A DNA stretch of 46,496 bases, from the IMG/VR virus record IMGVR_UViG_3300036791_000426, positions 1 to 46,496 of that record. One strand, 5' to 3'. This document shows, piece by piece, positions 1-46,496 of the stretch. This stretch comes from a virus. Positions within the stretch are counted from its first letter, which is position 1. Every line of letters begins with the position of its first letter. The notes under the pieces are model-generated. The model was given only the letters and a program-made list of their open reading frames with translations. It made no database searches and had not been told where the DNA came from. A program made the position numbers and the translations under genes.

Positions 1-35
1 CTTTTGCGCGCGACGCCGCAAAATGGAGGCGCATT

Positions 36-1517
36 TTGGACGCGGATTTTTGGCCAGCCGATCAGGTCGAGCGCCGGCCCATAGCCACGCTGATCCCGCA
101 CGCGCGGAACGCCCGCACGCACAGCGACGCCCAGGTGGCGCAGATCGCCGCCTCGATCCGCGAATGGGGTTGGACGATCCCGGTTCTGGTTGACGAGGAA
201 GGGACGATCATCGCCGGTCACGGCCGAGTCCTGGCCGGGTTGCAGCTGGGTCTGGCGGACGTGCCGACGATGACGGCGCGGGGTTGGTCGGACGCCAAGC
301 GCCGCGCCTACATGCTGGCGGATAACAAGCTCGCGCTTAACGCCGGCTGGGATGACGAACTGCTCAGGTCCGAGCTTGCCGACCTGATGGAATGCGGGAT
401 GCCCGGCGAACTGCTGGGCTTCGATGACGACGAGCTTGGCGCGCTGCTGGGCGGCCTGGACGACGACCGCCGCAGCGGCCAGCTGATGGAAGCCTTTGGC
501 GGCATCCCGTTTAGCGTCCTGAACGCCCGCGAGGGCTGGTGGCAGCAGCGCAAGCGCGCCTGGATCAGCCTGGGCATCCGCAGCGAGCTTGGCCGGGACG
601 GCACCGCTTACAAGGCGCAGGACGAGCTTAACGCGATCCAGGCGCAGCGCCGGGTCGCGCCGGGCGGATCGCCAAGGCCGGCGGCCGACTACAGCCGCAG
701 CCATGCGCGCGGCAACGGCGCGGGCGGCCAGATGGGCGACGACCAGACCGGGACGAGCATCTTCGATCCGGTCCTCTGCGAGTTGGCTTACCGTTGGTTC
801 AGCCCGCCAGGCGGGACGGTCCTCGACCCGTTTGCCGGCGGATCGGTGCGCGGCGTCGTCGCCGCCAAGCTGGGCCGCGCCTACCAGGGAATCGATCTGA
901 GCGACCGGCAGATCGCCGCCAACCGCGAGCAATGGGCGGCGATGGACCCGACGCCGCTGGCAGGCGGGCCACAGGCGGCCGATCCGGTCTGGACGACCGG
1001 CGACAGCCGGCAGCTGCTGGACGCCGCTGGCGGGCCGGCTGTGGCCGCTGCTGACATGCTGTTCAGCTGTCCGCCCTATGCCGACCTGGAGATTTACAGC
1101 GACGACCCGCGCGACCTGTCCCGGATGGATTGGCCGGGCTTCCTGACCGCCTATCGCGAGATCATCGGCCGGGCCTGCGCGCAGCTGCGCCAGGATCGCT
1201 TCGCGGTCTGGGTGGTTGGCGAGGTCCGAGGCCCCGGCGATGGCTACCGCAGTCTGGTCGCCGAGACTGTCGCGGCTTTCCAGGCCGGCGGCTTGGCCTA
1301 CTACAACGAGGCGATTCTGGTCACGATGGTCGGGTCGCTGACGATCCGGGTCGGCCGGCAGTTCGCCGCGACCCGCAAGCTGGGCAAGACCCACCAGAAC
1401 GTCCTGGTCTTCCTGAAGGGCGACGCGCGCCGGGCGGTCGCCGCCTGCGGGACGGTCGAGACGCCCGACCTGGACGCGCTGCTGCCGGACAGCGCCGACG
1501 ATCCGCTGCTGCTGTAG
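36..1517 (+). CDS. ParB-like nuclease domain / DNA methyltransferase fusion
   Basis: 493 aa. Residues about 13-110 form a ParB/sulfiredoxin-like domain with the GHGR motif at 61-64. A SAM-dependent DNA methyltransferase follows: motif I DPFAGGS at 264-270 and motif IV CPPY at 345-348. CPPY replaces the usual [DNS]PPY, a form seen in phage ParB-methylase fusions. It probably modifies cytosine N4 or adenine N6 of phage DNA; the target is unknown. The TTG start at 36 is chosen because GGAGG lies at 25-29; the ATG at 23 is out of frame. The gene sits just before the terminase genes, as these fusions often do. Confidence 0.85.
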   Translation: MDADFWPADQVERRPIATLIPHARNARTHSDAQVAQIAASIREWGWTIPVLVDEEGTIIAGHGRVLAGLQLGLADVPTMTARGWSDAKRRAYMLADNKLALNAGWDDELLRSELADLMECGMPGELLGFDDDELGALLGGLDDDRRSGQLMEAFGGIPFSVLNAREGWWQQRKRAWISLGIRSELGRDGTAYKAQDELNAIQAQRRVAPGGSPRPAADYSRSHARGNGAGGQMGDDQTGTSIFDPVLCELAYRWFSPPGGTVLDPFAGGSVRGVVAAKLGRAYQGIDLSDRQIAANREQWAAMDPTPLAGGPQAADPVWTTGDSRQLLDAAGGPAVAAADMLFSCPPYADLEIYSDDPRDLSRMDWPGFLTAYREIIGRACAQLRQDRFAVWVVGEVRGPGDGYRSLVAETVAAFQAGGLAYYNEAILVTMVGSLTIRVGRQFAATRKLGKTHQNVLVFLKGDARRAVAACGTVETPDLDALLPDSADDPLLL

Positions 1518-1570
1518 GGCGATCTGCAAATCGCGGTCGGATTATTCCGATCCTATTCCTGGAGGGCGCG

Positions 1571-1729
1571 ATGCAGCTGCTGCTGGCCATCGCCATCGTT
1601 GTCGGCTTCCTGTCCTGGTTCCTGGCGACCTTCCCTGTCCCGCACGCTGAGCGGGTCGCGCGCGGCTGCTTCCTGGTCGCCGCGATCATCGTCGCGCTGG
1701 GCATGGTCGGCGCGCCGGTCGCCAGATAG
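1571..1729 (+). CDS. Small membrane protein, two predicted helices
   Basis: 52 aa, preceded by GGAGG at 1561-1565. Two hydrophobic stretches (about residues 3-20 and 33-50) are separated by a short charged loop with PHAERVAR. It lies between the methyltransferase gene and a hairpin terminator. A holin-like or envelope role is possible, but a better holin candidate sits beside the lysozyme gene at 21820. No family is recognised. Confidence 0.6.
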   Translation: MQLLLAIAIVVGFLSWFLATFPVPHAERVARGCFLVAAIIVALGMVGAPVAR

Positions 1730-1732
1730 CAA

Positions 1733-1760
1733 AAGGCCCCGGCGGTTAAGCCGGGGCCTT
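1733..1760 (-). terminator. Hairpin terminator between convergent genes
   Basis: A perfect 11-bp stem (AAGGCCCCGGC with its complement) closes a 6-nt loop. Read on the minus strand it is followed by TTTTGC, giving a short U-run for the gene at 1786-2679. On the plus strand there is no U-run, so it should end the minus transcript best and may slow the plus one. Confidence 0.75.
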
Positions 1761-1785
1761 GGGCCTGCTGGTCGGGTTGGGTCGC

Positions 1786-2679
1786 TTATTTGACGACCGC
1801 CTCCAGCGCGATCACCGCGAGGTTGCGGTAGGTGTCCATCGCCTTGGAGGACGACCCGACGACGTTGATCGGGTAGGCCCGGACCGCCGCGACATCGCCC
1901 GACGCGATCAGCGCGACCAACTCGGCCAGCTTGGCCCGATAACGCTTGTGCGTCTCGGCGCTGAAGTCCGGGGCGTTCGGCAGCTTGCCGGCGGCGGCGT
2001 CGGCGGCGCGCTGGGCGCGCAGACCCAGCGCCTTCGGCGCGGCGGCCTTCGGGGCCTTGGCCGGCTTGTCGGCCTTGGCGGCCTTCGGGGCCTTCGCAGG
2101 CTTGGCGGCCTTGGCGACGGCGGCCTTGATCGCCTTATCGCGCTTCTGGCCACGCGGGGCGCGCGGGGCCTTGGCCGCGTCGGCGTCGGCCGGCTTGGCC
2201 GCGTCTTTGGCGGTCGCCTTGCCCGAGGGCTGGACGCCGCGCTTGATGCCTTTTGACGACGCGCCGACCGGGCGCTTGCCGTTGCCGCGCAGCGCGGCGG
2301 TGATCGTCGCGTTCAGCGCCTGGGCTGCGGCGGCGTCGTCCGGCGTGATGGTCAGCGCGGCGGCGGTGATCGTCTCGTTCAGCGGCTGGCCTTCGTCCAG
2401 GCCGAGGGGCGCGCCGAAGATTTCCGAATCGTTGATCGTGGTCATGTCAGTCTCCGTGGTGGCGATCTTGTCGCCGTTGATGAAGTGGATCGTCCAGCCC
2501 TCCGGGGTGACGGCGTAGACGAGCGCCCGGCGGTCGCCGGCTGCGTCGGCAAGCGCGTCTTGGAGGCGATCAAAGCGACGGGTGTCGTAGACCCCGCGAC
2601 CCTGAAAGCGGCTGGTTGTGAAGCCAACTGCCCGAGCGATCTGCTCGTCGTCCCAAACCTGTCTTGCCGTCTTGCGCAT
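1786..2679 (-). CDS. Hypothetical protein with histone-H1-like Lys/Ala-Pro tail
   Basis: 297 aa from ATG 2679. The first ~75 residues form a compact domain (GRGVYDTRRF, then ALVYAVTPEGWTIHF) like small alphaproteobacterial proteins of unknown role. Residues about 150-225 are a low-complexity run of AKAPKAAK-type repeats, as in histone H1-like proteins. A conserved C-terminus (RYRAKLAELVALIASGDVAA, then AYPINVVGSSSKAMDTYRN) ends it. An internal ATG at 2445 has a GGAG site and could give a shorter form. It is the only minus-strand gene inside the late block, divergent from terS. DNA binding or compaction is inferred from the basic tail only. Confidence 0.65.
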   Translation of the reverse strand: MRKTARQVWDDEQIARAVGFTTSRFQGRGVYDTRRFDRLQDALADAAGDRRALVYAVTPEGWTIHFINGDKIATTETDMTTINDSEIFGAPLGLDEGQPLNETITAAALTITPDDAAAAQALNATITAALRGNGKRPVGASSKGIKRGVQPSGKATAKDAAKPADADAAKAPRAPRGQKRDKAIKAAVAKAAKPAKAPKAAKADKPAKAPKAAAPKALGLRAQRAADAAAGKLPNAPDFSAETHKRYRAKLAELVALIASGDVAAVRAYPINVVGSSSKAMDTYRNLAVIALEAVVK

Positions 2680-2785
2680 GTCAGTTCCGTCCGCCCCGGT
2701 CGGGGCAATGTCTTTCGACCATGAGTGGTGCGAAGAAACGAGACAGCCCAGGAGCGGCAGGGTGACGCTCCGAAAGCGAGGGATG

Positions 2786-3259
2786 ATGGGCCGACCCCGC
2801 AAGCCAACGAAGCTGCGCCAGCTGGACGGCTTCCCCGATAAGCGCCCCCTCAACTTGGAGCCCGAGCCGACCGGCCCGCTGACGCGGCCCGACTTCGTGT
2901 CGGGCGAGGCGGCGAAGGAATGGGATCGCTGCGTCGCGGCGATGCCGCCCGCCTTCTTCACCGCCGCTGATGTCCCGGTCCTGACGGTCTACTGCCTCGC
3001 ATGGGTCATGTATCGCAACGCGCTGGCGTCGATAGCCAGGGACGGGCTGTTCGCGTCTGGCAGCATGGGCCAGCGCGTGCCGCATCCGGCGATCGCGGTC
3101 ATCCGCGCACAGACGGAAATCATCCTGCGGGCGTCGGATCGGCTGGGCATGTCGCCGGCCGCGCGGACACGCCTGGCGGTCCAGGACAAGCCGCAGCCGA
3201 ACAAGTTCGCCGGCCTGATCGGCGGCGCATCGCGGGGCGATCTGCGGCTGGTCGGATAG
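2786..3259 (+). CDS. terS: Terminase small subunit (P27-like)
   Basis: 157 aa from ATG 2786 (MGRPRKPTKLRQLDG), which matches the usual opening of P27-type small subunits, followed by KRPLN and an acidic/proline stretch. This subunit recognises phage DNA and loads the large terminase. A GTG at 2762 with AGGAG at 2750-2754 is the alternative start and adds 8 residues. The gene directly precedes the large terminase gene, whose frame begins at the TAG stop. Confidence 0.85.
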   Translation: MGRPRKPTKLRQLDGFPDKRPLNLEPEPTGPLTRPDFVSGEAAKEWDRCVAAMPPAFFTAADVPVLTVYCLAWVMYRNALASIARDGLFASGSMGQRVPHPAIAVIRAQTEIILRASDRLGMSPAARTRLAVQDKPQPNKFAGLIGGASRGDLRLVG

Positions 3260-4797
3260 ACCATCAACGGGTCGCCCGACTCGTCCGCTTCATCGAGTCG
3301 CTGACCGTCCCAAGCGGCGTCGGCGCTGGCGGCCCGATCCGGCTGCGCCGCTGGCAGCTGCGCTTCATCCGCGATGTCTACGGGCCGACCAACGCCGCCG
3401 GCCTGCGCCGGGTCCGCCGGGCGGTGCTGTCCATCGCCCGCAAGAACGGCAAGACCCTCCTGGCCGCCGTCCTGGTGCTGGCGCATCTGGTCGGCCCGGA
3501 GGCGGTGCTGAACGGCGAAATCTACTCGGCCGCCAACGACCGCGAGCAGGCCGCACAGGTCTTCAAGTGCGCCAAGCAGATCGTGGACGCCGAGCCCGAG
3601 TTGCGGGGCCTGCTGCGCGTCGTCCCGTCCACCAAGACCATCGCCTGCCCGCACAATGGGAGCTTCTACCGGGCGCTGTCGGCCGAGGTCGGCACCAAGC
3701 ACGGCCTCAACCCGACCTTCGTCGTGTTTGACGAACTGGCGCAGGCCAAAAGCCGCGACCTTTACGATGTCCTCGATACGTCGATGGGGGCGCGGGCCGA
3801 GCCGCTGTTCCTGGCGATCAGCACGCAGTCGAACGACCCGGAGCATATCTGCTCCAAGCTGATCGACGACGGCATCAGCGGCCAGGACGAGACGACGGTC
3901 TGCCATCTCTACGCCGCCCCGGACGACGCCGGCCTGATGGATGCGTCGGGCTGGCGCGCGGCGAACCCGGCGCTGGGCGACTTCCGGTCGCTGGACGAAC
4001 TGGCGGTGCTGGCGGCCAAGGCGCAACGGATGCCGGCCGAGGAGCCGAAGTTTCGCAATCTCTACCTGAACCAGCGGGTCAGCCCGGTCAGCACGCTTAT
4101 CTCGCGCCAGGATTGGATGAACTGCCGGGGCGAGTCGGCATGGCGGACGGGCGAGCGCGTCTACCTCGGGCTGGACCTGTCGGCCAAGATCGACCTCTGC
4201 GCCCTGGTCGGCGTCTCGGCCGAGGATCACAGCCGGGTCGCGGCATGGTTTTGGAAGCCCGGCGATTTCCTCGAGGATCACGAACGCCGGGATCGAGCGC
4301 CCTATCGGCAATGGGCGGCGAACGGCTGGATCGAGACGCCGGCCGGACGGTCGATCCATCCGCGCGCCATCGCGCTGAAGCTGGCGCAGCTGAGCGGCGA
4401 GTACGACATCGCCGGGCTGGCCTATGACCGTTGGGGTATCCAGAACCTGCTGCGCGAGTTCGATGAGATCGGCTTGCAGGCGCACCCTGCGGACGATCCT
4501 GGCGACGGTCTGCGGCTGGTGCCTTGGGGTCAGGGCTTCAAGGACATGGCCCCGGCCATCGACGCGCTCGAAACCGCCGTCCTGCATGGCGATCTGATCC
4601 ACGACGAGTCGCCGGTTCTCAGCTGGTGCATGGGCAATGCGGTCGCGGTCGCTGACCCGGCCGGCGGGCGCAAGCTGGACAAGACCAAAGCCCGCTTTCG
4701 GATCGACGGCGCGGTGGCGCTGGCGATGGCGCTGGGCCTGAAGGCCCGCGAGCAGCAGGAAAAACCCAAAGCCTACCAGATGCTGGTCATCGGCTGA
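3256..4797 (+). CDS. terL: Terminase large subunit
   Basis: About 513 aa. The ATPase half has a Walker A-like RKNGKT (residues 62-67), Walker B FVVFDE (155-160) and coupling motif AIST near 187-190. The nuclease half has LGLDLS (D307) and a late RIDGAVALAMA acid. It cuts and pumps DNA into the prohead. No ATG, GTG or TTG lies in this frame between ATG 3001 (deep inside terS) and GTG 3424 (inside the ATPase fold). ATA 3256, overlapping the terS stop as ATAG, is the placement that gives a normal N-terminus (DHQRVARLVRF). The exact start is therefore uncertain; the gene is not. Confidence 0.9.
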   Translation: MDHQRVARLVRFIESLTVPSGVGAGGPIRLRRWQLRFIRDVYGPTNAAGLRRVRRAVLSIARKNGKTLLAAVLVLAHLVGPEAVLNGEIYSAANDREQAAQVFKCAKQIVDAEPELRGLLRVVPSTKTIACPHNGSFYRALSAEVGTKHGLNPTFVVFDELAQAKSRDLYDVLDTSMGARAEPLFLAISTQSNDPEHICSKLIDDGISGQDETTVCHLYAAPDDAGLMDASGWRAANPALGDFRSLDELAVLAAKAQRMPAEEPKFRNLYLNQRVSPVSTLISRQDWMNCRGESAWRTGERVYLGLDLSAKIDLCALVGVSAEDHSRVAAWFWKPGDFLEDHERRDRAPYRQWAANGWIETPAGRSIHPRAIALKLAQLSGEYDIAGLAYDRWGIQNLLREFDEIGLQAHPADDPGDGLRLVPWGQGFKDMAPAIDALETAVLHGDLIHDESPVLSWCMGNAVAVADPAGGRKLDKTKARFRIDGAVALAMALGLKAREQQEKPKAYQMLVIG

Positions 4798-4831
4798 CGG
4801 CGCGGCTGCGGGTCCGAGCAGGAGAACCCGC

Positions 4832-6847
4832 ATGGATCGCGCTTACAGCGTTCTGGATATCCGGTCGGTCCAGGAGGACGCCCGGATTATCGAGGGGATC
4901 GCCTCGACCCCGACGCCCGACCGCCTGGGCGATGTCATCGACCCGATGGGCGCGGTCTTCGCCGTCCCGATGCCGCTGCTCTGGCAGCACGACGCCACCC
5001 AGCCGATTGGCGAGGTGACGTTCGCCAAAGCGACGAAGGCCGGCATCCCGTTCCGCGCCCAGCTGGCGCGCGTCGATGATCCCGGCCAGCTGCAAGACCG
5101 CCTCAACGAAGCTTGGCAGTCGATCAAGATCGGGCTGGTGAAGGCGGTCAGCATCGGCTTCCGCGCGCTGAAGTACAGCTTCATGGACAGCGGCGGGATC
5201 GAGTTTTCCGAGTGGGAATGGCTGGAGCTTTCCGCCGTCACCATCCCGGCGAACGCCGAAGCCACGATCAACCAAATCCGCTCGCTGGATCAGCAGGTTC
5301 GGGCCGCGACAGGCCGCAGCGAACTTGAGTCCAGCAGCAGACCCGCCCCGCGCCTGGGGATTCGCACTCAACCCCGAACGACGGAGGGCAAGATGCCCCG
5401 CACCAACGCCGAGCAAATCTCGGCCTTTGAGGCAACGCGCCAGGCGAAAGCGGCGCAGATGGCCACGCTGATGGACAGCGCAGGCGAGGAAGGCGCGACG
5501 CTCGATGCCGATCAGTCGGCGCAATACGACGAGCTTGAGGCCGACGTGTCTGGCATCGACCAGCACCTGACTCGGCTGCGGTCGATGCAACGGCTGATGC
5601 TGGCCCAGGCGACGCCCGTAGCAGGCGCGGCCGACCCGGACAGCGCATCCCAGGTGCGCGGCGGCCATGCCGCCGTGCCGGCGCTGGGCGGCGCGCGTAG
5701 CGTCCCGATCATCGTTCCCAAAGGGACGGCTTTCACGCGCTATGCGATGGCGCTGATGGTGGCGAAGGGCGACCTCGGCCGCGCTTCCCATCTGGCCAAG
5801 AACGAGACGAACTGGAACGCGACCACGCCCGAGGTCGCGCAGGTGCTGGAGGCGCAATACAGCGGCGTTGATCTGGAGCGCGTCATGCGCGCTGCGGTCG
5901 CCGCCGGCACCGCCACCGACCCGGCGTGGGCCGGGCCGCTGGTGCAGTACACGATCATGGCGTCGGAGTTCGTTGAACTGCTGCGGCCGGCGACCATCCT
6001 TGGCCGCGTTCCCGGCCTGCGGCGCGTCCCGTTCAACATCAAGATTCCGCGCCAGACCGCCCACTCGACGGTCGGCTGGGTCGGCGAGGGCAAGCCCAAG
6101 CCGGTCAGCGCCCTGGCGTTCGACACGATCACCCTGCAATGGGCCAAGGCCGCCGGGATCGTCGTGCTGACCGACGAGCTTGTGCGGTTCAGCAACCCCT
6201 CGGCCGAGGCGCTGGTGCAAGACGATCTGATCCAGACCATTGCCCGGTTCTTGGATCAGGGCTTCGTTGACCCAGCCATCGCAGCGGTGCCGCAAGTCTC
6301 GCCCGGATCGATCACCAATGGCGTGGCCCCCACCCCGGCGAGCGGCGCGGACTACACCGCGTTCCATGCCGATCTGGCGACGCTCATCAACCTGCTGACC
6401 GCGCAGAACCTCTCAACTGCGGGCGCGGTTCTTATCATGCCCGAGACGCAGGCCGCGCAGATCGGGATGATGCTCAACCCGCTGGGCCAGCCGGTCTATC
6501 CGAACATCACTGCGCAGGGCGGCTCGATCCTCGGCATCCCGGTTATCACCTCGCAGAACCCCGGCCTGATCGACTCGGCGGCGGTGCCGCCGGCCGGCGC
6601 AAACCGGATCATCTTGGTGAAGGCGAACGAGATACTGCTGGCCGACGACGGTCAGGTGCTGCTGGACGCCAGCCGCGAGGCGTCGCTCCAGATGGACAGC
6701 GCCCCGGATGCGCCGCCGACCGCGACCACGGTGTTCATGTCGCTTTGGCAGAACAACATGGTCGGGCTGCGCGCCGAGCGTTGGATCAATTGGGCGAAGC
6801 GCCGGACGGGCGTCGTCCAGTGGATCAACGACGCCAAATACGCCTGA
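4832..6847 (+). CDS. Fused prohead protease and HK97-type major capsid protein
   Basis: 671 aa. Residues 1-~165 are an S78-family prohead protease: His in WQHD (H53), Ser in KAVSIGF (S107) and a downstream acidic stretch EWEWLELSAV. From residue 188 an HK97-fold capsid protein begins with a helical delta-like region (188-~270), then the shell domain ending in RAERWINWAKRRTGVV. Start ATG 4832 has AGGAG at 4820-4824. An in-frame internal ATG at 5393 has its own strong site. The protease would mature the shell by removing the N-terminal scaffold. It follows terL at a 34-nt spacing. Confidence 0.9.
   Translation: MDRAYSVLDIRSVQEDARIIEGIASTPTPDRLGDVIDPMGAVFAVPMPLLWQHDATQPIGEVTFAKATKAGIPFRAQLARVDDPGQLQDRLNEAWQSIKIGLVKAVSIGFRALKYSFMDSGGIEFSEWEWLELSAVTIPANAEATINQIRSLDQQVRAATGRSELESSSRPAPRLGIRTQPRTTEGKMPRTNAEQISAFEATRQAKAAQMATLMDSAGEEGATLDADQSAQYDELEADVSGIDQHLTRLRSMQRLMLAQATPVAGAADPDSASQVRGGHAAVPALGGARSVPIIVPKGTAFTRYAMALMVAKGDLGRASHLAKNETNWNATTPEVAQVLEAQYSGVDLERVMRAAVAAGTATDPAWAGPLVQYTIMASEFVELLRPATILGRVPGLRRVPFNIKIPRQTAHSTVGWVGEGKPKPVSALAFDTITLQWAKAAGIVVLTDELVRFSNPSAEALVQDDLIQTIARFLDQGFVDPAIAAVPQVSPGSITNGVAPTPASGADYTAFHADLATLINLLTAQNLSTAGAVLIMPETQAAQIGMMLNPLGQPVYPNITAQGGSILGIPVITSQNPGLIDSAAVPPAGANRIILVKANEILLADDGQVLLDASREASLQMDSAPDAPPTATTVFMSLWQNNMVGLRAERWINWAKRRTGVVQWINDAKYA
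5383..5395 (+). promoter_or_regulatory. Internal Shine-Dalgarno and ATG for a separate capsid product
   Basis: GGAGGG at 5383-5388 is followed after 4 nt by ATG 5393, in frame with the fusion gene. Initiation here would give a 484-aa capsid protein (MPRTNAEQI...) without the protease. This would allow many capsid subunits per protease, which a virion shell needs. Confidence 0.6.
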
Positions 6848-6952
6848 ACGGCGGTCCTACCCTGACCGCCCAGAGCCGGGTCGCGCCTGGAGCGTTCCCC
6901 CCCGGAGCTACTAGCCCCGGCCCGGCTCGCCCTTTCCGCCAGGAGGTCGCCC

Positions 6953-7195
6953 ATGCCCCGCATGACCGCGTCGCGCCCGTTCAGCTATTGCTGGTCGCGG
7001 CTGCAAACCGGAGATGAGTTCGACGCCGAACCATGCTTCGCGACCGTCTGGGAGGCGATTGGCTATGCCGAGCCCGCGACGCCCGAGCAGCAGCCGGCCT
7101 CCAAGAAGCAGCCGGCCAAGCCCGAGCCGCAGAAGCCGACGCCTGATGAGCAGCATCGCTATCGCACGCGCCGGCTGAAGGCCGACGACGACTGA
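6953..7195 (+). CDS. Small hypothetical protein between capsid and portal
   Basis: 80 aa, ATG preceded by AGGAGG. The N-terminal half (SYCWSRLQTGDEFDAEPC) looks folded; residues 42-80 are a Pro/Lys/Gln-rich, probably disordered tail (EQQPASKKQPAKPEPQ). The stop overlaps the portal ATG by one base (TGATG), so the two are coupled. No family is recognised; a minor head or assembly role is inferred from position only. Confidence 0.65.
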   Translation: MPRMTASRPFSYCWSRLQTGDEFDAEPCFATVWEAIGYAEPATPEQQPASKKQPAKPEPQKPTPDEQHRYRTRRLKADDD

Positions 7196-8640
7196 TGCGC
7201 GTCTTCGGCCTGGAGATCACGCGCACCAAGGCCGCGCCGCGCGAGGCGTTGACCAACCCCGACAGCGCGTTCTCGCCCATCGACGGGCGCGGCGGCGGCT
7301 GGTTTCCCATCGTGCGCGAGGGCGACACGGGCGATTGGCAGCGCAACATCGTGACGACCGGGATCAGCGTCCTTCAGTCGGTCTGGGTGTTCCGCTGCAT
7401 CTCGCTCATCGCCAGCGACATCGCCAAGCTGACGCTGAGTCTGCTCCAGGCGCAGGCCACGATCTGGGTCGGCGCAACCTCGCCGGCGTTCTCGCCGGTC
7501 CTGGACAAGCCTAACCCCTATCAGAGCCGTATTCAGTTCATCGAAAGCTGGGTGATCTCCAAGCTTAGTCGCGGCAACACCTACGTTCTCAAAGAACGGG
7601 ACGCGCGCAACGTCGTCGTTGCCATGCATGTCCTGCACCCTGATCGCTGCTGGCCGCTGGTCGCGCCGGACGGGTCGGTGTTCTACCGGCTAGGCCGCGA
7701 TCTGCTGGCCGGCGTCGCTGACTTCGATCCCGGCGACCCGTCCCAGCTGTTCGCGGTGCCGGCCACGGAGGTCATCCATGACCGCTGGAATTGCCTGTTC
7801 CATCCGCTGGTCGGGCTGAGCCCGATCTTCGCCTGCGGCTTGGCGGCGATGCAGGGCGTCTCGATGCAGGCGGCGATGACCCGGCTGTTCAAGAATGGCG
7901 CGCGGCCTGGCGGCATCCTCACCGCGCCTGGAGCGATCAGCGACGACACCGCCGCCCGCCTGAAAGCCTATTGGGAGACGAACTTTACCGGCGAGAACGC
8001 CGGCCGCGTCGCGGTCCTGGGCGATGGCCTGACCTTCTCCAGCCTGATGATGACCGCAGCTGACGCCCAGGTGATCGATCAGATGAAGTTCGGCGGCCAG
8101 TCGATCTGCGCCGCCTTCGGTGTCCCGGCCTACATGGTCAACCTCGATCAATACCCGCGCGCGATCAGCATCGAGGCGCTCTATCAGCTGTATTATGGCC
8201 AGTGCCTCCAGATTCACATCGAAGGCATCGAGTCGTGCCTGGACGAAGGGCTGGCGCTGCCGGCGCAGTATGCGGTCAAGTTCGATCTGACCGGCCTGCT
8301 GCGGATGGATCAGGCGTCGCAGATCAAGGCGCTGGTCGAAGGCATCGGCGGCGGCCTCTACGCGCCCAACGAGGGGCGCGACCGGCTGAACCTGCCGCCG
8401 GTCGAGGGCGGGAACACGCCCTACCTGCAACAACAGAACTACAGCCTCGCCGCGCTGAACAAGCGCGACACGCAGGACGATCCGTTCGGCAGCGCCAGCC
8501 CGCCACCGGCTGCGCCAGCGGATCAGGCCGAGCCGTCCGCGCCTGCGGCGGGCGAGCCGGGCGGCGCGTCGGACACGGCGACCGCCGGCAAATGGTGGAT
8601 CGAGGTGCTGGCTCATGTCGATGACCTCCTCGCCGCCTGA
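7195..8640 (+). CDS. HK97-family portal protein
   Basis: 481 aa, the usual length for the family. Typical features are [17 protein letters not shown] near the N-terminus, [13 protein letters not shown], the [15 protein letters not shown] segment, [15 protein letters not shown], and FGVPAYMVN in the C-terminal half. It forms the dodecameric ring at the head vertex through which DNA passes. The last ~70 residues are Ala/Pro-rich and probably disordered. It overlaps the next gene by 26 nt. Confidence 0.9.
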
Positions 8641-9361
8641 TCCGCGCACCTTTGCCGAACAGCTGGTGCAGCGCATCCAGGCCACGCTTGCGCCGTTCGT
8701 CCGCCGTCTTGAGCGGATGGAGGAAGCGCCGCTGCCGCGCGATGGCCGCGACGGTCTGCCGGGCGTCCCTGGCAATCCGGGAGAGAAGGGCGACGCCGGC
8801 CAGGATGGGCGCGACGGGATCGACGGCGCAGCTGGACCGACCGGCGATCCTGGCCCAACTGGCGAGCGCGGCGAGATGGGGCCGCAAGGCATCGCCGGGC
8901 CGCAGGGTCTGCCGGGCGATCCTGGGCCTGCCGGCGACAAGGGCGACAAGGGCGACACCGGCCAGGACGGGCCGCAGGGCGTCCCTGGCGTCGATGGCTT
9001 CGCGCTGGATCGCTTCGACGCCGAGTTCGCGGACGACGGGCGGACGCTGATGCTGACGCTGCACACGGCCGAGCGCAGCCAGACGCTGGCAGTCCGAATG
9101 CCGACGATGATCTATCGCGGCGTCTTCCGACCTGGCAGCGCCTACGAGCGCGGCGATGCCGTCACCTGGGCCGGCTCGATGTGGCTGTGCAACGCGGCCG
9201 GCGACGACAAGCCCGGCGACGGCGGCGCAGCCTGGACGCTGGCGGTCAAGAAGGGCCGGGACGGCAAGGAAGGCGCTGCCGGCGCACCCGGCGATCCCGG
9301 ACCCAAGGGCCGCGACGGTCGCGACCTGACCCAGCTGGCGAAGGATGGAGCGCGTTACTGA
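8615..9361 (+). CDS. Collagen-like structural protein with carbohydrate-binding-like module
   Basis: 248 aa. A short helical N-terminus is followed by about 25 Gly-X-Y triplets (residues ~45-130), a central domain, then [18 protein letters not shown] with a later [12 protein letters not shown] (like chitin/carbohydrate-binding modules of phage fibres), and a second short Gly-X-Y run. Collagen-like trimers are common in tail fibres, but this gene lies between portal and head-tail connector, so it may be a head decoration or neck fibre. ATG 8615 overlaps the portal gene; ATG 8621 is also possible. Confidence 0.8.
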
Positions 9362-9663
9362 TGGGCGTCACCCTCGTTACTCTCCAGCAGGCCAAGGATC
9401 AGGTGCGGGTCTATGGGTTCGCCGACGACGACAGCCAGCTGCTGCTGAAGGCCGAGCAGGCCAGCGATATCGTCGTGGACTACATCAAGCGGCCCGATCA
9501 CGGCTGGACCGACCGCACCTGTCCCGGCCATGTCCGGTCGGCCGTCCTGCTTGTCCTGGGCAACCTCTTTGGCACGCGCGGCGATGACGCCAAGACGGCC
9601 GAGCCGCTCAGCCAGCCGGTCAAAGACTTGCTCTGGCGCGAACGCGATCCGGCGCTCGCATGA
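9361..9663 (+). CDS. Head-tail connector (gp6-like)
   Basis: 100 aa. The opening VTLQQAKDQVRVYGFADDDSQL and the later VVDYIKRP, with a helix ending in LLVLGNLFGTRGD, are typical of HK97 gp6/SPP1 gp15-type adaptor proteins. These form the ring below the portal. The ATG overlaps the upstream stop (TGATG) and the stop overlaps the next ATG (ATGA), so the connector genes are translationally coupled. Confidence 0.8.
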   Translation: MGVTLVTLQQAKDQVRVYGFADDDSQLLLKAEQASDIVVDYIKRPDHGWTDRTCPGHVRSAVLLVLGNLFGTRGDDAKTAEPLSQPVKDLLWRERDPALA

Positions 9664-10085
9664 CGACCGAGCAGAACCTTGAGATGCGCCTGGGCGAAAC
9701 CTGGGTGATCGAGTTCGACGCCTCGGGCGTCAGCGCGGGCGCGGCGATGACTTTCGATCTGGCGCTGGGCGACCAGCTGCTGCTCCAGCTGGACGACACC
9801 GCTTTCGTCATGCCTGCCGCCGCAGCTGCCGCCGCCGACGCGCCTGCGTCGTCGCCGCGACCCAGTTGGCGACGACGCCGGGCGGCGGCCCGCGCCGCCA
9901 GCTTGGCCAGCGTGACGGTCAGCCCAGACCAGCAGGCTGGGTTCGCGCCCGAAACTTACCTCTACGAGATCAACGCGACGACCGGCACCGACCCTGACCA
10001 GATCGTCGCTTGCGTGCAGATCGGCCGCATCATGGCGGGCGAGTCGCTGTCCCGCCTGCCGCAGCCGCAGCAGGAGGGAGCCTGA
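9660..10085 (+). CDS. Hypothetical virion protein, beta-rich, with Ala/Arg insert
   Basis: 141 aa. It begins RLGETWVIEFDASG and ends EINATTGTDPDQIVACVQIGRIMAGESLSR, a beta-sandwich-like pattern. The gene at 22476 has a similar layout (YRGDTYAWRFTLWQD ... GSVVVTGDITD), suggesting distant paralogs. Residues ~52-82 are an odd low-complexity Ala, then Arg/Ala block (WRRRRAAARAAS). Its position in the connector cluster suggests a head or neck role. Confidence 0.6.
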   Translation: MTTEQNLEMRLGETWVIEFDASGVSAGAAMTFDLALGDQLLLQLDDTAFVMPAAAAAAADAPASSPRPSWRRRRAAARAASLASVTVSPDQQAGFAPETYLYEINATTGTDPDQIVACVQIGRIMAGESLSRLPQPQQEGA

Positions 10086-10267
10086 TGGCGCACGTTCGCT
10101 TCAGCCAAGATTTCGATTGGTCGCCCCGGTTGCATGTCGTCATCGCCTACAAAGCAGGCGAGTCCTACGTCGTCCGCCGGGAGTGCGCCGACGAGGCGAT
10201 TGCAGCTGGCGCGGCCAAGGAGGTTGAGCCGCAGCGTCGGGGCGGGCCGCATGCCGACGACGACTGA
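10085..10267 (+). CDS. Small hypothetical protein in the connector cluster
   Basis: 60 aa, beginning MAHVRFSQDFDWSP and ending in an acidic ADDD. ATG overlaps the previous stop (TGATG). Similar 60-70-residue proteins with RFxxDFDWxP sit beside connector genes in many alphaproteobacterial phages. The role is unknown. Confidence 0.65.
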   Translation: MAHVRFSQDFDWSPRLHVVIAYKAGESYVVRRECADEAIAAGAAKEVEPQRRGGPHADDD

Positions 10268-10604
10268 CGCCGGGCAGATGCAATGGCGCTTCCGCTTCGA
10301 GCGGCGCGCGACCGACGCCAACGGCGACCAGCTGGGCGCTTGGGGCGACGGCGCGGTGACGTTGGACGCCAAGCTGGTCACGCTGAAAGGCACCGAGGCG
10401 GTCATGAGCGCGCGGCTGCAAGGCCGACAGCCGATCATCCTGACGATCCGGGACTGCGCGGCTGCGCGGGCGATCACGACCGATTGGCGGGCGGTCGATG
10501 TCCGCAGCGGCAACGTCTACGGCGTCAAGGGCGCGGCCCCGAACACCGACAACATCGCCTTCATCGATGTGCTGGCGCAGGCGGAAGGAACGAGCGGTGG
10601 CTAG
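10251..10604 (+). CDS. Head-tail joining / head closure protein
   Basis: 117 aa from ATG 10251, overlapping the previous gene by 17 nt. Core features are WRFRFERRATDANGDQLGAWGD, then GRQPIILTIRDCAAARAITTDWRAVD, resembling the phage head-tail joining family (SPP1 gp16-like). These proteins seal the head after packaging. Gene order between gp6-like and gp10-like supports the call. Confidence 0.7.
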   Translation: MPTTTDAGQMQWRFRFERRATDANGDQLGAWGDGAVTLDAKLVTLKGTEAVMSARLQGRQPIILTIRDCAAARAITTDWRAVDVRSGNVYGVKGAAPNTDNIAFIDVLAQAEGTSGG

Positions 10605-11064
10605 GCGGCAGCTGGTCGGCTTCACCGTCGCCGGGTCCGGCGGCGTCAAGGGTCTGGCCAGGACGCAGACGCTGATCGCCGCGCTGCCGGATGAGATCGT
10701 CGCCGGCCTGAAGACGGTCTTCGACAACGGAGCCGACCGAATCGTCTCGCAGCTGAAGCGCGTCCTGCCGCTCAGCGACCTGGACAAGCACCCCGGCGCG
10801 CTGCGGGAGTCGGCGCACAAGGAGCCGGGGCCGACCGACATCGCGGTCAAGGTGACGGTGGACGCCAAGGACGAGCGCGGGCGCTATTACGCCAAGCACG
10901 TTGAGCATGGCCACAAGGCGCGCGACGGCAGTCATGTCGCCGCCAAGCCGGCGTTCTATCCGACCGTCCGGCTGGAGAAGGCGCGCATCCGGCGCGAGGC
11001 CCGCGCGGCGCTGACCGCCGCCGCCAGGCGGGCGTCCAATGCAGCTGCGGCGGTGTCCGAATGA
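10597..11064 (+). CDS. HK97 gp10-like neck protein
   Basis: 155 aa from GTG 10597, with AAGGA about 8 nt upstream; the alternative upstream reading frame lies inside the previous gene. VAGLKTVFDNGADRIVSQLKRVLP, then DERGRYYAKHVEHGHKAR and KPAFYPTVRLEKARIRR are typical of the gp10 family that links head completion to the tail. It overlaps neighbours on both sides by a few nucleotides. Confidence 0.8.
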   Translation: MARRQLVGFTVAGSGGVKGLARTQTLIAALPDEIVAGLKTVFDNGADRIVSQLKRVLPLSDLDKHPGALRESAHKEPGPTDIAVKVTVDAKDERGRYYAKHVEHGHKARDGSHVAAKPAFYPTVRLEKARIRREARAALTAAARRASNAAAAVSE

Positions 11065-11519
11065 GCGACCCGTCCCTCGTCCTGTCGGATGCCATCCTGG
11101 CGGCCCTGAGAAGCGATCAGGGCGTCGTGGACGCCTTCGGGCCTGCCCAGGTGCGGGTCTACGACATCACGCCCCAGAACCCGCCCCAAGGGTCGGGAAA
11201 GCCCTACGTCGTGCTGGGCGGCGTCGCGCCGATAGCGGACCTCGCGCAATGCATCGACGCGACCCGCGTCGGCGTCACCGTCGATGTCTGGAGCCTGACC
11301 GATCCGCCCGGCACGCGCGAAGCCAAGCAGATCACCGCCGCTGTCCTGGCCGCGCTGACGCCGGTCGATGCCAGCGGGTCGCATGTCCCGCCGTCCTGGC
11401 CGCTGGCCGGCTTCGTGATCGTCGCGGCGCTGCCGCTGGGCGTCGATCACCTGACCGACCCGACCGACCAGACGGCTCACTCCATCGCCCGCGTCGAGTA
11501 CGCAGTCGATCCGGCCTGA
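11061..11519 (+). CDS. Tail completion protein (DUF3168 family)
   Basis: 152 aa. LSDAILAALRSDQGVVDAFG, then VRVYD, KPYVVLGG, VDVWS and EAKQITAAVLAAL match the DUF3168/gp17-like tail terminator family, which caps the tail tube where it meets the head. The ATG overlaps the stop of the gp10-like gene (ATGA). Confidence 0.85.
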   Translation: MSDPSLVLSDAILAALRSDQGVVDAFGPAQVRVYDITPQNPPQGSGKPYVVLGGVAPIADLAQCIDATRVGVTVDVWSLTDPPGTREAKQITAAVLAALTPVDASGSHVPPSWPLAGFVIVAALPLGVDHLTDPTDQTAHSIARVEYAVDPA

Positions 11520-11556
11520 CCGCCGGCCAATCATCGAAACCCAGGAAGGCGACCAG

Positions 11557-12012
11557 ATGGCTGCTCCCAAAACCCTGAGCTTCAGCGAAGTGATCGTTGC
11601 TCTTGGCGACGGCGCATCGCCTGAAGTCTTCACCGAGCCGTGCGGCTTCACCTCCAAATCCTACGATTGCGACGCCTCGACCAGCACCGCGATCATCCCG
11701 GACTGCGACGATCCCGAGGCCCCGGCCTGGGAGATCGCAGGCGTCACCGCCAAGACCCTTTCCATCGTCGGGGAAGGCGTCCTGGCGAAAGACAGCTACG
11801 AGCCGTGGAGGGCGTTCTGGGATGGCGGCGCGCCCAAGAACGTCCGCGTCACGCTGGGCGATCTGGGCTGGTGGGAAGGCCCGGCGATCATCACCAAGCT
11901 GGGCCATGCCGTCGCGCTGAACACCGACGCGAACAAGGTGAAGCTGACCATCAACATGCGCAACGCGGATGCGATGGCCTGGACCGCCGGCACCTACGTT
12001 CCGACTCCCTGA
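11557..12012 (+). CDS. Major tail (tube) protein
   Basis: 151 aa with AGGAAGG upstream. The tube-protein pattern is visible in TSKSYDCDASTSTAIIPDCDDPEAPAW-type sequence, GVTAKTLSIVGEGVL and LTINMRNADAMAWT. Many copies stack into the tail tube. Position between the tail terminator and the GTA-gp10-type chaperone supports the call. Its stop overlaps the chaperone start. Confidence 0.85.
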   Translation: MAAPKTLSFSEVIVALGDGASPEVFTEPCGFTSKSYDCDASTSTAIIPDCDDPEAPAWEIAGVTAKTLSIVGEGVLAKDSYEPWRAFWDGGAPKNVRVTLGDLGWWEGPAIITKLGHAVALNTDANKVKLTINMRNADAMAWTAGTYVPTP

Positions 12013-12404
12013 TGTCCCGGTCAGCCCGCATCCGCCGCTTCTTTGGCGACGACGAATATGAGTTCCGGCTGGGCATCGGTGAAGCTGAGACGCTGGACGA
12101 GGAAACCGGCTGCGGCCTGATGCAGCTGCTGGAGCGGTTGCCGCTGATGCATGTCGCGGACATGCGGGCGATCCTGCGCAATGGGCTGATCGGCGGCGGC
12201 ATGAAGCGCCAGGACGCCTTCGGCTTGGTCAAGCGGCATCTGGTCGAGGGCTATCTGGTCGAGGCGTCCGACGTTGCGACCGCTGTCCTCATCGCCTGCA
12301 TCCGGGGCGTGCCTGAAGACCCGCCGGACATCGGCGTGGGGGAGCAGCCGGGGGAGCAGACCAGCCCGAGCCGCTCCCCAACGGCCGAATCCGTTTCAGC
12401 CTGA
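12012..12404 (+). CDS. Tail assembly chaperone (GTA-gp10 family), G-like
   Basis: 130 aa. The N-terminal ~70 residues (FGDDEYEFRLGIGEAETLDEETGCG, LLERL, MRAILRNGLIGGGM) match the GTA-gp10/tail-chaperone family. The last ~30 residues are low-complexity Pro/Gly/Glu/Ser. As in lambda G and GT, the downstream domain has no start of its own and sits in the -1 frame; two in-frame G_GGG_GAG heptamers lie at 12338-12356. Confidence 0.85.
   Translation: MSRSARIRRFFGDDEYEFRLGIGEAETLDEETGCGLMQLLERLPLMHVADMRAILRNGLIGGGMKRQDAFGLVKRHLVEGYLVEASDVATAVLIACIRGVPEDPPDIGVGEQPGEQTSPSRSPTAESVSA
12338..12356 (+). promoter_or_regulatory. Predicted -1 ribosomal frameshift signal
   Basis: Two copies of G GGG GAG, in frame with the chaperone gene, lie at 12338-12344 and 12350-12356. 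The -1 frame is closed by TGA at 12314-12316 and then open to 12586, so a slip must occur between 12317 and 12404. P-site GGG re-pairs perfectly; A-site GAG to GGA needs a G-U pair, so efficiency is uncertain. Confidence 0.5.
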
Positions 12405-12586
12405 TCTACCAGATCGGCGGCGCGCTGGGCTTCGCGCCCGATCAGGTGCGCGCCATGAGCTTTTACGACTTCCAGGCGGTCGCGGCCGGCTGGCGCAAAG
12501 CCAATGGCGTCGATGAGGAAAAGCTGACGGCGGACGAGTCCGACGCGCTGGCGGCGGCCATCGACCGACCGTTGCTCTGGAATTGA
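12344..12586 (+). CDS. Tail assembly chaperone, -1 frame extension (T-like)
   Basis: The open -1 frame encodes LPNGRIRFSLIYQIGGALGF, then APDQVRAMSFYDFQAVAAGW and LLWN at the end. It resembles the GTA gp10.1 / DUF2376 second tail chaperone (ALGxxPDxxxxMTPxEF). No ATG, GTG or TTG precedes the conserved part; the first are GTG 12446 and ATG 12455, inside it. The likely product is a ~191-aa fusion with the upstream chaperone, made by frameshifting. The tape-measure gene starts 8 nt downstream. Confidence 0.7.
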   Translation, partial: AAGGADQPEPLPNGRIRFSLIYQIGGALGFAPDQVRAMSFYDFQAVAAGWRKANGVDEEKLTADESDALAAAIDRPLLWN

Positions 12587-12594
12587 GGTGACGC

Positions 12595-15186
12595 ATGGCC
12601 GATGGCGACGCCCGGCTCCAGGTCGTGCTGGATGCGAAGATTGACACCCTGATCGACAAGCTGGCGCAGACCGAGCGCCGGCTTGGCCAGTTCGGTCAGA
12701 CCGCATCCGCGACCGCGAACAAGGTGCGCGCCGATCTGGACCGGATGAGCGGCGGCCGGGTCGCTGACCAGCTGAAGGCCATCGAGCTTGCGAACCAGCT
12801 GGCGGTCGCCCAGGCCGCCGGCAACACCAAGGAAGCGTTCGCGCTCCAGCAACAGATCGCGATGCAGCGCCAGATCAACGATCTGAAGCGCATCGGGCTC
12901 AGCGAAACCGAGGCGCAGGCCATCGCCGAGAAGCAGCTGCTGGCGGTCACGGCGGCCCGCGCCGCCAGCGTCAAGGGCGAAGGCTTGGGCGCTGCGCTGG
13001 GCGCGATTGGCGGGGCCGGCAAGACTGCCGCCCTGGAGGAAGGCGCTGCGCAGATCGGCGTCCTGGGTGCTGGGCTGGAGGCGATAGGCCCGGCCGGGAT
13101 CGCCGCTGCGGTCGGCCTGGGCGCGTTCTTCGCCGCCTTCGAGGAAACCCACAAGCTGGCCGAATGGTCGGAGAAGCTTGAGCAGGCGTCCAAGCGCCTC
13201 TCGCTCAGCACAACGACGATCCAGGAGTTCGACCACGTTTTCGTCGGCCTGGGCGTCGATGTCGATAAGGGCCGCGACGCGCTGGGCGCGATGGAAACGA
13301 CGATCAGCCAAATCTCCAGCGGCGTCGCCCGCGCCCAGACCATGAAGATTTTCACGCAGTCGCTGAACATCACGCCCGAGCAGCTGCGCAACGCCGGATC
13401 GTTCAAGGATCAGCTGGAGCTTGTCCTGGGCGCGCTGGAAAAGCTCAACGCCGAGCAGCGCCTGGGCGTCATGGCGAAGCTGAAGTTCGACCCGGAGGTC
13501 ACGAACAGCCTGATCGAAGGCAAGGACCGCATCGCGGACCTGACCGCCGAGGCGCACAAATACGGGCTGGTGGTCGATGCCGATGTGATCCGCAAGTCGG
13601 CCGACGCCGCCGCGAAGATGCGGACGGCATCCGACGTTATCGACAAGAACCTCAAGGTCGCGTTCGCCGGCCTGATCGACCCCATCGTCAAAGCGACGAC
13701 CGCGCTGGCGCAGTTCGTCTCGCTGCTCAACCGGGTGCCGACGACCCGGATGGAGGCGATTCTGAAGTATGGCAGCGCCTACGCGGCCGGCGGCGTGATC
13801 GGCCTCTATCAGTCGATGAAGGCGGACGAGAAGCGCCCCGGCGTCATCGGGCAGGCGTTCGCGGATCAGGGCGACACCGACTTCTTTGGGCCGAAGCCGG
13901 CGCAGCTGGTCGAGCCCAAGACGCCCAAGCCGAAGAAGCCGAAGGCCGGGCCGCGCGACGACACCGACGAGCGGATCAAGGCGGCGACCGACGCGCTGGA
14001 AACCGCGATGAAGGCCGCCGCCGAGGCGACCGCCGGGCTCAGCACCGACATCGCGGCGCGGCGCGACGCGCTGGTGAAAGCCATCGACGCTGAACTGACC
14101 AAGCAGAACGCCGATCTGGACGCGCAAGAACAGGCCGTCGCCAAGGACAAGGGGATCACCGAGGCGACCAAGAAAATCCTGGACGATAAGTTGGAGCTGG
14201 CCCGCCAGGCCGACGCTGCCGCCGCCGACGCCAAGCGCGAGAAGGCGAATCGCGACGCGGCGAACGCGCTGGACGAACAGGCGCTGGCGCTGAAGGAGCG
14301 GGTCAACAGCGATTACGATCAGGCGGCCAAGATCGAGGAAGGTCTGGGCCAGACGACGGCGCAACGCTACGCGACCGAGCGCAAGATTCTGGCGGCCGAT
14401 CAGGAGATCGCCCGCGAACGGCTCGCCCAGGAGAACGAGAAGGCGCTGCAAGGGCTGACGCCCGGCACGGAAGCCTATGCGCGGGCGCAGGGCGATGCGT
14501 CTCAGCGCAGCAAATCGCAGGCCGATCTTCAGCAGGCACAGCGCGATCAGCTGGCCTATCAGCAGCGCAATCCGCTTCAGCAGTTCGTGGACGAGAACGA
14601 GCAGGCCGCCAAGGACATCGCGACCGTCTGGCAGACCGAAGCGGTGAAGGGGATCAACGACTTCAACCAGGGTCTGGCCGACGCCATCGTCAACGGCAAG
14701 AGCCTGGGCGATGTCATGCATTCGATGCTGAAGAAGCTCGAAAGCGACCTGATCGAAATGGCGCTGCGGGCGGCCGAAACCAAAATCCTGGAGCAGCTGT
14801 TCGGGATCAGCGGCTTCGGCGGCGGCCCCGGCGCATCGACGGGCGGGACCGTCATTCCCGGCATGGCCGGCGGCGGCATCTCGCCCGGCGGCTATACGGT
14901 CGTGGGCGAGGGCGGCCCGGAGATCGTCAAGCTGCCGTCCGGCGCACAGGTCATCCCGAACCACGATCTGGTCAATCCGATGCGCGGCATGAGCGGCCCA
15001 TCCGCCATGTCGCGGGTCGCGCAGTCCAGCATCTACGTCACCAACGATCTGCGCGGCGCAGTCACCGATCAGGCGCTCGACGCCAAGATCGCCCGCGCCA
15101 ACCAGCAGACCGCCGCCGCCGTCTATCAGTCGGTCAAGAAGGCGATGCCCGGCTGGCAGGTGGATTATCAATATCAGAGGGCGTGA
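12595..15186 (+). CDS. Tail tape measure protein
   Basis: 863 aa, GAGGTG just upstream of the ATG. Long Ala/Gln/Glu/Lys-rich helical and coiled-coil regions (residues ~20-130 and ~440-690) flank a glycine-rich hydrophobic segment (~137-185). The C-terminus has the usual GGISPGGYTVVGEGGPEIVK and SGAQVIPNHD. It sets tail length and is probably ejected ahead of DNA; 863 residues would suit a tail of roughly 130 nm (inferred from about 0.15 nm per residue). Confidence 0.92.
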   Translation: MADGDARLQVVLDAKIDTLIDKLAQTERRLGQFGQTASATANKVRADLDRMSGGRVADQLKAIELANQLAVAQAAGNTKEAFALQQQIAMQRQINDLKRIGLSETEAQAIAEKQLLAVTAARAASVKGEGLGAALGAIGGAGKTAALEEGAAQIGVLGAGLEAIGPAGIAAAVGLGAFFAAFEETHKLAEWSEKLEQASKRLSLSTTTIQEFDHVFVGLGVDVDKGRDALGAMETTISQISSGVARAQTMKIFTQSLNITPEQLRNAGSFKDQLELVLGALEKLNAEQRLGVMAKLKFDPEVTNSLIEGKDRIADLTAEAHKYGLVVDADVIRKSADAAAKMRTASDVIDKNLKVAFAGLIDPIVKATTALAQFVSLLNRVPTTRMEAILKYGSAYAAGGVIGLYQSMKADEKRPGVIGQAFADQGDTDFFGPKPAQLVEPKTPKPKKPKAGPRDDTDERIKAATDALETAMKAAAEATAGLSTDIAARRDALVKAIDAELTKQNADLDAQEQAVAKDKGITEATKKILDDKLELARQADAAAADAKREKANRDAANALDEQALALKERVNSDYDQAAKIEEGLGQTTAQRYATERKILAADQEIARERLAQENEKALQGLTPGTEAYARAQGDASQRSKSQADLQQAQRDQLAYQQRNPLQQFVDENEQAAKDIATVWQTEAVKGINDFNQGLADAIVNGKSLGDVMHSMLKKLESDLIEMALRAAETKILEQLFGISGFGGGPGASTGGTVIPGMAGGGISPGGYTVVGEGGPEIVKLPSGAQVIPNHDLVNPMRGMSGPSAMSRVAQSSIYVTNDLRGAVTDQALDAKIARANQQTAAAVYQSVKKAMPGWQVDYQYQRA

Positions 15187-15992
15187 TGACCGACGTTTTC
15201 CCGCTCTCGTTGTTCGCGCCTTCGGAACATCAGCCCTACCTGCAAGGCGTCGCCCAGATGGGCGGCACGCCCGTCTCGGGACCGCCGCAGACAGCCGATC
15301 TTTCGACCGGCGGCTGGTGGGTCTACGAGGTTGTGGTCGGCCGGCTGCGCAGCCGCGATGACTTCGCCGCATGGCGCGCCTTCCTGGCCATGCTGAACAG
15401 CGGCGTCAGCGTGGTCGAAGTCCCGGTGCTGGATATCCTGAAGCCGTTCATCGGCCGGACGGGCGGCGGCATCGGCGCGCCGCCTCCATCTGTCGTTTCC
15501 AGCCTGCCAGGCGTGCCGCACAGCGACCTGTCGCCCTTCAGCGACCGCGCCCTCTACGACAGCACGGCCGGCGGCGCGATCCAGGCCAGTTTTGCAGCTG
15601 ACGCCTACGCGCCGGCATGGCCAGCGCCGGCGGTCCCGCCGACGCAGGCGCAGATCAACATCACCGCCGGGTCGCCGCTGCGCGGCGGCGAATACTTCAG
15701 CGTGGTCGGCCCAACCGGCGCGGTGCGGATGCACATGATCGGCCGCGTACTGAGCATTGTCGGGACTGTCTCGACGGTCGCGTTCGTGCCGCCGCTGCGC
15801 GAGAACATTCCGGCCGGGACGCCGGTCGATTTCAACAACCCGCGCTTCCTGGGCAAAGCGGACGTTGCGTCGATCAAGGATGCTTGGCCGCGCATGACGC
15901 CGCCCTTCCAGGCCGCGCCGTCGATCAAGTTCCTGGAGAGCTTCAGCGTCGCCACCATCGGCGGCAGCAGCGCGCTGGCCGGTGCCGCATGA
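15186..15992 (+). CDS. Distal tail / tail tip protein
   Basis: 268 aa. FPLSLFAPSEHQPYLQGVAQ and the later GGWWVYEV, AWRAFLAMLNSGVSVVEVPV are found in tail-tip proteins of many Rhizobium-type phages; the gene takes the place of DUF2460 in GTA-like tail modules. GTG 15183 just before ATG 15186 is an alternative start. Both ends overlap neighbouring genes, placing it in one coupled tail-tip operon. Confidence 0.7.
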   Translation: MTDVFPLSLFAPSEHQPYLQGVAQMGGTPVSGPPQTADLSTGGWWVYEVVVGRLRSRDDFAAWRAFLAMLNSGVSVVEVPVLDILKPFIGRTGGGIGAPPPSVVSSLPGVPHSDLSPFSDRALYDSTAGGAIQASFAADAYAPAWPAPAVPPTQAQINITAGSPLRGGEYFSVVGPTGAVRMHMIGRVLSIVGTVSTVAFVPPLRENIPAGTPVDFNNPRFLGKADVASIKDAWPRMTPPFQAAPSIKFLESFSVATIGGSSALAGAA

Positions 15993-16567
15993 GTCTGGCC
16001 GATGTCCTGCGCGGCGACCGGCTGCAACCCGGTTGGCTGATGTATCTCGAATCGACGCCCGCGACCCGCGCATGGTCCGGGATCGGCCCGTTCACGCTGA
16101 CCGCCGGGTCAGGCCCGGACACGGCCGGCGGCACCTATTTGGGGATCGGCGTGATCGTCAACATGCCGTCGCTGAAAATCCCGCTGGGCGGCAGCTACGC
16201 CAGCCACACCTTCAGCATGTCGGGCATCTCGCAGGAGATCATGACGCTGTTCGACGCCGACCGGGAAAGCGTGCGCGGCGCGCGGCTGGCCTGGGGCCGG
16301 CTCGAGTTGGACGCGACCGGCCAGCCGGTCGCCGAGCCCGAATGGCTGTGGATCGGCCGGGTCGATAGCCCGCGCATGACGCGGGACGGAACGACCGATC
16401 CGGTGACGCGCACCATCGGGCTGATCGCCGCGACCGGCGCAGTCCGCCGCCGCATCCGGCAGGCCAGCTATTGGACCGCGCCGCAGCAACGGGCCATCGA
16501 CCCGAACGACGCCGCTTGCGATCAGGTGGTGCATTACAGCGAGGGGACCGACGAGATATGGCCCTGA
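15989..16567 (+). CDS. Tail tip protein, DUF2163-like position
   Basis: 192 aa, beginning MSLADVLRGDRLQPGWLMYLES, with YLGIGVIVNMPSLKIPLGG and EWLWIGRVDSPRMTRDG. It lies between the distal tail protein and the cell-wall peptidase, the slot used by DUF2163 or related hub proteins. The family assignment rests on context more than on a clear motif. Start overlaps the previous stop (ATGA). Confidence 0.6.
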   Translation: MSLADVLRGDRLQPGWLMYLESTPATRAWSGIGPFTLTAGSGPDTAGGTYLGIGVIVNMPSLKIPLGGSYASHTFSMSGISQEIMTLFDADRESVRGARLAWGRLELDATGQPVAEPEWLWIGRVDSPRMTRDGTTDPVTRTIGLIAATGAVRRRIRQASYWTAPQQRAIDPNDAACDQVVHYSEGTDEIWP

Positions 16568-16983
16568 CGCTGCCGGCGTTCATCAAAGCGAGCGCCGAGG
16601 CCGGGTTCGTCTACGGCCGGCACGACTGCCTGCTCTGGCTGGCTGATTGGGCGGTCGCCAACGGCTGGCCCGATCCGGCTGCGGCCTGGCGGGGCCGCTA
16701 CGCGACCGCCCTCGGGTGCCGAAGGCTGGTCAACCGCGAGGGCGGCATGATGTCGATTGCGGTCAAGGGATGCCGCAGCGCCGGCCTGCCGCGCCTTGCC
16801 TGCCTGGAGCAGATGCGGCCGGGCGATATCGTCGTCGGCCGCTCGCAGATCGTCTCGGCCGGGATGGGCTGGGCCGCCGACGAGCCTTGCGGGATGCTGC
16901 GCACGCCCATCGGGCTGGCCGCCTTGACCCGGCACGGCATCGCGGTCGGCCCAGGCTTGGCGCTGGCGGCTTGGCGGGTCTGA
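16558..16983 (+). CDS. DUF6950 / NlpC-P60-like tail peptidase
   Basis: 141 aa. The motif GFVYGRHDCLLWLADWA supplies a putative catalytic Cys inside HDC, and the later RHGIAV may provide the His. RGRYATALG, then a GG turn, match DUF6950, an NlpC/P60-like group seen beside tail tips. It may open host peptidoglycan during infection. Overlaps the previous gene by 10 nt. Confidence 0.75.
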   Translation: MALTLPAFIKASAEAGFVYGRHDCLLWLADWAVANGWPDPAAAWRGRYATALGCRRLVNREGGMMSIAVKGCRSAGLPRLACLEQMRPGDIVVGRSQIVSAGMGWAADEPCGMLRTPIGLAALTRHGIAVGPGLALAAWRV

Positions 16984-16987
16984 TCCG

Positions 16988-19393
16988 ATGCCCGAAACCA
17001 TCATCGCCATCGCGCTGTGGATCGGCGCGCAGGCCGCCGAGGCGGCGTCCATCGCCGGCCTGTCCGCAGCCACCGCGACGGTCGTCGGAGATATCGTCGC
17101 GGCGACCGTCTTCATCGGCATCACGGTCGGCGGCGCGTTCGCGTTGCAGGCGTTCGCGCCGACGACGCCTAAACAAGAGTCGATGCGCGAGACGTTGCGG
17201 CAGACGATCCCGCCGCGTCGGCGCGGCTGCGGGACCGCCCGGCTGGGCGGCCCGTTCCTGCACGATCAGTCGAACGTCGGCATCCTCTATCGCGTCATCG
17301 CCTTCTGCGACCGGCCTTGCGAGCAGATCATCGCCTACCTGCTCAACCAGGATGAGGTCTTCGTCGCGGGCGGCTATGTCCAGGCGCTGAGCAACGGCGC
17401 TTACCGCAACAACCACGTTCAGATTTACACGACGCTGGGCGTCAGCGGCACCAACGCCTTCCCGCAGCTGACCGGCGAGATGCCGGCGTCATGGCCAGCC
17501 AACTGCTACGGGACCGGGATTTTCATGGGGTACATGCGGTGCATCCGCCCCGACCTGACGAACTACACCATCGTCTTCCCGCGCGGGAAACCGCAGTTCA
17601 ACCTCATCGCCAAGATCGGCCCCTCGTTCGATTGGCGCGACAGCAGCCAGAGCCAGACCAACCCGGCGACCTGGAAAGTCACCGCGAACCCGGTGGTCAA
17701 CCTCGTCCACGAACTCTGGGCCTATCGCGATTATGATTGGGCTGCGGACTTCGCGCCGTCGCTGGCGATCCTGACCGACGAGGCGAACCGCTGCGACGCG
17801 CCCATCGGCGTCCTCAACATCCTGGCCAAGATCATTCTCGATGCGCCTGTTGCGCAGAACTATGTCGCGATCCGCGCCGGGCCGGTGCCGCCGGTCGGTG
17901 TCGCCTTCTACCTCGCCGGCCAGACCTTCACCGTCCAATCGACGGCGGCCGGCGGCGTCGGCGGCGGCAGCGGCACTGGCACCTACGTCTACTTCGCGAC
18001 CGGCCAGACGCTGGCCGCGTCGGTCGCCATCGGATCGGTGGCGCGCTGGCAGTCGGACGCGACGCATCCGGTGACGGAGCCGACCTACGCCTGCGGCGGC
18101 GTCTGGAACGCCGACGAGCAGGAAAGCGATACCGTTACCCGCTTCCTGGCCAGCATGGATGGCTGGATGGCGCGGCGCGGCTCTGACGGCGCGGTGGTGA
18201 TCCGCTGCGGCCACTACTACGAGCCGACAGTCGTCATCGGCGCGGATGAGGTCATCGCCTACACTTGGCAACCGTTCAACGAGCGCGGGAAGGCGATCAA
18301 CCAGATCACGCCGTCATTCATGTCGCCGGCCCATGACTATACCCAGATCGACACGACGCCGATGCAGGACGACGCCGATGTGGGCGTCAACGGACTCAGC
18401 ACCCAAAGCTTCCAGCCTGAGATGGTGCAGTCGAACGGACAGGTCCGCCGGCTGGCCAAGCGTCGCCTCAACAAAGTGATGCAGCATGTCGAGCAGTTCA
18501 CCCTGAAGGCGTCGGGCATCCGCTGCCTTGGCGAGCGATATATCCGGGTCCAGATGCCCGGCGAGCTTGAAGACCTCGCGGATACCGTCCTGGAAATCGT
18601 GGGCGACCCCGAGATCAGCGCCAACGGGATGGCGGTCACGCTCCAGGTCGCGCCAGCTGATCCCGATATCGACAGCTGGGATGCGGCGACCGACGAAGGT
18701 CCGGGTCCGGTCGATTCTGCCGGCCCGGCTCAGTCCGGCCTGGCGCAGCCTACAATCGTCTCGATCAGCACTCTGACGGCGACCGGCGCGACCGGCGCGC
18801 GGCTGCGGATCGTCGCAGCGCCGCCGGCCAGCCTCGCGTCGCGGATCGACCTGTCGTGGTTCACCCAATGGCGGGTCCAGGGCGATCAGACCTTCGTGCA
18901 GAACCGCTATGACAACCTGCCGGCGGGCAACGTCACCCTGGATACGGGCTTCGTGAACAGCGGCGTCATCCTGGAGGTCGAGGTCGCCTACCAGACCGGC
19001 GCTGGCAGCTTGTCGCCCTGGAGTGCGATTCAGCAGACGACGGCGACGCCCGGCGGGACGCTGACCGCGACCGCGACCCAAGCCATCCCGGCCGGCGCGT
19101 TCGTCAACGTCGTCGGCACCAGCATGTCGCTCGCGACGGCGGCCAATCCGGGAGCCAAGAGCGCCAACGGCTATGTGCTGACGGCGGTCGCCAACGGCGC
19201 GCAGGGAACGGTCTATGTCAGCGGCCTGAACTCCTCGATTGCGGTCGCCGCGTCGGCCCCGACCGTCTGGCTGTCGAACACCACGCCCGGCGGCTTCGTC
19301 ACCGCCGCGCCGACCGGCGGCGCGATGGTCCAGACGCTGGGATCAGCTGTCCAAGGCCAGGGCGTCACCTTCGCTCCTGGCGTGCCTGCCTGA
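16988..19393 (+). CDS. Tail tip / central fibre protein
   Basis: 801 aa. A hydrophobic N-terminus (residues ~1-60, AIALWIGAQAAEAASIAG and VFIGITVGGAFALQAF) resembles those of host-specificity or J-like proteins. The middle is a hub-like beta region (HDQSNVGILYRVIAF; TQIDTTPMQDDAD), and the C-terminal ~230 residues look like fibronectin-type or beta repeats. It probably forms the tail tip that contacts the receptor. It directly follows the peptidase gene. Confidence 0.75.
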   Translation: MPETIIAIALWIGAQAAEAASIAGLSAATATVVGDIVAATVFIGITVGGAFALQAFAPTTPKQESMRETLRQTIPPRRRGCGTARLGGPFLHDQSNVGILYRVIAFCDRPCEQIIAYLLNQDEVFVAGGYVQALSNGAYRNNHVQIYTTLGVSGTNAFPQLTGEMPASWPANCYGTGIFMGYMRCIRPDLTNYTIVFPRGKPQFNLIAKIGPSFDWRDSSQSQTNPATWKVTANPVVNLVHELWAYRDYDWAADFAPSLAILTDEANRCDAPIGVLNILAKIILDAPVAQNYVAIRAGPVPPVGVAFYLAGQTFTVQSTAAGGVGGGSGTGTYVYFATGQTLAASVAIGSVARWQSDATHPVTEPTYACGGVWNADEQESDTVTRFLASMDGWMARRGSDGAVVIRCGHYYEPTVVIGADEVIAYTWQPFNERGKAINQITPSFMSPAHDYTQIDTTPMQDDADVGVNGLSTQSFQPEMVQSNGQVRRLAKRRLNKVMQHVEQFTLKASGIRCLGERYIRVQMPGELEDLADTVLEIVGDPEISANGMAVTLQVAPADPDIDSWDAATDEGPGPVDSAGPAQSGLAQPTIVSISTLTATGATGARLRIVAAPPASLASRIDLSWFTQWRVQGDQTFVQNRYDNLPAGNVTLDTGFVNSGVILEVEVAYQTGAGSLSPWSAIQQTTATPGGTLTATATQAIPAGAFVNVVGTSMSLATAANPGAKSANGYVLTAVANGAQGTVYVSGLNSSIAVAASAPTVWLSNTTPGGFVTAAPTGGAMVQTLGSAVQGQGVTFAPGVPA

Positions 19394-19404
19394 CGGAGAA
19401 AACC

Positions 19405-20007
19405 ATGTCCGGGCAAATCGCCGCCCTGGCCGATGCGGCCTTCCGCGACTTCGAGACGAACGGCGTTCCGGCCACCGGGCCGCACGACCCGATCAAGCTC
19501 GATATCCGAACGACGTTCGACCAGATCGACCTGACCATCAGCACCCAGACCATCTTCGCGGCGGCCGGCGTGATGTTCGCGACCCTGGCGGCGATGAACG
19601 CCGATCTGGCGCATCCGGCCGGCACGCCCGCGCTGGTCTACAACGACCCGACACCGGCCAATAATGCGGTGTATGCCAAGACCGGGGCGAGCGGGTCCGG
19701 CAGCTGGACCGCGACCGGCATCGGCTTCCCGCCGCCGAACGTCCTCGTCGCGCTGCCGTGGTACGGCAAGACTTGGTGCCAGCTGTCGCAGCTGAAGGCG
19801 CAGCTGCAAGCCAACGGCCAGCTGCAAACGGTCATCAACAATATCCCGGCGGCGGCGTCCGACCCCGCTAACGCCCAATGGACCGGCGGCGGGATCATCA
19901 CGACGCTGGGCGCGCTGGCGACGCTGATCGCCAGCCCGGCGGTGCTGAACCTGACGCCGGCCGCGCTGACGACCCTGTTCAACAACGCCCTGGCCCGGAC
20001 CTTCTAG
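19405..20007 (+). CDS. Tail fibre-associated hypothetical protein
   Basis: 200 aa, with GGAG upstream. It opens MSGQIAALADAAFRDFETNG, has a beta-type middle (GTPALVYNDPTPANNAVYAK) and a hydrophobic Ala/Leu-rich C-terminus (TTLGALATLIASPAVLNLTP). Its context between tail tip and fibre genes suggests a fibre base or chaperone role. No family is recognised. Confidence 0.6.
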   Translation: MSGQIAALADAAFRDFETNGVPATGPHDPIKLDIRTTFDQIDLTISTQTIFAAAGVMFATLAAMNADLAHPAGTPALVYNDPTPANNAVYAKTGASGSGSWTATGIGFPPPNVLVALPWYGKTWCQLSQLKAQLQANGQLQTVINNIPAAASDPANAQWTGGGIITTLGALATLIASPAVLNLTPAALTTLFNNALARTF

Positions 20008-20017
20008 GGGAACCCTC

Positions 20018-21820
20018 ATGCGGAAGTTTCTGCTCGTCACCGCGAGCGCGCTGGCGCTGGCGTCGATGGCGCACGCCCAGACGGTCCTGCAATGGGGCCT
20101 CGGGACCGGCGCGCAGCCTCAGACCGTCACCGCCACGGATCGGACAGGCGCGAACGTCCCGGCCGGGACGCTCAACTCGACCACCCATCAGTACAATCTC
20201 GGAGTCATCAACCTGAACGGCGGCGCTGGCGCGAGCGCGACGACGTTCTGGCGCGGCGACGGAACGTGGGCGACCGTCCCGGTGCCGCCGCCGACGAACC
20301 CGGTCGGTCCTCCTGGCGCGCTGCAATACGACAACGGCGGCGTGTTCGGCGGCGTCGGCGGCGCGATCTACTGCACGGCGTGCGGTTCCGGCTCCCAGCC
20401 GTTGCTGGCTTTCACCGCGCTGCCGACCAGCTTCAGCAATGAGACGCTGACGTTCAGCGGGGCGAACCTCGTCTTCAGCAACGGCGTCGCCACGCCGACC
20501 AACTGGATGAGCTTCGGCAACAATTCGACCGGCGGCCAGATCACCTTCGCCGCGACCGGATATCTCAACTGGACCAACAACTCTTACATCGGCTCGCCCA
20601 GCGCGGGCGTCATGGCGGTCGGCCTGGCCCCAGGCGCGTCGAACGGCACGCTGCAACTCGGCACGCTGCACCTCTACACGCAATGGTCGCTGACCGACGC
20701 GAGCAACAATGTCATCGCTTCGGTGGACAGCCAGACCGCCAAGTTCCTGTCGAACGTCCGCTTCGGCAACTCACCGACCAACCCGCTTTACCCGACCCCG
20801 ACGACGGCCGGGCTCAGCAGCATTTCGCAAGGCCGGTTCGGCAGCGGGCAGGGCCTGAACATCGCCGGCACCAGCAACGGCGGCGGGCTCTTTTGCGATC
20901 CGATGTCACCCTATTGCATGGGGCGGCAGGTTGACTTCTGGTCGGGCGACGACGGCTTCCAGGTGTTCGGCATCGAGAACGGCGTCTCGGACCACCACGG
21001 GCTGGAGCTTGGCCTGTCGCGCTCGTCAAACAACATGCAGGAAGTCAGCCAGCTGCTGCCGCTGGATCAGGTGTTCCCGCCCGGCGCGATCCGGCATTTC
21101 AACATCACCAACGGCGGCAGCGGGTACACGTTCGCGAACACGCACGTTGCGCTGACGCCGGTTGGCTGCTCCCGCAACCCGTCCAGCAACGTCGAGCCGG
21201 TCGTCGTCAGCGGCGCGGTGACGGGCTTGTCGGTCCTCTACGATCCCGGCGAGGGCTGCGCGTCGGTCGCGGTCAACATTACCGGCGACGGGACCGGGGC
21301 GACCGCCACCGCCTCGCTGACGGCGGGTGCGACCGACGCCTCGGTGGGGATGGTCGTCGGCGTCTCGCGCGGCTGGTATGCCGGCGGCCCGGCCTGGGTT
21401 GGCTTCGGCCAGGCCGATCTGAAGCCCAACCGGCTGCGCCTGGGCGGCGTCAACGACAGCGGGCATCCGTGGGCGACCAGCGTCATCCAGCCGACCCTGG
21501 CGCTGAGCGCGCCGCTCGAATGGGATCGGCCGAATGCCGGGGCCGAGGCAGGGTTCACCAACGACTTCAGCATCCGCGATGTCGCCGGCCTGATGACGAT
21601 CACCAAGTGGGACAACTCCGCAGCTGCCGGCGTCAGCGCGCAGTTCCTGCGGTCGGTCCCGGTGACGGTCGCCGGTCTGGCGACAGCCGATCCTAGCCCG
21701 GCGCATGGGGATCGCGCCTATGTCAACGACGCGACCAGCTGCGCCTTCGCCGCGCCGGTCAGCGGCGGCGGCACGACCGAATGCCCGGTCTACTATGACG
21801 GCGCGTGGAAGGGCGGCTGA
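20018..21820 (+). CDS. Tail fibre-like protein with N-terminal signal peptide
   Basis: 600 aa. The first 20 residues (RK, then a Leu/Ala core, then MAHA before Gln) form a clear Sec signal peptide with an AxA cleavage site. The rest is beta-rich, Gly/Ser/Thr-rich fibre sequence (TFWRGDGTWATVPVP, ALQYDNGGVFGG). It ends in ADPSPAHGDRAYVNDATSC and CPVYYDGAWKGG, a C-terminal cap common in alphaproteobacterial phage fibres. A secretion signal on a virion protein is unusual because assembly is cytoplasmic. The gene abuts the holin-like gene. Confidence 0.75.
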   Translation: MRKFLLVTASALALASMAHAQTVLQWGLGTGAQPQTVTATDRTGANVPAGTLNSTTHQYNLGVINLNGGAGASATTFWRGDGTWATVPVPPPTNPVGPPGALQYDNGGVFGGVGGAIYCTACGSGSQPLLAFTALPTSFSNETLTFSGANLVFSNGVATPTNWMSFGNNSTGGQITFAATGYLNWTNNSYIGSPSAGVMAVGLAPGASNGTLQLGTLHLYTQWSLTDASNNVIASVDSQTAKFLSNVRFGNSPTNPLYPTPTTAGLSSISQGRFGSGQGLNIAGTSNGGGLFCDPMSPYCMGRQVDFWSGDDGFQVFGIENGVSDHHGLELGLSRSSNNMQEVSQLLPLDQVFPPGAIRHFNITNGGSGYTFANTHVALTPVGCSRNPSSNVEPVVVSGAVTGLSVLYDPGEGCASVAVNITGDGTGATATASLTAGATDASVGMVVGVSRGWYAGGPAWVGFGQADLKPNRLRLGGVNDSGHPWATSVIQPTLALSAPLEWDRPNAGAEAGFTNDFSIRDVAGLMTITKWDNSAAAGVSAQFLRSVPVTVAGLATADPSPAHGDRAYVNDATSCAFAAPVSGGGTTECPVYYDGAWKGG

Positions 21821-22023
21821 TGCGCCGGCTGCTGACCGAGAAGCTGATCTTCGCGGCGCTGGTGATGGGCGGCTATGTCGTCGTGCTGATCGTTGCGCTG
21901 ATCGAGGAGCCGCCGCCCGCGTCGCTCGACCTCATCAAATCCGTGCTGCTGGTGATTGGCCCCATCGTCGGCATGGTCGCGCATTCGATCCTCCAGGATC
22001 GCGGGCCGAGGGAGCCGCCATGA
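21820..22023 (+). CDS. Holin-like small membrane protein
   Basis: 67 aa with two predicted membrane helices (about residues 10-29 and 38-60), a charged N-terminus (MRRLLTEK) and a charged C-terminus. It overlaps the fibre stop (TGATG), and the lysozyme ATG overlaps its own stop. Its position next to the lysozyme supports a class II-type holin; the fold is not diagnostic. Confidence 0.65.
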   Translation: MRRLLTEKLIFAALVMGGYVVVLIVALIEEPPPASLDLIKSVLLVIGPIVGMVAHSILQDRGPREPP

Positions 22024-22463
22024 CAACCGCCTATCTCATCTCCGACCTGAAGCGCGACGAAGGGCTGCGGTCGGAGGCTTACCCGGACCCGCTTAGCGGC
22101 GGCGATCCCTGGACGATTGGCTACGGCCACACCGGGCCGGAAGTCCATGCCGGGCTGATCTGGAACCAGGATCAGTGCGAGGACGCGCTGGCCGAGGATA
22201 TCGTCACCCATGAGGAAGGGCTCGATACCGAGATTCCCTGGTGGCGCGGCCTCGATGATCTGCGCCAGGACGTGCTTTCCAACATGGCGTTCAACCTCGG
22301 CGTCGGCGGCCTGTTGAACTTCCAGAACATGCTGGCGGCGACCCAGGCCGGCGACTACACGACCGCTGCCGCCGAAATGCTCGATAGTCAGTGGGCCAAT
22401 CAAGTCGGCCAGCGCGCCGTCCGGCTGTCCGACCAGATGGCGACCGGCGAACATCAGGAATAG
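22020..22463 (+). CDS. Endolysin, GH24 (T4-type) lysozyme
   Basis: 147 aa. The catalytic triad is visible in RDEGLRSEAYPDP and WTIGYGH: E14, D23 and T32, matching E11-D20-T26 of T4 lysozyme. SNMAFNLGVGGLLNFQNML matches the C-terminal lobe. It hydrolyses the glycan chains of peptidoglycan at lysis. No signal peptide or N-terminal anchor is seen, so export depends on the holin. Overlaps the holin stop by ATGA. Confidence 0.9.
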   Translation: MTTAYLISDLKRDEGLRSEAYPDPLSGGDPWTIGYGHTGPEVHAGLIWNQDQCEDALAEDIVTHEEGLDTEIPWWRGLDDLRQDVLSNMAFNLGVGGLLNFQNMLAATQAGDYTTAAAEMLDSQWANQVGQRAVRLSDQMATGEHQE

Positions 22464-22475
22464 GGAGCCGCCGCC

Positions 22476-22853
22476 ATGATGCCGGGCAGCTACTCGCTGG
22501 CGATCTATCGGGGCGACACCTACGCTTGGCGCTTCACGCTCTGGCAGGACACCGACCGGACGCTGGCGGTCGATCTGACCGGGATCGCGGTCAAGGCCGA
22601 GATCAGGGACCGCCCGGCCGGCACGCTGATCCAGGCGCTGACGCTGGCTGTGACCCTGCCCAACATCATCGACGCCAGCCTGACCGGCGCGCAGACCCGG
22701 CAGCTGCCGTCTACCGGCGGCCGTTGGGATTTGCAGCTGACCGATCCGACCGGCTGGGTGTCCACGATCCTGGCCGGGTCGGTCGTCGTGACCGGCGACA
22801 TCACCGACAGCGGCGGCGAGCCGGCGGCTGCTGCCGCGCTTGCGGAGGGCTGA
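22476..22853 (+). CDS. Beta-sandwich virion protein, baseplate/fibre-associated
   Basis: 125 aa. YRGDTYAWRFTLWQD, then DLTGIAVKAEIRD, GGRWDLQLTDPTGWVSTILAGSVVVTGDITD have the pattern of BppU-N or Ig-like adaptor domains that attach fibres. The gene lies between lysozyme and the collagen fibre. Distantly similar in layout to the protein at 9660-10085. Confidence 0.6.
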   Translation: MMPGSYSLAIYRGDTYAWRFTLWQDTDRTLAVDLTGIAVKAEIRDRPAGTLIQALTLAVTLPNIIDASLTGAQTRQLPSTGGRWDLQLTDPTGWVSTILAGSVVVTGDITDSGGEPAAAAALAEG

Positions 22854-22857
22854 TCCG

Positions 22858-24330
22858 ATGACTGAGCAGGTTGTCGCGGTCGAGGTCGATCCGACCGACG
22901 TTGAGCTTGTCGTCGTCACCGACCCGGACATCGCCCAGCATGTCGTCGCGGTCGATGTCGAGGTCACGCAGGGATCGCCGGGCGCGCAGGGTCCGCAAGG
23001 GCCGGTTGGGCCGCAGGGCGTGCAAGGCATTCAGGGGCCGGTCGGCCCGGTCAGCAGCGTCGGCCTGGCGCTGCCTGCCGAGTTCACCGTCGCCGGCTCG
23101 CCCGTCACCGGGGCCGGGACGCTCGCCGGCTCCTGGGCGTCGCAGACCGCCGCCAAGGTGCTGGCCTCGCCCAGCGGCGCAACCGGCCCGCCGGGCTTCC
23201 GGGCGCTGATCGCCAGCGATATCCCGGCGCTGTCCTACCTGCCGCTGACCGGCGGCCCGCTGACCGGCCCGCTGTCGGTTCCCAGCGTCACCGTCGGCCC
23301 GACCTTCACGCCCCCAGCTGGGGCGATGGCCGCCGTCTATAACAACGCTGCGGCGGCTAACCTTTACCTCATCGGCGACGGACAGCCGGTCAACTTCCTC
23401 GACACAAGATATACGTCGGACACCTCGCCGCCGGTCTTCTCGTTCGTCAAATATCGCGGCAGCTACGCCGCGCCCGCAGCGGTGGTTACTGGCGACAATA
23501 CCGGTTTCATGAACTTTGACGGCTGGGATGGATCAGCCGTCCAGGTGCTTAGCCGCATCCTCGGCGCTGCCCAGACCTTCAACGCTGCCGGCGATATCTC
23601 GGGCAGCTTGGCTTTCCAGACGCGGACGACCGGGCCGGGCGGCGTGCTGACGACCGCGCTGAGCATCGATCAGGCGCAGATCGTCACGCTCGCGCAGCTG
23701 CCGGTCTGGCCGAGCGTCGTCTCGAACCGCTTCTGGGCGGGGCCGGTCGGCGGACCTGGGCCGCCCGCCATGCGCAAGCTGGACGCCAGCGATCTCCCGC
23801 TCCCGTCGCCGACGACGCTGGGCGGCATTCAGTCGGTCGCCGCCGTCGCCAGCAATTGGGTCAGGTCGATCAGCAACGCGGGCGCGCCTGTGCTCTCGCG
23901 TCCCGCCGCCGCCGACCTGTCGGACTACGCCACCGGCCAGCCCTGGACGCCGACGCTTACCTGCGCGACGCCCGGCGATCTGTCGGTCGCCTACACCACC
24001 CAAACCGGCCGCTGGGTGAAGATCGGCACGACCTACTTCTGGTTCCTGTCGCTCAGCTGCACGCCGACCTACACCACGGCGGCCGGGACGCTGCTGATTA
24101 GCGGCTTCCCCGCGACCCCATCTTTCGGCGGCCAGCAGGGCCTGCTGTCGCAGCTGGCCTCGCCGCCCGCATGGCCGTCTGGCGTCCTGCAAGCGGTCCT
24201 GCTCTGGACCGGCAATCAGCTGGAGATCGGCGGTCTGAAGCCGGGATCGAACACCATCGTCTGGCCGATCACGACGTTCACCTCCGGGCAAAATCTCATC
24301 ATCGCCGGCCAAGGCATCCTGTTTGCCTGA
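22858..24330 (+). CDS. Collagen-containing tail fibre
   Basis: 490 aa from ATG 22858. An acidic beta N-terminus (VVAVEVDPTDVELVVV) is followed by a short Gly-X-Y run (residues ~41-64, GSPGAQGPQGPVGPQG). Then come PLTGGPLTGPLSVPS, a knob-like repeat segment, and a C-terminal beta domain (WTPTLTCATPG; GRWVKIGTTYFWFLSLS) common in phage receptor-binding fibres. It ends the rightward late block before the convergent minus-strand genes. Confidence 0.75.
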   Translation: MTEQVVAVEVDPTDVELVVVTDPDIAQHVVAVDVEVTQGSPGAQGPQGPVGPQGVQGIQGPVGPVSSVGLALPAEFTVAGSPVTGAGTLAGSWASQTAAKVLASPSGATGPPGFRALIASDIPALSYLPLTGGPLTGPLSVPSVTVGPTFTPPAGAMAAVYNNAAAANLYLIGDGQPVNFLDTRYTSDTSPPVFSFVKYRGSYAAPAAVVTGDNTGFMNFDGWDGSAVQVLSRILGAAQTFNAAGDISGSLAFQTRTTGPGGVLTTALSIDQAQIVTLAQLPVWPSVVSNRFWAGPVGGPGPPAMRKLDASDLPLPSPTTLGGIQSVAAVASNWVRSISNAGAPVLSRPAAADLSDYATGQPWTPTLTCATPGDLSVAYTTQTGRWVKIGTTYFWFLSLSCTPTYTTAAGTLLISGFPATPSFGGQQGLLSQLASPPAWPSGVLQAVLLWTGNQLEIGGLKPGSNTIVWPITTFTSGQNLIIAGQGILFA

Positions 24331-24472
24331 TTAAGACGCCCGCTGGTGGCCGGTCAGGGCCGGCGCGGCCGGATGGGCCGGCAGACCGCCCAAGGCCGCC
24401 TGTGACGATCCTGGGGGCGCTGGCGGGCATTATCGCGCCTGTCGCGGGTCAGCCGAAGCGGCCCCACAGGCT

Positions 24473-24493
24473 CTCGGTCCCTCCGGGGCCGAG
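24473..24493. terminator. GC-rich hairpin between convergent blocks
   Basis: CTCGGTCCC and GGGGCCGAG form a 9-bp stem with one G-U pair and a 3-nt loop. It lies in the 179-bp gap between the fibre gene (ends 24330) and the first minus-strand gene stop (24510). No U-run follows on either strand, so termination is plausible rather than certain. The rest of the gap has several GGCCGG palindromes and no convincing gene. Confidence 0.4.
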
Positions 24494-24509
24494 GGGCGGA
24501 TCGAACCGC

Positions 24510-24743
24510 CTAGCGATGGCGCGCCGCGATCTGTTCATCGACCTGTCGGATCAGCAGATCGCGCGCCGACATGCCGCAGACCGCCTCTAGCTTCAGTGCG
24601 ACCGGAACGGACAGGCCGCCGCCGTTGAGCAGGTTGTCCAGCGCCGGGCGGGTTATCCCCAGCTGGCGCGCAACGTCGTTCGGCGTCGCGCCGCGCCCCA
24701 GCAGATTGCGGCGCAGGTAGGCGGTCAGGCTCTCGTTGGTCAT
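24510..24743 (-). CDS. HTH (XRE/HigA-like) DNA-binding protein
   Basis: 77 aa. TPNDVARQLGITRPALDNLLNGG is a Cro/CI-type helix-turn-helix, followed by VPVALKLEAVCGMSARDLL as in HigA-type antitoxins. No toxin gene is recognisable next to it. It is the last gene of the minus-strand operon; its ATG overlaps the stop of the upstream membrane-protein gene. Confidence 0.75.
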   Translation of the reverse strand: MTNESLTAYLRRNLLGRGATPNDVARQLGITRPALDNLLNGGGLSVPVALKLEAVCGMSARDLLIRQVDEQIAARHR

Positions 24744-25021
24744 TCGCCGCGCCGCTCGCGATAGCGCAGCGTCACCAGCAGCGCCCGCTCGCGGTCGAAC
24801 GAGCGCATCAGCAGCCGATGCAGGCTGGCGGACAGCACCAGCCAGACCAGCCCATTACCAACGAGCGAGGCGACCAGGACGACGCCGACCGGATGACTGA
24901 TCGCCCAGACGATGATCGCCGCGCCGACGATGGCCCAAGCGACGACGATGGCGACCAGCATCCGGCTGACCCATCGCAGCTGACGCCAGACGCGGCTCGC
25001 GGTGGGATCGTCGGTCATCAT
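24740..25021 (-). CDS. Hypothetical protein with two membrane helices
   Basis: 93 aa. Two hydrophobic segments (residues ~21-43 and ~45-66) follow a basic N-terminus (RVWRQLRWVSR), with a cytoplasmic basic tail LRYRERRGE. ATG codons at 25021 and 25018 are both possible. ATGA overlap with the next gene. Might affect the host envelope; no family recognised. Confidence 0.6.
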   Translation of the reverse strand: MMTDDPTASRVWRQLRWVSRMLVAIVVAWAIVGAAIIVWAISHPVGVVLVASLVGNGLVWLVLSASLHRLLMRSFDRERALLVTLRYRERRGE

Positions 25022-25236
25022 GCGGCGTCGTCTCCTAAAGCCGCCAGGTCGGCGTCGATCCTGGCCGCGAGGTCGCGCAGAATGAACGGCAGCGCGCGGG
25101 TCATCGGCTGGTCGGCCTGCACGCTGAACCCGCTGCCTTCGCTGCCATCGAAGACGATGACCACGACGCCGCGCGCCCGCGCTGCGTTCCTGGCCTGCGT
25201 CGCAATGTGGTCGTATTTCCCCGGACCCAGCGCCAT
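25018..25236 (-). CDS. Hypothetical alpha/beta small protein
   Basis: 72 aa from ATG 25236, which overlaps the upstream stop (ATGA). ARGVVVIVFDGSEGSGFSVQ, then a helical C-terminus FILRDLAARIDADLAAL. Phage proteins of this shape are frequent in early regions, but the function is unknown. Confidence 0.6.
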   Translation of the reverse strand: MALGPGKYDHIATQARNAARARGVVVIVFDGSEGSGFSVQADQPMTRALPFILRDLAARIDADLAALGDDAA

Positions 25237-25463
25237 CAGGCTTCGCCCGGCCAAAGGACGATGAACGGCGCGCCGGGATGGGCCAGCCGGTAAAGCTCAG
25301 CCATCGTCGCGGCGGACTGCGGGAAGCCGGCCCCGTAGAGGAAGCCGACGCTGAAGGACGCCAGCGGCTGCGCGAAGGACGCGCCCTCGCCAGCGGCCTG
25401 CGCCCGGCGCAGCGCGACGACCTGTTCCCGGTATATCTCGGCGTGTTCGTCCGCCCTGGTCAT
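25236..25463 (-). CDS. Hypothetical protein
   Basis: 75 aa, with GAGAGGAAG before the ATG. Helical start (RADEHAEIYREQVVALRRAQ), then SFSVGFLYGAGFPQSAATMAEL and APFIVLWPGEA. No family recognised. The start overlaps the upstream stop, part of a chain of coupled genes. Confidence 0.55.
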   Translation of the reverse strand: MTRADEHAEIYREQVVALRRAQAAGEGASFAQPLASFSVGFLYGAGFPQSAATMAELYRLAHPGAPFIVLWPGEA

Positions 25464-25669
25464 GGCTTCCTCTCGAAAATCTGGGTGAATGTCAGGGCCG
25501 GGTTGACCCGCAGCTGATCGACCATCTGGGCTAAACTGGCGTCCGGCGCGTCGATGGCGACCTCGAAGTGACAGCCGGGATGGGCGGCGTCGAAGTCGCG
25601 CAGATGCTGCAACCACGCCTGCCGCAGATCGGCCGGGACATGCGCGACGGTGAAGACCTTGACCGTCAT
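25460..25669 (-). CDS. Hypothetical protein, ferredoxin-like pattern
   Basis: 69 aa: TVKVFTVAHVPADLRQAWLQ, HPGCHFEVAID, LAQMVDQLRVNPALTFTQIF. Beta-alpha-beta pattern, function unknown. ATG overlaps the stop of the 34-aa gene above it. Confidence 0.55.
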   Translation of the reverse strand: MTVKVFTVAHVPADLRQAWLQHLRDFDAAHPGCHFEVAIDAPDASLAQMVDQLRVNPALTFTQIFERKP

Positions 25670-25770
25670 CTGCGTCGGCTCCGTCGCTCCAGGCCAGACA
25701 GCAGCCAGCCCGCCGCCGCGCCGATCAGGAACGGCTGGATGAAGTCCAGCCAATGCCGCAGGAGCGTCAT
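25666..25770 (-). CDS. 34-aa single-helix membrane peptide
   Basis: MTLLRHWLDFIQPFLIGAAA begins one membrane helix that ends before a basic tail LERRSRRR. Both ends overlap neighbours by ATGA, matching the rest of the operon, which is the main reason to accept so short a gene. Confidence 0.55.
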   Translation of the reverse strand: MTLLRHWLDFIQPFLIGAAAGWLLSGLERRSRRR

Positions 25771-25997
25771 GCGATCCGCAGCCCATCGGCCGCCAGCAGC
25801 GCCGCAATCTCGCGTCGATGCTCCAGCGTCGTCAGCTGATAGTTTTGATCCGGGAAGGCGCTGACCTCGCCCTCGCCCTCGCCGGCCAGCAGCATGTAGC
25901 TGGTGTGGCCGCCGGCATCGTCGGTCGGCGCGCCGACAACCTCGATCCAGGAGAACCCGGCGACCGACCGGCGGCTCATCTTCAGCTGCAATGTCAT
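25767..25997 (-). CDS. Hypothetical protein
   Basis: 76 aa from ATG 25997: TLQLKMSRRSVAGFSWIEVV, GGHTSYMLLAGEGEGEVSAFP, LEHRREIAALLAADGLRI. Likely a small beta-sheet protein; function unknown. Coupled by ATGA at both ends. Confidence 0.55.
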   Translation of the reverse strand: MTLQLKMSRRSVAGFSWIEVVGAPTDDAGGHTSYMLLAGEGEGEVSAFPDQNYQLTTLEHRREIAALLAADGLRIA

Positions 25998-26164
25998 AGG
26001 TCGCGCCTCGCCAGCTGCGCCTGACCCAGCAGCCAAGCGAAAATGACGCCGATGGCCTCGGGATCGTCCGAGACGATCTCGATTCGCTTCATGCGGTCCA
26101 CCGCCAGGACGACGCGCGCCAACTCGACCGGGCGCGGACGATCCTCGAAAGGCACCCAATCCAT
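25994..26164 (-). CDS. 56-aa hypothetical protein
   Basis: MDWVPFEDRPRPVELARVVL, then MKRIEIVSDDPEAIGVIFAWLL. Stop and start each overlap a neighbour (ATGA). No family recognised. Confidence 0.5.
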   Translation of the reverse strand: MDWVPFEDRPRPVELARVVLAVDRMKRIEIVSDDPEAIGVIFAWLLGQAQLARRDL

Positions 26165-26631
26165 CAGCCACCGCCTCCTGCCTTGCGCGGACGCTGCCGC
26201 GCGCCGGGCGACTCGCCGGGCGCGTCCAGAACGTCGCGCTGCGGGTAGCCAAACGGGAAGCGCCAGCTGGGATCGGGATGGACCCAGAGGTGATATTTGT
26301 TCGACGTATCAACGAGGCGGCTCTCGGCAGGGTAAAGCTCCACCGCCTCGCGCTCCGGGCCGACCAGCTGGTTCTTGATGTCCTGGAAGACCCGCCAATC
26401 GCGCTTGATCGGATGACCGTCGCGGCGGCGAATGTTGATGTGCAGCCAGCCGCCATCCTCGGTCAGCGCGACCTGGAAAATATCGTTCAGCCAGTAGGTG
26501 GTCCGGGCGTTCTCCTCCTCCAGCGCCGCGATGATCTGGTCGCGGGTCGAGGTCGGGCTGGCCTCCAGGCAATCCCGGATCAGCGCCTCGCTGATCGGAT
26601 GGACGCTGAGCGATTGGGTCAGCGGCTTCAT
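26164..26631 (-). CDS. DUF7694-like conserved phage protein
   Basis: 155 aa. Residues ~55-135 carry a recognisable block: WLHINIRRRDGHPIKRDWRV, QDIKNQLVGPEREAVELYPA, SRLVDTSNKYHLWV and FPFGYPQRDV. This matches the DUF7694 family, common in phages and of unknown role. The C-terminal 20 residues are basic and glycine-rich. Confidence 0.7.
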   Translation of the reverse strand: MKPLTQSLSVHPISEALIRDCLEASPTSTRDQIIAALEEENARTTYWLNDIFQVALTEDGGWLHINIRRRDGHPIKRDWRVFQDIKNQLVGPEREAVELYPAESRLVDTSNKYHLWVHPDPSWRFPFGYPQRDVLDAPGESPGARQRPRKAGGGG

Positions 26632-26882
26632 GTGGCGTCGCCCTCCCAGGCGAGCGCCGCCTTGATCGCATCGGCTAAGGTCGGGCCGGTCGCGATCAGA
26701 TACCACTGGAGGACGACCATGCCGCGCGCCGGCCAGCCGGTGCTGACCGGCTTGGCCGTTATCGTCCAGCGCCCATCACGATAGGTGATCTGGAGCGCGC
26801 TGCATTTGACGCGCTGCAAGATGCGCTCAGCTGTCCGATTGGGGAGCGGGTCGGGCTTGGCGACGGCGGCCCTAGCGGGCAT
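26628..26882 (-). CDS. Hypothetical protein
   Basis: 84 aa. A basic N-terminus (RAAVAKPDPLPNRTAERILQR) is followed by ITYRDGRWTITAKP, then VLQWYLIATGPTLADAIKAA, a beta-helix layout. It overlaps the upstream stop by 11 nt. Function unknown. Confidence 0.55.
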   Translation of the reverse strand: MPARAAVAKPDPLPNRTAERILQRVKCSALQITYRDGRWTITAKPVSTGWPARGMVVLQWYLIATGPTLADAIKAALAWEGDAT

Positions 26883-27201
26883 CCCGGCGGCCCTTCTCGC
26901 GCTGGTAGTCAGCGACCGCCTGCCGCGTCACGCGCATCATGTCTTGCAGCCGACCGGCATCGAAGTCGGCCTCGTTCAGCCGCTGGATGGCGCTGGCGCG
27001 GATCGCCGCGTCCGGCCGGTCGTCCAGCTGCCAGACGCCGCAGCGGTTGCCGTTGCAGTCCCAGGCGTGGCCCTTCAGCTGGCCTTCCCGGTCCAGCTTG
27101 CGGGCGATGTCCTCCAGTATGCGGCCAAGCTCTACGGTCGCCAGCGCGGGCGATCCGCCGAAGGCGTCGTTGTCGCATTCGATGTCCAAATAGAAGCGCA
27201 T
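26872..27201 (-). CDS. Hypothetical protein
   Basis: 109 aa: MRFYLDIECDNDAFG, ELGRILEDIARKLDR, GHAWDCNGNRCGVWQL, then a helical basic C-terminus. Small phage proteins with FYLDIxCDNxAF and LxDxNGNxVG are common in early regions of actinobacterial and alphaproteobacterial phages; their role is not known. Confidence 0.65.
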   Translation of the reverse strand: MRFYLDIECDNDAFGGSPALATVELGRILEDIARKLDREGQLKGHAWDCNGNRCGVWQLDDRPDAAIRASAIQRLNEADFDAGRLQDMMRVTRQAVADYQREKGRRDAR

Positions 27202-27214
27202 CAGGTTATCTCCG

Positions 27215-27391
27215 TCAGAGGTTAAGGTCGCGCAGAGTCCGGGCGGCGACTTCGATCCATCGCTGCTGCGATAGGCGGTCGAGCCGGTCGAGGTGGATGC
27301 CCATGTTGCGGGTTATCGCGCGGGCGAGGTCGTAGGGCGTCGGGCTGGGGCGGTTGGGCTCAATCCGCCCGGTGCGGAGGTCCAGCTTCAT
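27215..27391 (-). CDS. 58-aa hypothetical protein
   Basis: MKLDLRTGRIEPNRPSPTPY, then DLARAITRNMGIHLDRLDRL. The start overlaps the upstream stop (ATGA). Helical and basic; function unknown. Confidence 0.5.
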   Translation of the reverse strand: MKLDLRTGRIEPNRPSPTPYDLARAITRNMGIHLDRLDRLSQQRWIEVAARTLRDLNL

Positions 27392-27843
27392 CAGTTCGCC
27401 TTCGTCCCTGGCAGGAAGCCAAACTCAGCCATGACGGCGCGCAGCCGGCGTCCGCCGCCGACCAGCGCCAGCCCATGCGAGTCGTCGTCCGCGACCAGGG
27501 CGCGCTGCTGTTCGGCGTCCAGCTGGTCGCCCAGCATCAGCCGGCTGGCCAGCCGGACGATGGCGTTCATCCGGGCCAGCCAGAGGTCTTCGGCTAGGCC
27601 CGGCGCTTCGTCCTGGCCGGTCCTGCGCTCGCGCTTGACGCGCGCCGCCGCCGGGTTGCGTCCGCCGAAGATCGCGGAGCAGGCGGCATCCACGACCATG
27701 TTGGAATCGCAGAAGCTGTCCGGGTCATCGCGGCCGGCGACGCAATCGGCCCATTGGGCTGGCGTCAGCTGACCTTGGAACATGGCGATGCAGCGATGCG
27801 CGGCGCGCACGCGGCGCTCTAGTTCGGAGGGGTGGGGTTGCAC
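27391..27843 (-). CDS. Hypothetical protein
   Basis: 150 aa from GTG 27843 with GAGGACC upstream. HRCIAMFQGQLTPAQWADCVAG, later VRLASRLMLGDQLDAEQQRA and AVMAEFGFLPG. Mostly helical with 4 Cys residues, not arranged as a clear zinc site. Function unknown. Confidence 0.6.
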   Translation of the reverse strand: MQPHPSELERRVRAAHRCIAMFQGQLTPAQWADCVAGRDDPDSFCDSNMVVDAACSAIFGGRNPAAARVKRERRTGQDEAPGLAEDLWLARMNAIVRLASRLMLGDQLDAEQQRALVADDDSHGLALVGGGRRLRAVMAEFGFLPGTKAN

Positions 27844-27850
27844 TCGGTCC

Positions 27851-28057
27851 TCAAGGGATGGGGGTTAGCGACCACGCGCCGTTGGGCGCGCGATATGTCT
27901 GATTGTGGGCGCAGGCGATCAGCGCCGCGCCGATGGTGTCCAGCGCCAGCGGCTGGCTATGCAGCCAATCGCTGACGACGACGACGCGCCCGCCTTCGAC
28001 ATCGCCAGGGATATCGAGGCAGGCGCGCATCGGGACGCCGGTCGGATCGACGCTCAT
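27851..28057 (-). CDS. Hypothetical protein
   Basis: 68 aa: MRACLDIPGDVEGGRVVVVS, WLHSQPLALDTIGAALIACA. Start overlaps the upstream stop by ATGA. Function unknown. Confidence 0.5.
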   Translation of the reverse strand: MSVDPTGVPMRACLDIPGDVEGGRVVVVSDWLHSQPLALDTIGAALIACAHNQTYRAPNGAWSLTPIP

Positions 28058-28419
28058 GCGTCCTCTCCCGGATAGAAGCACAGGTCGAAGCCGTAGTACG
28101 GCTCAGCCAGCTTGCCGCACTGGCTGACAATCGCCATCGACGCCGGGATCGCCCAATCGTAGGGGCCGGCTTCCCAGGCGACGCACCAGCAGCGGTCATC
28201 CGAGAAGTGGCGCGGCTCGCCGGGCTTGCGGATCATCACCTCCCGGCTGGCCTCCTGTCCCTCGGCCTTGGCGGCGTCCCACAGCACTTTGTAGGTCGCC
28301 CGCGCCATCGTCCTGGCCGTCTTGGCCGGCAGCGCGTTGATCGCCTTCGCGATCTGGTCGCAGAGCGCGCCGCGTTGGGCGCGCAGCGCGCGTTCGGATT
28401 CTTCCCAGACGCCGGTCAT
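28054..28419 (-). CDS. Hypothetical protein
   Basis: 121 aa. Helical N-terminus (ALRAQRGALCDQIAKAINAL), then REVMIRKPGEPRHFSDDRCW, VAWEAGPYDWAIPAS and YYGFDLCFYPGED. The middle pattern EPRHFSDDRCWCVAWEAGPYDW occurs in conserved phage early proteins of unknown role. Coupled on both sides. Confidence 0.6.
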   Translation of the reverse strand: MTGVWEESERALRAQRGALCDQIAKAINALPAKTARTMARATYKVLWDAAKAEGQEASREVMIRKPGEPRHFSDDRCWCVAWEAGPYDWAIPASMAIVSQCGKLAEPYYGFDLCFYPGEDA

Positions 28420-28619
28420 CGGTCGATCTCCAGCAGTGGCCGACCGTAGGCGTGCAGCGCGAGGTTCCAGGCGTAGACGCCCAGCTGCTGCAAGGTCAGC
28501 CCCTCGGTCTGCGCCAGATCGCGGATCGCCTGGGCGGCGGTCGGCGTCATGCGCGTGTTGATCTGCGCCGACAGGTCTTCGCGGACGGCTGTCGGCTGCG
28601 GCTTGGCTGGCGCGCTCAT
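28416..28619 (-). CDS. Small RHH-like protein
   Basis: 67 aa. LSAQINTRMTPTAAQAIRDLAQ, then LTLQQLGVYAWNLAL fits a strand-helix-helix (ribbon-helix-helix-like) layout, so a small DNA-binding regulator is possible. Not a clear Arc/CopG match. Confidence 0.5.
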   Translation of the reverse strand: MSAPAKPQPTAVREDLSAQINTRMTPTAAQAIRDLAQTEGLTLQQLGVYAWNLALHAYGRPLLEIDR

Positions 28620-29104
28620 GCGCGTTCCTCCTCTGTGGCCCAGAACCCAGGACGATCCTGGGCCTTCTCCCAACGCCGCACGAAGTCGGACAGCCAGAGT
28701 CGCTGCCAGGGCGTCAGGTCGGCCCGCAGCAGCATCTCGTCGGCCGACGCCGGCTCCAGGCCCTGCGTTTCGCACCATGCGGTCAGTTCGCCGGTCAGGC
28801 TGATCTGGTCGGCATGGCGGTCGATGAAGCGCAGAACCGCCAGCCAATCGTCGCTGTCGAAGGGCGGGAAGCCGTCATCTGTCCGGCTCCCCTCCTTGTC
28901 GCAGCTGACGACGGTGAACCGTTTGATGTCGCCCTCGAACTCGCGCTGCGCCGGGTCGGCGTAGTCGATGAACAGCAGCAGGCCGCGCCTGCGATCCGCG
29001 AAGGATGGGCAGGCGTCGTTCTGCCAGGACAGGTCATCGAAGCCGTGCGGGATCGAGGGCATGTCGGTCGGCGGGTAGTCGGGGAAGGACGTTCTCCAGG
29101 TCAT
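28616..29104 (-). CDS. Hypothetical protein
   Basis: 162 aa. MTWRTSFPDYPPTDMPSIPH, GFDDLSWQNDACPSF, LLLFIDYADPAQREFEG, FTVVSCDK, DDWLAVLRFIDR and a helical C-terminus. This layout is found in conserved phage proteins of unknown role. It follows the immunity gene with an ATGA overlap. Confidence 0.6.
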   Translation of the reverse strand: MTWRTSFPDYPPTDMPSIPHGFDDLSWQNDACPSFADRRRGLLLFIDYADPAQREFEGDIKRFTVVSCDKEGSRTDDGFPPFDSDDWLAVLRFIDRHADQISLTGELTAWCETQGLEPASADEMLLRADLTPWQRLWLSDFVRRWEKAQDRPGFWATEEERA

Positions 29105-29301
29105 TGGCCGGCGTCCCGATAGATGACGACCGGCGCGGCCGGCGTCGTCAGCGACCAGACCAGCGCGCCGACCCAGCCGACCAGAGTCCAGCCCAGGAAC
29201 AGGTCGAGGATGAAGATCGGCAGGGCCTGCTTGTGCTGGCGCAAGACTGCGATGACGGTCGGGACGAAGTAGAGGGCCAGCAGGATAACGAGAAATGTCA
29301 T
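29101..29301 (-). CDS. Superinfection immunity family membrane protein
   Basis: 66 aa. YFVPTVIAVLRQHKQ, then FILDLFLGWTLVGWVGALVW match the Imm_superinfect family (T4 Imm-type), with two membrane helices (about 2-20 and 28-50). T4 Imm blocks DNA entry of related phages. Here it is first in the minus-strand operon (AAGGAATCCC before the ATG), so it could be expressed by the prophage or early in infection. Confidence 0.8.
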   Translation of the reverse strand: MTFLVILLALYFVPTVIAVLRQHKQALPIFILDLFLGWTLVGWVGALVWSLTTPAAPVVIYRDAGQ

Positions 29302-29450
29302 GGGATTCCTTTGCAGTTGCGGCGGATGCCGCCGGCTGCTTGTGTAGCGATCCCGCTAGCGTCTTCGATAGCACCCGGCGTCGCAACGGGCCAGCAGCCT
29401 GAGCGGCACGCTGACGCAGGCAAGCGACCAGGCCGGACCCCAAACGGACG

Positions 29451-29465
29451 CCAATTTGCGGGTAC
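29451..29465 (+). repeat. Direct repeat CCAATTTGCGGGTAC, copy 1
   Basis: A 15-bp exact repeat of 29672-29686, 221 bp apart, both upstream of the integrase gene. Tyrosine integrases bind arm-type repeats around attP, so this pair is a candidate for arm sites; one copy could also be the core. Confidence 0.55.
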
Positions 29466-29534
29466 GCTTGCTCACGCCGACCGCAAAAATCACGCTAACT
29501 CACTGTGTGTGTTGGATAATCTCAGGGTCGAACA

Positions 29535-29551
29535 TTGTTCGCCGCGAACAA
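29535..29551. repeat. Inverted repeat TTGTTCGC-C-GCGAACAA
   Basis: Perfect 8-bp arms about one central base. The GTTC-N5-GAAC core is not the alphaproteobacterial LexA box (direct GTTC repeats), so a dimeric phage repressor site is more likely. Confidence 0.55.
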
Positions 29552-29561
29552 AGTTTATTGC

Positions 29562-29597
29562 GACATGCGAGGACAAGCTCAGACAGGTCATGACAAC
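29562..29597 (+). repeat. Two 16-bp repeats at 20-bp spacing
   Basis: GACATGCGAGGACAAG at 29562-29577 and GACAGGTCATGACAAC at 29582-29597. They share a GACAnG...GACAA pattern with the copies at 29636-29671 and 36424-36479. One site per two helical turns suggests cooperative binding on one DNA face. Confidence 0.6.
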
Positions 29598-29635
29598 TTA
29601 GCCAGTAAATCCAGCCACTTACCCTCGACCCGACC

Positions 29636-29671
29636 GGCATGCTGTGACAAACCCAGACACCCCGCGACAAT
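29636..29671 (+). repeat. Two further 16-bp repeats at 20-bp spacing
   Basis: GGCATGCTGTGACAAA at 29636-29651 and GACACCCCGCGACAAT at 29656-29671. The subsequences CATGCTGTGACA and CACCCCGCGAC recur in the same order at 36466-36493, so part of the control region appears duplicated. Confidence 0.6.
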
Positions 29672-29686
29672 CCAATTTGCGGGTAC
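29672..29686 (+). repeat. Direct repeat CCAATTTGCGGGTAC, copy 2
   Basis: Second copy, 52 bp before the integrase ATG, directly abutting the last 16-bp repeat. See copy 1. Confidence 0.55.
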
Positions 29687-29737
29687 AGTTGCGGGCGCAA
29701 TTCCGCGCCGGCAGGGTTCAGAACCGATCAGGACGAC

Positions 29738-31027
29738 ATGGCCAAGCACGTTAAAGACAAGCTCAACCCCAAGACCCTCCAGCGCGATATCAACCGGCTG
29801 CGGGCGCTCAACGAAAGCCAGACCTTTGGCGATGGCGGCGGCCTCTATCTGGTCGTGACGCCAGCCGGCAACGCGCGCTTCCAGCATCGCTTCCGCTGGA
29901 TGGGCCGCGCCGCCGAACGCTGGTTGCCGGGCGAGTTTCCCGACACGATTGGGCTGGCCGAAGCCCGCGCCATGCGCGACGCCGACAAGCGGCTGCTGCG
30001 GGACAACGTGAACCCGATCCAGGCGGCGAAGCTGCGGATCACCGCCGCCAACGGCGTCCCGACCTTTGCCGACTACGCCAAGGCGCATGTCGCCTTCCTG
30101 GCCCCGCCGCGCCCCAGCTGCCGCGCGGTCTGGCTGCGCCAGATGACCGGCGACGACACCGATGGGCTGACGGTCGGCAAGCTGGCCGGGATGCCCATCG
30201 ACAGCATCGGGCTGGACGACGTTAAGGCGATCATCGCGCCGCTCTGGTTCAGCAACCCGGCGACCGCCAAGACGCTGGCCGGTCGCATCCGCCGGATCAT
30301 CGACCATCGGATGGTCAACGCCGGCCAGGACGACCGCGCCAACCCTGCCAACTTCAAGCGGCTGGAGCGGGCCATCGGCCGCAAGTTCGAGTCGCGCGCC
30401 AAGCCGCGCGCCGCGCTGCCGTGGGAGCAAATCCCGGCGTTCCTGGCCAAGCTGGCGGATCGCCCGCAAATGTCGGCCCGCGCGCTGGAGATGGTCATCG
30501 CGACCGGATGCCGGGCGCAGGAGATCACCCACGCGCGCTGGAGCGAGGTCGATTGGAAGGCCCGGACGCTGACCATCCCGCCGACCCGGATGAAGACGCA
30601 GCACGACGAGGACGGCGAGGCGCATGTCGTCCCGCTCAGCCTGCACATGGTCATGATCCTGCGCCGGGCGGTGCCGCCGGTCGGCTATCGGCCCGACGAC
30701 CTGATCTTCCCCAATGGTCGCCGCAACCCCTACGACCCGAAGGAACTGCTGGATCACGTCAAGGCGCTGGCCGGCGACAAGCCGACGACGCACGGCTTCA
30801 GGTCGGCGCTTTGCGATTGGGGAACGGACGGGACGCATCGCGCGCGGCCGGAGTTTGATCGCGATCTGATGAACGTCTGCATCGCCCATGAGATTGGCGA
30901 CGAGGTGAGCCAAGTCTACCTGCGGACCCGCTGGCTGGGCCGCCGCCGGATCGTCATGCGGGAGTGGTCGCGGTTCTGCCTGACGCCGCCCAGCGCGGTC
31001 GTCCTGGCCTTCCGCAAGGCCGCCTGA
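29738..31027 (+). CDS. int: Tyrosine integrase (P4-like)
   Basis: 429 aa. The N-terminal DUF4102-like arm-binding domain (residues ~25-100: FGDGGGLYLVVTPAG, WLPGEFPDTIGLAEARAMR) precedes a core-binding domain and the catalytic domain. Catalytic residues visible: R259 (ATGCRAQE), K286, H352 and R355 (HGFR), H384 (AHEIG), Y394 (QVYLR). It integrates phage DNA into the host chromosome. The gene runs opposite to both flanking minus-strand operons and ends at a strong hairpin. Its presence makes the phage temperate. Confidence 0.92.
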   Translation: MAKHVKDKLNPKTLQRDINRLRALNESQTFGDGGGLYLVVTPAGNARFQHRFRWMGRAAERWLPGEFPDTIGLAEARAMRDADKRLLRDNVNPIQAAKLRITAANGVPTFADYAKAHVAFLAPPRPSCRAVWLRQMTGDDTDGLTVGKLAGMPIDSIGLDDVKAIIAPLWFSNPATAKTLAGRIRRIIDHRMVNAGQDDRANPANFKRLERAIGRKFESRAKPRAALPWEQIPAFLAKLADRPQMSARALEMVIATGCRAQEITHARWSEVDWKARTLTIPPTRMKTQHDEDGEAHVVPLSLHMVMILRRAVPPVGYRPDDLIFPNGRRNPYDPKELLDHVKALAGDKPTTHGFRSALCDWGTDGTHRARPEFDRDLMNVCIAHEIGDEVSQVYLRTRWLGRRRIVMREWSRFCLTPPSAVVLAFRKAA

Positions 31028-31045
31028 CAGCTGATCGATCAGCTG
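31028..31045. repeat. 18-bp perfect palindrome after the integrase stop
   Basis: CAGCTGATCGATCAGCTG directly follows the integrase TGA. It contains two CAGCTG and two GATC sites. It could be a protein-binding site (excisionase or host factor) or part of an att site; function unknown. Confidence 0.6.
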
Positions 31046-31052
31046 ACCATCG

Positions 31053-31086
31053 GGGCCGCTGGCGCAAGTCAGCGGCCCTTCTTCTT
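31053..31086 (+). terminator. Rho-independent terminator of the integrase gene
   Basis: GGGCCGCTG (31053-31061) pairs with CAGCGGCCC (31070-31078) over an 8-nt loop, followed by TTCTTCTT. It overlaps the last codons of the convergent excisionase-like gene. Confidence 0.8.
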
Positions 31087-31272
31087 GCCGGCCGCCTCGT
31101 CCAGCGCGGCCTGGAGGTCTTCGGCCCGGATCAGCGTGCGGCCCACCCAATGGTAGGCCCGCAGCTTCCCCTCTTTGATGCGCCGATAGAGCGTGCGCTC
31201 CGACATGCCTAGCAAGTCGGCGGACTCGGCCACCGTGTAAGTCAGTCGGTCGGCCCTCGTCGCCTGGGTCAT
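31069..31272 (-). CDS. Excisionase-like HTH protein (MerR/HTH_17 type)
   Basis: 67 aa from ATG 31272, with GGAG 8 nt upstream. YTVAESADLLGMSERTLYRRIKEG is a winged HTH_17 motif, then VGRTLIRAEDLQAALDEA, with a Lys-rich tail GKKKGR. Such proteins bend DNA at att sites as excisionases or act as regulators. It is the last gene of the minus-strand operon and converges on the integrase, which supports an excisionase role. Confidence 0.75.
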   Translation of the reverse strand: MTQATRADRLTYTVAESADLLGMSERTLYRRIKEGKLRAYHWVGRTLIRAEDLQAALDEAAGKKKGR

Positions 31273-31583
31273 CGTTTCAACTCCGTAACCCATCCTGACC
31301 CTCCACAGATAAACCAGCGCCTGCCGTCCTTGCCCAGCACCACACGATCAGCCGGGGCGGGCTTCAGTGCGCGATCATGCGCGGCGGCTCCCACAGGCCC
31401 GCGATCCAGGCTTCGGCGTCCTCGTTCTCGGGCTGGCCCAGCGCCTGCCAAAGAAAGTCGGCCGCCCGCTGACCCTGACGGTTCAGCACCTCCAGCGCGG
31501 CCAGGATCAGCCGCTCGTCGTCCTCGTCCATTTGCCCCTCCATCGAACAAATCGCTCTGCGCTGGCGCGCCCTGGCGCTTCAT
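31269..31583 (-). CDS. Overlapping ORF, uncertain (Gly/Arg-rich middle)
   Basis: 104 codons open, with ATGA overlaps at both ends (upstream stop at 31580, excisionase start at 31272), as in the rest of the operon. The first ~15 residues (KRQGAPAQSDLFDG) and the last ~25 (DRVVLGKDGRRWFICGGSGW) look like protein; the middle looks like a shadow of the gene at 31364-31531. Either the whole ORF is real, or a shorter gene (for example from GTG 31394, 41 aa) covers the C-terminal part. Confidence 0.35.
   Translation of the reverse strand: MKRQGAPAQSDLFDGGANGRGRRAADPGRAGGAEPSGSAGGRLSLAGAGPARERGRRSLDRGPVGAAAHDRALKPAPADRVVLGKDGRRWFICGGSGWVTELKR
31364..31531 (-). CDS. 55-aa hypothetical protein
   Basis: MDEDDERLILAALEVLNRQG, then AADFLWQALGQPENEDAEAW. 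GGAGGGG lies 5 nt before the ATG and codons are strongly G/C-ending, so it is likely real although it sits inside another open frame. Acidic, helical; function unknown. Confidence 0.55.
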   Translation of the reverse strand: MDEDDERLILAALEVLNRQGQRAADFLWQALGQPENEDAEAWIAGLWEPPRMIAH

Positions 31584-31801
31584 GTCGCCCGCGCCTTGCC
31601 CAGCGCGGCCCAGCCCGCTTCGGTCAACCGGACGCCGCGCCAATCCTCGCGGCCCTGCGGGATCGCCGCGTCGTTGATTTCGGCTAGGCCAAGCTCCAGC
31701 AGCCGGTCCAGCGTCCGGCCCTTGCACTCGCCCAGCTGCGCCCAATCCGCCTTGGACAGCCAATCCAGCATGAAGCGTTCGGTCGGGGTCAGGTCAGCCA
31801 C
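31580..31801 (-). CDS. Small winged-helix-like protein, paralog of 43728-43937
   Basis: 73 aa from GTG 31801 with GGAG 7 nt upstream. LTPTERFMLDWLSKADWAQLG, TLDRLLELGLAEI, VRLTEAGWAAL. The protein at 43728 has the same frame (LTRMERVLLEWL, FDGLIALGLIQ, VQLTAAGWAEI), suggesting duplication. The shape fits a small winged-helix domain; function unknown. Confidence 0.6.
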   Translation of the reverse strand: MADLTPTERFMLDWLSKADWAQLGECKGRTLDRLLELGLAEINDAAIPQGREDWRGVRLTEAGWAALGKARAT

Positions 31802-32171
31802 CGGCCTGCTCCCTGCGCAGCTGCTGGACGCGCTTGCCGGCCGCCATGACCCCGGCGTGCGCCCCATCGCTGGCGACCAGCTGCTTGCGGGCATGGCGCG
31901 GCAGCGACGCATAGAACGCGCCGCAGTCGAAGCGCCGGCAGATGACCGGCGCGCGGTCGTGGATCGTGCAGCCCTCCGGCCCGACATAGATGCAGCTGCC
32001 GTCCGGGTTGCGCTGGATCGCCAGGACGGTCTGGCCGGTCAGCGGGTTCGTCACCTGTTCGGTCAGGTAGAGCGCCGGGACATCGCCCTTCTCGGGATGC
32101 AGCGCGATCAGTTCGTGATGGCGACAGCAGGCTGTGCAGCCGTTGCAAGGGACGTTGGCGCGGCCGGTCAT
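31794..32171 (-). CDS. YkgJ-family cysteine cluster protein
   Basis: 125 aa. CNGCTACC near the N-terminus (Cys 9, 12, 15, 16) and CIYVGPEGCTIHDRAPVICR, then FDC, form the CxxCxxC...C...CxIHDxRPxxCRxF pattern of the YkgJ family (zinc or iron-sulfur binding). These occur in bacteria and phages; the function is not known. Overlaps both neighbours. Confidence 0.8.
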   Translation of the reverse strand: MTGRANVPCNGCTACCRHHELIALHPEKGDVPALYLTEQVTNPLTGQTVLAIQRNPDGSCIYVGPEGCTIHDRAPVICRRFDCGAFYASLPRHARKQLVASDGAHAGVMAAGKRVQQLRREQAGG

Positions 32172-32347
32172 GTCGTCACCGCTAGCAGGGTTTGCAGGGT
32201 CGCCACGATGGCGCTCATCGCCGCGATCTCGCGGTCGGCTTCGTCCCGGCTCATGCGCCCGCCCTCGACCCGGCGCGGATAGACCCGCTGGCGCAGGGCT
32301 AGCTCGCGTCTGGCGGCCTTCAGTTGGTCGGCAATGGTGACGGTCAT
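32168..32347 (-). CDS. 59-aa coiled-coil hypothetical protein
   Basis: MTVTIADQLKAARRELALRQ, VEGGRMSRDEADREIAAMSA, IVATLQTLL. Two helices with a short turn; the middle MSRDEADREIAAM resembles small phage helical-hairpin proteins. Coupled by ATGA. Confidence 0.55.
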   Translation of the reverse strand: MTVTIADQLKAARRELALRQRVYPRRVEGGRMSRDEADREIAAMSAIVATLQTLLAVTT

Positions 32348-32667
32348 GTCAGTCGCCCGGTCTTCTCGCGCGCCCGCCTGGTCGGCTTCCTCGGCGCTTT
32401 CTCGCGGGCCTTGCGCGTCTTGGCGGACGGCTCGCGGCGCGGCTTCGGGGTCGTGTCCTCGACCGCCATCAGCATCCCGCGCCCGGCGTCCGCCAGCCGG
32501 TAGCGTTCGCGGAAATGGCTGAAGCCATGCTCGCGGACATGCGCCACCGTCTCGTTGGGGAAGTTGCGGCCAGACCGCGACGCGCAGACCCAGGCGAGTC
32601 CGCTGTCGTCCTGCTGGATCATGCCGCCGGTCAGCAGATGCGCGATCAGATGCCGATGGCCCATCAT
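32344..32667 (-). CDS. Hypothetical protein with Lys/Arg-rich tail
   Basis: 107 aa. HLIAHLLTGGMIQQDDSGLAW, GFSHFRERYRLADAGRGMLM, then ~40 residues very rich in Lys, Arg and Pro (KTRKAREKAPRKPTRRAREK), likely disordered and nucleic-acid-binding. ATG 32667 overlaps the previous stop (ATGATG). Confidence 0.55.
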   Translation of the reverse strand: MMGHRHLIAHLLTGGMIQQDDSGLAWVCASRSGRNFPNETVAHVREHGFSHFRERYRLADAGRGMLMAVEDTTPKPRREPSAKTRKAREKAPRKPTRRAREKTGRLT

Positions 32668-32927
32668 GGCGGCGCGTCGTCGAAGGTGATGTTGTAGGCG
32701 GTCAGCGGTCGGTTGGGCCGCATGTCCGACCGCAGCGGCCGGACCTTGGACTGCTGCTTCCAGGTCGCGAACGCCTCGTCCAGATCGCGGAAGCGCATCG
32801 CCTTGGCGATGTCGCTGGTGAAGCTGATCGCGCCGAAGCCGTCGTTGCCGTCCGGGTCGAACGACTCCAGCCATTCGCCCTCGACCGCGCGGCCTATCGC
32901 GTCGCCCCAATTGCGGATCAGGATCAT
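32664..32927 (-). CDS. Hypothetical protein
   Basis: 87 aa: MILIRNWGDAIGRAVEGEWL, FGAISFTSDIAKAMRFRDLD, EAFATWKQQSKVRPLRSDMR, PLTAYNITFDD. The order ISFTSDxxKAxRFxDxxEAxxxW is seen in small conserved phage proteins; role unknown. Confidence 0.6.
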   Translation of the reverse strand: MILIRNWGDAIGRAVEGEWLESFDPDGNDGFGAISFTSDIAKAMRFRDLDEAFATWKQQSKVRPLRSDMRPNRPLTAYNITFDDAPP

Positions 32928-33115
32928 GGGTCGCTGTCCGGGCGGGTCAGCGCGGCCAGCTGCTTGGCCTGGGCCAGCAGCGCCAGGATATCGCTTTTCA
33001 GCGCCTCCTGGGCGTCGGCATAGCTGCCCTCGGGACCGTAGGCCGCCATCAGCGGGCCGATATAGTCGCCGGGCTCTGTGGCGAAGGTCGCTAGGCGACG
33101 GGCGGCCTCAGACAT
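32924..33115 (-). CDS. 63-aa hypothetical protein
   Basis: ATG 33115 with AGGAGG upstream. RRLATFATEPGDYIGPLMAA, then helical DAQEALKSDILALLAQAKQL. Function unknown. Confidence 0.55.
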   Translation of the reverse strand: MSEAARRLATFATEPGDYIGPLMAAYGPEGSYADAQEALKSDILALLAQAKQLAALTRPDSDP

Positions 33116-33377
33116 CGCGGCCTCCTGCCAGGATCGCGCGCGGATCGGGCGGCGGGTCGCGCATGAAGTCGTGCGCCCAATCCTGGGTGTATCCGCAGGC
33201 CGGGCAGAGCCAGCCGTTGGGGTTGGCGACCAGCACCCCGCCGTCAGATTGGCCCAGCAGGGCCGCAGACTGCGCGTGGGCGGCGTCGTGGCGGTAAAAG
33301 GGGTGGACGCTGCCGGCCGCCTGCCAGCGGTTAAGCGCGGCCACCGTGGCGGCATCCCAAGGGGCGGTGATCTTCAT
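33108..33377 (-). CDS. Hypothetical protein with CPACGYTQ zinc-like knuckle
   Basis: 89 aa. TVAALNRWQAAGSVHPFYRH, VANPNGWLCPACGYTQDWAH. The pair CPAC with nearby His and HPFYxHD give a possible metal site. Short phage proteins with VxxLNxWQxxGxxHPFTC are common; function unknown. Overlaps the next gene by 8 nt. Confidence 0.6.
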   Translation of the reverse strand: MKITAPWDAATVAALNRWQAAGSVHPFYRHDAAHAQSAALLGQSDGGVLVANPNGWLCPACGYTQDWAHDFMRDPPPDPRAILAGGRDV

Positions 33378-33469
33378 CGCAGCACCAGCGCCAAGGCCGC
33401 CCAGAGGGCCAGCCATGCCAGGATCGCCCAGACCGCGACGCCGACGCGGCTAATCAGCCTGCCGATCAT
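33374..33469 (-). CDS. 31-aa single-helix membrane peptide
   Basis: MIGRLISRVGVAVWAILAWL, then LWAALALVLR. GGGAGG before the ATG and ATGA/TGATG overlaps at both ends argue that it is translated. One membrane helix. Confidence 0.55.
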   Translation of the reverse strand: MIGRLISRVGVAVWAILAWLALWAALALVLR

Positions 33470-34041
33470 CACAGCCTCCCGGCCAGGACGGCGCGCTCGA
33501 TTTCGGTCAAATCCCAGGCGGCCAGCACGATCCAGAGGTCTGCCAGGCCGACGCGCCGGATCAGCATCGGGTCTTTCGGCGGGACCGGCCGCCATTCGGC
33601 TTCGTAGAGGATGTGGTAGTTCTGCAAGCCGCGCTTGGGCCGCAGATGGATCGGCACCAGCGGCGTCATCGACGCATAGTGCCGGCCCCACTTGCGCGGG
33701 CGAGGCGTGAAGCTGCCGGCGGGCAGATCGATATAGGTCCGATGGTGGGCGTCGCGCGCCCAGGCGTGGGTCGAGAATCGCGCGCCGCCGTTCTCGCGCA
33801 TGTAGAGGTGGCATTCAGGCGCGTCGGCGCGGACGATGGCCAGCTGCGGCAACTCATCCTCGCCCAGCCCGGCGGCGGCGATGCTGGCCAGCGCGCGGAT
33901 GACCATGCGGTTCTTCGCGATGGCGTCATAGACGCGCAAAATCTCGAGATCGACCGGCGTCGAGTAGTGCCGGTGTTCCTGATATTTGCGCCGCAGCTGG
34001 GCGGCCTCCTCGCGGTCAACGGTGATCGTCTCGGCGTGCAT
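33469..34041 (-). CDS. Hypothetical protein
   Basis: 190 aa from ATG 34041. Helical start (REEAAQLRRKYQEHRHY), then DLEILRVYDAIAKNRMVIRA, LPQLAIVRADAPECHLYM, RTYIDLPAG, then VPIHLRPKRGLQNYHILYEA, EWRPVPPKDPMLIRRVGLAD. The layout occurs in conserved phage early proteins of unknown role. The 180 bp upstream (34042-34221) have no convincing gene, though an open frame runs through them. Confidence 0.6.
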   Translation of the reverse strand: MHAETITVDREEAAQLRRKYQEHRHYSTPVDLEILRVYDAIAKNRMVIRALASIAAAGLGEDELPQLAIVRADAPECHLYMRENGGARFSTHAWARDAHHRTYIDLPAGSFTPRPRKWGRHYASMTPLVPIHLRPKRGLQNYHILYEAEWRPVPPKDPMLIRRVGLADLWIVLAAWDLTEIERAVLAGRL

Positions 34042-34221
34042 GTCCTTGATCCTGGCCCGGTTGATTGAGGCGAGAAGGCCACGGCGCTCGCCGGGCGGCG
34101 CTTGGCCGTGGCCCTGCCGTTGCCGCCGGGTCGATCCACAGGAACGGCGGCTTCTTGGCCCGACCGGGCTCGTTTTGGGGGCCAGCCCTGGCCGGCTCGT
34201 CCGCAAGGCGCGGGCCGCACC

Positions 34222-34608
34222 CTACGAACCTCGAAACGTCACATGATGATCGGCTGCGAAGCGATGGATGGCGTCCAGCAGCCGGGCGAACTCGCTGACC
34301 GTCAGCGCGCTGGAGGAGGTGTTCAGGTTGACCCAGCCGCGCCCGTCCAGCGCCGGCACGATCCGCGATCCGCGATCCATGTCGGCCAGGAACAAGAGCT
34401 TCCAATCGTCGGGCGGCAGCTGCTGGCCATGCCAATCCAGCTGCTCCGCGATGTCGGTCAGCGCGGCCCACATCGCGGCGTTCTGCGCGGCGGTGCGCTT
34501 CTGCGGCGTCGCGAACGTCACCAGCGTCCCGTCCTCGCTGCTCCAGGCCCAGGCGGCGGCCTTGTGTCTGGCTGTCGGGTTGGTCAGCCGGATCGCGGCC
34601 TGCGGCAT
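34222..34608 (-). CDS. NinB-like recombination protein
   Basis: 128 aa. RTAAQNAAMWAALTDIAEQL, then LPPDDWKLLFLADMDRGSR, STSALTVSEF-type C-terminus (SSSALTVSEFARLLDAIHRF) match NinB, the lambda Orf-type single-strand-binding recombination mediator. It sits in one operon with ERF and YqaJ proteins, completing a Red-like system. Confidence 0.85.
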   Translation of the reverse strand: MPQAAIRLTNPTARHKAAAWAWSSEDGTLVTFATPQKRTAAQNAAMWAALTDIAEQLDWHGQQLPPDDWKLLFLADMDRGSRIVPALDGRGWVNLNTSSSALTVSEFARLLDAIHRFAADHHVTFRGS

Positions 34609-34620
34609 GGTCGGCGGCCC

Positions 34621-34911
34621 TCATTGCAGCGTGCCTTGCGCGGCCTGCCGGCGGACTAGCTCGCGCAGCGACAGGTCAACGGCGGCGAAGTCCTCGCGGA
34701 CGCCATTGCGCGCTTCGCCAAGGTCAACGTCGCCATCCGCGACCAGCTGGGCGATCACGCTGGCGTAGGCGGTCAGCAGAATCCGCACCAGCGTCGCCGC
34801 CGCCGTCTCGGGCGTCAGCCGTTCGGCCAGTTCGGTCGCGACCTCGCGGATGACGCTGGACGCGATGACCACCGGCTGATCGGCGGGATCGAGCGCCGGA
34901 TAAACCTTCAT
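34621..34911 (-). CDS. Hypothetical helical protein
   Basis: 96 aa from ATG 34911, overlapping the exonuclease stop. VIREVATELAERLTPETAAA, LVRILLTAYASVIAQLVADG, LRELVRRQAAQG. Helical. Between exonuclease and NinB genes; may assist recombination, but this is position only. Confidence 0.55.
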   Translation of the reverse strand: MKVYPALDPADQPVVIASSVIREVATELAERLTPETAAATLVRILLTAYASVIAQLVADGDVDLGEARNGVREDFAAVDLSLRELVRRQAAQGTLQ

Positions 34912-35546
34912 GCGGCTAGCTCCTGGCGACCATAGCGTTCCGTCAGCTGGTCGATCCGCCCGGCAATCTCGGCCAGGAAGCGCGTCACCTGGGTTTCCAG
35001 TTCGATGATCTGGCTGGTGTCGCGGAAGACCCGTTCCACATGCAGCTGCATCGACTCCGGCAGGCGCGGATCGAACGAAACGTAGTCGCACCAGCTGCGG
35101 CCGGTGCAAGCCATCTGCCATTGCATCTGGAGAACGTGCGCGCCGTCGATCTGGCCGGGCTCGCTCAGCAGCCGGTCCAGGTGCGTCGCGATGTTCGGGC
35201 ATTTGATTTCGACCAGCCCGTCGCTGTCCACATACCCGTCCGGGCTCGCGCCGCTCCAGGCGACCTCGGGGTGGTCGAGGAAGCCGGCGGCCTGGACGAT
35301 CTGGCCGCAGCGGTCGGCGTAGACCAGCCGCGCCTCGTCCTCATGGTCGATCCCCCATTGCATCGGCGCGCTGACATAGTTGGCGCAGGGTCGCCCGGTC
35401 ATCCGCTCCGCGATGATGTCGGCCGCATAGTTGACCCGCAGCGCCGACCAGCCGGTTTTCGTCCTGGCGACGACATCGCTGATCCGGCTGGCGGTCGCCT
35501 TGCCCAGCCGCTGCGCATACCATTCCGGCGTCCGCTGCTGGATCAT
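34908..35546 (-). CDS. YqaJ / lambda-exonuclease family nuclease
   Basis: 212 aa. QRTPEWYAQRLGKATASRIS at the N-terminus, then SGASPDGYV (acid), LVEIKCP (E-x-K) and HVLQMQWQMACTG give the PD-(D/E)XK exonuclease core of the YqaJ family. It should degrade one strand of a double-strand end to feed the ERF annealing protein encoded upstream. Confidence 0.9.
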   Translation of the reverse strand: MIQQRTPEWYAQRLGKATASRISDVVARTKTGWSALRVNYAADIIAERMTGRPCANYVSAPMQWGIDHEDEARLVYADRCGQIVQAAGFLDHPEVAWSGASPDGYVDSDGLVEIKCPNIATHLDRLLSEPGQIDGAHVLQMQWQMACTGRSWCDYVSFDPRLPESMQLHVERVFRDTSQIIELETQVTRFLAEIAGRIDQLTERYGRQELAA

Positions 35547-35716
35547 TCGTCACCTGCAATCAGGCGGCCCGTTTCGAGGCGGTGCGCGATTTCGAGCCAG
35601 AGTTCGGCGACCGCACTGAGCGAGCGACCGGTGCGCTCGGCTTCGGCTTTCAGTGCAGCCCGCATTTCGCCGGTTATCCGGGCGTTGAGGACGCTTCGCT
35701 TGCCGCCTTTTTTCAT
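35543..35716 (-). CDS. Ribbon-helix-helix DNA-binding protein (Arc/CopG-like)
   Basis: 57 aa: SVLNARITGEMRAALKAEAE, then RTGRSLSAVAELWLEIA form the strand-helix-helix of an RHH repressor. ATGA overlap with the exonuclease gene. It may autoregulate the recombination operon. Confidence 0.75.
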   Translation of the reverse strand: MKKGGKRSVLNARITGEMRAALKAEAERTGRSLSAVAELWLEIAHRLETGRLIAGDE

Positions 35717-36393
35717 TGAGCCGGCACCTGTTCGTCGCCGCCAGGAGGGGCGGTCAGTTCGCCCTTCCGCCGCTCGTAAAGGTCATCGATCCGCTTGGCG
35801 GTCTTCGGGTCTTCGGCCTTGAGTTCGGCCCGCAGGCCGGCGGCCAGTTCCCAGGCCCGCGCCAGATCGGTCCACAGCTTGATGTCGCGCAGCGTCGTCT
35901 CCAGGCGTCGGACCCGCTCGCCGCGATCCGGCCGCTGCGGCTCAGCCTGTTGCAGCGGCGGACGCTGGACGCCGACCGCCCCCTCCGCATCGTCATCCTC
36001 GCCGGCCGGCGCAACGGTCAGGATCGCTTGCAGCGCCTGCCGGCGCGCGTAGGTCAGCGCGGACCCGATCCCTTGGGCGTCGTTGCGGCTGACCGGGACA
36101 AGGTGCGTCGCCCGCAGCCACTGGCCGCTGCTGTGCATCAGGATCGTCGTCACCTGGACCGCGCCGGCCGCCGATGTGACCGGCTGGAGGACGCTGATCC
36201 CATGCTCGTTCAGGGCGGGCAGGACCGCTTCCGCGATCTCGGTCAGCGAGGCGTAACGGTTGTTGAAGTGCGGATTCGTCGCGTCCTTCTGGACCCGCGC
36301 GATAGCGGCCTGCGCAGCTGGCAGGGCCTTGGCCAGTTCCCCGATGTCCGGGCTGGTTTCGATGTCCACGGTTCTGCCTTCGGGTTGCATCAT
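35713..36393 (-). CDS. ERF-family single-strand annealing protein
   Basis: 226 aa. IGELAKALPAAQAAIARVQK, NPHFNNRYASLTEIAEAVLP, LNEHGISVLQP, MHSSGQWL and GSALTYARRQALQAIL are the ERF core; the C-terminus is helical and basic. It anneals complementary single strands during phage recombination. First gene of the second minus-strand operon, transcribed from the 36394-36685 control region. ATG 36393 or 36390 can start it. Confidence 0.9.
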   Translation of the reverse strand: MMQPEGRTVDIETSPDIGELAKALPAAQAAIARVQKDATNPHFNNRYASLTEIAEAVLPALNEHGISVLQPVTSAAGAVQVTTILMHSSGQWLRATHLVPVSRNDAQGIGSALTYARRQALQAILTVAPAGEDDDAEGAVGVQRPPLQQAEPQRPDRGERVRRLETTLRDIKLWTDLARAWELAAGLRAELKAEDPKTAKRIDDLYERRKGELTAPPGGDEQVPAQ

Positions 36394-36423
36394 TCGACCG
36401 CCGTTTTCGTCCGCTCACGGCGT

Positions 36424-36479
36424 GTCAGGTTGCGCCAACTTCTGACAGGTTGCGCCAAACTCAGACATGCTGTGACAGT
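36424..36479 (+). repeat. Three tandem 16-bp repeats at 20-bp pitch
   Basis: GTCAGGTTGCGCCAAC (36424), GACAGGTTGCGCCAAA (36444) and GACATGCTGTGACAGT (36464). The first two share CAGGTTGCGCCAA exactly. The spacing of two helical turns and the near-identical units look like operators or plasmid-type iterons. They lie upstream of the ERF gene. Confidence 0.7.
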
Positions 36480-36480
36480 A

Positions 36481-36496
36481 TTCACCCCGCGACCAC
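36481..36496 (+). repeat. Fourth related block shared with the integrase control region
   Basis: CACCCCGCGACCA here matches CACCCCGCGACAA at 29658-29670, and in both places it follows CATGCTGTGACA. Pitch from the previous unit is 17 bp rather than 20. Confidence 0.5.
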
Positions 36497-36637
36497 CGCC
36501 TCAAAACAACCATAAGGTGACGCCGCGCAAGACGGCGCAAGCAGATCGACACCTAGTCCTTGATCGGCCCGGCCCCGGTGCTGCGCAAGTCCTAGCAACA
36601 GGCCCGCTTGATCCGTCAGTCAACGAACATTCGCGCC

Positions 36638-36680
36638 CGCGATTACCCGTTGTCAACGCGGATTTTCGCGCTTACCCGTT
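36638..36680 (+). repeat. 14-bp direct repeat CGCGMTTACCCGTT before the HTH gene
   Basis: CGCGATTACCCGTT at 36638-36651 and CGCGCTTACCCGTT at 36667-36680, 29 bp apart, the second ending 5 nt before ATG 36686. A repressor bound here would block initiation, suggesting autoregulation. Confidence 0.5.
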
Positions 36681-36685
36681 AGGTT

Positions 36686-36895
36686 ATGGGTGCGACAACT
36701 GAAGGGATGAGGCGGGTCGCCAGCGTCGCTCAGCGCGTCGGCCTGGCCGCTTTTGCCGACGCCTCGGGCGTCCCGGAATCGACCCTGCGGAGCTACCGAG
36801 ATAGGGGGTGGACGGCTGAATCGCTGATGATCTGCGAGCGGCTGATCGCGACCGCTGACCGGCTGGATCGGGCCGGTCAGGCGCGCGGCGCGTGA
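36686..36895 (+). CDS. Small HTH protein, candidate Cro-like regulator
   Basis: 69 aa. LAAFADASGVPESTLRSYRDRGW fits a helix-turn-helix like those of Cro-type proteins that act early in lytic growth. No clear Shine-Dalgarno precedes ATG 36686 (or in-frame ATG 36707), so the mRNA may be leaderless or weakly translated. It is first in the rightward early block and has repeated elements just upstream. Confidence 0.65.
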   Translation: MGATTEGMRRVASVAQRVGLAAFADASGVPESTLRSYRDRGWTAESLMICERLIATADRLDRAGQARGA

Positions 36896-36899
36896 CGCC

Positions 36900-37388
36900 G
36901 TGCTTGTCCTCGGCATCGACCCTGGAAGCTCTGGCGCTCTCGCGATTTTGAACACGGCCGGCGAATTGATCGGCATCGAAGACATGCCGTCGCTGCCCGA
37001 GGCCAATGGCCGCAGGGCCACCAACGCGGCGCTCCTGGCCGGGATCATCGCGCGGTCGGGGGCCGAGCGGATTTTCTGCGAGTACGTCGGGGCGCGGCCC
37101 ACGGACGGGTCGGTGCAGGCGTTCGCCTTTGGCCGGGCGCGCGGCATCATCGAGGGGATCGCCGGGGCCTTCGATCTGGAGATCGTCTGGCTGACGCCGC
37201 CGGTCTGGAAGCGGTTCGCGGGCGTCCCGCCGGGCAAGGAACACAAGCAGGTTGCGCGCACCAAGGCGGTCGCGCGCTGGCCTGGGCAGGCTGAGCTATT
37301 CGCCCGCAAGTGCGATGTTGACCGCGCCGAGGCGGCGCTGATCGGACTCTGCGGCGTCAGCCGGCCAGCGACCGCGAGGGCAGCATGA
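36900..37388 (+). CDS. RuvC-like Holliday junction resolvase
   Basis: 162 aa from GTG 36900. The RNase H-like acids are visible: GIDPGSSGA (D), FCEYVGARP (E) and DVDRAEAALIG (two D). AFAFGRARGIIEGIAGA and PPVWKRFAGV are typical of phage RuvC-type nucleases. It would resolve branched DNA before packaging. The stop overlaps the DUF3102 gene ATG (ATGA). Confidence 0.85.
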   Translation: MLVLGIDPGSSGALAILNTAGELIGIEDMPSLPEANGRRATNAALLAGIIARSGAERIFCEYVGARPTDGSVQAFAFGRARGIIEGIAGAFDLEIVWLTPPVWKRFAGVPPGKEHKQVARTKAVARWPGQAELFARKCDVDRAEAALIGLCGVSRPATARAA

Positions 37389-38296
37389 ACGAGCTAGTCC
37401 TGATCCCGAGCGCAGACGACATCACCCTGGCGGAGCATGCGGCGGTGATCCGCGTCCTCGGCAAGCGGGTGGTCGGCGACATCATCGAGATCGGCCGCCG
37501 GCTTCACGCCTGCAAGGAACAGGTCGGCCACGGCGGCTGGCTCCCTTGGCTCGACCGCGAGTTCGGGTGGAGCGCGGACACCGCAGAGCGGTTCATGCAA
37601 GTCCACGCGCTGGCGGACAAAATCCGCACTGTGCGGAATTTGGAAATCCCGGTGACGGGCCTCTACCTGCTGGCCACGCCCTCGACCCCGGCCGAGGTGC
37701 AGCAAGCGGTCATCGAGCGCGCCGAGGCCGGCGACGCGCCGACCGCCGCCGAAATCAAGCAGATGATCGCGGACGCCAAGGCGCAGACTGAGAGCGACGC
37801 GGACGCGCGCTTGCAGCGCGAGCGGACGCACTATGAGGGCAAGCTGGGCGAGGTCAGGCGCGAAGCCGACCGGCGCGAGGCGGCGGTGCGCGAGGAGTAC
37901 GACGGCAAGCTGATCCTCGACCCTGCCGACATCGAGCAGGCGCTGGCCGAGCGCACGGCCCCGCTAAAGGCCAGGATCGAACGCTACGAGAAGCGGCTGG
38001 CGGAACTGACGGAGCGCGAGGAGCGGCGCAAGGCCGCCAAGCCGGCGATGCCTGCGCAGCCGCCCATAGACAGCACCGCGCACACAGCTTCGACGATGAT
38101 CGCCGGGAGTCTGGAACGGCTGACGCCGCATCTGGCGGTGACGCCCGCCACCGTCATCGCTGTCGAACAGCGACTGCTGAGCGCCACCGGACAGACGCTT
38201 CAGCAGCGGATCGGCCGGATGGTCAGGGACGCCGAGACGGTGCGTGCTTGGCTGGATGAGTTCTGCCGCGAGGCGCAGCTATTGCTGGAGGCTTAG
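37385..38296 (+). CDS. DUF3102 protein with coiled coil
   Basis: 303 aa. Residues ~20-70 (GKRVVGDIIEIGRRLHACKE, GGWLPWLDREFGWSADTAERF) match DUF3102, a phage and plasmid domain with an HTH-like core. Residues ~125-225 are a charged coiled coil. The C-terminus (LQQRIGRMVRDAETVRAWLD) is helical. Probably a DNA-binding replication or partition accessory; function not established. Confidence 0.8.
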   Translation: MNELVLIPSADDITLAEHAAVIRVLGKRVVGDIIEIGRRLHACKEQVGHGGWLPWLDREFGWSADTAERFMQVHALADKIRTVRNLEIPVTGLYLLATPSTPAEVQQAVIERAEAGDAPTAAEIKQMIADAKAQTESDADARLQRERTHYEGKLGEVRREADRREAAVREEYDGKLILDPADIEQALAERTAPLKARIERYEKRLAELTEREERRKAAKPAMPAQPPIDSTAHTASTMIAGSLERLTPHLAVTPATVIAVEQRLLSATGQTLQQRIGRMVRDAETVRAWLDEFCREAQLLLEA

Positions 38297-38297
38297 C

Positions 38298-38978
38298 ATG
38301 GTCGGACCTGAAGAATATTCCCGCAAGGACATCATCGCCAATACCAAAGACCTCTCCAGGCTGCTGCGTGTAGCCAAAAAACAGGCGCTAAAGAAGGGTA
38401 ATCGCGACTCGATAGACGTCACGCAGTCGATGTTTGAGCATGTTAGGAAGGTACGAAGCCCGATCAACGACTTCACGGTGCTTTGGATGCTGTGCCTGAA
38501 GTATGCCGGCAACTCCAGGGAAGCAGCGCCCGACGACGATTTTGACGAGCTATATCAGGGTTTGTTGTTCGACCGTGGCGACTACCCGATCCAGCGTCTT
38601 GGCGACCCTGAAGTGGTGATCGACGGTAAGGTGGTCGCGCTGTTCCACCGCAATACCGGCAAATGGGTCGAAGTTAAGCCGGACGGCAAGGAAGTCCCTG
38701 CCAAGCCCGAGCGCATCGCCGCCTACAAGACGCTGGCCAGGACGCCGCATCTCGCCACCGATATCGTTCCGGTCAGGGAGTTCACCGTCGAGGACGGCGA
38801 CCAGCGCACCCAGCAGATGATCGACAACCTCGGCCGCGCCGATGCGGCGCTGGCCCGCTGGCGGCGTGGCTGGGCGCTGATCCGACCGCTTCTGGAGGAA
38901 CACGACGGCTGGATGCTTGGCCGGGCGGTGGACGACTTGCGCGACCGGGACGAGTGGCCCGCCGATCTAGATGATTGA
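38298..38978 (+). CDS. Hypothetical protein of mixed codon use
   Basis: 226 aa from ATG 38298. A basic N-terminal third (DLSRLLRVAKKQALKKGNRD), PINDFTVLWMLCLKYAGN, then GDPEVVIDGKVVALFHRNTG and a helical acidic C-terminus (WRRGWALIRPLLEEHDGWML). The first ~100 codons are visibly richer in A/T than neighbours, suggesting a more recent origin. No family recognised. It lies between DUF3102 and the primase-helicase. Confidence 0.65.
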   Translation: MVGPEEYSRKDIIANTKDLSRLLRVAKKQALKKGNRDSIDVTQSMFEHVRKVRSPINDFTVLWMLCLKYAGNSREAAPDDDFDELYQGLLFDRGDYPIQRLGDPEVVIDGKVVALFHRNTGKWVEVKPDGKEVPAKPERIAAYKTLARTPHLATDIVPVREFTVEDGDQRTQQMIDNLGRADAALARWRRGWALIRPLLEEHDGWMLGRAVDDLRDRDEWPADLDD

Positions 38979-39008
38979 CGCCGCCGCTTTGGCGACGGGA
39001 GGCGTTTC

Positions 39009-40805
39009 ATGCCCGACTTCCGCGACAGCGGCCCGCGCCTTGTCATCGAGGACGTTTGCGCGGCGCTGCACGGCACGCTGAGCCATGACAATCAGGGCCG
39101 GCGCGTGATCCGCTGTCCTGGGCCTGGACACTCCCGCCATGACCTGTCGCTGTCGGTCTGGGTGGACGACGACGAGCCGGACGGCTTCGGCGTGCTGTCG
39201 TTCAGCGACGCCGACCAGGACATCGCCCAGCTGCGCGATTGGGTCCGGCAACAATGCGGGCTGCCAGCCTGGAAACCCAACGGCGGCCACGCCAACGGCC
39301 ACGCCAAGGCGCAGGCCAGCGAGATCACCGCGAAGTACGTCTACGAGGACGAGGGCGGCCAGCCGGTCCTGCGCGTCAATCGCACCAAGGCGAAGAAGTT
39401 CTTGCAGGAGCGACCGGACGGTCGCGGCGGCTGGGAATGGGGCGGGATCGATGCGCTGGCCAAGGTGCCGTTCAAGTTGCCCGATCTGGTCGAGGCCATC
39501 GGGCTGGGCCGGACGGTCTTCATCTGCGAGGGCGAGAAGGGATCGCTGTCGCTGATCGAACGCGGCTATGCGGCGACCTGTAGTCCGGGCGGCGCAGGCA
39601 AGTGGCCGGTGCATTTCGCCAAATGGTTTGCCGGCGCGTCGGTCGTCATCCTGCCGGACAACGACGAGCCCGGCCGCAGCCATGCGACGAAGGTCGAAGC
39701 CAACCTGATCGGCGTCGCGGCCGATGTCCGAGTCCGCCGCCTGCCCGGCCTACCATTAGGCGGCGATGTCTTCGATTTCCTCCAGGGCGGCGGCGATCCG
39801 GCGATCATAGCCGATCTGCCGGATGGTCCGCCGCCGCGCGGCCATACTGCGGCCGAGCTATGGAACATGAACTTCCCGCCGATCCAGTTTGCGGTGCCGC
39901 TCTACATCGCTGAAGGGCTGACGCTCCTGGCCGGCGCGCCCAAGCGCGGCAAGTCTTGGCTGGCGCTCGATGTCTGCGTCTCGGTCGCGGATGGCGGCTA
40001 TACGCTGGGCGATCAGCATTGCCAGCCGGGCGATGTTCTCTACTGCGCGCTGGAGGACAGCGAGCGCCGGATGAAGTCCCGGCTGCGGACGTTCTGCTCG
40101 CGATCAGGCCGCCCGCCAGGCCGGTTGACGATCTGGTTCAACAACGACCTCCCCAGGCTGGGCATGGGCTGCGAGGAAGCCCTGCGCGAATGGATCGCCA
40201 GCTGCGCCGCGCCCCGGCTGATCGTCATCGACACGCTGAACTACATCAGGCCCGAGCGCGCCCGCGACGAGGAGCCCTACAGCTACGATTATCGGTCGGT
40301 GATCGGCTTGCAGCGGCTGGCGTCGGAGTTCGGGATCGCAATCGTCGTCATCCACCACACGCGCAAGAGCGCCGCCGACGACTACCTGGAAAGCGTCAGC
40401 GGGACGAACGGGCTGACCGGCGGATCAGACGCCGTGATGGTCCTGGAACGCCAGGGCGACGGCTCGACGGTCTTCAAGGGTCGCGGCCGGGACATCGAGG
40501 AGTTCGAGCTAGCCGCGCGCTTCGACAAGGAAGAATGCCGCTGGTCGGTCATGGGCAACGCGGCCGAGTCGCGGCTGTCCGAGACGAAGGCGAAAATCCT
40601 GAAGCATCTGCGCGACGCCGGGTGGTTCCTGACGCCGGCCGAGATCGCCAGCCAGACCGGGCTGCGCCGCAGCGTGGTCGATCAGCGGCTGTTCCACATG
40701 GTCAAGGAAGGCGAGGTCCGGCGGGTCGGGCGCGGCAAATATGGTCTGCCCGAGCATGAGATTGCGGGCGGCAAGACCGACGACGACGAGTCCGACGATG
40801 ACTGA
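39009..40805 (+). CDS. Primase-helicase: Toprim plus RepA-like AAA ATPase
   Basis: 598 aa. The N-terminus has a Cys/His cluster (RCPGPGHSRHD) like primase zinc-binding domains, then a Toprim region (FICEGEKGSLSLIERG, VVILPDNDEPG). An AAA_25/RepA-type helicase follows: Walker A GAPKRGKSW, Walker B RLIVIDTLNYI, motif IAIVVIHHTRK. A C-terminal winged helix (TPAEIASQTGLRRSVVDQRL) and acidic tail end it. It should prime and unwind DNA at the phage origin. An inverted-repeat cluster follows directly. Confidence 0.9.
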   Translation: MPDFRDSGPRLVIEDVCAALHGTLSHDNQGRRVIRCPGPGHSRHDLSLSVWVDDDEPDGFGVLSFSDADQDIAQLRDWVRQQCGLPAWKPNGGHANGHAKAQASEITAKYVYEDEGGQPVLRVNRTKAKKFLQERPDGRGGWEWGGIDALAKVPFKLPDLVEAIGLGRTVFICEGEKGSLSLIERGYAATCSPGGAGKWPVHFAKWFAGASVVILPDNDEPGRSHATKVEANLIGVAADVRVRRLPGLPLGGDVFDFLQGGGDPAIIADLPDGPPPRGHTAAELWNMNFPPIQFAVPLYIAEGLTLLAGAPKRGKSWLALDVCVSVADGGYTLGDQHCQPGDVLYCALEDSERRMKSRLRTFCSRSGRPPGRLTIWFNNDLPRLGMGCEEALREWIASCAAPRLIVIDTLNYIRPERARDEEPYSYDYRSVIGLQRLASEFGIAIVVIHHTRKSAADDYLESVSGTNGLTGGSDAVMVLERQGDGSTVFKGRGRDIEEFELAARFDKEECRWSVMGNAAESRLSETKAKILKHLRDAGWFLTPAEIASQTGLRRSVVDQRLFHMVKEGEVRRVGRGKYGLPEHEIAGGKTDDDESDDD

Positions 40806-41031
40806 AACCCGCTACTTCGCGTTGTCGCCGGCCAATCTTACGAGCCGCCGTTTACGGGCGCTAAAAAGCGGGCCTCGTAAGATTGAGAAACCCGTTCGCG
40901 ATCAACTGGTTAACCCCGCTTTCGGCCCGTTTCTTACGGAATCATACACCTATAGGGATGGGGTAAATCGTAAGAAACGGTCGGGCGGTGCCAAAACGAC
41001 CACCCAGAGGTTGCTGGGAGGCCGATCATGA
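40798..41031 (+). CDS. Doubtful 77-aa ORF across the inverted repeats
   Basis: Overlaps the primase stop by 8 nt and the next ATG by ATGA, as coupled genes do. Its codons (tta, cta, aaa, aat, gta, tat) are unlike neighbouring genes, and both inverted repeats lie inside it. It may be a chance frame through a regulatory or origin region, or a basic DNA-binding peptide (VNRKKRSGGAKTTTQ). Confidence 0.3.
   Translation: MTETRYFALSPANLTSRRLRALKSGPRKIEKPVRDQLVNPAFGPFLTESYTYRDGVNRKKRSGGAKTTTQRLLGGRS
40833..40885. repeat. Inverted repeat 1, 12-bp arms (candidate origin element)
   Basis: CAATCTTACGAG at 40833-40844 and CTCGTAAGATTG at 40874-40885. The 29-nt spacer holds its own CGCT-AAAA-AGCG hairpin. 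The arm core TCTTACG recurs in inverted repeat 2. Confidence 0.65.
40927..40980. repeat. Inverted repeat 2, 12-bp arms (candidate origin element)
   Basis: CCGTTTCTTACG at 40927-40938 and CGTAAGAAACGG at 40969-40980, with an A/T-richer spacer containing CCTATAGG. Together with repeat 1 it gives four TCTTACG sites in two inverted pairs just after the primase-helicase gene. Confidence 0.65.
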
Positions 41032-41381
41032 TCTCGCCGTTGCCAGACGCGACGCTGCTGAGCGAACTGGACCTATGTGCGCGCTCACGGTCCCTGCTGC
41101 TGACCCATCCGCATCTGGTGACGGTGGGCGATCTTAGGTCGGTCAGCGACTACTCGCTGACGCGGCAACCGAACTTCGGGCGGCGGTCGTTGATCGAACT
41201 GCGCGAGGCTTGCGGCGATTCCGTCCCGTTCAACAGTCGCGGTTATCCGCTGACGCTGGCCAAGGCTATCGGCCCGGAGCGGGCGGAGGTCGTCATCGCC
41301 ATGAGGGCGGCAGCTGCCGGCCTCTATCAGCTGGCCGCGTTGATCGAACAGGCTGCGCGCAAGGCGTCGGGATTGCTATGA
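41028..41381 (+). CDS. RNA polymerase alpha-CTD-like protein
   Basis: 117 aa. Residues 11-62 (LSELDLCARSRSLLL, TVGDLRSVS, PNFGRRSLIELREAC) line up with the C-terminal domain of bacterial RNA polymerase alpha (DLELTVRSANCL, IGDLVQRT, PNLGKKSLTEIKDVL). The key DNA-contact positions are kept or similar: R19 for R265, N49 for N294, G51 for G296, R53 for K298, S54 for S299; N268 is Ser. The C-terminal half is helical. It may bind UP-element-like DNA or transcription factors and modulate host RNA polymerase. GGGAGG precedes the ATG. Confidence 0.75.
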   Translation: MISPLPDATLLSELDLCARSRSLLLTHPHLVTVGDLRSVSDYSLTRQPNFGRRSLIELREACGDSVPFNSRGYPLTLAKAIGPERAEVVIAMRAAAAGLYQLAALIEQAARKASGLL

Positions 41382-42019
41382 CCGGCGCGCCGCAGATCGC
41401 CGCGCTGTTCGTCCAGGCCGGCGGCGTCTACGCCGACCAGCTGGGCGTCGATGTCTGGGATGAGGATCGCGACGCGCGGACCTACGCCGGCCCGCATCCG
41501 GTCGTCGCGCATCCGCCCTGCGAACGCTGGGGCCGGTTCTGGCGCGGCGGTCCAAGCGAGCAGGCGCGGCATCATCTGGGCGACGACGATGGATGCTTCG
41601 CCCATGCGCTGTGGGCGGTGCGGACGTTCGGCGGCGTCCTGGAGCATCCGAAGGATTCGCTGGCCTGGGAATGGTTCGGGATCATGCCGCCGACGCCGCT
41701 GGGCTGGGTCAACGCCGACAGCCTGGGCGGTTGGACCTGTCAGATCGAGCAGGCCCACTATGGGCATTTCGCGCGCAAGCCCACATGGCTCTACGCCTGC
41801 AAGGCTCAGCTGCCGTCGCTGATCTGGGGTCCGGCTGAGCAGCGGATGCATCAGGCGACGCTGGAGAAGTTCGGATATCAGCGCGCCAGGCGGATGGGCA
41901 TGGTGTCGGCGGTCGGCGGCAAGGACAAGGTTCGCATCCGCGAGGCGTCGCCGCCGGCCTTCCGCGATCTGCTGCTGGACATCGCGCGGTCAGCTGCAAC
42001 GGCCGAGGCGGTCGCATGA
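41378..42019 (+). CDS. Conserved phage protein with AHPPCxxWG motif
   Basis: 213 aa. Core features: VWDEDRDARTYAGPHPVVAH, PPCERWGRFWRGG, FGGVLEHPKDSLAW, GWTCQIEQAHYGHFARKPTW and LYACKAQLPSL. The PPC motif and the later EHP resemble the motif IV and ENV-like parts of cytosine-C5 methyltransferases, but the SAM-binding motif is not evident. Similar proteins occur in Rhizobium-type phages without assigned function. ATG overlaps the previous stop. Confidence 0.65.
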   Translation: MTGAPQIAALFVQAGGVYADQLGVDVWDEDRDARTYAGPHPVVAHPPCERWGRFWRGGPSEQARHHLGDDDGCFAHALWAVRTFGGVLEHPKDSLAWEWFGIMPPTPLGWVNADSLGGWTCQIEQAHYGHFARKPTWLYACKAQLPSLIWGPAEQRMHQATLEKFGYQRARRMGMVSAVGGKDKVRIREASPPAFRDLLLDIARSAATAEAVA

Positions 42020-42186
42020 TGGGCGAGCCGGTCAAGCATGTCTGGCACGCCGGCCATGTGCTGCGGATCGACATGCTGGACCTCAAGACCGCGCGGCTGA
42101 TCCTGGCCCGGATCGCCACCGAGAACGCCGATCTGCGCGAGCAGCTGGCCGAGGCGCGCAAGCGACCGCCCAGGCCCGAGCCCTGA
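42016..42186 (+). CDS. 56-aa hypothetical protein
   Basis: MMGEPVKHVWHAGHVLRIDM, then a helix LILARIATENADLREQLAEA and a basic Pro-rich tail. Coupled by ATGA. Function unknown. Confidence 0.55.
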   Translation: MMGEPVKHVWHAGHVLRIDMLDLKTARLILARIATENADLREQLAEARKRPPRPEP

Positions 42187-42187
42187 G

Positions 42188-42412
42188 ATGGCCGACACCT
42201 TCGCGATGGCGCGCTTCAAGGCGCGGCTGCTGCCGACGAGCCCGCAAGGCCCGAAGCCGCCGCGCAAGCGGACGCCCGAGGAACGTGAGGCGCTGCTGAT
42301 GGGCGCGGTGTCGATGGACGAGATACATCGCGCGGCCGAAATGCTGGGCCTGTCGTTCAAGGAGGCTTACCGGGCCAGGGCGCGACTCTACCGTGAACGG
42401 TGGGGCATTTAG
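42188..42412 (+). CDS. Small HTH-like basic protein
   Basis: 74 aa. A basic N-terminus (RFKARLLP, PPRKRTPEEREAL) precedes MDEIHRAAEMLGLSFKEAYR, which has an HTH-like spacing. Possible regulator; no family match. Confidence 0.55.
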   Translation: MADTFAMARFKARLLPTSPQGPKPPRKRTPEEREALLMGAVSMDEIHRAAEMLGLSFKEAYRARARLYRERWGI

Positions 42413-42445
42413 GCCACCCCGGTTGCACAACCTTAAGATCGACGG

Positions 42446-42474
42446 TTGAAAGCTAGTGCAAAAGCGCGATTATT
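42446..42474 (+). promoter_or_regulatory. Candidate promoter before the second regulator
   Basis: TTGAAA at 42446-42451, 16-bp spacer, GATTAT at 42468-42473. The stretch 42413-42500 is A/T-richer than its surroundings. It would place the start of transcription near 42480, upstream of the TTG 42510 start. Confidence 0.4.
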
Positions 42475-42509
42475 CGCGGTGTCGCAAAACAGTGACTTGG
42501 AGAACTGCG

Positions 42510-42875
42510 TTGCCAGACAACATGCCCAGGCTAAGGGCGTCCCTACGACCAGCACCCCGGCGGCCGAACTTCATCCCTTCGACGCCAAACTATCTCAGCT
42601 ATAACTGGATAGACAAAGACCCCGACATGGACTTGCTGATAGGTCTGATCGGGGAAAGCCAGCTTAGTCCTGAAGACATCGAGGCTGAGACAGAAAAGCT
42701 GGGTCACAAGGTCAGTCGTTACACGATCATGGGCTGGCTCTACGGGTCGGTAAGACGCCCGCAGAACTACACGATGACCATCGTCGCGCTGGCGCTGGGC
42801 TATACCAAAACATGGGCTCCGCTCTCGGGGTCCAGTTTCTTGCCGATGCGTCGGCGTAGCACCTCCGGGGGATAA
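42510..42875 (+). CDS. HTH transcriptional regulator, A/T-richer
   Basis: 121 aa from TTG 42510 with GGAG 7 nt upstream; ATG 42522 and ATG 42627 are alternatives, and the frame is open back to GTG 42456. LSPEDIEAETEKLGHKVSRY, TIMGWLYGSVRRPQNYT fits an HTH for one-off phage regulators in alphaproteobacteria (switch or late control). Codon use is less G/C-rich than neighbours, which is frequent for phage regulators. Confidence 0.65.
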   Translation: MPDNMPRLRASLRPAPRRPNFIPSTPNYLSYNWIDKDPDMDLLIGLIGESQLSPEDIEAETEKLGHKVSRYTIMGWLYGSVRRPQNYTMTIVALALGYTKTWAPLSGSSFLPMRRRSTSGG

Positions 42876-42877
42876 GC

Positions 42878-43801
42878 ATGGCCGATGAACTGAACCCGCT
42901 GCGCATCGCGCAGTTCTTTGCGCTGCCCGGCGCGGCGGCGCTGGTCGAAGCCTTCTCCGCGATCCCTCCTGGCCCTGTCCGCGACAGCATTGTGCATCAC
43001 GCCCAGACGCTGGCCGCAGCTGGCGGCTGGATCGCTGACGCCCAGCAGGCCCGGCCGACAGCGCCGCAGCTGACCAACGGCGCAGCGCCGCTGATCGGCT
43101 GGCAGGGCGACAAGCCGCAGCCGCCGGATCGCCAAGCCTATGTCAGCGCCAGCATGGAGGGCCGGATCGTAGAGGGGGCGATGCGCGGCGAGTCGGTCAA
43201 GGCGATCAGCGAAAGCACCGGGATCGCCGCCTCGGTGATCGAAGCCTACAAAGCCAAGGCGCGCAGGGAGGCGCGCCTCGTCTTCCCGACCGACAAGCGC
43301 AAAGCCAAGCCGTCCGGCGGCAAAGGCAAGAAGCGCGCCCGGATGCCGCTGCCAGCGCCGCCCTGGTGGTGGGAGAACCCGAACAACCCGCTTTGGGAAA
43401 CGCCCTATCTGCTGCCGGGCCATTCAGCCAACCCGGCAGGCACGCTGGCGGCGCTTGGGCCAAACGACCGCTTAAGCTTCGCGGTCATGACCGCCGCCGC
43501 CAACAAGCGCGGCATCACCCTTAACCGCTACATCGCGCGCCGCATCGAGATCGTGGATCGCGTCGTCCGGCGCGGGCAAAGCGTCAACGCGGCGGCCAAG
43601 GCGGTTGGTGAAGCCGGCCACTACGCCAGCGCGATGCTCAACCATGTCGGCCAGGGCGTCATGGATCGGCTCCAGCGGTCGATGCGGCAAGAGTTGTTGG
43701 GGGATCACGTCCTAGCAGGAGGCGGCGATGCCCAGACAGCAGCTGACGCGGATGGAGCGAGTCTTGCTCGAATGGCTCGTTCTGCCGGGTTGCGAGAATG
43801 A
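42878..43801 (+). CDS. Hypothetical protein with HTH segments
   Basis: 307 aa. GESVKAISESTGIAASVIEAYKA and later VRRGQSVNAAAKAVGEAGHYA resemble helix-turn-helix units. The middle is basic (DKRKAKPSGGKGKKRARMPL) with an aromatic PPWWWENPNNPLW. A DNA-binding role is plausible. The next gene starts inside its 3' end, overlapping by 74 nt. Confidence 0.65.
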   Translation: MADELNPLRIAQFFALPGAAALVEAFSAIPPGPVRDSIVHHAQTLAAAGGWIADAQQARPTAPQLTNGAAPLIGWQGDKPQPPDRQAYVSASMEGRIVEGAMRGESVKAISESTGIAASVIEAYKAKARREARLVFPTDKRKAKPSGGKGKKRARMPLPAPPWWWENPNNPLWETPYLLPGHSANPAGTLAALGPNDRLSFAVMTAAANKRGITLNRYIARRIEIVDRVVRRGQSVNAAAKAVGEAGHYASAMLNHVGQGVMDRLQRSMRQELLGDHVLAGGGDAQTAADADGASLARMARSAGLRE

Positions 43802-43937
43802 GCCGCTAGGCGATGTCGGCGGCGAGGCGTTCGACGGGTTGATCGCGCTGGGTCTGATCCAGGCTCAGCGCCTCGCCTGCGACCGGACCATCGTGCAGCT
43901 GACCGCCGCCGGATGGGCGGAGATTCGTCATGGCTGA
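43728..43937 (+). CDS. Small winged-helix-like protein, paralog of 31580-31801
   Basis: 69 aa: LTRMERVLLEWLVLPGCENE, FDGLIALGLIQAQRLACD, VQLTAAGWAEIRHG. Same layout as the minus-strand gene at 31580. Located between a large HTH protein and a Cys-rich conserved protein; function unknown. Confidence 0.6.
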   Translation: MPRQQLTRMERVLLEWLVLPGCENEPLGDVGGEAFDGLIALGLIQAQRLACDRTIVQLTAAGWAEIRHG

Positions 43938-44601
43938 TCTGGCTGGCGCGATCCGCGATATCCCGCTGCCGCCTGGGATCGCCAAGCTGCGGCGGCAGCG
44001 CGGCTTCCCGGTTCCCTGGTTCGTCAGCTGGCTGGACGGCGAAGCTGACTTCCGCGTCGCTGACGGTCGCAAGTTCGCGCTGGCCCACAAGAAGCGGCTC
44101 TGCTGGATTTGCGGCCAGCCGCTGGGCCGCATCAACGCCTCGGTGATCGGGCCGATGTGCGCGGTCAACCGGATCAGCAGCGAGCCGCCGTCGCACCTGG
44201 ACTGCGCCCGCTACGCGGCCAGAGCCTGCCCGTTCCTGTCGCATCCGCGCGCCCAGCGGAACGCCAAGGAGTTGCCCGAGCAGCGCCGCGATCCTGCCGG
44301 CATCCCGATAGACGCCAATCCCGGCGTGACGCTGATCTGGATCAGCCTGCGGCCCAGCAAGCCCTTCGATCCTGGCGACGGCGGCGTGCTGTTCCAGCTT
44401 GGCAAGCGGCATGGCGTCGAATGGTGGTGCGAATCGCGGCCGGCGACGCGCGCCGAGGTCGAGGGCGCGTTCGTGCGCGGCCTGCCGGCGCTGGCCAAGG
44501 TCGCGGCGCTTGAGGGCGAGGCGGCGTTGCAGGACTTCACCCGCGAGGTCGCCGCCGCAATGCTGCTGATGCCGGCTGAAAGCGAACCGCCGCCGTGCTA
44601 G
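43930..44601 (+). CDS. Conserved phage protein with zinc-type Cys pairs
   Basis: 223 aa. VPWFVSWLDGEADFRVADGR, then RLCWICGQPLG, VIGPMCAVNR, SEPPSHLDCARYAARACPF give five or six Cys and a His in a zinc-binding-like arrangement. This block is highly conserved in phages of alphaproteobacteria and actinobacteria without a known role. The C-terminus (RPATRAEVEGAFVRGLPAL) is helical. Confidence 0.75.
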   Translation: MADLAGAIRDIPLPPGIAKLRRQRGFPVPWFVSWLDGEADFRVADGRKFALAHKKRLCWICGQPLGRINASVIGPMCAVNRISSEPPSHLDCARYAARACPFLSHPRAQRNAKELPEQRRDPAGIPIDANPGVTLIWISLRPSKPFDPGDGGVLFQLGKRHGVEWWCESRPATRAEVEGAFVRGLPALAKVAALEGEAALQDFTREVAAAMLLMPAESEPPPC

Positions 44602-44614
44602 CGTCCCGGCTGCG

Positions 44615-45160
44615 ATGGGGAAGCGTTCGCACAAGCCTGCCGATCCGGCCGAGATTATGGAACGGCGCGCGGCGCGTGCCGCCAACGAGGCCGAGATCGT
44701 CCGGCTGCGCGGTCAGGGCGCGGTCGTCCGCCTGGATCGGGCGCGGCGCATCGTCTCGGCCTATCGCGCCAACCCGTTCCACAAGCTGCGGGACAGCGAC
44801 ACCATCAACGCGACCCAGGCGCTGGCAGCTGAAAAGCTGGTCGATGATTGGGCGATCTGGCGCGGGCTGGATGGTCGGCCAGAACGGCTTGAGGTGCGGC
44901 TAGGATCGTCCGAGACGGGCGAGATCGTCACCGACCGCATGTTGCGCGCCGGCAGGCGCGTCGGCCGCGTGCTGGGCGCTGTGGGGCCTGTAGATCGCGA
45001 ATTGCTCGTCGGCCTGGTCGCGCCGCTGATCGAGTCGGATCGCCCGCCGCCCTGGCGCGATGTCGTCGGGCGCACAACCGGCGTCACCCAGAGCGTGCGT
45101 CAGTCGCAGATGGTCGTCGCGGCGTTAGCGAATCTTGCGCGGGCCTATGGGCTGAACTGA
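44615..45160 (+). CDS. Hypothetical protein, possible late regulator
   Basis: 181 aa. Basic N-terminus, then NATQALAAEKLVDDWAIWRG, SSETGEIVTDRMLRAGRRVG, VLGAVGPVDRELLVGLVAPL and a C-terminal QSQMVVAALANLARAYG. The layout recalls DUF6456-like phage proteins placed ahead of HNH and terminase genes, but the match is weak. Confidence 0.55.
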   Translation: MGKRSHKPADPAEIMERRAARAANEAEIVRLRGQGAVVRLDRARRIVSAYRANPFHKLRDSDTINATQALAAEKLVDDWAIWRGLDGRPERLEVRLGSSETGEIVTDRMLRAGRRVGRVLGAVGPVDRELLVGLVAPLIESDRPPPWRDVVGRTTGVTQSVRQSQMVVAALANLARAYGLN

Positions 45161-45172
45161 GAACGGAACGGT

Positions 45173-45343
45173 ATGGGAACCGACAGGGAACGGACGGAAC
45201 GGCTCGATGCGATGATCGCGGACATCGAGGCGACTGTCGCGGAGGTTCAGCGGATGCGCGACCAGCTGCGCGATGGCGGTCGGATCGACCCGGCGCTGAT
45301 CGATGAGGCCGAAGCCCTCCTGGCGCGGATCGCCGCGCGCTGA
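45173..45343 (+). CDS. 56-aa coiled-coil hypothetical protein
   Basis: MGTDRERTERLDAMIADIEA, then VAEVQRMRDQLRDG and DEAEALLARIAAR. ATG 45173 after GGAACGG. Two helices; function unknown. Confidence 0.5.
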   Translation: MGTDRERTERLDAMIADIEATVAEVQRMRDQLRDGGRIDPALIDEAEALLARIAAR

Positions 45344-45345
45344 CG

Positions 45346-45579
45346 ATGCGGGACGGCGAGTCGCTCTCGATCTGGGTGATCTACGACCACCCCCGCGACT
45401 TCCCTGACCGTTTCGTCGCGCGCCGGCATGTCTGCACCGGACCCGATCAGGGACCGACCGACGACATCGTGACCAGCAAAAACCTCAAGCAGTTGCGCGT
45501 CGCGATGGAGCGCCGCTACCTGACGAAGCTGGACCGGCACCCATCCGACGATCCGGTGATTATCGAGACATGGCTGTGA
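45346..45579 (+). CDS. Hypothetical protein
   Basis: 77 aa: LSIWVIYDHPRDFPDRFVAR, HVCTGPDQGPTDDIVTSKNL, LRVAMERRYLTKLDRHPSDD, PVIIETWL. The pattern WVIYxxPxDxPxxFVxR is common in small conserved phage proteins; role unknown. Confidence 0.65.
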   Translation: MRDGESLSIWVIYDHPRDFPDRFVARRHVCTGPDQGPTDDIVTSKNLKQLRVAMERRYLTKLDRHPSDDPVIIETWL

Positions 45580-45707
45580 ACCGCTGCACAGGCCGATTCA
45601 GCCCATGCCGCAGGCCGAGCGCTGACCGCAGCTGCAACGCCTGCCTTCGCGTTTGGAATGGCGGCGGCAGCTGGCTCCGCTGGTATCTGCGGACCTACTT
45701 CGGATGA
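45570..45707 (+). CDS. 45-aa Cys-containing basic peptide
   Basis: MAVNRCTGRFSPCRRPSADR, then SCNACLRVW. Four Cys (6, 13, 22, 25) could bind zinc. Overlaps both neighbours (10 nt and ATGA). Function unknown. Confidence 0.45.
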   Translation: MAVNRCTGRFSPCRRPSADRSCNACLRVWNGGGSWLRWYLRTYFG

Positions 45708-45937
45708 GCGATGCATTCGACCGGCTGGTGTCCAACCTGACCGCGCTCGCGCCCGAGCTTCGATGGCTGCGCCAGGACATGGCCAAGCGCCGCGTCGAAC
45801 TGGTCTGGCTGGCGTTCCTGGGCGTCGATCTGGACTATGCGGGCGAGATGGAGGCCATCGACACAGCCGACCTTGGCGCGCTGCAAATCCTGGAGGCGCT
45901 GGCCCGCCTCGATCCTGGCACCACCGCTAGCGCCTAA
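45704..45937 (+). CDS. 77-aa helical hypothetical protein
   Basis: MSDAFDRLVSNLTALAPELR, WLRQDMAKRRVELVWLAFLG, LGALQILEALARL. Helical; function unknown. Last gene before a short non-coding gap at 45938-45999. Confidence 0.5.
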   Translation: MSDAFDRLVSNLTALAPELRWLRQDMAKRRVELVWLAFLGVDLDYAGEMEAIDTADLGALQILEALARLDPGTTASA

Positions 45938-45941
45938 TCTC

Positions 45942-45970
45942 TTGCGCGGCTCTAGGTTTAGAGGGATACG
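45942..45970 (+). promoter_or_regulatory. Candidate late promoter with small hairpin
   Basis: TTGCGC at 45942-45947, 17-bp spacer, GATACG at 45965-45970. The spacer contains CTCTA-GGTT-TAGAG (45950-45963), an operator-like palindrome. It lies just before the packaging module and could drive late genes. Confidence 0.3.
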
Positions 45971-45999
45971 TTTGCCACGCTCGCGAAAGTCCATGACCG

Positions 46000-46170
46000 A
46001 TGAGCGACCAACCACCCACCATCGACACCGATCCTGATCTGCCGGTCAGCAGCGACGGTGCCTCGCCGCCGCCTCCATTGTTCAACGATGCTTGGCCGCA
46101 GATGCTGACCGTCACCGTCACCGAGGAACAGCTGCGCCGCTGCCTGTCGCTGCTGCGCGTGACACTCTGA
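46000..46170 (+). CDS. 56-aa hypothetical protein before the HNH gene
   Basis: MSDQPPTIDTDPDLPVSSDG, a Pro-rich middle, then WPQMLTVTVTEEQLRRCLSL. Its TGA stop (46168-46170) overlaps CTG 46167, the most likely start of the HNH gene. Small proteins with PxxLxVxVTxEQLR precede phage HNH genes elsewhere. Function unknown. Confidence 0.55.
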   Translation: MSDQPPTIDTDPDLPVSSDGASPPPPLFNDAWPQMLTVTVTEEQLRRCLSLLRVTL

Positions 46171-46454
46171 CCAGCCGGGGCGCTGGCGAATGGTACGGCT
46201 CAGCCAGATGGAAGCGTCGTCGCCGCGATCAGCTGCGGGCTGAACCGCTCTGCGCCATGTGCCAGGCACAAGGGCTCTGCGTCGCGGCCAGCGTCGCTGA
46301 CCATGTGACGCCGCATCGAGGCGACCCGCAGCTGTTCTGGCATGGCCGGTTGCAGTCGCTTTGCGCGAGCCACCACAGCCGCGACAAGCAGCTGGAGGAG
46401 CATGGTCGGCCGCTGCTTGGCGTCGATGCCGATGGCTGGCCCAACCGGGCGTGA
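46167..46454 (+). CDS. HNH endonuclease
   Basis: About 95 aa. EWYGSARWKRRRRDQLRAEP, LCAMCQ, VADHVTPHRGD, and LQSLCASHHSRDKQ form the treble-clef HNH of phage packaging nucleases, which help terminase make ends. No ATG or GTG precedes the core: in frame there is TTG 46092, deep in the previous gene, and CTG 46167, which overlaps the upstream stop (CTGA) and gives the usual N-terminal length. Next in the circular order are the methylase and terminase genes. Confidence 0.85.
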   Translation: MTSRGAGEWYGSARWKRRRRDQLRAEPLCAMCQAQGLCVAASVADHVTPHRGDPQLFWHGRLQSLCASHHSRDKQLEEHGRPLLGVDADGWPNRA

Positions 46455-46496
46455 CCGGGGGGGAGCCTGGAATCCCGCGCATCGTGTTCGATCTAC
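46455..46496 (+). other. Right end, candidate cos/packaging region
   Basis: After the HNH stop the sequence begins CCGGGGGGGAGCC. If the molecule is circular it continues into positions 1-35 before the methylase gene, a ~77-nt gap. A G-run after the HNH gene is often near the packaging site of HK97-like phages, but no ends or repeats prove it here. Confidence 0.3.

Follow-up and report, generated by a model that had tools for sequence, protein, structure and literature searches.

Genomic context of the fibre gene

The window analysed here is the whole 46,496-nucleotide stretch of viral DNA deposited as IMG/VR record IMGVR_UViG_3300036791_000426. Its tail and lysis genes follow the order tape measure, distal-tail-like protein, tail-tip protein, 200-residue protein, fibre with a predicted signal peptide, holin-like protein, lysozyme, phrog_1084 small protein and collagen-type fibre. 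The fibre ORF spans positions 20018–21820 on the plus strand, as do the neighbours listed next, and encodes 600 residues plus a stop codon (21818–21820) from an ATG start. It occupies a tail-module position 3' of the J/H-like tail-tip gene (16988–19393; assigned from family matches and relatives), from which it is separated by the gene for the 200-residue protein (19405–20007), whose stop lies 10 bases upstream of the fibre gene. Downstream, the fibre stop codon shares one base with the ATG of a 67-residue protein with two hydrophobic segments (21820–22023), which had no family match and was termed holin-like by position. This is followed by a phage lysozyme, i.e. an endolysin without a signal peptide (22020–22463; Pfam PF00959), and by a second fibre-like protein, identified by family matches, which carries a collagen repeat and likewise lacks a signal peptide (22858–24330). 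The fibre gene is thus next to lysis genes, as originally predicted.

An integrase gene at 29738–31027 suggests a temperate phage. Relatives of the tail-tip protein were Rhizobium and Sinorhizobium phages in 10 of 13 records, which makes an alphaproteobacterial, and so Gram-negative, host probable on sequence grounds. None of the tail-tip relatives sought in IMG/VR were confirmed.

The mature fibre-like protein (residues 21–600; 20078–21817) contains the motif FWRGDGTW at residues 77–84 (20246–20269), a repeat common to many phage fibres. The predicted length of 600 residues was correct, and the label "fibre-like" was retained on the basis of this repeat and of the gene position. The repeat is all that the protein shares with fibres, and it fits no curated family of fibres or receptor-binding proteins: searches of Pfam, PHROG, NCBIfam and the PDB returned no matches, and a single-sequence AlphaFold2 prediction gave an unusable model (pLDDT 32.7). 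In IMG/VR, no stretch matched residues 121–600, and 15 stretches retrieved with residues 1–75, comprising the signal and the N-terminal module, yielded no confirmed relative. In searches without a positive control, no counterpart was found in named phages or among 385 genomes from the class to which G001 belongs. Similarity to relatives is confined to the FWRGDGTW region, and the mature start, QTVLQWGLGTGAQ, belongs to neither of the two signal-bearing families described below, so that the protein is a singleton so far.

The predicted signal peptide

The N-terminus of the translated ORF reads MRKFLLVTASALALASMAHA followed by QTVLQ. Residues 1–20 (20018–20077) comprise R2 and K3, a hydrophobic core free of charge, and A-H-A ahead of Gln21, and thus combine the positive n-region, hydrophobic core and small residues at −3 and −1 of a Sec/signal peptidase I (SPase I) substrate with a predicted cut between A20 and Q21. 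The original prediction had described this stretch as a textbook signal peptide ending in AHA before Gln and had proposed signal-peptide prediction as a check. The description holds, and our rule-based detector called a signal with a score of 4.21 and a cut at residue 20. The detector is our own rule set and recognised four of five known E. coli signals. Of the window's long ORFs that plausibly encode proteins, the fibre was the only one that it called, and when slid through the other listed window proteins it fired at 30 of 4914 positions. Since 6.1% of composition-preserving shuffles of the fibre N-terminus also passed, the single-sequence call is suggestive only, and the main weight comes from relatives.

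Two other export routes were considered and rejected. Against a lipoprotein stands Gln at +1, the first cysteine being residue 119, and against the Tat route the N-terminal MRKF, which has no twin arginine; without either feature the sequence reads as Sec/SPase I. Superinfection-exclusion proteins of the Llp/Cor type are lipoproteins with a lipobox Cys at +1. Taken together, the signal peptide of the window fibre is very probably functional.

It is most improbable that the signal-like stretch arose by chance or is never made, the true start lying downstream. Only one sequence of the window lineage displays it, which leaves room for such an error, but the ATG is directly preceded by a Shine–Dalgarno-like AGGGGA and closely spaced from the upstream gene, and signal-bearing fibres recur elsewhere.

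Signal-bearing fibres in other phages

Among IMG/VR ORFs with FWRGDGTW and a complete 5' end, the detector found a signal in 13 of 139, a count in which L104 looks false and from which L018 and L038 were missed. When restricted to ORFs of at least 250 residues, signals were present in 13/131 with the motif versus 12/460 others (Fisher p = 8e-4), and the latter 12 include at least two further signal-bearing fibres (L074 and L192).

Two families of such fibres were delineated. The first begins its mature part with QTYPSPTFNSLTL (QTYPSPTF), and a scan with patterns located entirely within the mature part found members in 9 of 11 loci. A signal precedes the mature part in every one of the nine; the detector called eight of them, and L258 has MKKILLALLAVPAIVFG followed by QT. 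In the second family, defined by QWQTPNHSVPIG (QWQ), a signal was present in 14/14 loci, a figure that is biased in that one of the two scan patterns crosses the cleavage site and L244 and L245 are the query itself. The aligned cleavage positions (12 and 13 rows) have A or V at −3 and A or G at −1 in 25/25. Mean identity is 37% and 40% within the signals of the two families, and 81% and 84% over the first 16 mature columns. In both, strong conservation sets in at the +1 Gln, as expected if cleavage makes the functional N-terminus. These alignments bear on the idea that the hydrophobic N-terminus is an uncleaved anchor in the virion or the membrane. Such an anchor would be compatible with a single-sequence prediction that 6.1% of shuffles also pass, but SPase I positions kept in every row while the hydrophobic part drifts, the onset of conservation at +1 and the close cysteine pairs described below all argue against it, and we consider it quite improbable.

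In phages, both families occur in a baseplate-to-lysis gene order, and exported-type fibres adjoin endolysins or O-acetyltransferases in some loci. The QWQ-module alignment A4, searched without a positive control against the 385 genomes from G001's class, had no match; the QTYPSPTF alignment A5 matched two of 397 genomes from G001's order, one being G001 itself. None of the named-phage fibres examined had a convincing signal except that of vB_Sb_QDWS (see below); weak detector calls on the adaptors of PdC23 and Chronis (3.09) look false. Pectate-lyase-like beta-helices occur in relatives from other phages: among nine signal-bearing relatives scanned for domains, the L074 protein (7776–9515) passes PF12708, while matches to PF12708 or PF13229 in the proteins of vB_Sb_QDWS and L226 stay under the cut-off.

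In bacterial genome contigs, 11 of 22 motif ORFs passed the detector and several of the loci look chromosomal. Together with the integrase, this would suit a host-like secreted or surface adhesin that was acquired by a temperate phage and is expressed from the prophage in lysogenic conversion. Against such an adhesin, the 10-base gap on the 5' side and the stop/start overlap on the 3' side of the window gene leave no space for a separate promoter, and the two other signal-bearing families lie in the phage baseplate-to-lysis order. We therefore hold this origin to be improbable.

Several features of these loci were recorded in passing. Phages represented by L247, L252, L253, L245 and L074 have two to three signal-bearing fibre-like genes each, often after a short signal-free protein. 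In L258, L260, L264, L226 and L233, minus-strand acyltransferase-like genes lie at or near the 3' side of the signal-bearing spikes, an arrangement that recalls serotype-converting phages; an O-acetyltransferase family is matched in L258, the L233 gene is annotated, and the acyltransferase and glycosyltransferase names for L226, L260–L262 and L264 were given by eye. Signal-bearing FWRGDGTW proteins in bacterial genome contigs are those of L210, L214, L216, L217, L223 and L225, and the neighbours of L214 and L225 look chromosomal.

A cultivated example, Shewanella phage vB_Sb_QDWS

A protein of Shewanella phage vB_Sb_QDWS shares 62% identity with the C-terminal half of the signal-bearing fibre from L226, a locus in a Rhizobiales genome. 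Gene 23 of this phage was annotated from an internal ATG, and its frame is open further 5'. The first ATG of this frame yields MIKKILLTALLVPAMALA followed by QTYPSPTF, so that the likely true start lies some 800 bases before the annotated one (L233 8461–10530; OK094664). Gene 24, which overlaps the corrected ORF on the opposite strand, is probably spurious. The fibre gene has baseplate genes and an adaptor upstream, and an O-acyltransferase and an endolysin downstream. It resembles the window fibre in its signal, here ending in ALA before QT, in its slot before the endolysin and in its eight cysteines arranged as four close pairs. It differs in its mature N-terminal module and in a C-terminus with weak pectate-lyase-like matches, which are below curated cut-offs. 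Entries OK094664 and OP650936 are 47902 bases each and 100% identical over a 76-residue query, and thus seem to be the same phage deposited under two hosts, Shewanella baltica and a Tenericutes bacterium.

Paired cysteines in signal-bearing fibres

The window fibre contains eight cysteines, an even number arranged as four close pairs with short gaps within pairs and long gaps between them: 119/122 (20372–20383), 293/300 (20894–20917), 384/414 (21167–21259) and 575/589 (21740–21784), all on the plus strand, the last within a C-terminal stretch that resembles the end of the L253 fibre. Under random placement, summed pair gaps this small have a probability of 0.0037. Close pairs of this kind are what periplasmic disulfide-forming proteins should look like.

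For a broader comparison, 39 signal-bearing fibres were assembled on the strength of a detector call, of belonging to a family or of a neighbouring position, after manual removal of near-duplicates. Three of these 39 run off their contig and were left out of the pairing tests. Four of the 39 have no or one cysteine. Even counts were found in 24/33 signal-bearing versus 37/88 non-signal fibres. Of the 22 complete signal-bearing fibres that have four or more cysteines in even number, 21 had smaller within-pair than between-pair gaps; the null expectation was 10.4, and none of 2000 simulations reached the observed value. Signal-free fibres with the same repeat had such pairing in 8/18 (null 8.4), and the fused, signal-free fibres related via the anchor domain (see below) in 10/28 (null 13.0). 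With one protein per cluster, pairing was observed in 17 of 18 signal-bearing fibres (null 8.5), under a coverage rule that replaced clustering by 100-residue links and was chosen after the first result. That earlier clustering was rejected, as GGTGA repeats had merged families into five clusters, four of them testable (4/4, P = 0.053). Pairing thus separates exported-type from non-exported fibres without use of the N-terminus.

Cysteine density was also evaluated. It separates within the motif set (p = 1e-4), and strongly against 122 non-signal fibres, but density reaches 0.87 Cys per 100 residues in the fused fibres of the window's own lineage, which are not exported, and the portal and tail-tip proteins of the window are about as cysteine-rich as the fibre. 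Density was accordingly dropped as proof of export, and the argument rests on pairing. With the conserved cleavage sites, these pairs uphold the export part of the original prediction, and the window fibre is likely to be exported and disulfide-bonded.

A stand-alone anchor upstream of the fibre

Residues 5–102 of the 200-residue protein encoded at 19405–20007, which has no signal peptide, are similar to the domain at the N-terminus of one-piece tail fibres. Identity to residues 1–96 of p023 from Rhizobium phage 16-3, an 803-residue fibre encoded 3' of the tail-tip gene, is 48%, and comparable fibres of other phages also match at their N-termini. The one-piece fibres of 16-3 (p023), phiLM21, RHph_N28_2 and Nostoc phage Nsp-JY10 share the place of the window genes 3' of the J/H tail-tip gene, and their N-terminal ~100 residues are homologous to the window anchor. 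Each of them is one long polypeptide without a signal, whereas the window has separate genes for the anchor and for the signal-bearing fibre, which itself lacks a virion-anchor domain.

A search of IMG/VR for the anchor domain retained 80 relatives, 74 of them distinct. It forms one polypeptide with a long fibre in 70 of the 74 (69 by script, plus L303); of the remainder, L336 and L353 are frame-broken, L335 is separated by a stop codon and L356 is truncated at the contig end. No signal precedes the anchor domain in any of the 74, and within this lineage a stand-alone anchor followed by a signal-bearing fibre is cleanly seen in the window alone.

Parallel arrangements recur elsewhere, with signal-free proteins ahead of fibres of the other two families. 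A "FANN" adaptor is encoded upstream of 8 of 13 QTYPSPTF fibres, and its first 88–104 residues match the starts of tail fibres from E. coli phages, e.g. the 777-residue fibre of Bas98. Directly 5' of most QWQ fibres lies a protein of ~205 residues, for which no match was found in named phages.

Proposed assembly of a two-piece fibre

We propose that the product of the window fibre gene is the distal portion of a two-piece tail fibre and faces the receptor. The anchor would stay in the cytoplasm and be built onto the tail, while the fibre would pass through Sec, lose its signal by cleavage after Ala20 and fold in the periplasm, with disulfides forming there within the four close cysteine pairs. 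Once holin and lysozyme open the envelope, the mature fibre would meet and join the anchor-bearing virions. We put this split-fibre model as a whole at a probability of roughly 0.45, and hold the joining of the exported fibre to the virion to be equally probable, just short of an even chance. The export half is well supported by the sequence data, and we infer the meeting at lysis. For the window fibre itself, actual export, disulfides, joining to virions and receptor binding are likewise what we infer from sequence.

Three roles had originally been offered for the exported protein. A depolymerase found no support, as the fibre has no enzyme domain, Pfam hit or PDB match. Joining of virions fits best, given the fibre slot and the adjoining stand-alone anchor. 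Receptor blocking is the main rival: the fibre would be exported and disulfide-bonded but never join virions, and would shield the receptor against superinfection or, in a variant, coat debris after lysis and so keep progeny from being trapped. The conserved cleavage sites and cysteine pairs would serve this role equally, and lambda Lom, an exported protein encoded between tail genes according to PMC12309495, sets a precedent. Yet the window gene occupies the tail-fibre slot of a late operon rather than that of an isolated moron, the adjoining anchor would be left without a fibre, and some QTYPSPTF phages already have an O-acetyl- or acyltransferase, a usual superinfection shield, beside the fibre. 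Receptor blocking and debris coating are, jointly, less likely than joining of virions.

Applied more widely, the two-piece scheme suggests, still more tentatively, that several tailed-phage lineages may build fibres in two compartments, from a cytoplasmic anchor and a Sec-exported, periplasm-folded fibre, and complete them at lysis. To our knowledge, tailed-phage morphogenesis is taught as wholly cytoplasmic. If the proposal is true, the last assembly step of these phages takes place outside, binding proteins stabilised by disulfides would be open to them, and it would become clear why some genes are truncated or labelled hypothetical in annotations.

Relation to known systems

The pIII protein of filamentous phages is a receptor-binding protein with a signal peptide and disulfides, as proposed for the window fibre, but filamentous phages assemble at the membrane and tailed phages in the cytoplasm. 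The P22 tailspike joins heads after lysis in extracts, which shows that addition of a spike to a complete particle is possible outside the living cell; in contrast to the window fibre, it has no signal peptide and folds in the cytoplasm. Among tailed-phage proteins, the T4 antiholin RI reportedly has a Sec signal. The same holds for the outer-membrane barrel Lom of lambda and for the endolysin Lys44 of Oenococcus phage fOg44, according to PMC12309495 and PMC6116005, respectively. All three share the Sec signal with the window fibre, and none is a fibre. A literature search of titles and abstracts, mainly of open-access papers, returned no description of tail fibres with export signals. Passages of PMC3556154, PMC12309495, PMC6102473, PMC8951688, PMC6116005, PMC12923769, PMC10883804 and PMC4640515 deal with Lom, endolysins, spanins or other matters, not with exported fibres.

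Other features of the window

Three further ORFs of the window each combine two kinds of domain. The ORF at 8615–9361, directly 3' of the portal gene, is an odd fusion: its first half matches families of collagen-like tail fibres, and the part after that matches C-terminal stretches of portal proteins. A 671-residue ORF at 4832–6847 matches both major capsid and head maturation protease families and thus represents a fused protease–capsid gene. Finally, a single ORF at 36–1517 combines a ParB-like domain with a DNA methyltransferase.

What the first reader, a model, noticed from the sequence alone, without database searches (positions are those of the whole stretch)
29562..36496. One 16-bp repeat family at 20-bp pitch in both control regions
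Copies start at 36424, 36444, 36464 and at 29562, 29582, 29636, 29656, with a related block at 36481. The pitch is exactly two helical turns within each cluster, and CATGCTGTGACA then CACCCCGCGAC occur in the same order in both regions. The two regions bracket the integrase and the recombination operon. They could be operators of one master regulator or replication/partition iterons, giving a plasmid-like control circuit.
Basis: seen in the sequence. Interest (0 to 1): 0.7.

Follow-up and report, generated by a model that had tools for sequence, protein, structure and literature searches.

The report
Excisionase-type binding arrays in a phage
Two control regions of a bacterial virus carry the same four-letter DNA word (GACA) once per turn of the helix, most likely landing strips for the small protein that cuts the virus out of its host chromosome and also controls its own genes: a known kind of switch, here in a phage with no close relatives in the collections searched.

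Summary
The repeats are real and far beyond chance, but the unit is shorter than reported: GACA (sometimes GCCA/GTCA) exactly every 10 bp, all on one strand. There are 8 units upstream of the tyrosine integrase (29562-29669, two blocks) and 6 units 30-84 bp upstream of the ERF recombination operon (36424-36477). Of all mixed tetramers, only GACA forms such 4-unit arrays in the 46.5 kb, at exactly these three places; none of 200 shuffles gives three. Arrays of small head-to-tail binders, one per helical turn, at attP and again in an early control region are the signature of dual-function recombination directionality factors (186 Apl, P2 Cox, RdfS). The window's only HTH_17 (Xis-like) gene, 31069-31272(-), beside the integrase at the far end of the ERF operon, is the best candidate. 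In unrelated viral contigs picked only by this array, 15 of 17 with an integrase have it within 1.5 kb (4 of 13 for an 11-bp-pitch control); three have a tRNA gene within 150 bp. Partition or plasmid-like iterons are not supported. No binding, excision or promoter was demonstrated; attP and binder are inferred. In other phages similar arrays also flank HNH/terminase genes, so the word is not exclusive to excision.

The parts
29562..29595 (+). Array A1: four perfect GACA units at 10-bp pitch (29562, 29572, 29582, 29592)
29636..29669 (+). Array A2: GGCA, GACA, GACA, GACA at 10-bp pitch (29636, 29646, 29656, 29666); contains CATGCTGTGACA and CACCCCGCGAC, shared with region B
36424..36477 (+). Array B: GTCA, GCCA, GACA, GCCA, GACA, GACA at 10-bp pitch, 30-84 bp upstream of the ERF start codon
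36481..36496 (+). Related block TTCACCCCGCGACCAC, 12/16 like 29656 but 3 bp out of register with array B
29453..29471 (+). Candidate integrase arm-type site (left): AATTTGCGGGTACgcTTGC
   Evidence: only two copies in the window, 0.03 expected with up to 3 mismatches; function inferred from position
29674..29692 (+). Candidate integrase arm-type site (right): AATTTGCGGGTACagTTGC
   Evidence: inferred
29532..29554 (.). Candidate attP core: ACATTGTT-CGCCGCG-AACAAAGT (8-bp arms, 7-bp centre); could instead be a terminator hairpin
   Evidence: sequence; one search lists 29535-29551 as terminator-like; low confidence
29738..31027 (+). Tyrosine integrase (Arm-DNA-bind_3 + Phage_integrase)
31069..31272 (-). 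Xis-like HTH_17 protein, 67 aa (or 74 aa from an ATG at 31293); best candidate binder; only HTH_17 in the record
35713..36393 (-). ERF single-strand annealing protein, first gene of the leftward operon that ends with the Xis-like gene
35543..35716 (-). Small ribbon-helix-helix-like protein (weak matches), second gene of the leftward operon; rival binder
34908..35546 (-). YqaJ-type exonuclease
36686..36895 (+). 69-aa all-helical HTH protein (Xre/SinR-like model), first rightward gene; probable Cro/repressor-type regulator, unlikely binder of the GACA arrays

Best explanation
The repeats are the binding sites of a small winged-helix recombination directionality factor (excisionase), most likely the HTH_17 protein at 31069-31272(-). 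One monomer sits on each GACA, one helical turn after the next on the same face, forming a short head-to-tail filament that bends the DNA. In region A the filament lies between a putative attP core and the right arm-type integrase site; it would favour excision over integration and could also repress int, whose start codon is 69 bp past the array. In region B the same filament sits 30-84 bp upstream of the ERF operon, where it most likely represses that operon's promoter. Because the Xis gene is the last gene of that operon, this makes a negative feedback loop on Xis and on the recombination genes. Shown: the arrays, their statistics, their positions, the gene families. Inferred: the identity of the binder, that region A is attP, the sign of regulation at region B, and a single leftward transcript.
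For: Array statistics. Region A is directly upstream of a tyrosine integrase and flanked by a unique pair of 19-bp repeats like arm sites. The window has one HTH_17 gene, over the Pfam cut-off, with PHROG 'excisionase and transcriptional regulator' and other excisionase families as hits. Its best PDB sequence match is Pukovnik Xis (4j2n, E=0.02, weak), and its model (pLDDT 73) is closest, with weak scores, to BldC-DNA, with Pukovnik Xis and Tn916 Xis also among the hits. Literature: RDFs bind direct repeats one turn apart, head-to-tail; 186 Apl has five sites at attP and seven at pR-pL (PMC7498355); RdfS binds attP and its own promoter (PMC11963761); Pf4 XisF4 is also dual (PMC7379572). Comparative: among viral contigs collected only by the array pattern, 15 of 17 loci with an integrase have the array within 1.5 kb of it versus 4 of 13 for the 11-bp-pitch control (Fisher p=0.002); HTH_17 genes within 3 kb are more frequent when an integrase is near (5/15 vs 4/101, p=0.002); three arrays lie 33-150 bp from a tRNA gene next to an integrase. 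With Pfam's own model, 8 of 50 such contigs have an integrase and 7 of these 8 have the array within about 1.6 kb.
Against: 42 of 50 contigs carrying such arrays show no tyrosine integrase, and several arrays sit beside HNH, terminase small subunit or late-regulator genes, so GACA/10 bp is not specific to excision. In 186/P2-like phages the RDF gene is the first gene of the early operon; here it is the last of the leftward one. No promoter was recognised in region B. No close relative of the phage was found to test conservation, and phages with ERF relatives have no comparable array upstream of ERF. The arm-type repeats have no counterpart beside an integrase elsewhere. The sequence and fold links to Xis are individually weak beyond HTH_17.
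Confidence: 0.62

Rival explanations
1. The ribbon-helix-helix protein at 35543-35716(-) is an operon autoregulator that binds both regions as cooperating dimers on direct repeats (ParD/Arc/ParR style) and co-represses int and the ERF operon; excision is not involved.
For: Its gene is the second in the operon whose upstream region holds array B; RHH proteins can bind tandem repeats of about 10 bp (general knowledge); weak partition-protein hit (phrog_795, E=0.0018).
Against: No RHH family appears among the 25 commonest families of genes flanking such arrays in other phages, whereas integrase and HTH_17 do; only those 25 of 62 Pfam families were visible, so this is not decisive.
Confidence: 0.15
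2. Replication or partition iterons of a phage-plasmid: the arrays are ori or centromere-like sites.
For: Tandem short repeats at helical pitch resemble iterons or parC; a gene with ParB-like plus DNA methyltransferase domains lies at 36-1517.
Against: Arrays lie in the integrase and recombination promoter regions, not next to the ParB-like gene or the primase-helicase (39009-40805); the phage encodes a tyrosine integrase; no ParA/ParM or plasmid Rep was seen among the proteins scanned (not every ORF was scanned).
Confidence: 0.06
3. Operators of the Cro/repressor-like protein encoded at 36686: region B is the lysis-lysogeny operator and region A co-represses int.
For: First gene of the rightward early operon, as are Apl and Cox in their phages; a weak MerR-type HTH hit (E=0.019).
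Against: Model is all-helical, Xre/SinR-like, without a wing; such proteins usually bind palindromes, whereas these are one-strand direct repeats; a separate pair of repeats (CGCGmTTACCCGTT, 36638 and 36667) lies directly before its gene and suits it better.
Confidence: 0.1
4. A host nucleoid or response-regulator protein with a direct-repeat box reads both regions.
For: Some host regulators also use direct repeats about one turn apart (general knowledge).
Against: Similar arrays occur in phage contigs of very different G+C content (about 0.34-0.70 among non-microsatellite loci), so a single host factor is unlikely.
Confidence: 0.05

Closest known systems
Phage 186 Apl (dual excisionase and regulator of pR-pL)
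   Same: Direct repeats about one helical turn apart, in two places: beside int/attP (5 sites in 186; 8 units here) and in the early control region (7 sites; 6 units here); small HTH protein (PMC7498355).
   Different: [quoted passage not shown] here the candidate gene is the last gene of the leftward operon, next to int, and array B lies upstream of that operon. Operators are 6 bp in Apl; here a 4-bp core.
RdfS of ICEMlSymR7A (Mesorhizobium)
   Same: Binds attP and its own promoter, coupling excision and autoregulation (PMC11963761).
   Different: No consensus motif was found for RdfS, whereas here the GACA register is exact; rdfS is remote from intS, here the gene adjoins int.
Pukovnik/L5-type Xis, AlpA and P4 Vis (HTH_17-like RDFs)
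   Same: Same superfamily; Pukovnik Xis (4j2n) is the top PDB sequence hit; sites are tandem repeats that are bent on binding.
   Different: Identity is low; regulation far from att is documented for P4 and the P2-type proteins but was not looked up for Pukovnik.
BldC (Streptomyces)
   Same: MerR-like wHTH that binds direct repeats head-to-tail; best fold hit.
   Different: A bacterial development regulator, unrelated to recombination.

Membership tests
Dual-function RDF (Apl/Cox/Xis type) | Small winged-helix HTH protein of the Xis/HTH_17 group encoded by the element | tested here: met
   HTH_17 49.5 bits against cut-off 27; phrog_66 E=4e-9; helices plus two-strand wing in the model
Dual-function RDF (Apl/Cox/Xis type) | Gene near a tyrosine integrase | tested here: met
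   About 42 bp from the 3' end of int (29738-31027), convergent
Dual-function RDF (Apl/Cox/Xis type) | Binding sites are direct repeats one helical turn apart | tested here: met
   GACA at 10-bp pitch; statistics (sequence level only; that this protein binds them is not shown)
Dual-function RDF (Apl/Cox/Xis type) | One set of sites lies in attP | tested here: inconclusive
   Array directly upstream of int with arm-like repeats; attP itself not mapped
Dual-function RDF (Apl/Cox/Xis type) | A second set lies in an early control region away from att | tested here: met
   Array B, 6.8 kb from array A, upstream of the ERF operon
P2/186 Apl-Cox subgroup | RDF gene is the first gene of the early lytic operon, with sites between face-to-face promoters | tested here: not met
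   Candidate gene is the last of the leftward block; array B lies between divergently oriented genes. Not filed in this subgroup
Dual-function RDF (Apl/Cox/Xis type) | Protein binds and bends these sites, promotes excision and regulates transcription | not testable with these tools
   Needs biochemistry
ParR/parC-type partition locus | RHH adaptor plus iterons plus adjacent ParM/ParA filament ATPase | tested here: inconclusive
   RHH-like gene present; neighbours scanned are ERF, YqaJ, RuvC-like, DUF3102 and no ATPase partner; not every small ORF was scanned
Plasmid replication iterons | Adjacent Rep initiator gene | tested here: inconclusive
   Only a primase-helicase 2.5 kb away was found; genes next to the arrays are int, ERF and a small HTH protein

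The most novel reading that the evidence does not exclude
GACA once per 10 bp is a widely shared binding grammar of small HTH_17/MerR-like phage proteins, re-used by unrelated phages both at attachment sites (excision) and at the start of packaging (HNH/terminase small subunit region), so that one DNA word marks two different DNA-processing sites. One contig (L148) has an HTH_17 gene that overlaps the first of two such arrays flanking an HNH gene just before portal.
Probability: 0.25. Interest if true: 0.6.

Novelty: new member of a known kind. Interest (0 to 1): 0.42.

Why it matters
It turns an unexplained repeat into a testable excision and early-control switch in a phage with no close relatives in the collections searched. 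It shows that a purely sequence-level signature (a tetramer at exact helical pitch in two places) can locate a likely attachment site and name a likely excisionase without homology to characterised phages. If the broader pattern in other phages holds, the same signature would annotate many attP and possibly packaging sites.

Tried and rejected
16-bp/20-bp unit: rejected in favour of 4-bp/10-bp. Other pitches 4-30 and the minus strand: nothing comparable. Close relatives by DNA, integrase, Xis or the 36686 protein: none; one genome-contig hit was a remote Planctomycetes integrase. Arrays upstream of ERF in ERF-bearing phages: only A-rich or coding-like repeats. Arm-site pattern in IMG/VR: three chance matches away from any integrase. 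tRNA-based attB in the window: no tRNA. The 11-bp-pitch control set is itself not free of plausible biological arrays (4 of 13 integrase-bearing loci near int), so it is a conservative control. The 5-bp GACNN microsatellites (e.g. L097, L156) were excluded as a different kind of repeat; my integrase and HTH_17 profiles were built by iteration from the window's own proteins and miss divergent members. Laying the host genome was not possible: the window is a virus record and no host is held.
Full report
Setting. The window is a complete IMG/VR virus record of 46,496 bases, not a stretch of a host chromosome. It encodes terminase, capsid/protease and portal proteins, a tape-measure protein and tail fibres in the left part, a tyrosine integrase at 29738-31027(+), a leftward block of genes from ERF (36393) to an Xis-like HTH_17 gene (31069), and a rightward early block with a RuvC-like resolvase, a DUF3102 protein and a primase-helicase. 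It is a temperate-type tailed phage without close relatives in the collections searched; the nearest integrase in phage records is that of Caulobacter phage DMCA at 32%.

Checking the observation. The cited copies exist at the cited coordinates. Compared with each other as 16-mers they agree at only 7-14 positions. Laying the sequence out in tens shows why: GACA recurs every 10 bp, at 29562, 29572, 29582, 29592, then 29636 (GGCA), 29646, 29656, 29666, and in region B at 36424 (GTCA), 36434 (GCCA), 36444, 36454 (GCCA), 36464, 36474. G, C and A at positions 1, 3 and 4 of the unit are invariant in all 14 units. All are on the + strand.

Is it more than chance? An unsupervised scan for any tetramer in four units at 10-bp pitch ranks exactly these three places first in the window. 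Restricted to mixed tetramers, GACA is the only one of 252 reaching 15/16 anywhere, and it does so at three separate places; none of 200 dinucleotide-preserving shuffles has any tetramer at three places. No other pitch from 4 to 30 gives a comparable GACA array, the minus strand has none, and local shuffles of the two intergenic regions never reach the observed scores (5000 each). About 0.96 Mb of other phage DNA has none of at least 14/16. The two longer shared words (CATGCTGTGACA, CACCCCGCGAC) make regions A and B more alike than shuffles (12 of 1000 reach the score), which fits one reader protein or a shared origin.

What region A is. It is the non-coding stretch before the integrase gene. 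A pair of 19-bp repeats, AATTTGCGGGTACnnTTGC at 29453 and 29674, is unique in the window (0.03 expected) and brackets the arrays, as arm-type integrase sites do around an attP core. A near-palindrome ACATTGTT-CGCCGCG-AACAAAGT (29532-29554) between them has the shape of a core site, but the scan also lists its centre as terminator-like. No tRNA is present and the arm repeats have no counterpart beside an integrase elsewhere, so attP remains an inference.

What region B is. The array lies 30-84 bp upstream of the ERF start codon (36393) and about 209 bp before the rightward gene at 36686. It is therefore placed to act on the leftward operon. The scan recognised no sigma-70-type promoter there. 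A separate repeat pair, CGCGmTTACCCGTT at 36638 and 36667, lies immediately before the 36686 gene and probably belongs to that gene's own regulator.

Who binds. The record has a single HTH_17 gene, 31069-31272(-), beside int. It scores over the Pfam cut-off and hits PHROG 66 'excisionase and transcriptional regulator' and further excisionase families. Its best PDB sequence match, though weak, is Pukovnik Xis, and its model resembles, with weak scores, BldC bound to direct repeats, Pukovnik Xis and Tn916 Xis. The 36686 product models as an Xre/SinR-like all-helical HTH. The RHH protein is a real but weaker rival.

How it would work. RDFs bind tandem repeats one helical turn apart, head to tail, with low single-site affinity and strong cooperativity, and bend the DNA; 186 Apl does so at attP (five sites) and between pR and pL (seven sites), and acts as both excisionase and regulator (PMC7498355). 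RdfS binds attP and its own promoter (PMC11963761). Pf4 XisF4 is excisionase and regulator (PMC7379572). The anatomy here matches: a filament on region A would shape attP/attR for excision and may cover the int promoter; a filament on region B would shut down the leftward operon that ends with the Xis gene. This gives a burst of Xis followed by self-limitation. The sign of regulation and the single transcript are inferred.

Test in unrelated phages. Among loci in which an integrase was detected, 15 of 17 pitch-10 arrays but only 4 of 13 pitch-11 arrays lay within 1.5 kb of it (Fisher p=0.002); an HTH_17 gene within 3 kb was more frequent when an integrase was near (5/15 vs 4/101, p=0.002); three arrays lay 33, 46 and 150 bp from tRNA-Glu, -Thr and -Lys genes next to integrases, as attachment sites do. 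With the Pfam model over whole contigs, 7 of the 8 contigs with an integrase have the array within about 1.6 kb of it. So this array type does mark attachment regions in independent phages.

Limits of that test. Most pitch-10 contigs show no tyrosine integrase (42 of 50). A census of genes flanking the arrays shows, besides integrases, HNH endonucleases, terminase small subunits and ArpU-like late regulators. In L148 an HTH_17 gene overlaps the start of the first of two arrays that flank an HNH gene just before portal. The word is therefore probably shared by several head-to-tail binders, and proximity to int/xis, not the word alone, carries the argument in the window.

Verdict. The likeliest meaning is a dual-site excisionase array: a new member of a known kind. 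It differs from the P2/186 subgroup in gene order, since the RDF gene is last in the operon it would control. Confidence is about 0.6 for the whole mechanism, higher (about 0.75) for region A being part of attP.

Noticed in passing
L148:2886-2919 and 3571-3620; L160:3029 and 3742; L122:3744/3805: GACA/10-bp arrays in other phages also occur around HNH endonuclease, late-regulator (ArpU-like) and terminase/portal genes, sometimes as divergent pairs; in L148 an HTH_17 gene overlaps the start of the first of two arrays. This suggests packaging-start (cos/pac) sites that use the same word.
   Followed up: partly
window 36638-36651 and 36667-36680: Direct repeat CGCGmTTACCCGTT, 29 bp apart, immediately upstream of the small HTH gene at 36686; candidate operators of that gene's product or of a repressor.
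   Followed up: partly
window 36-1517: Gene with an N-terminal ParB-like domain fused to a DNA methyltransferase (PHROG 498 and several ParB-like families).
   Followed up: no
window about 2043-2090: Strong 9-bp periodic repeat (24/25 in five units), probably an in-frame three-residue coding repeat.
   Followed up: no
L124:1560-1731: In this contig the array starts at the integrase start codon, about 100 bp after a sequence resembling a tRNA 3' end (TTCGATCCCCGCGCGGCCCACCA), and the same contig has a second array 15 kb away (L095:74-107): a possible parallel to the window's two-site layout.
   Followed up: partly
L204-L323: GACA at 11-bp pitch also yields arrays that look biological (for example L208, L313), some near integrases, so 11-bp versions of the same site may exist.
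   Followed up: no
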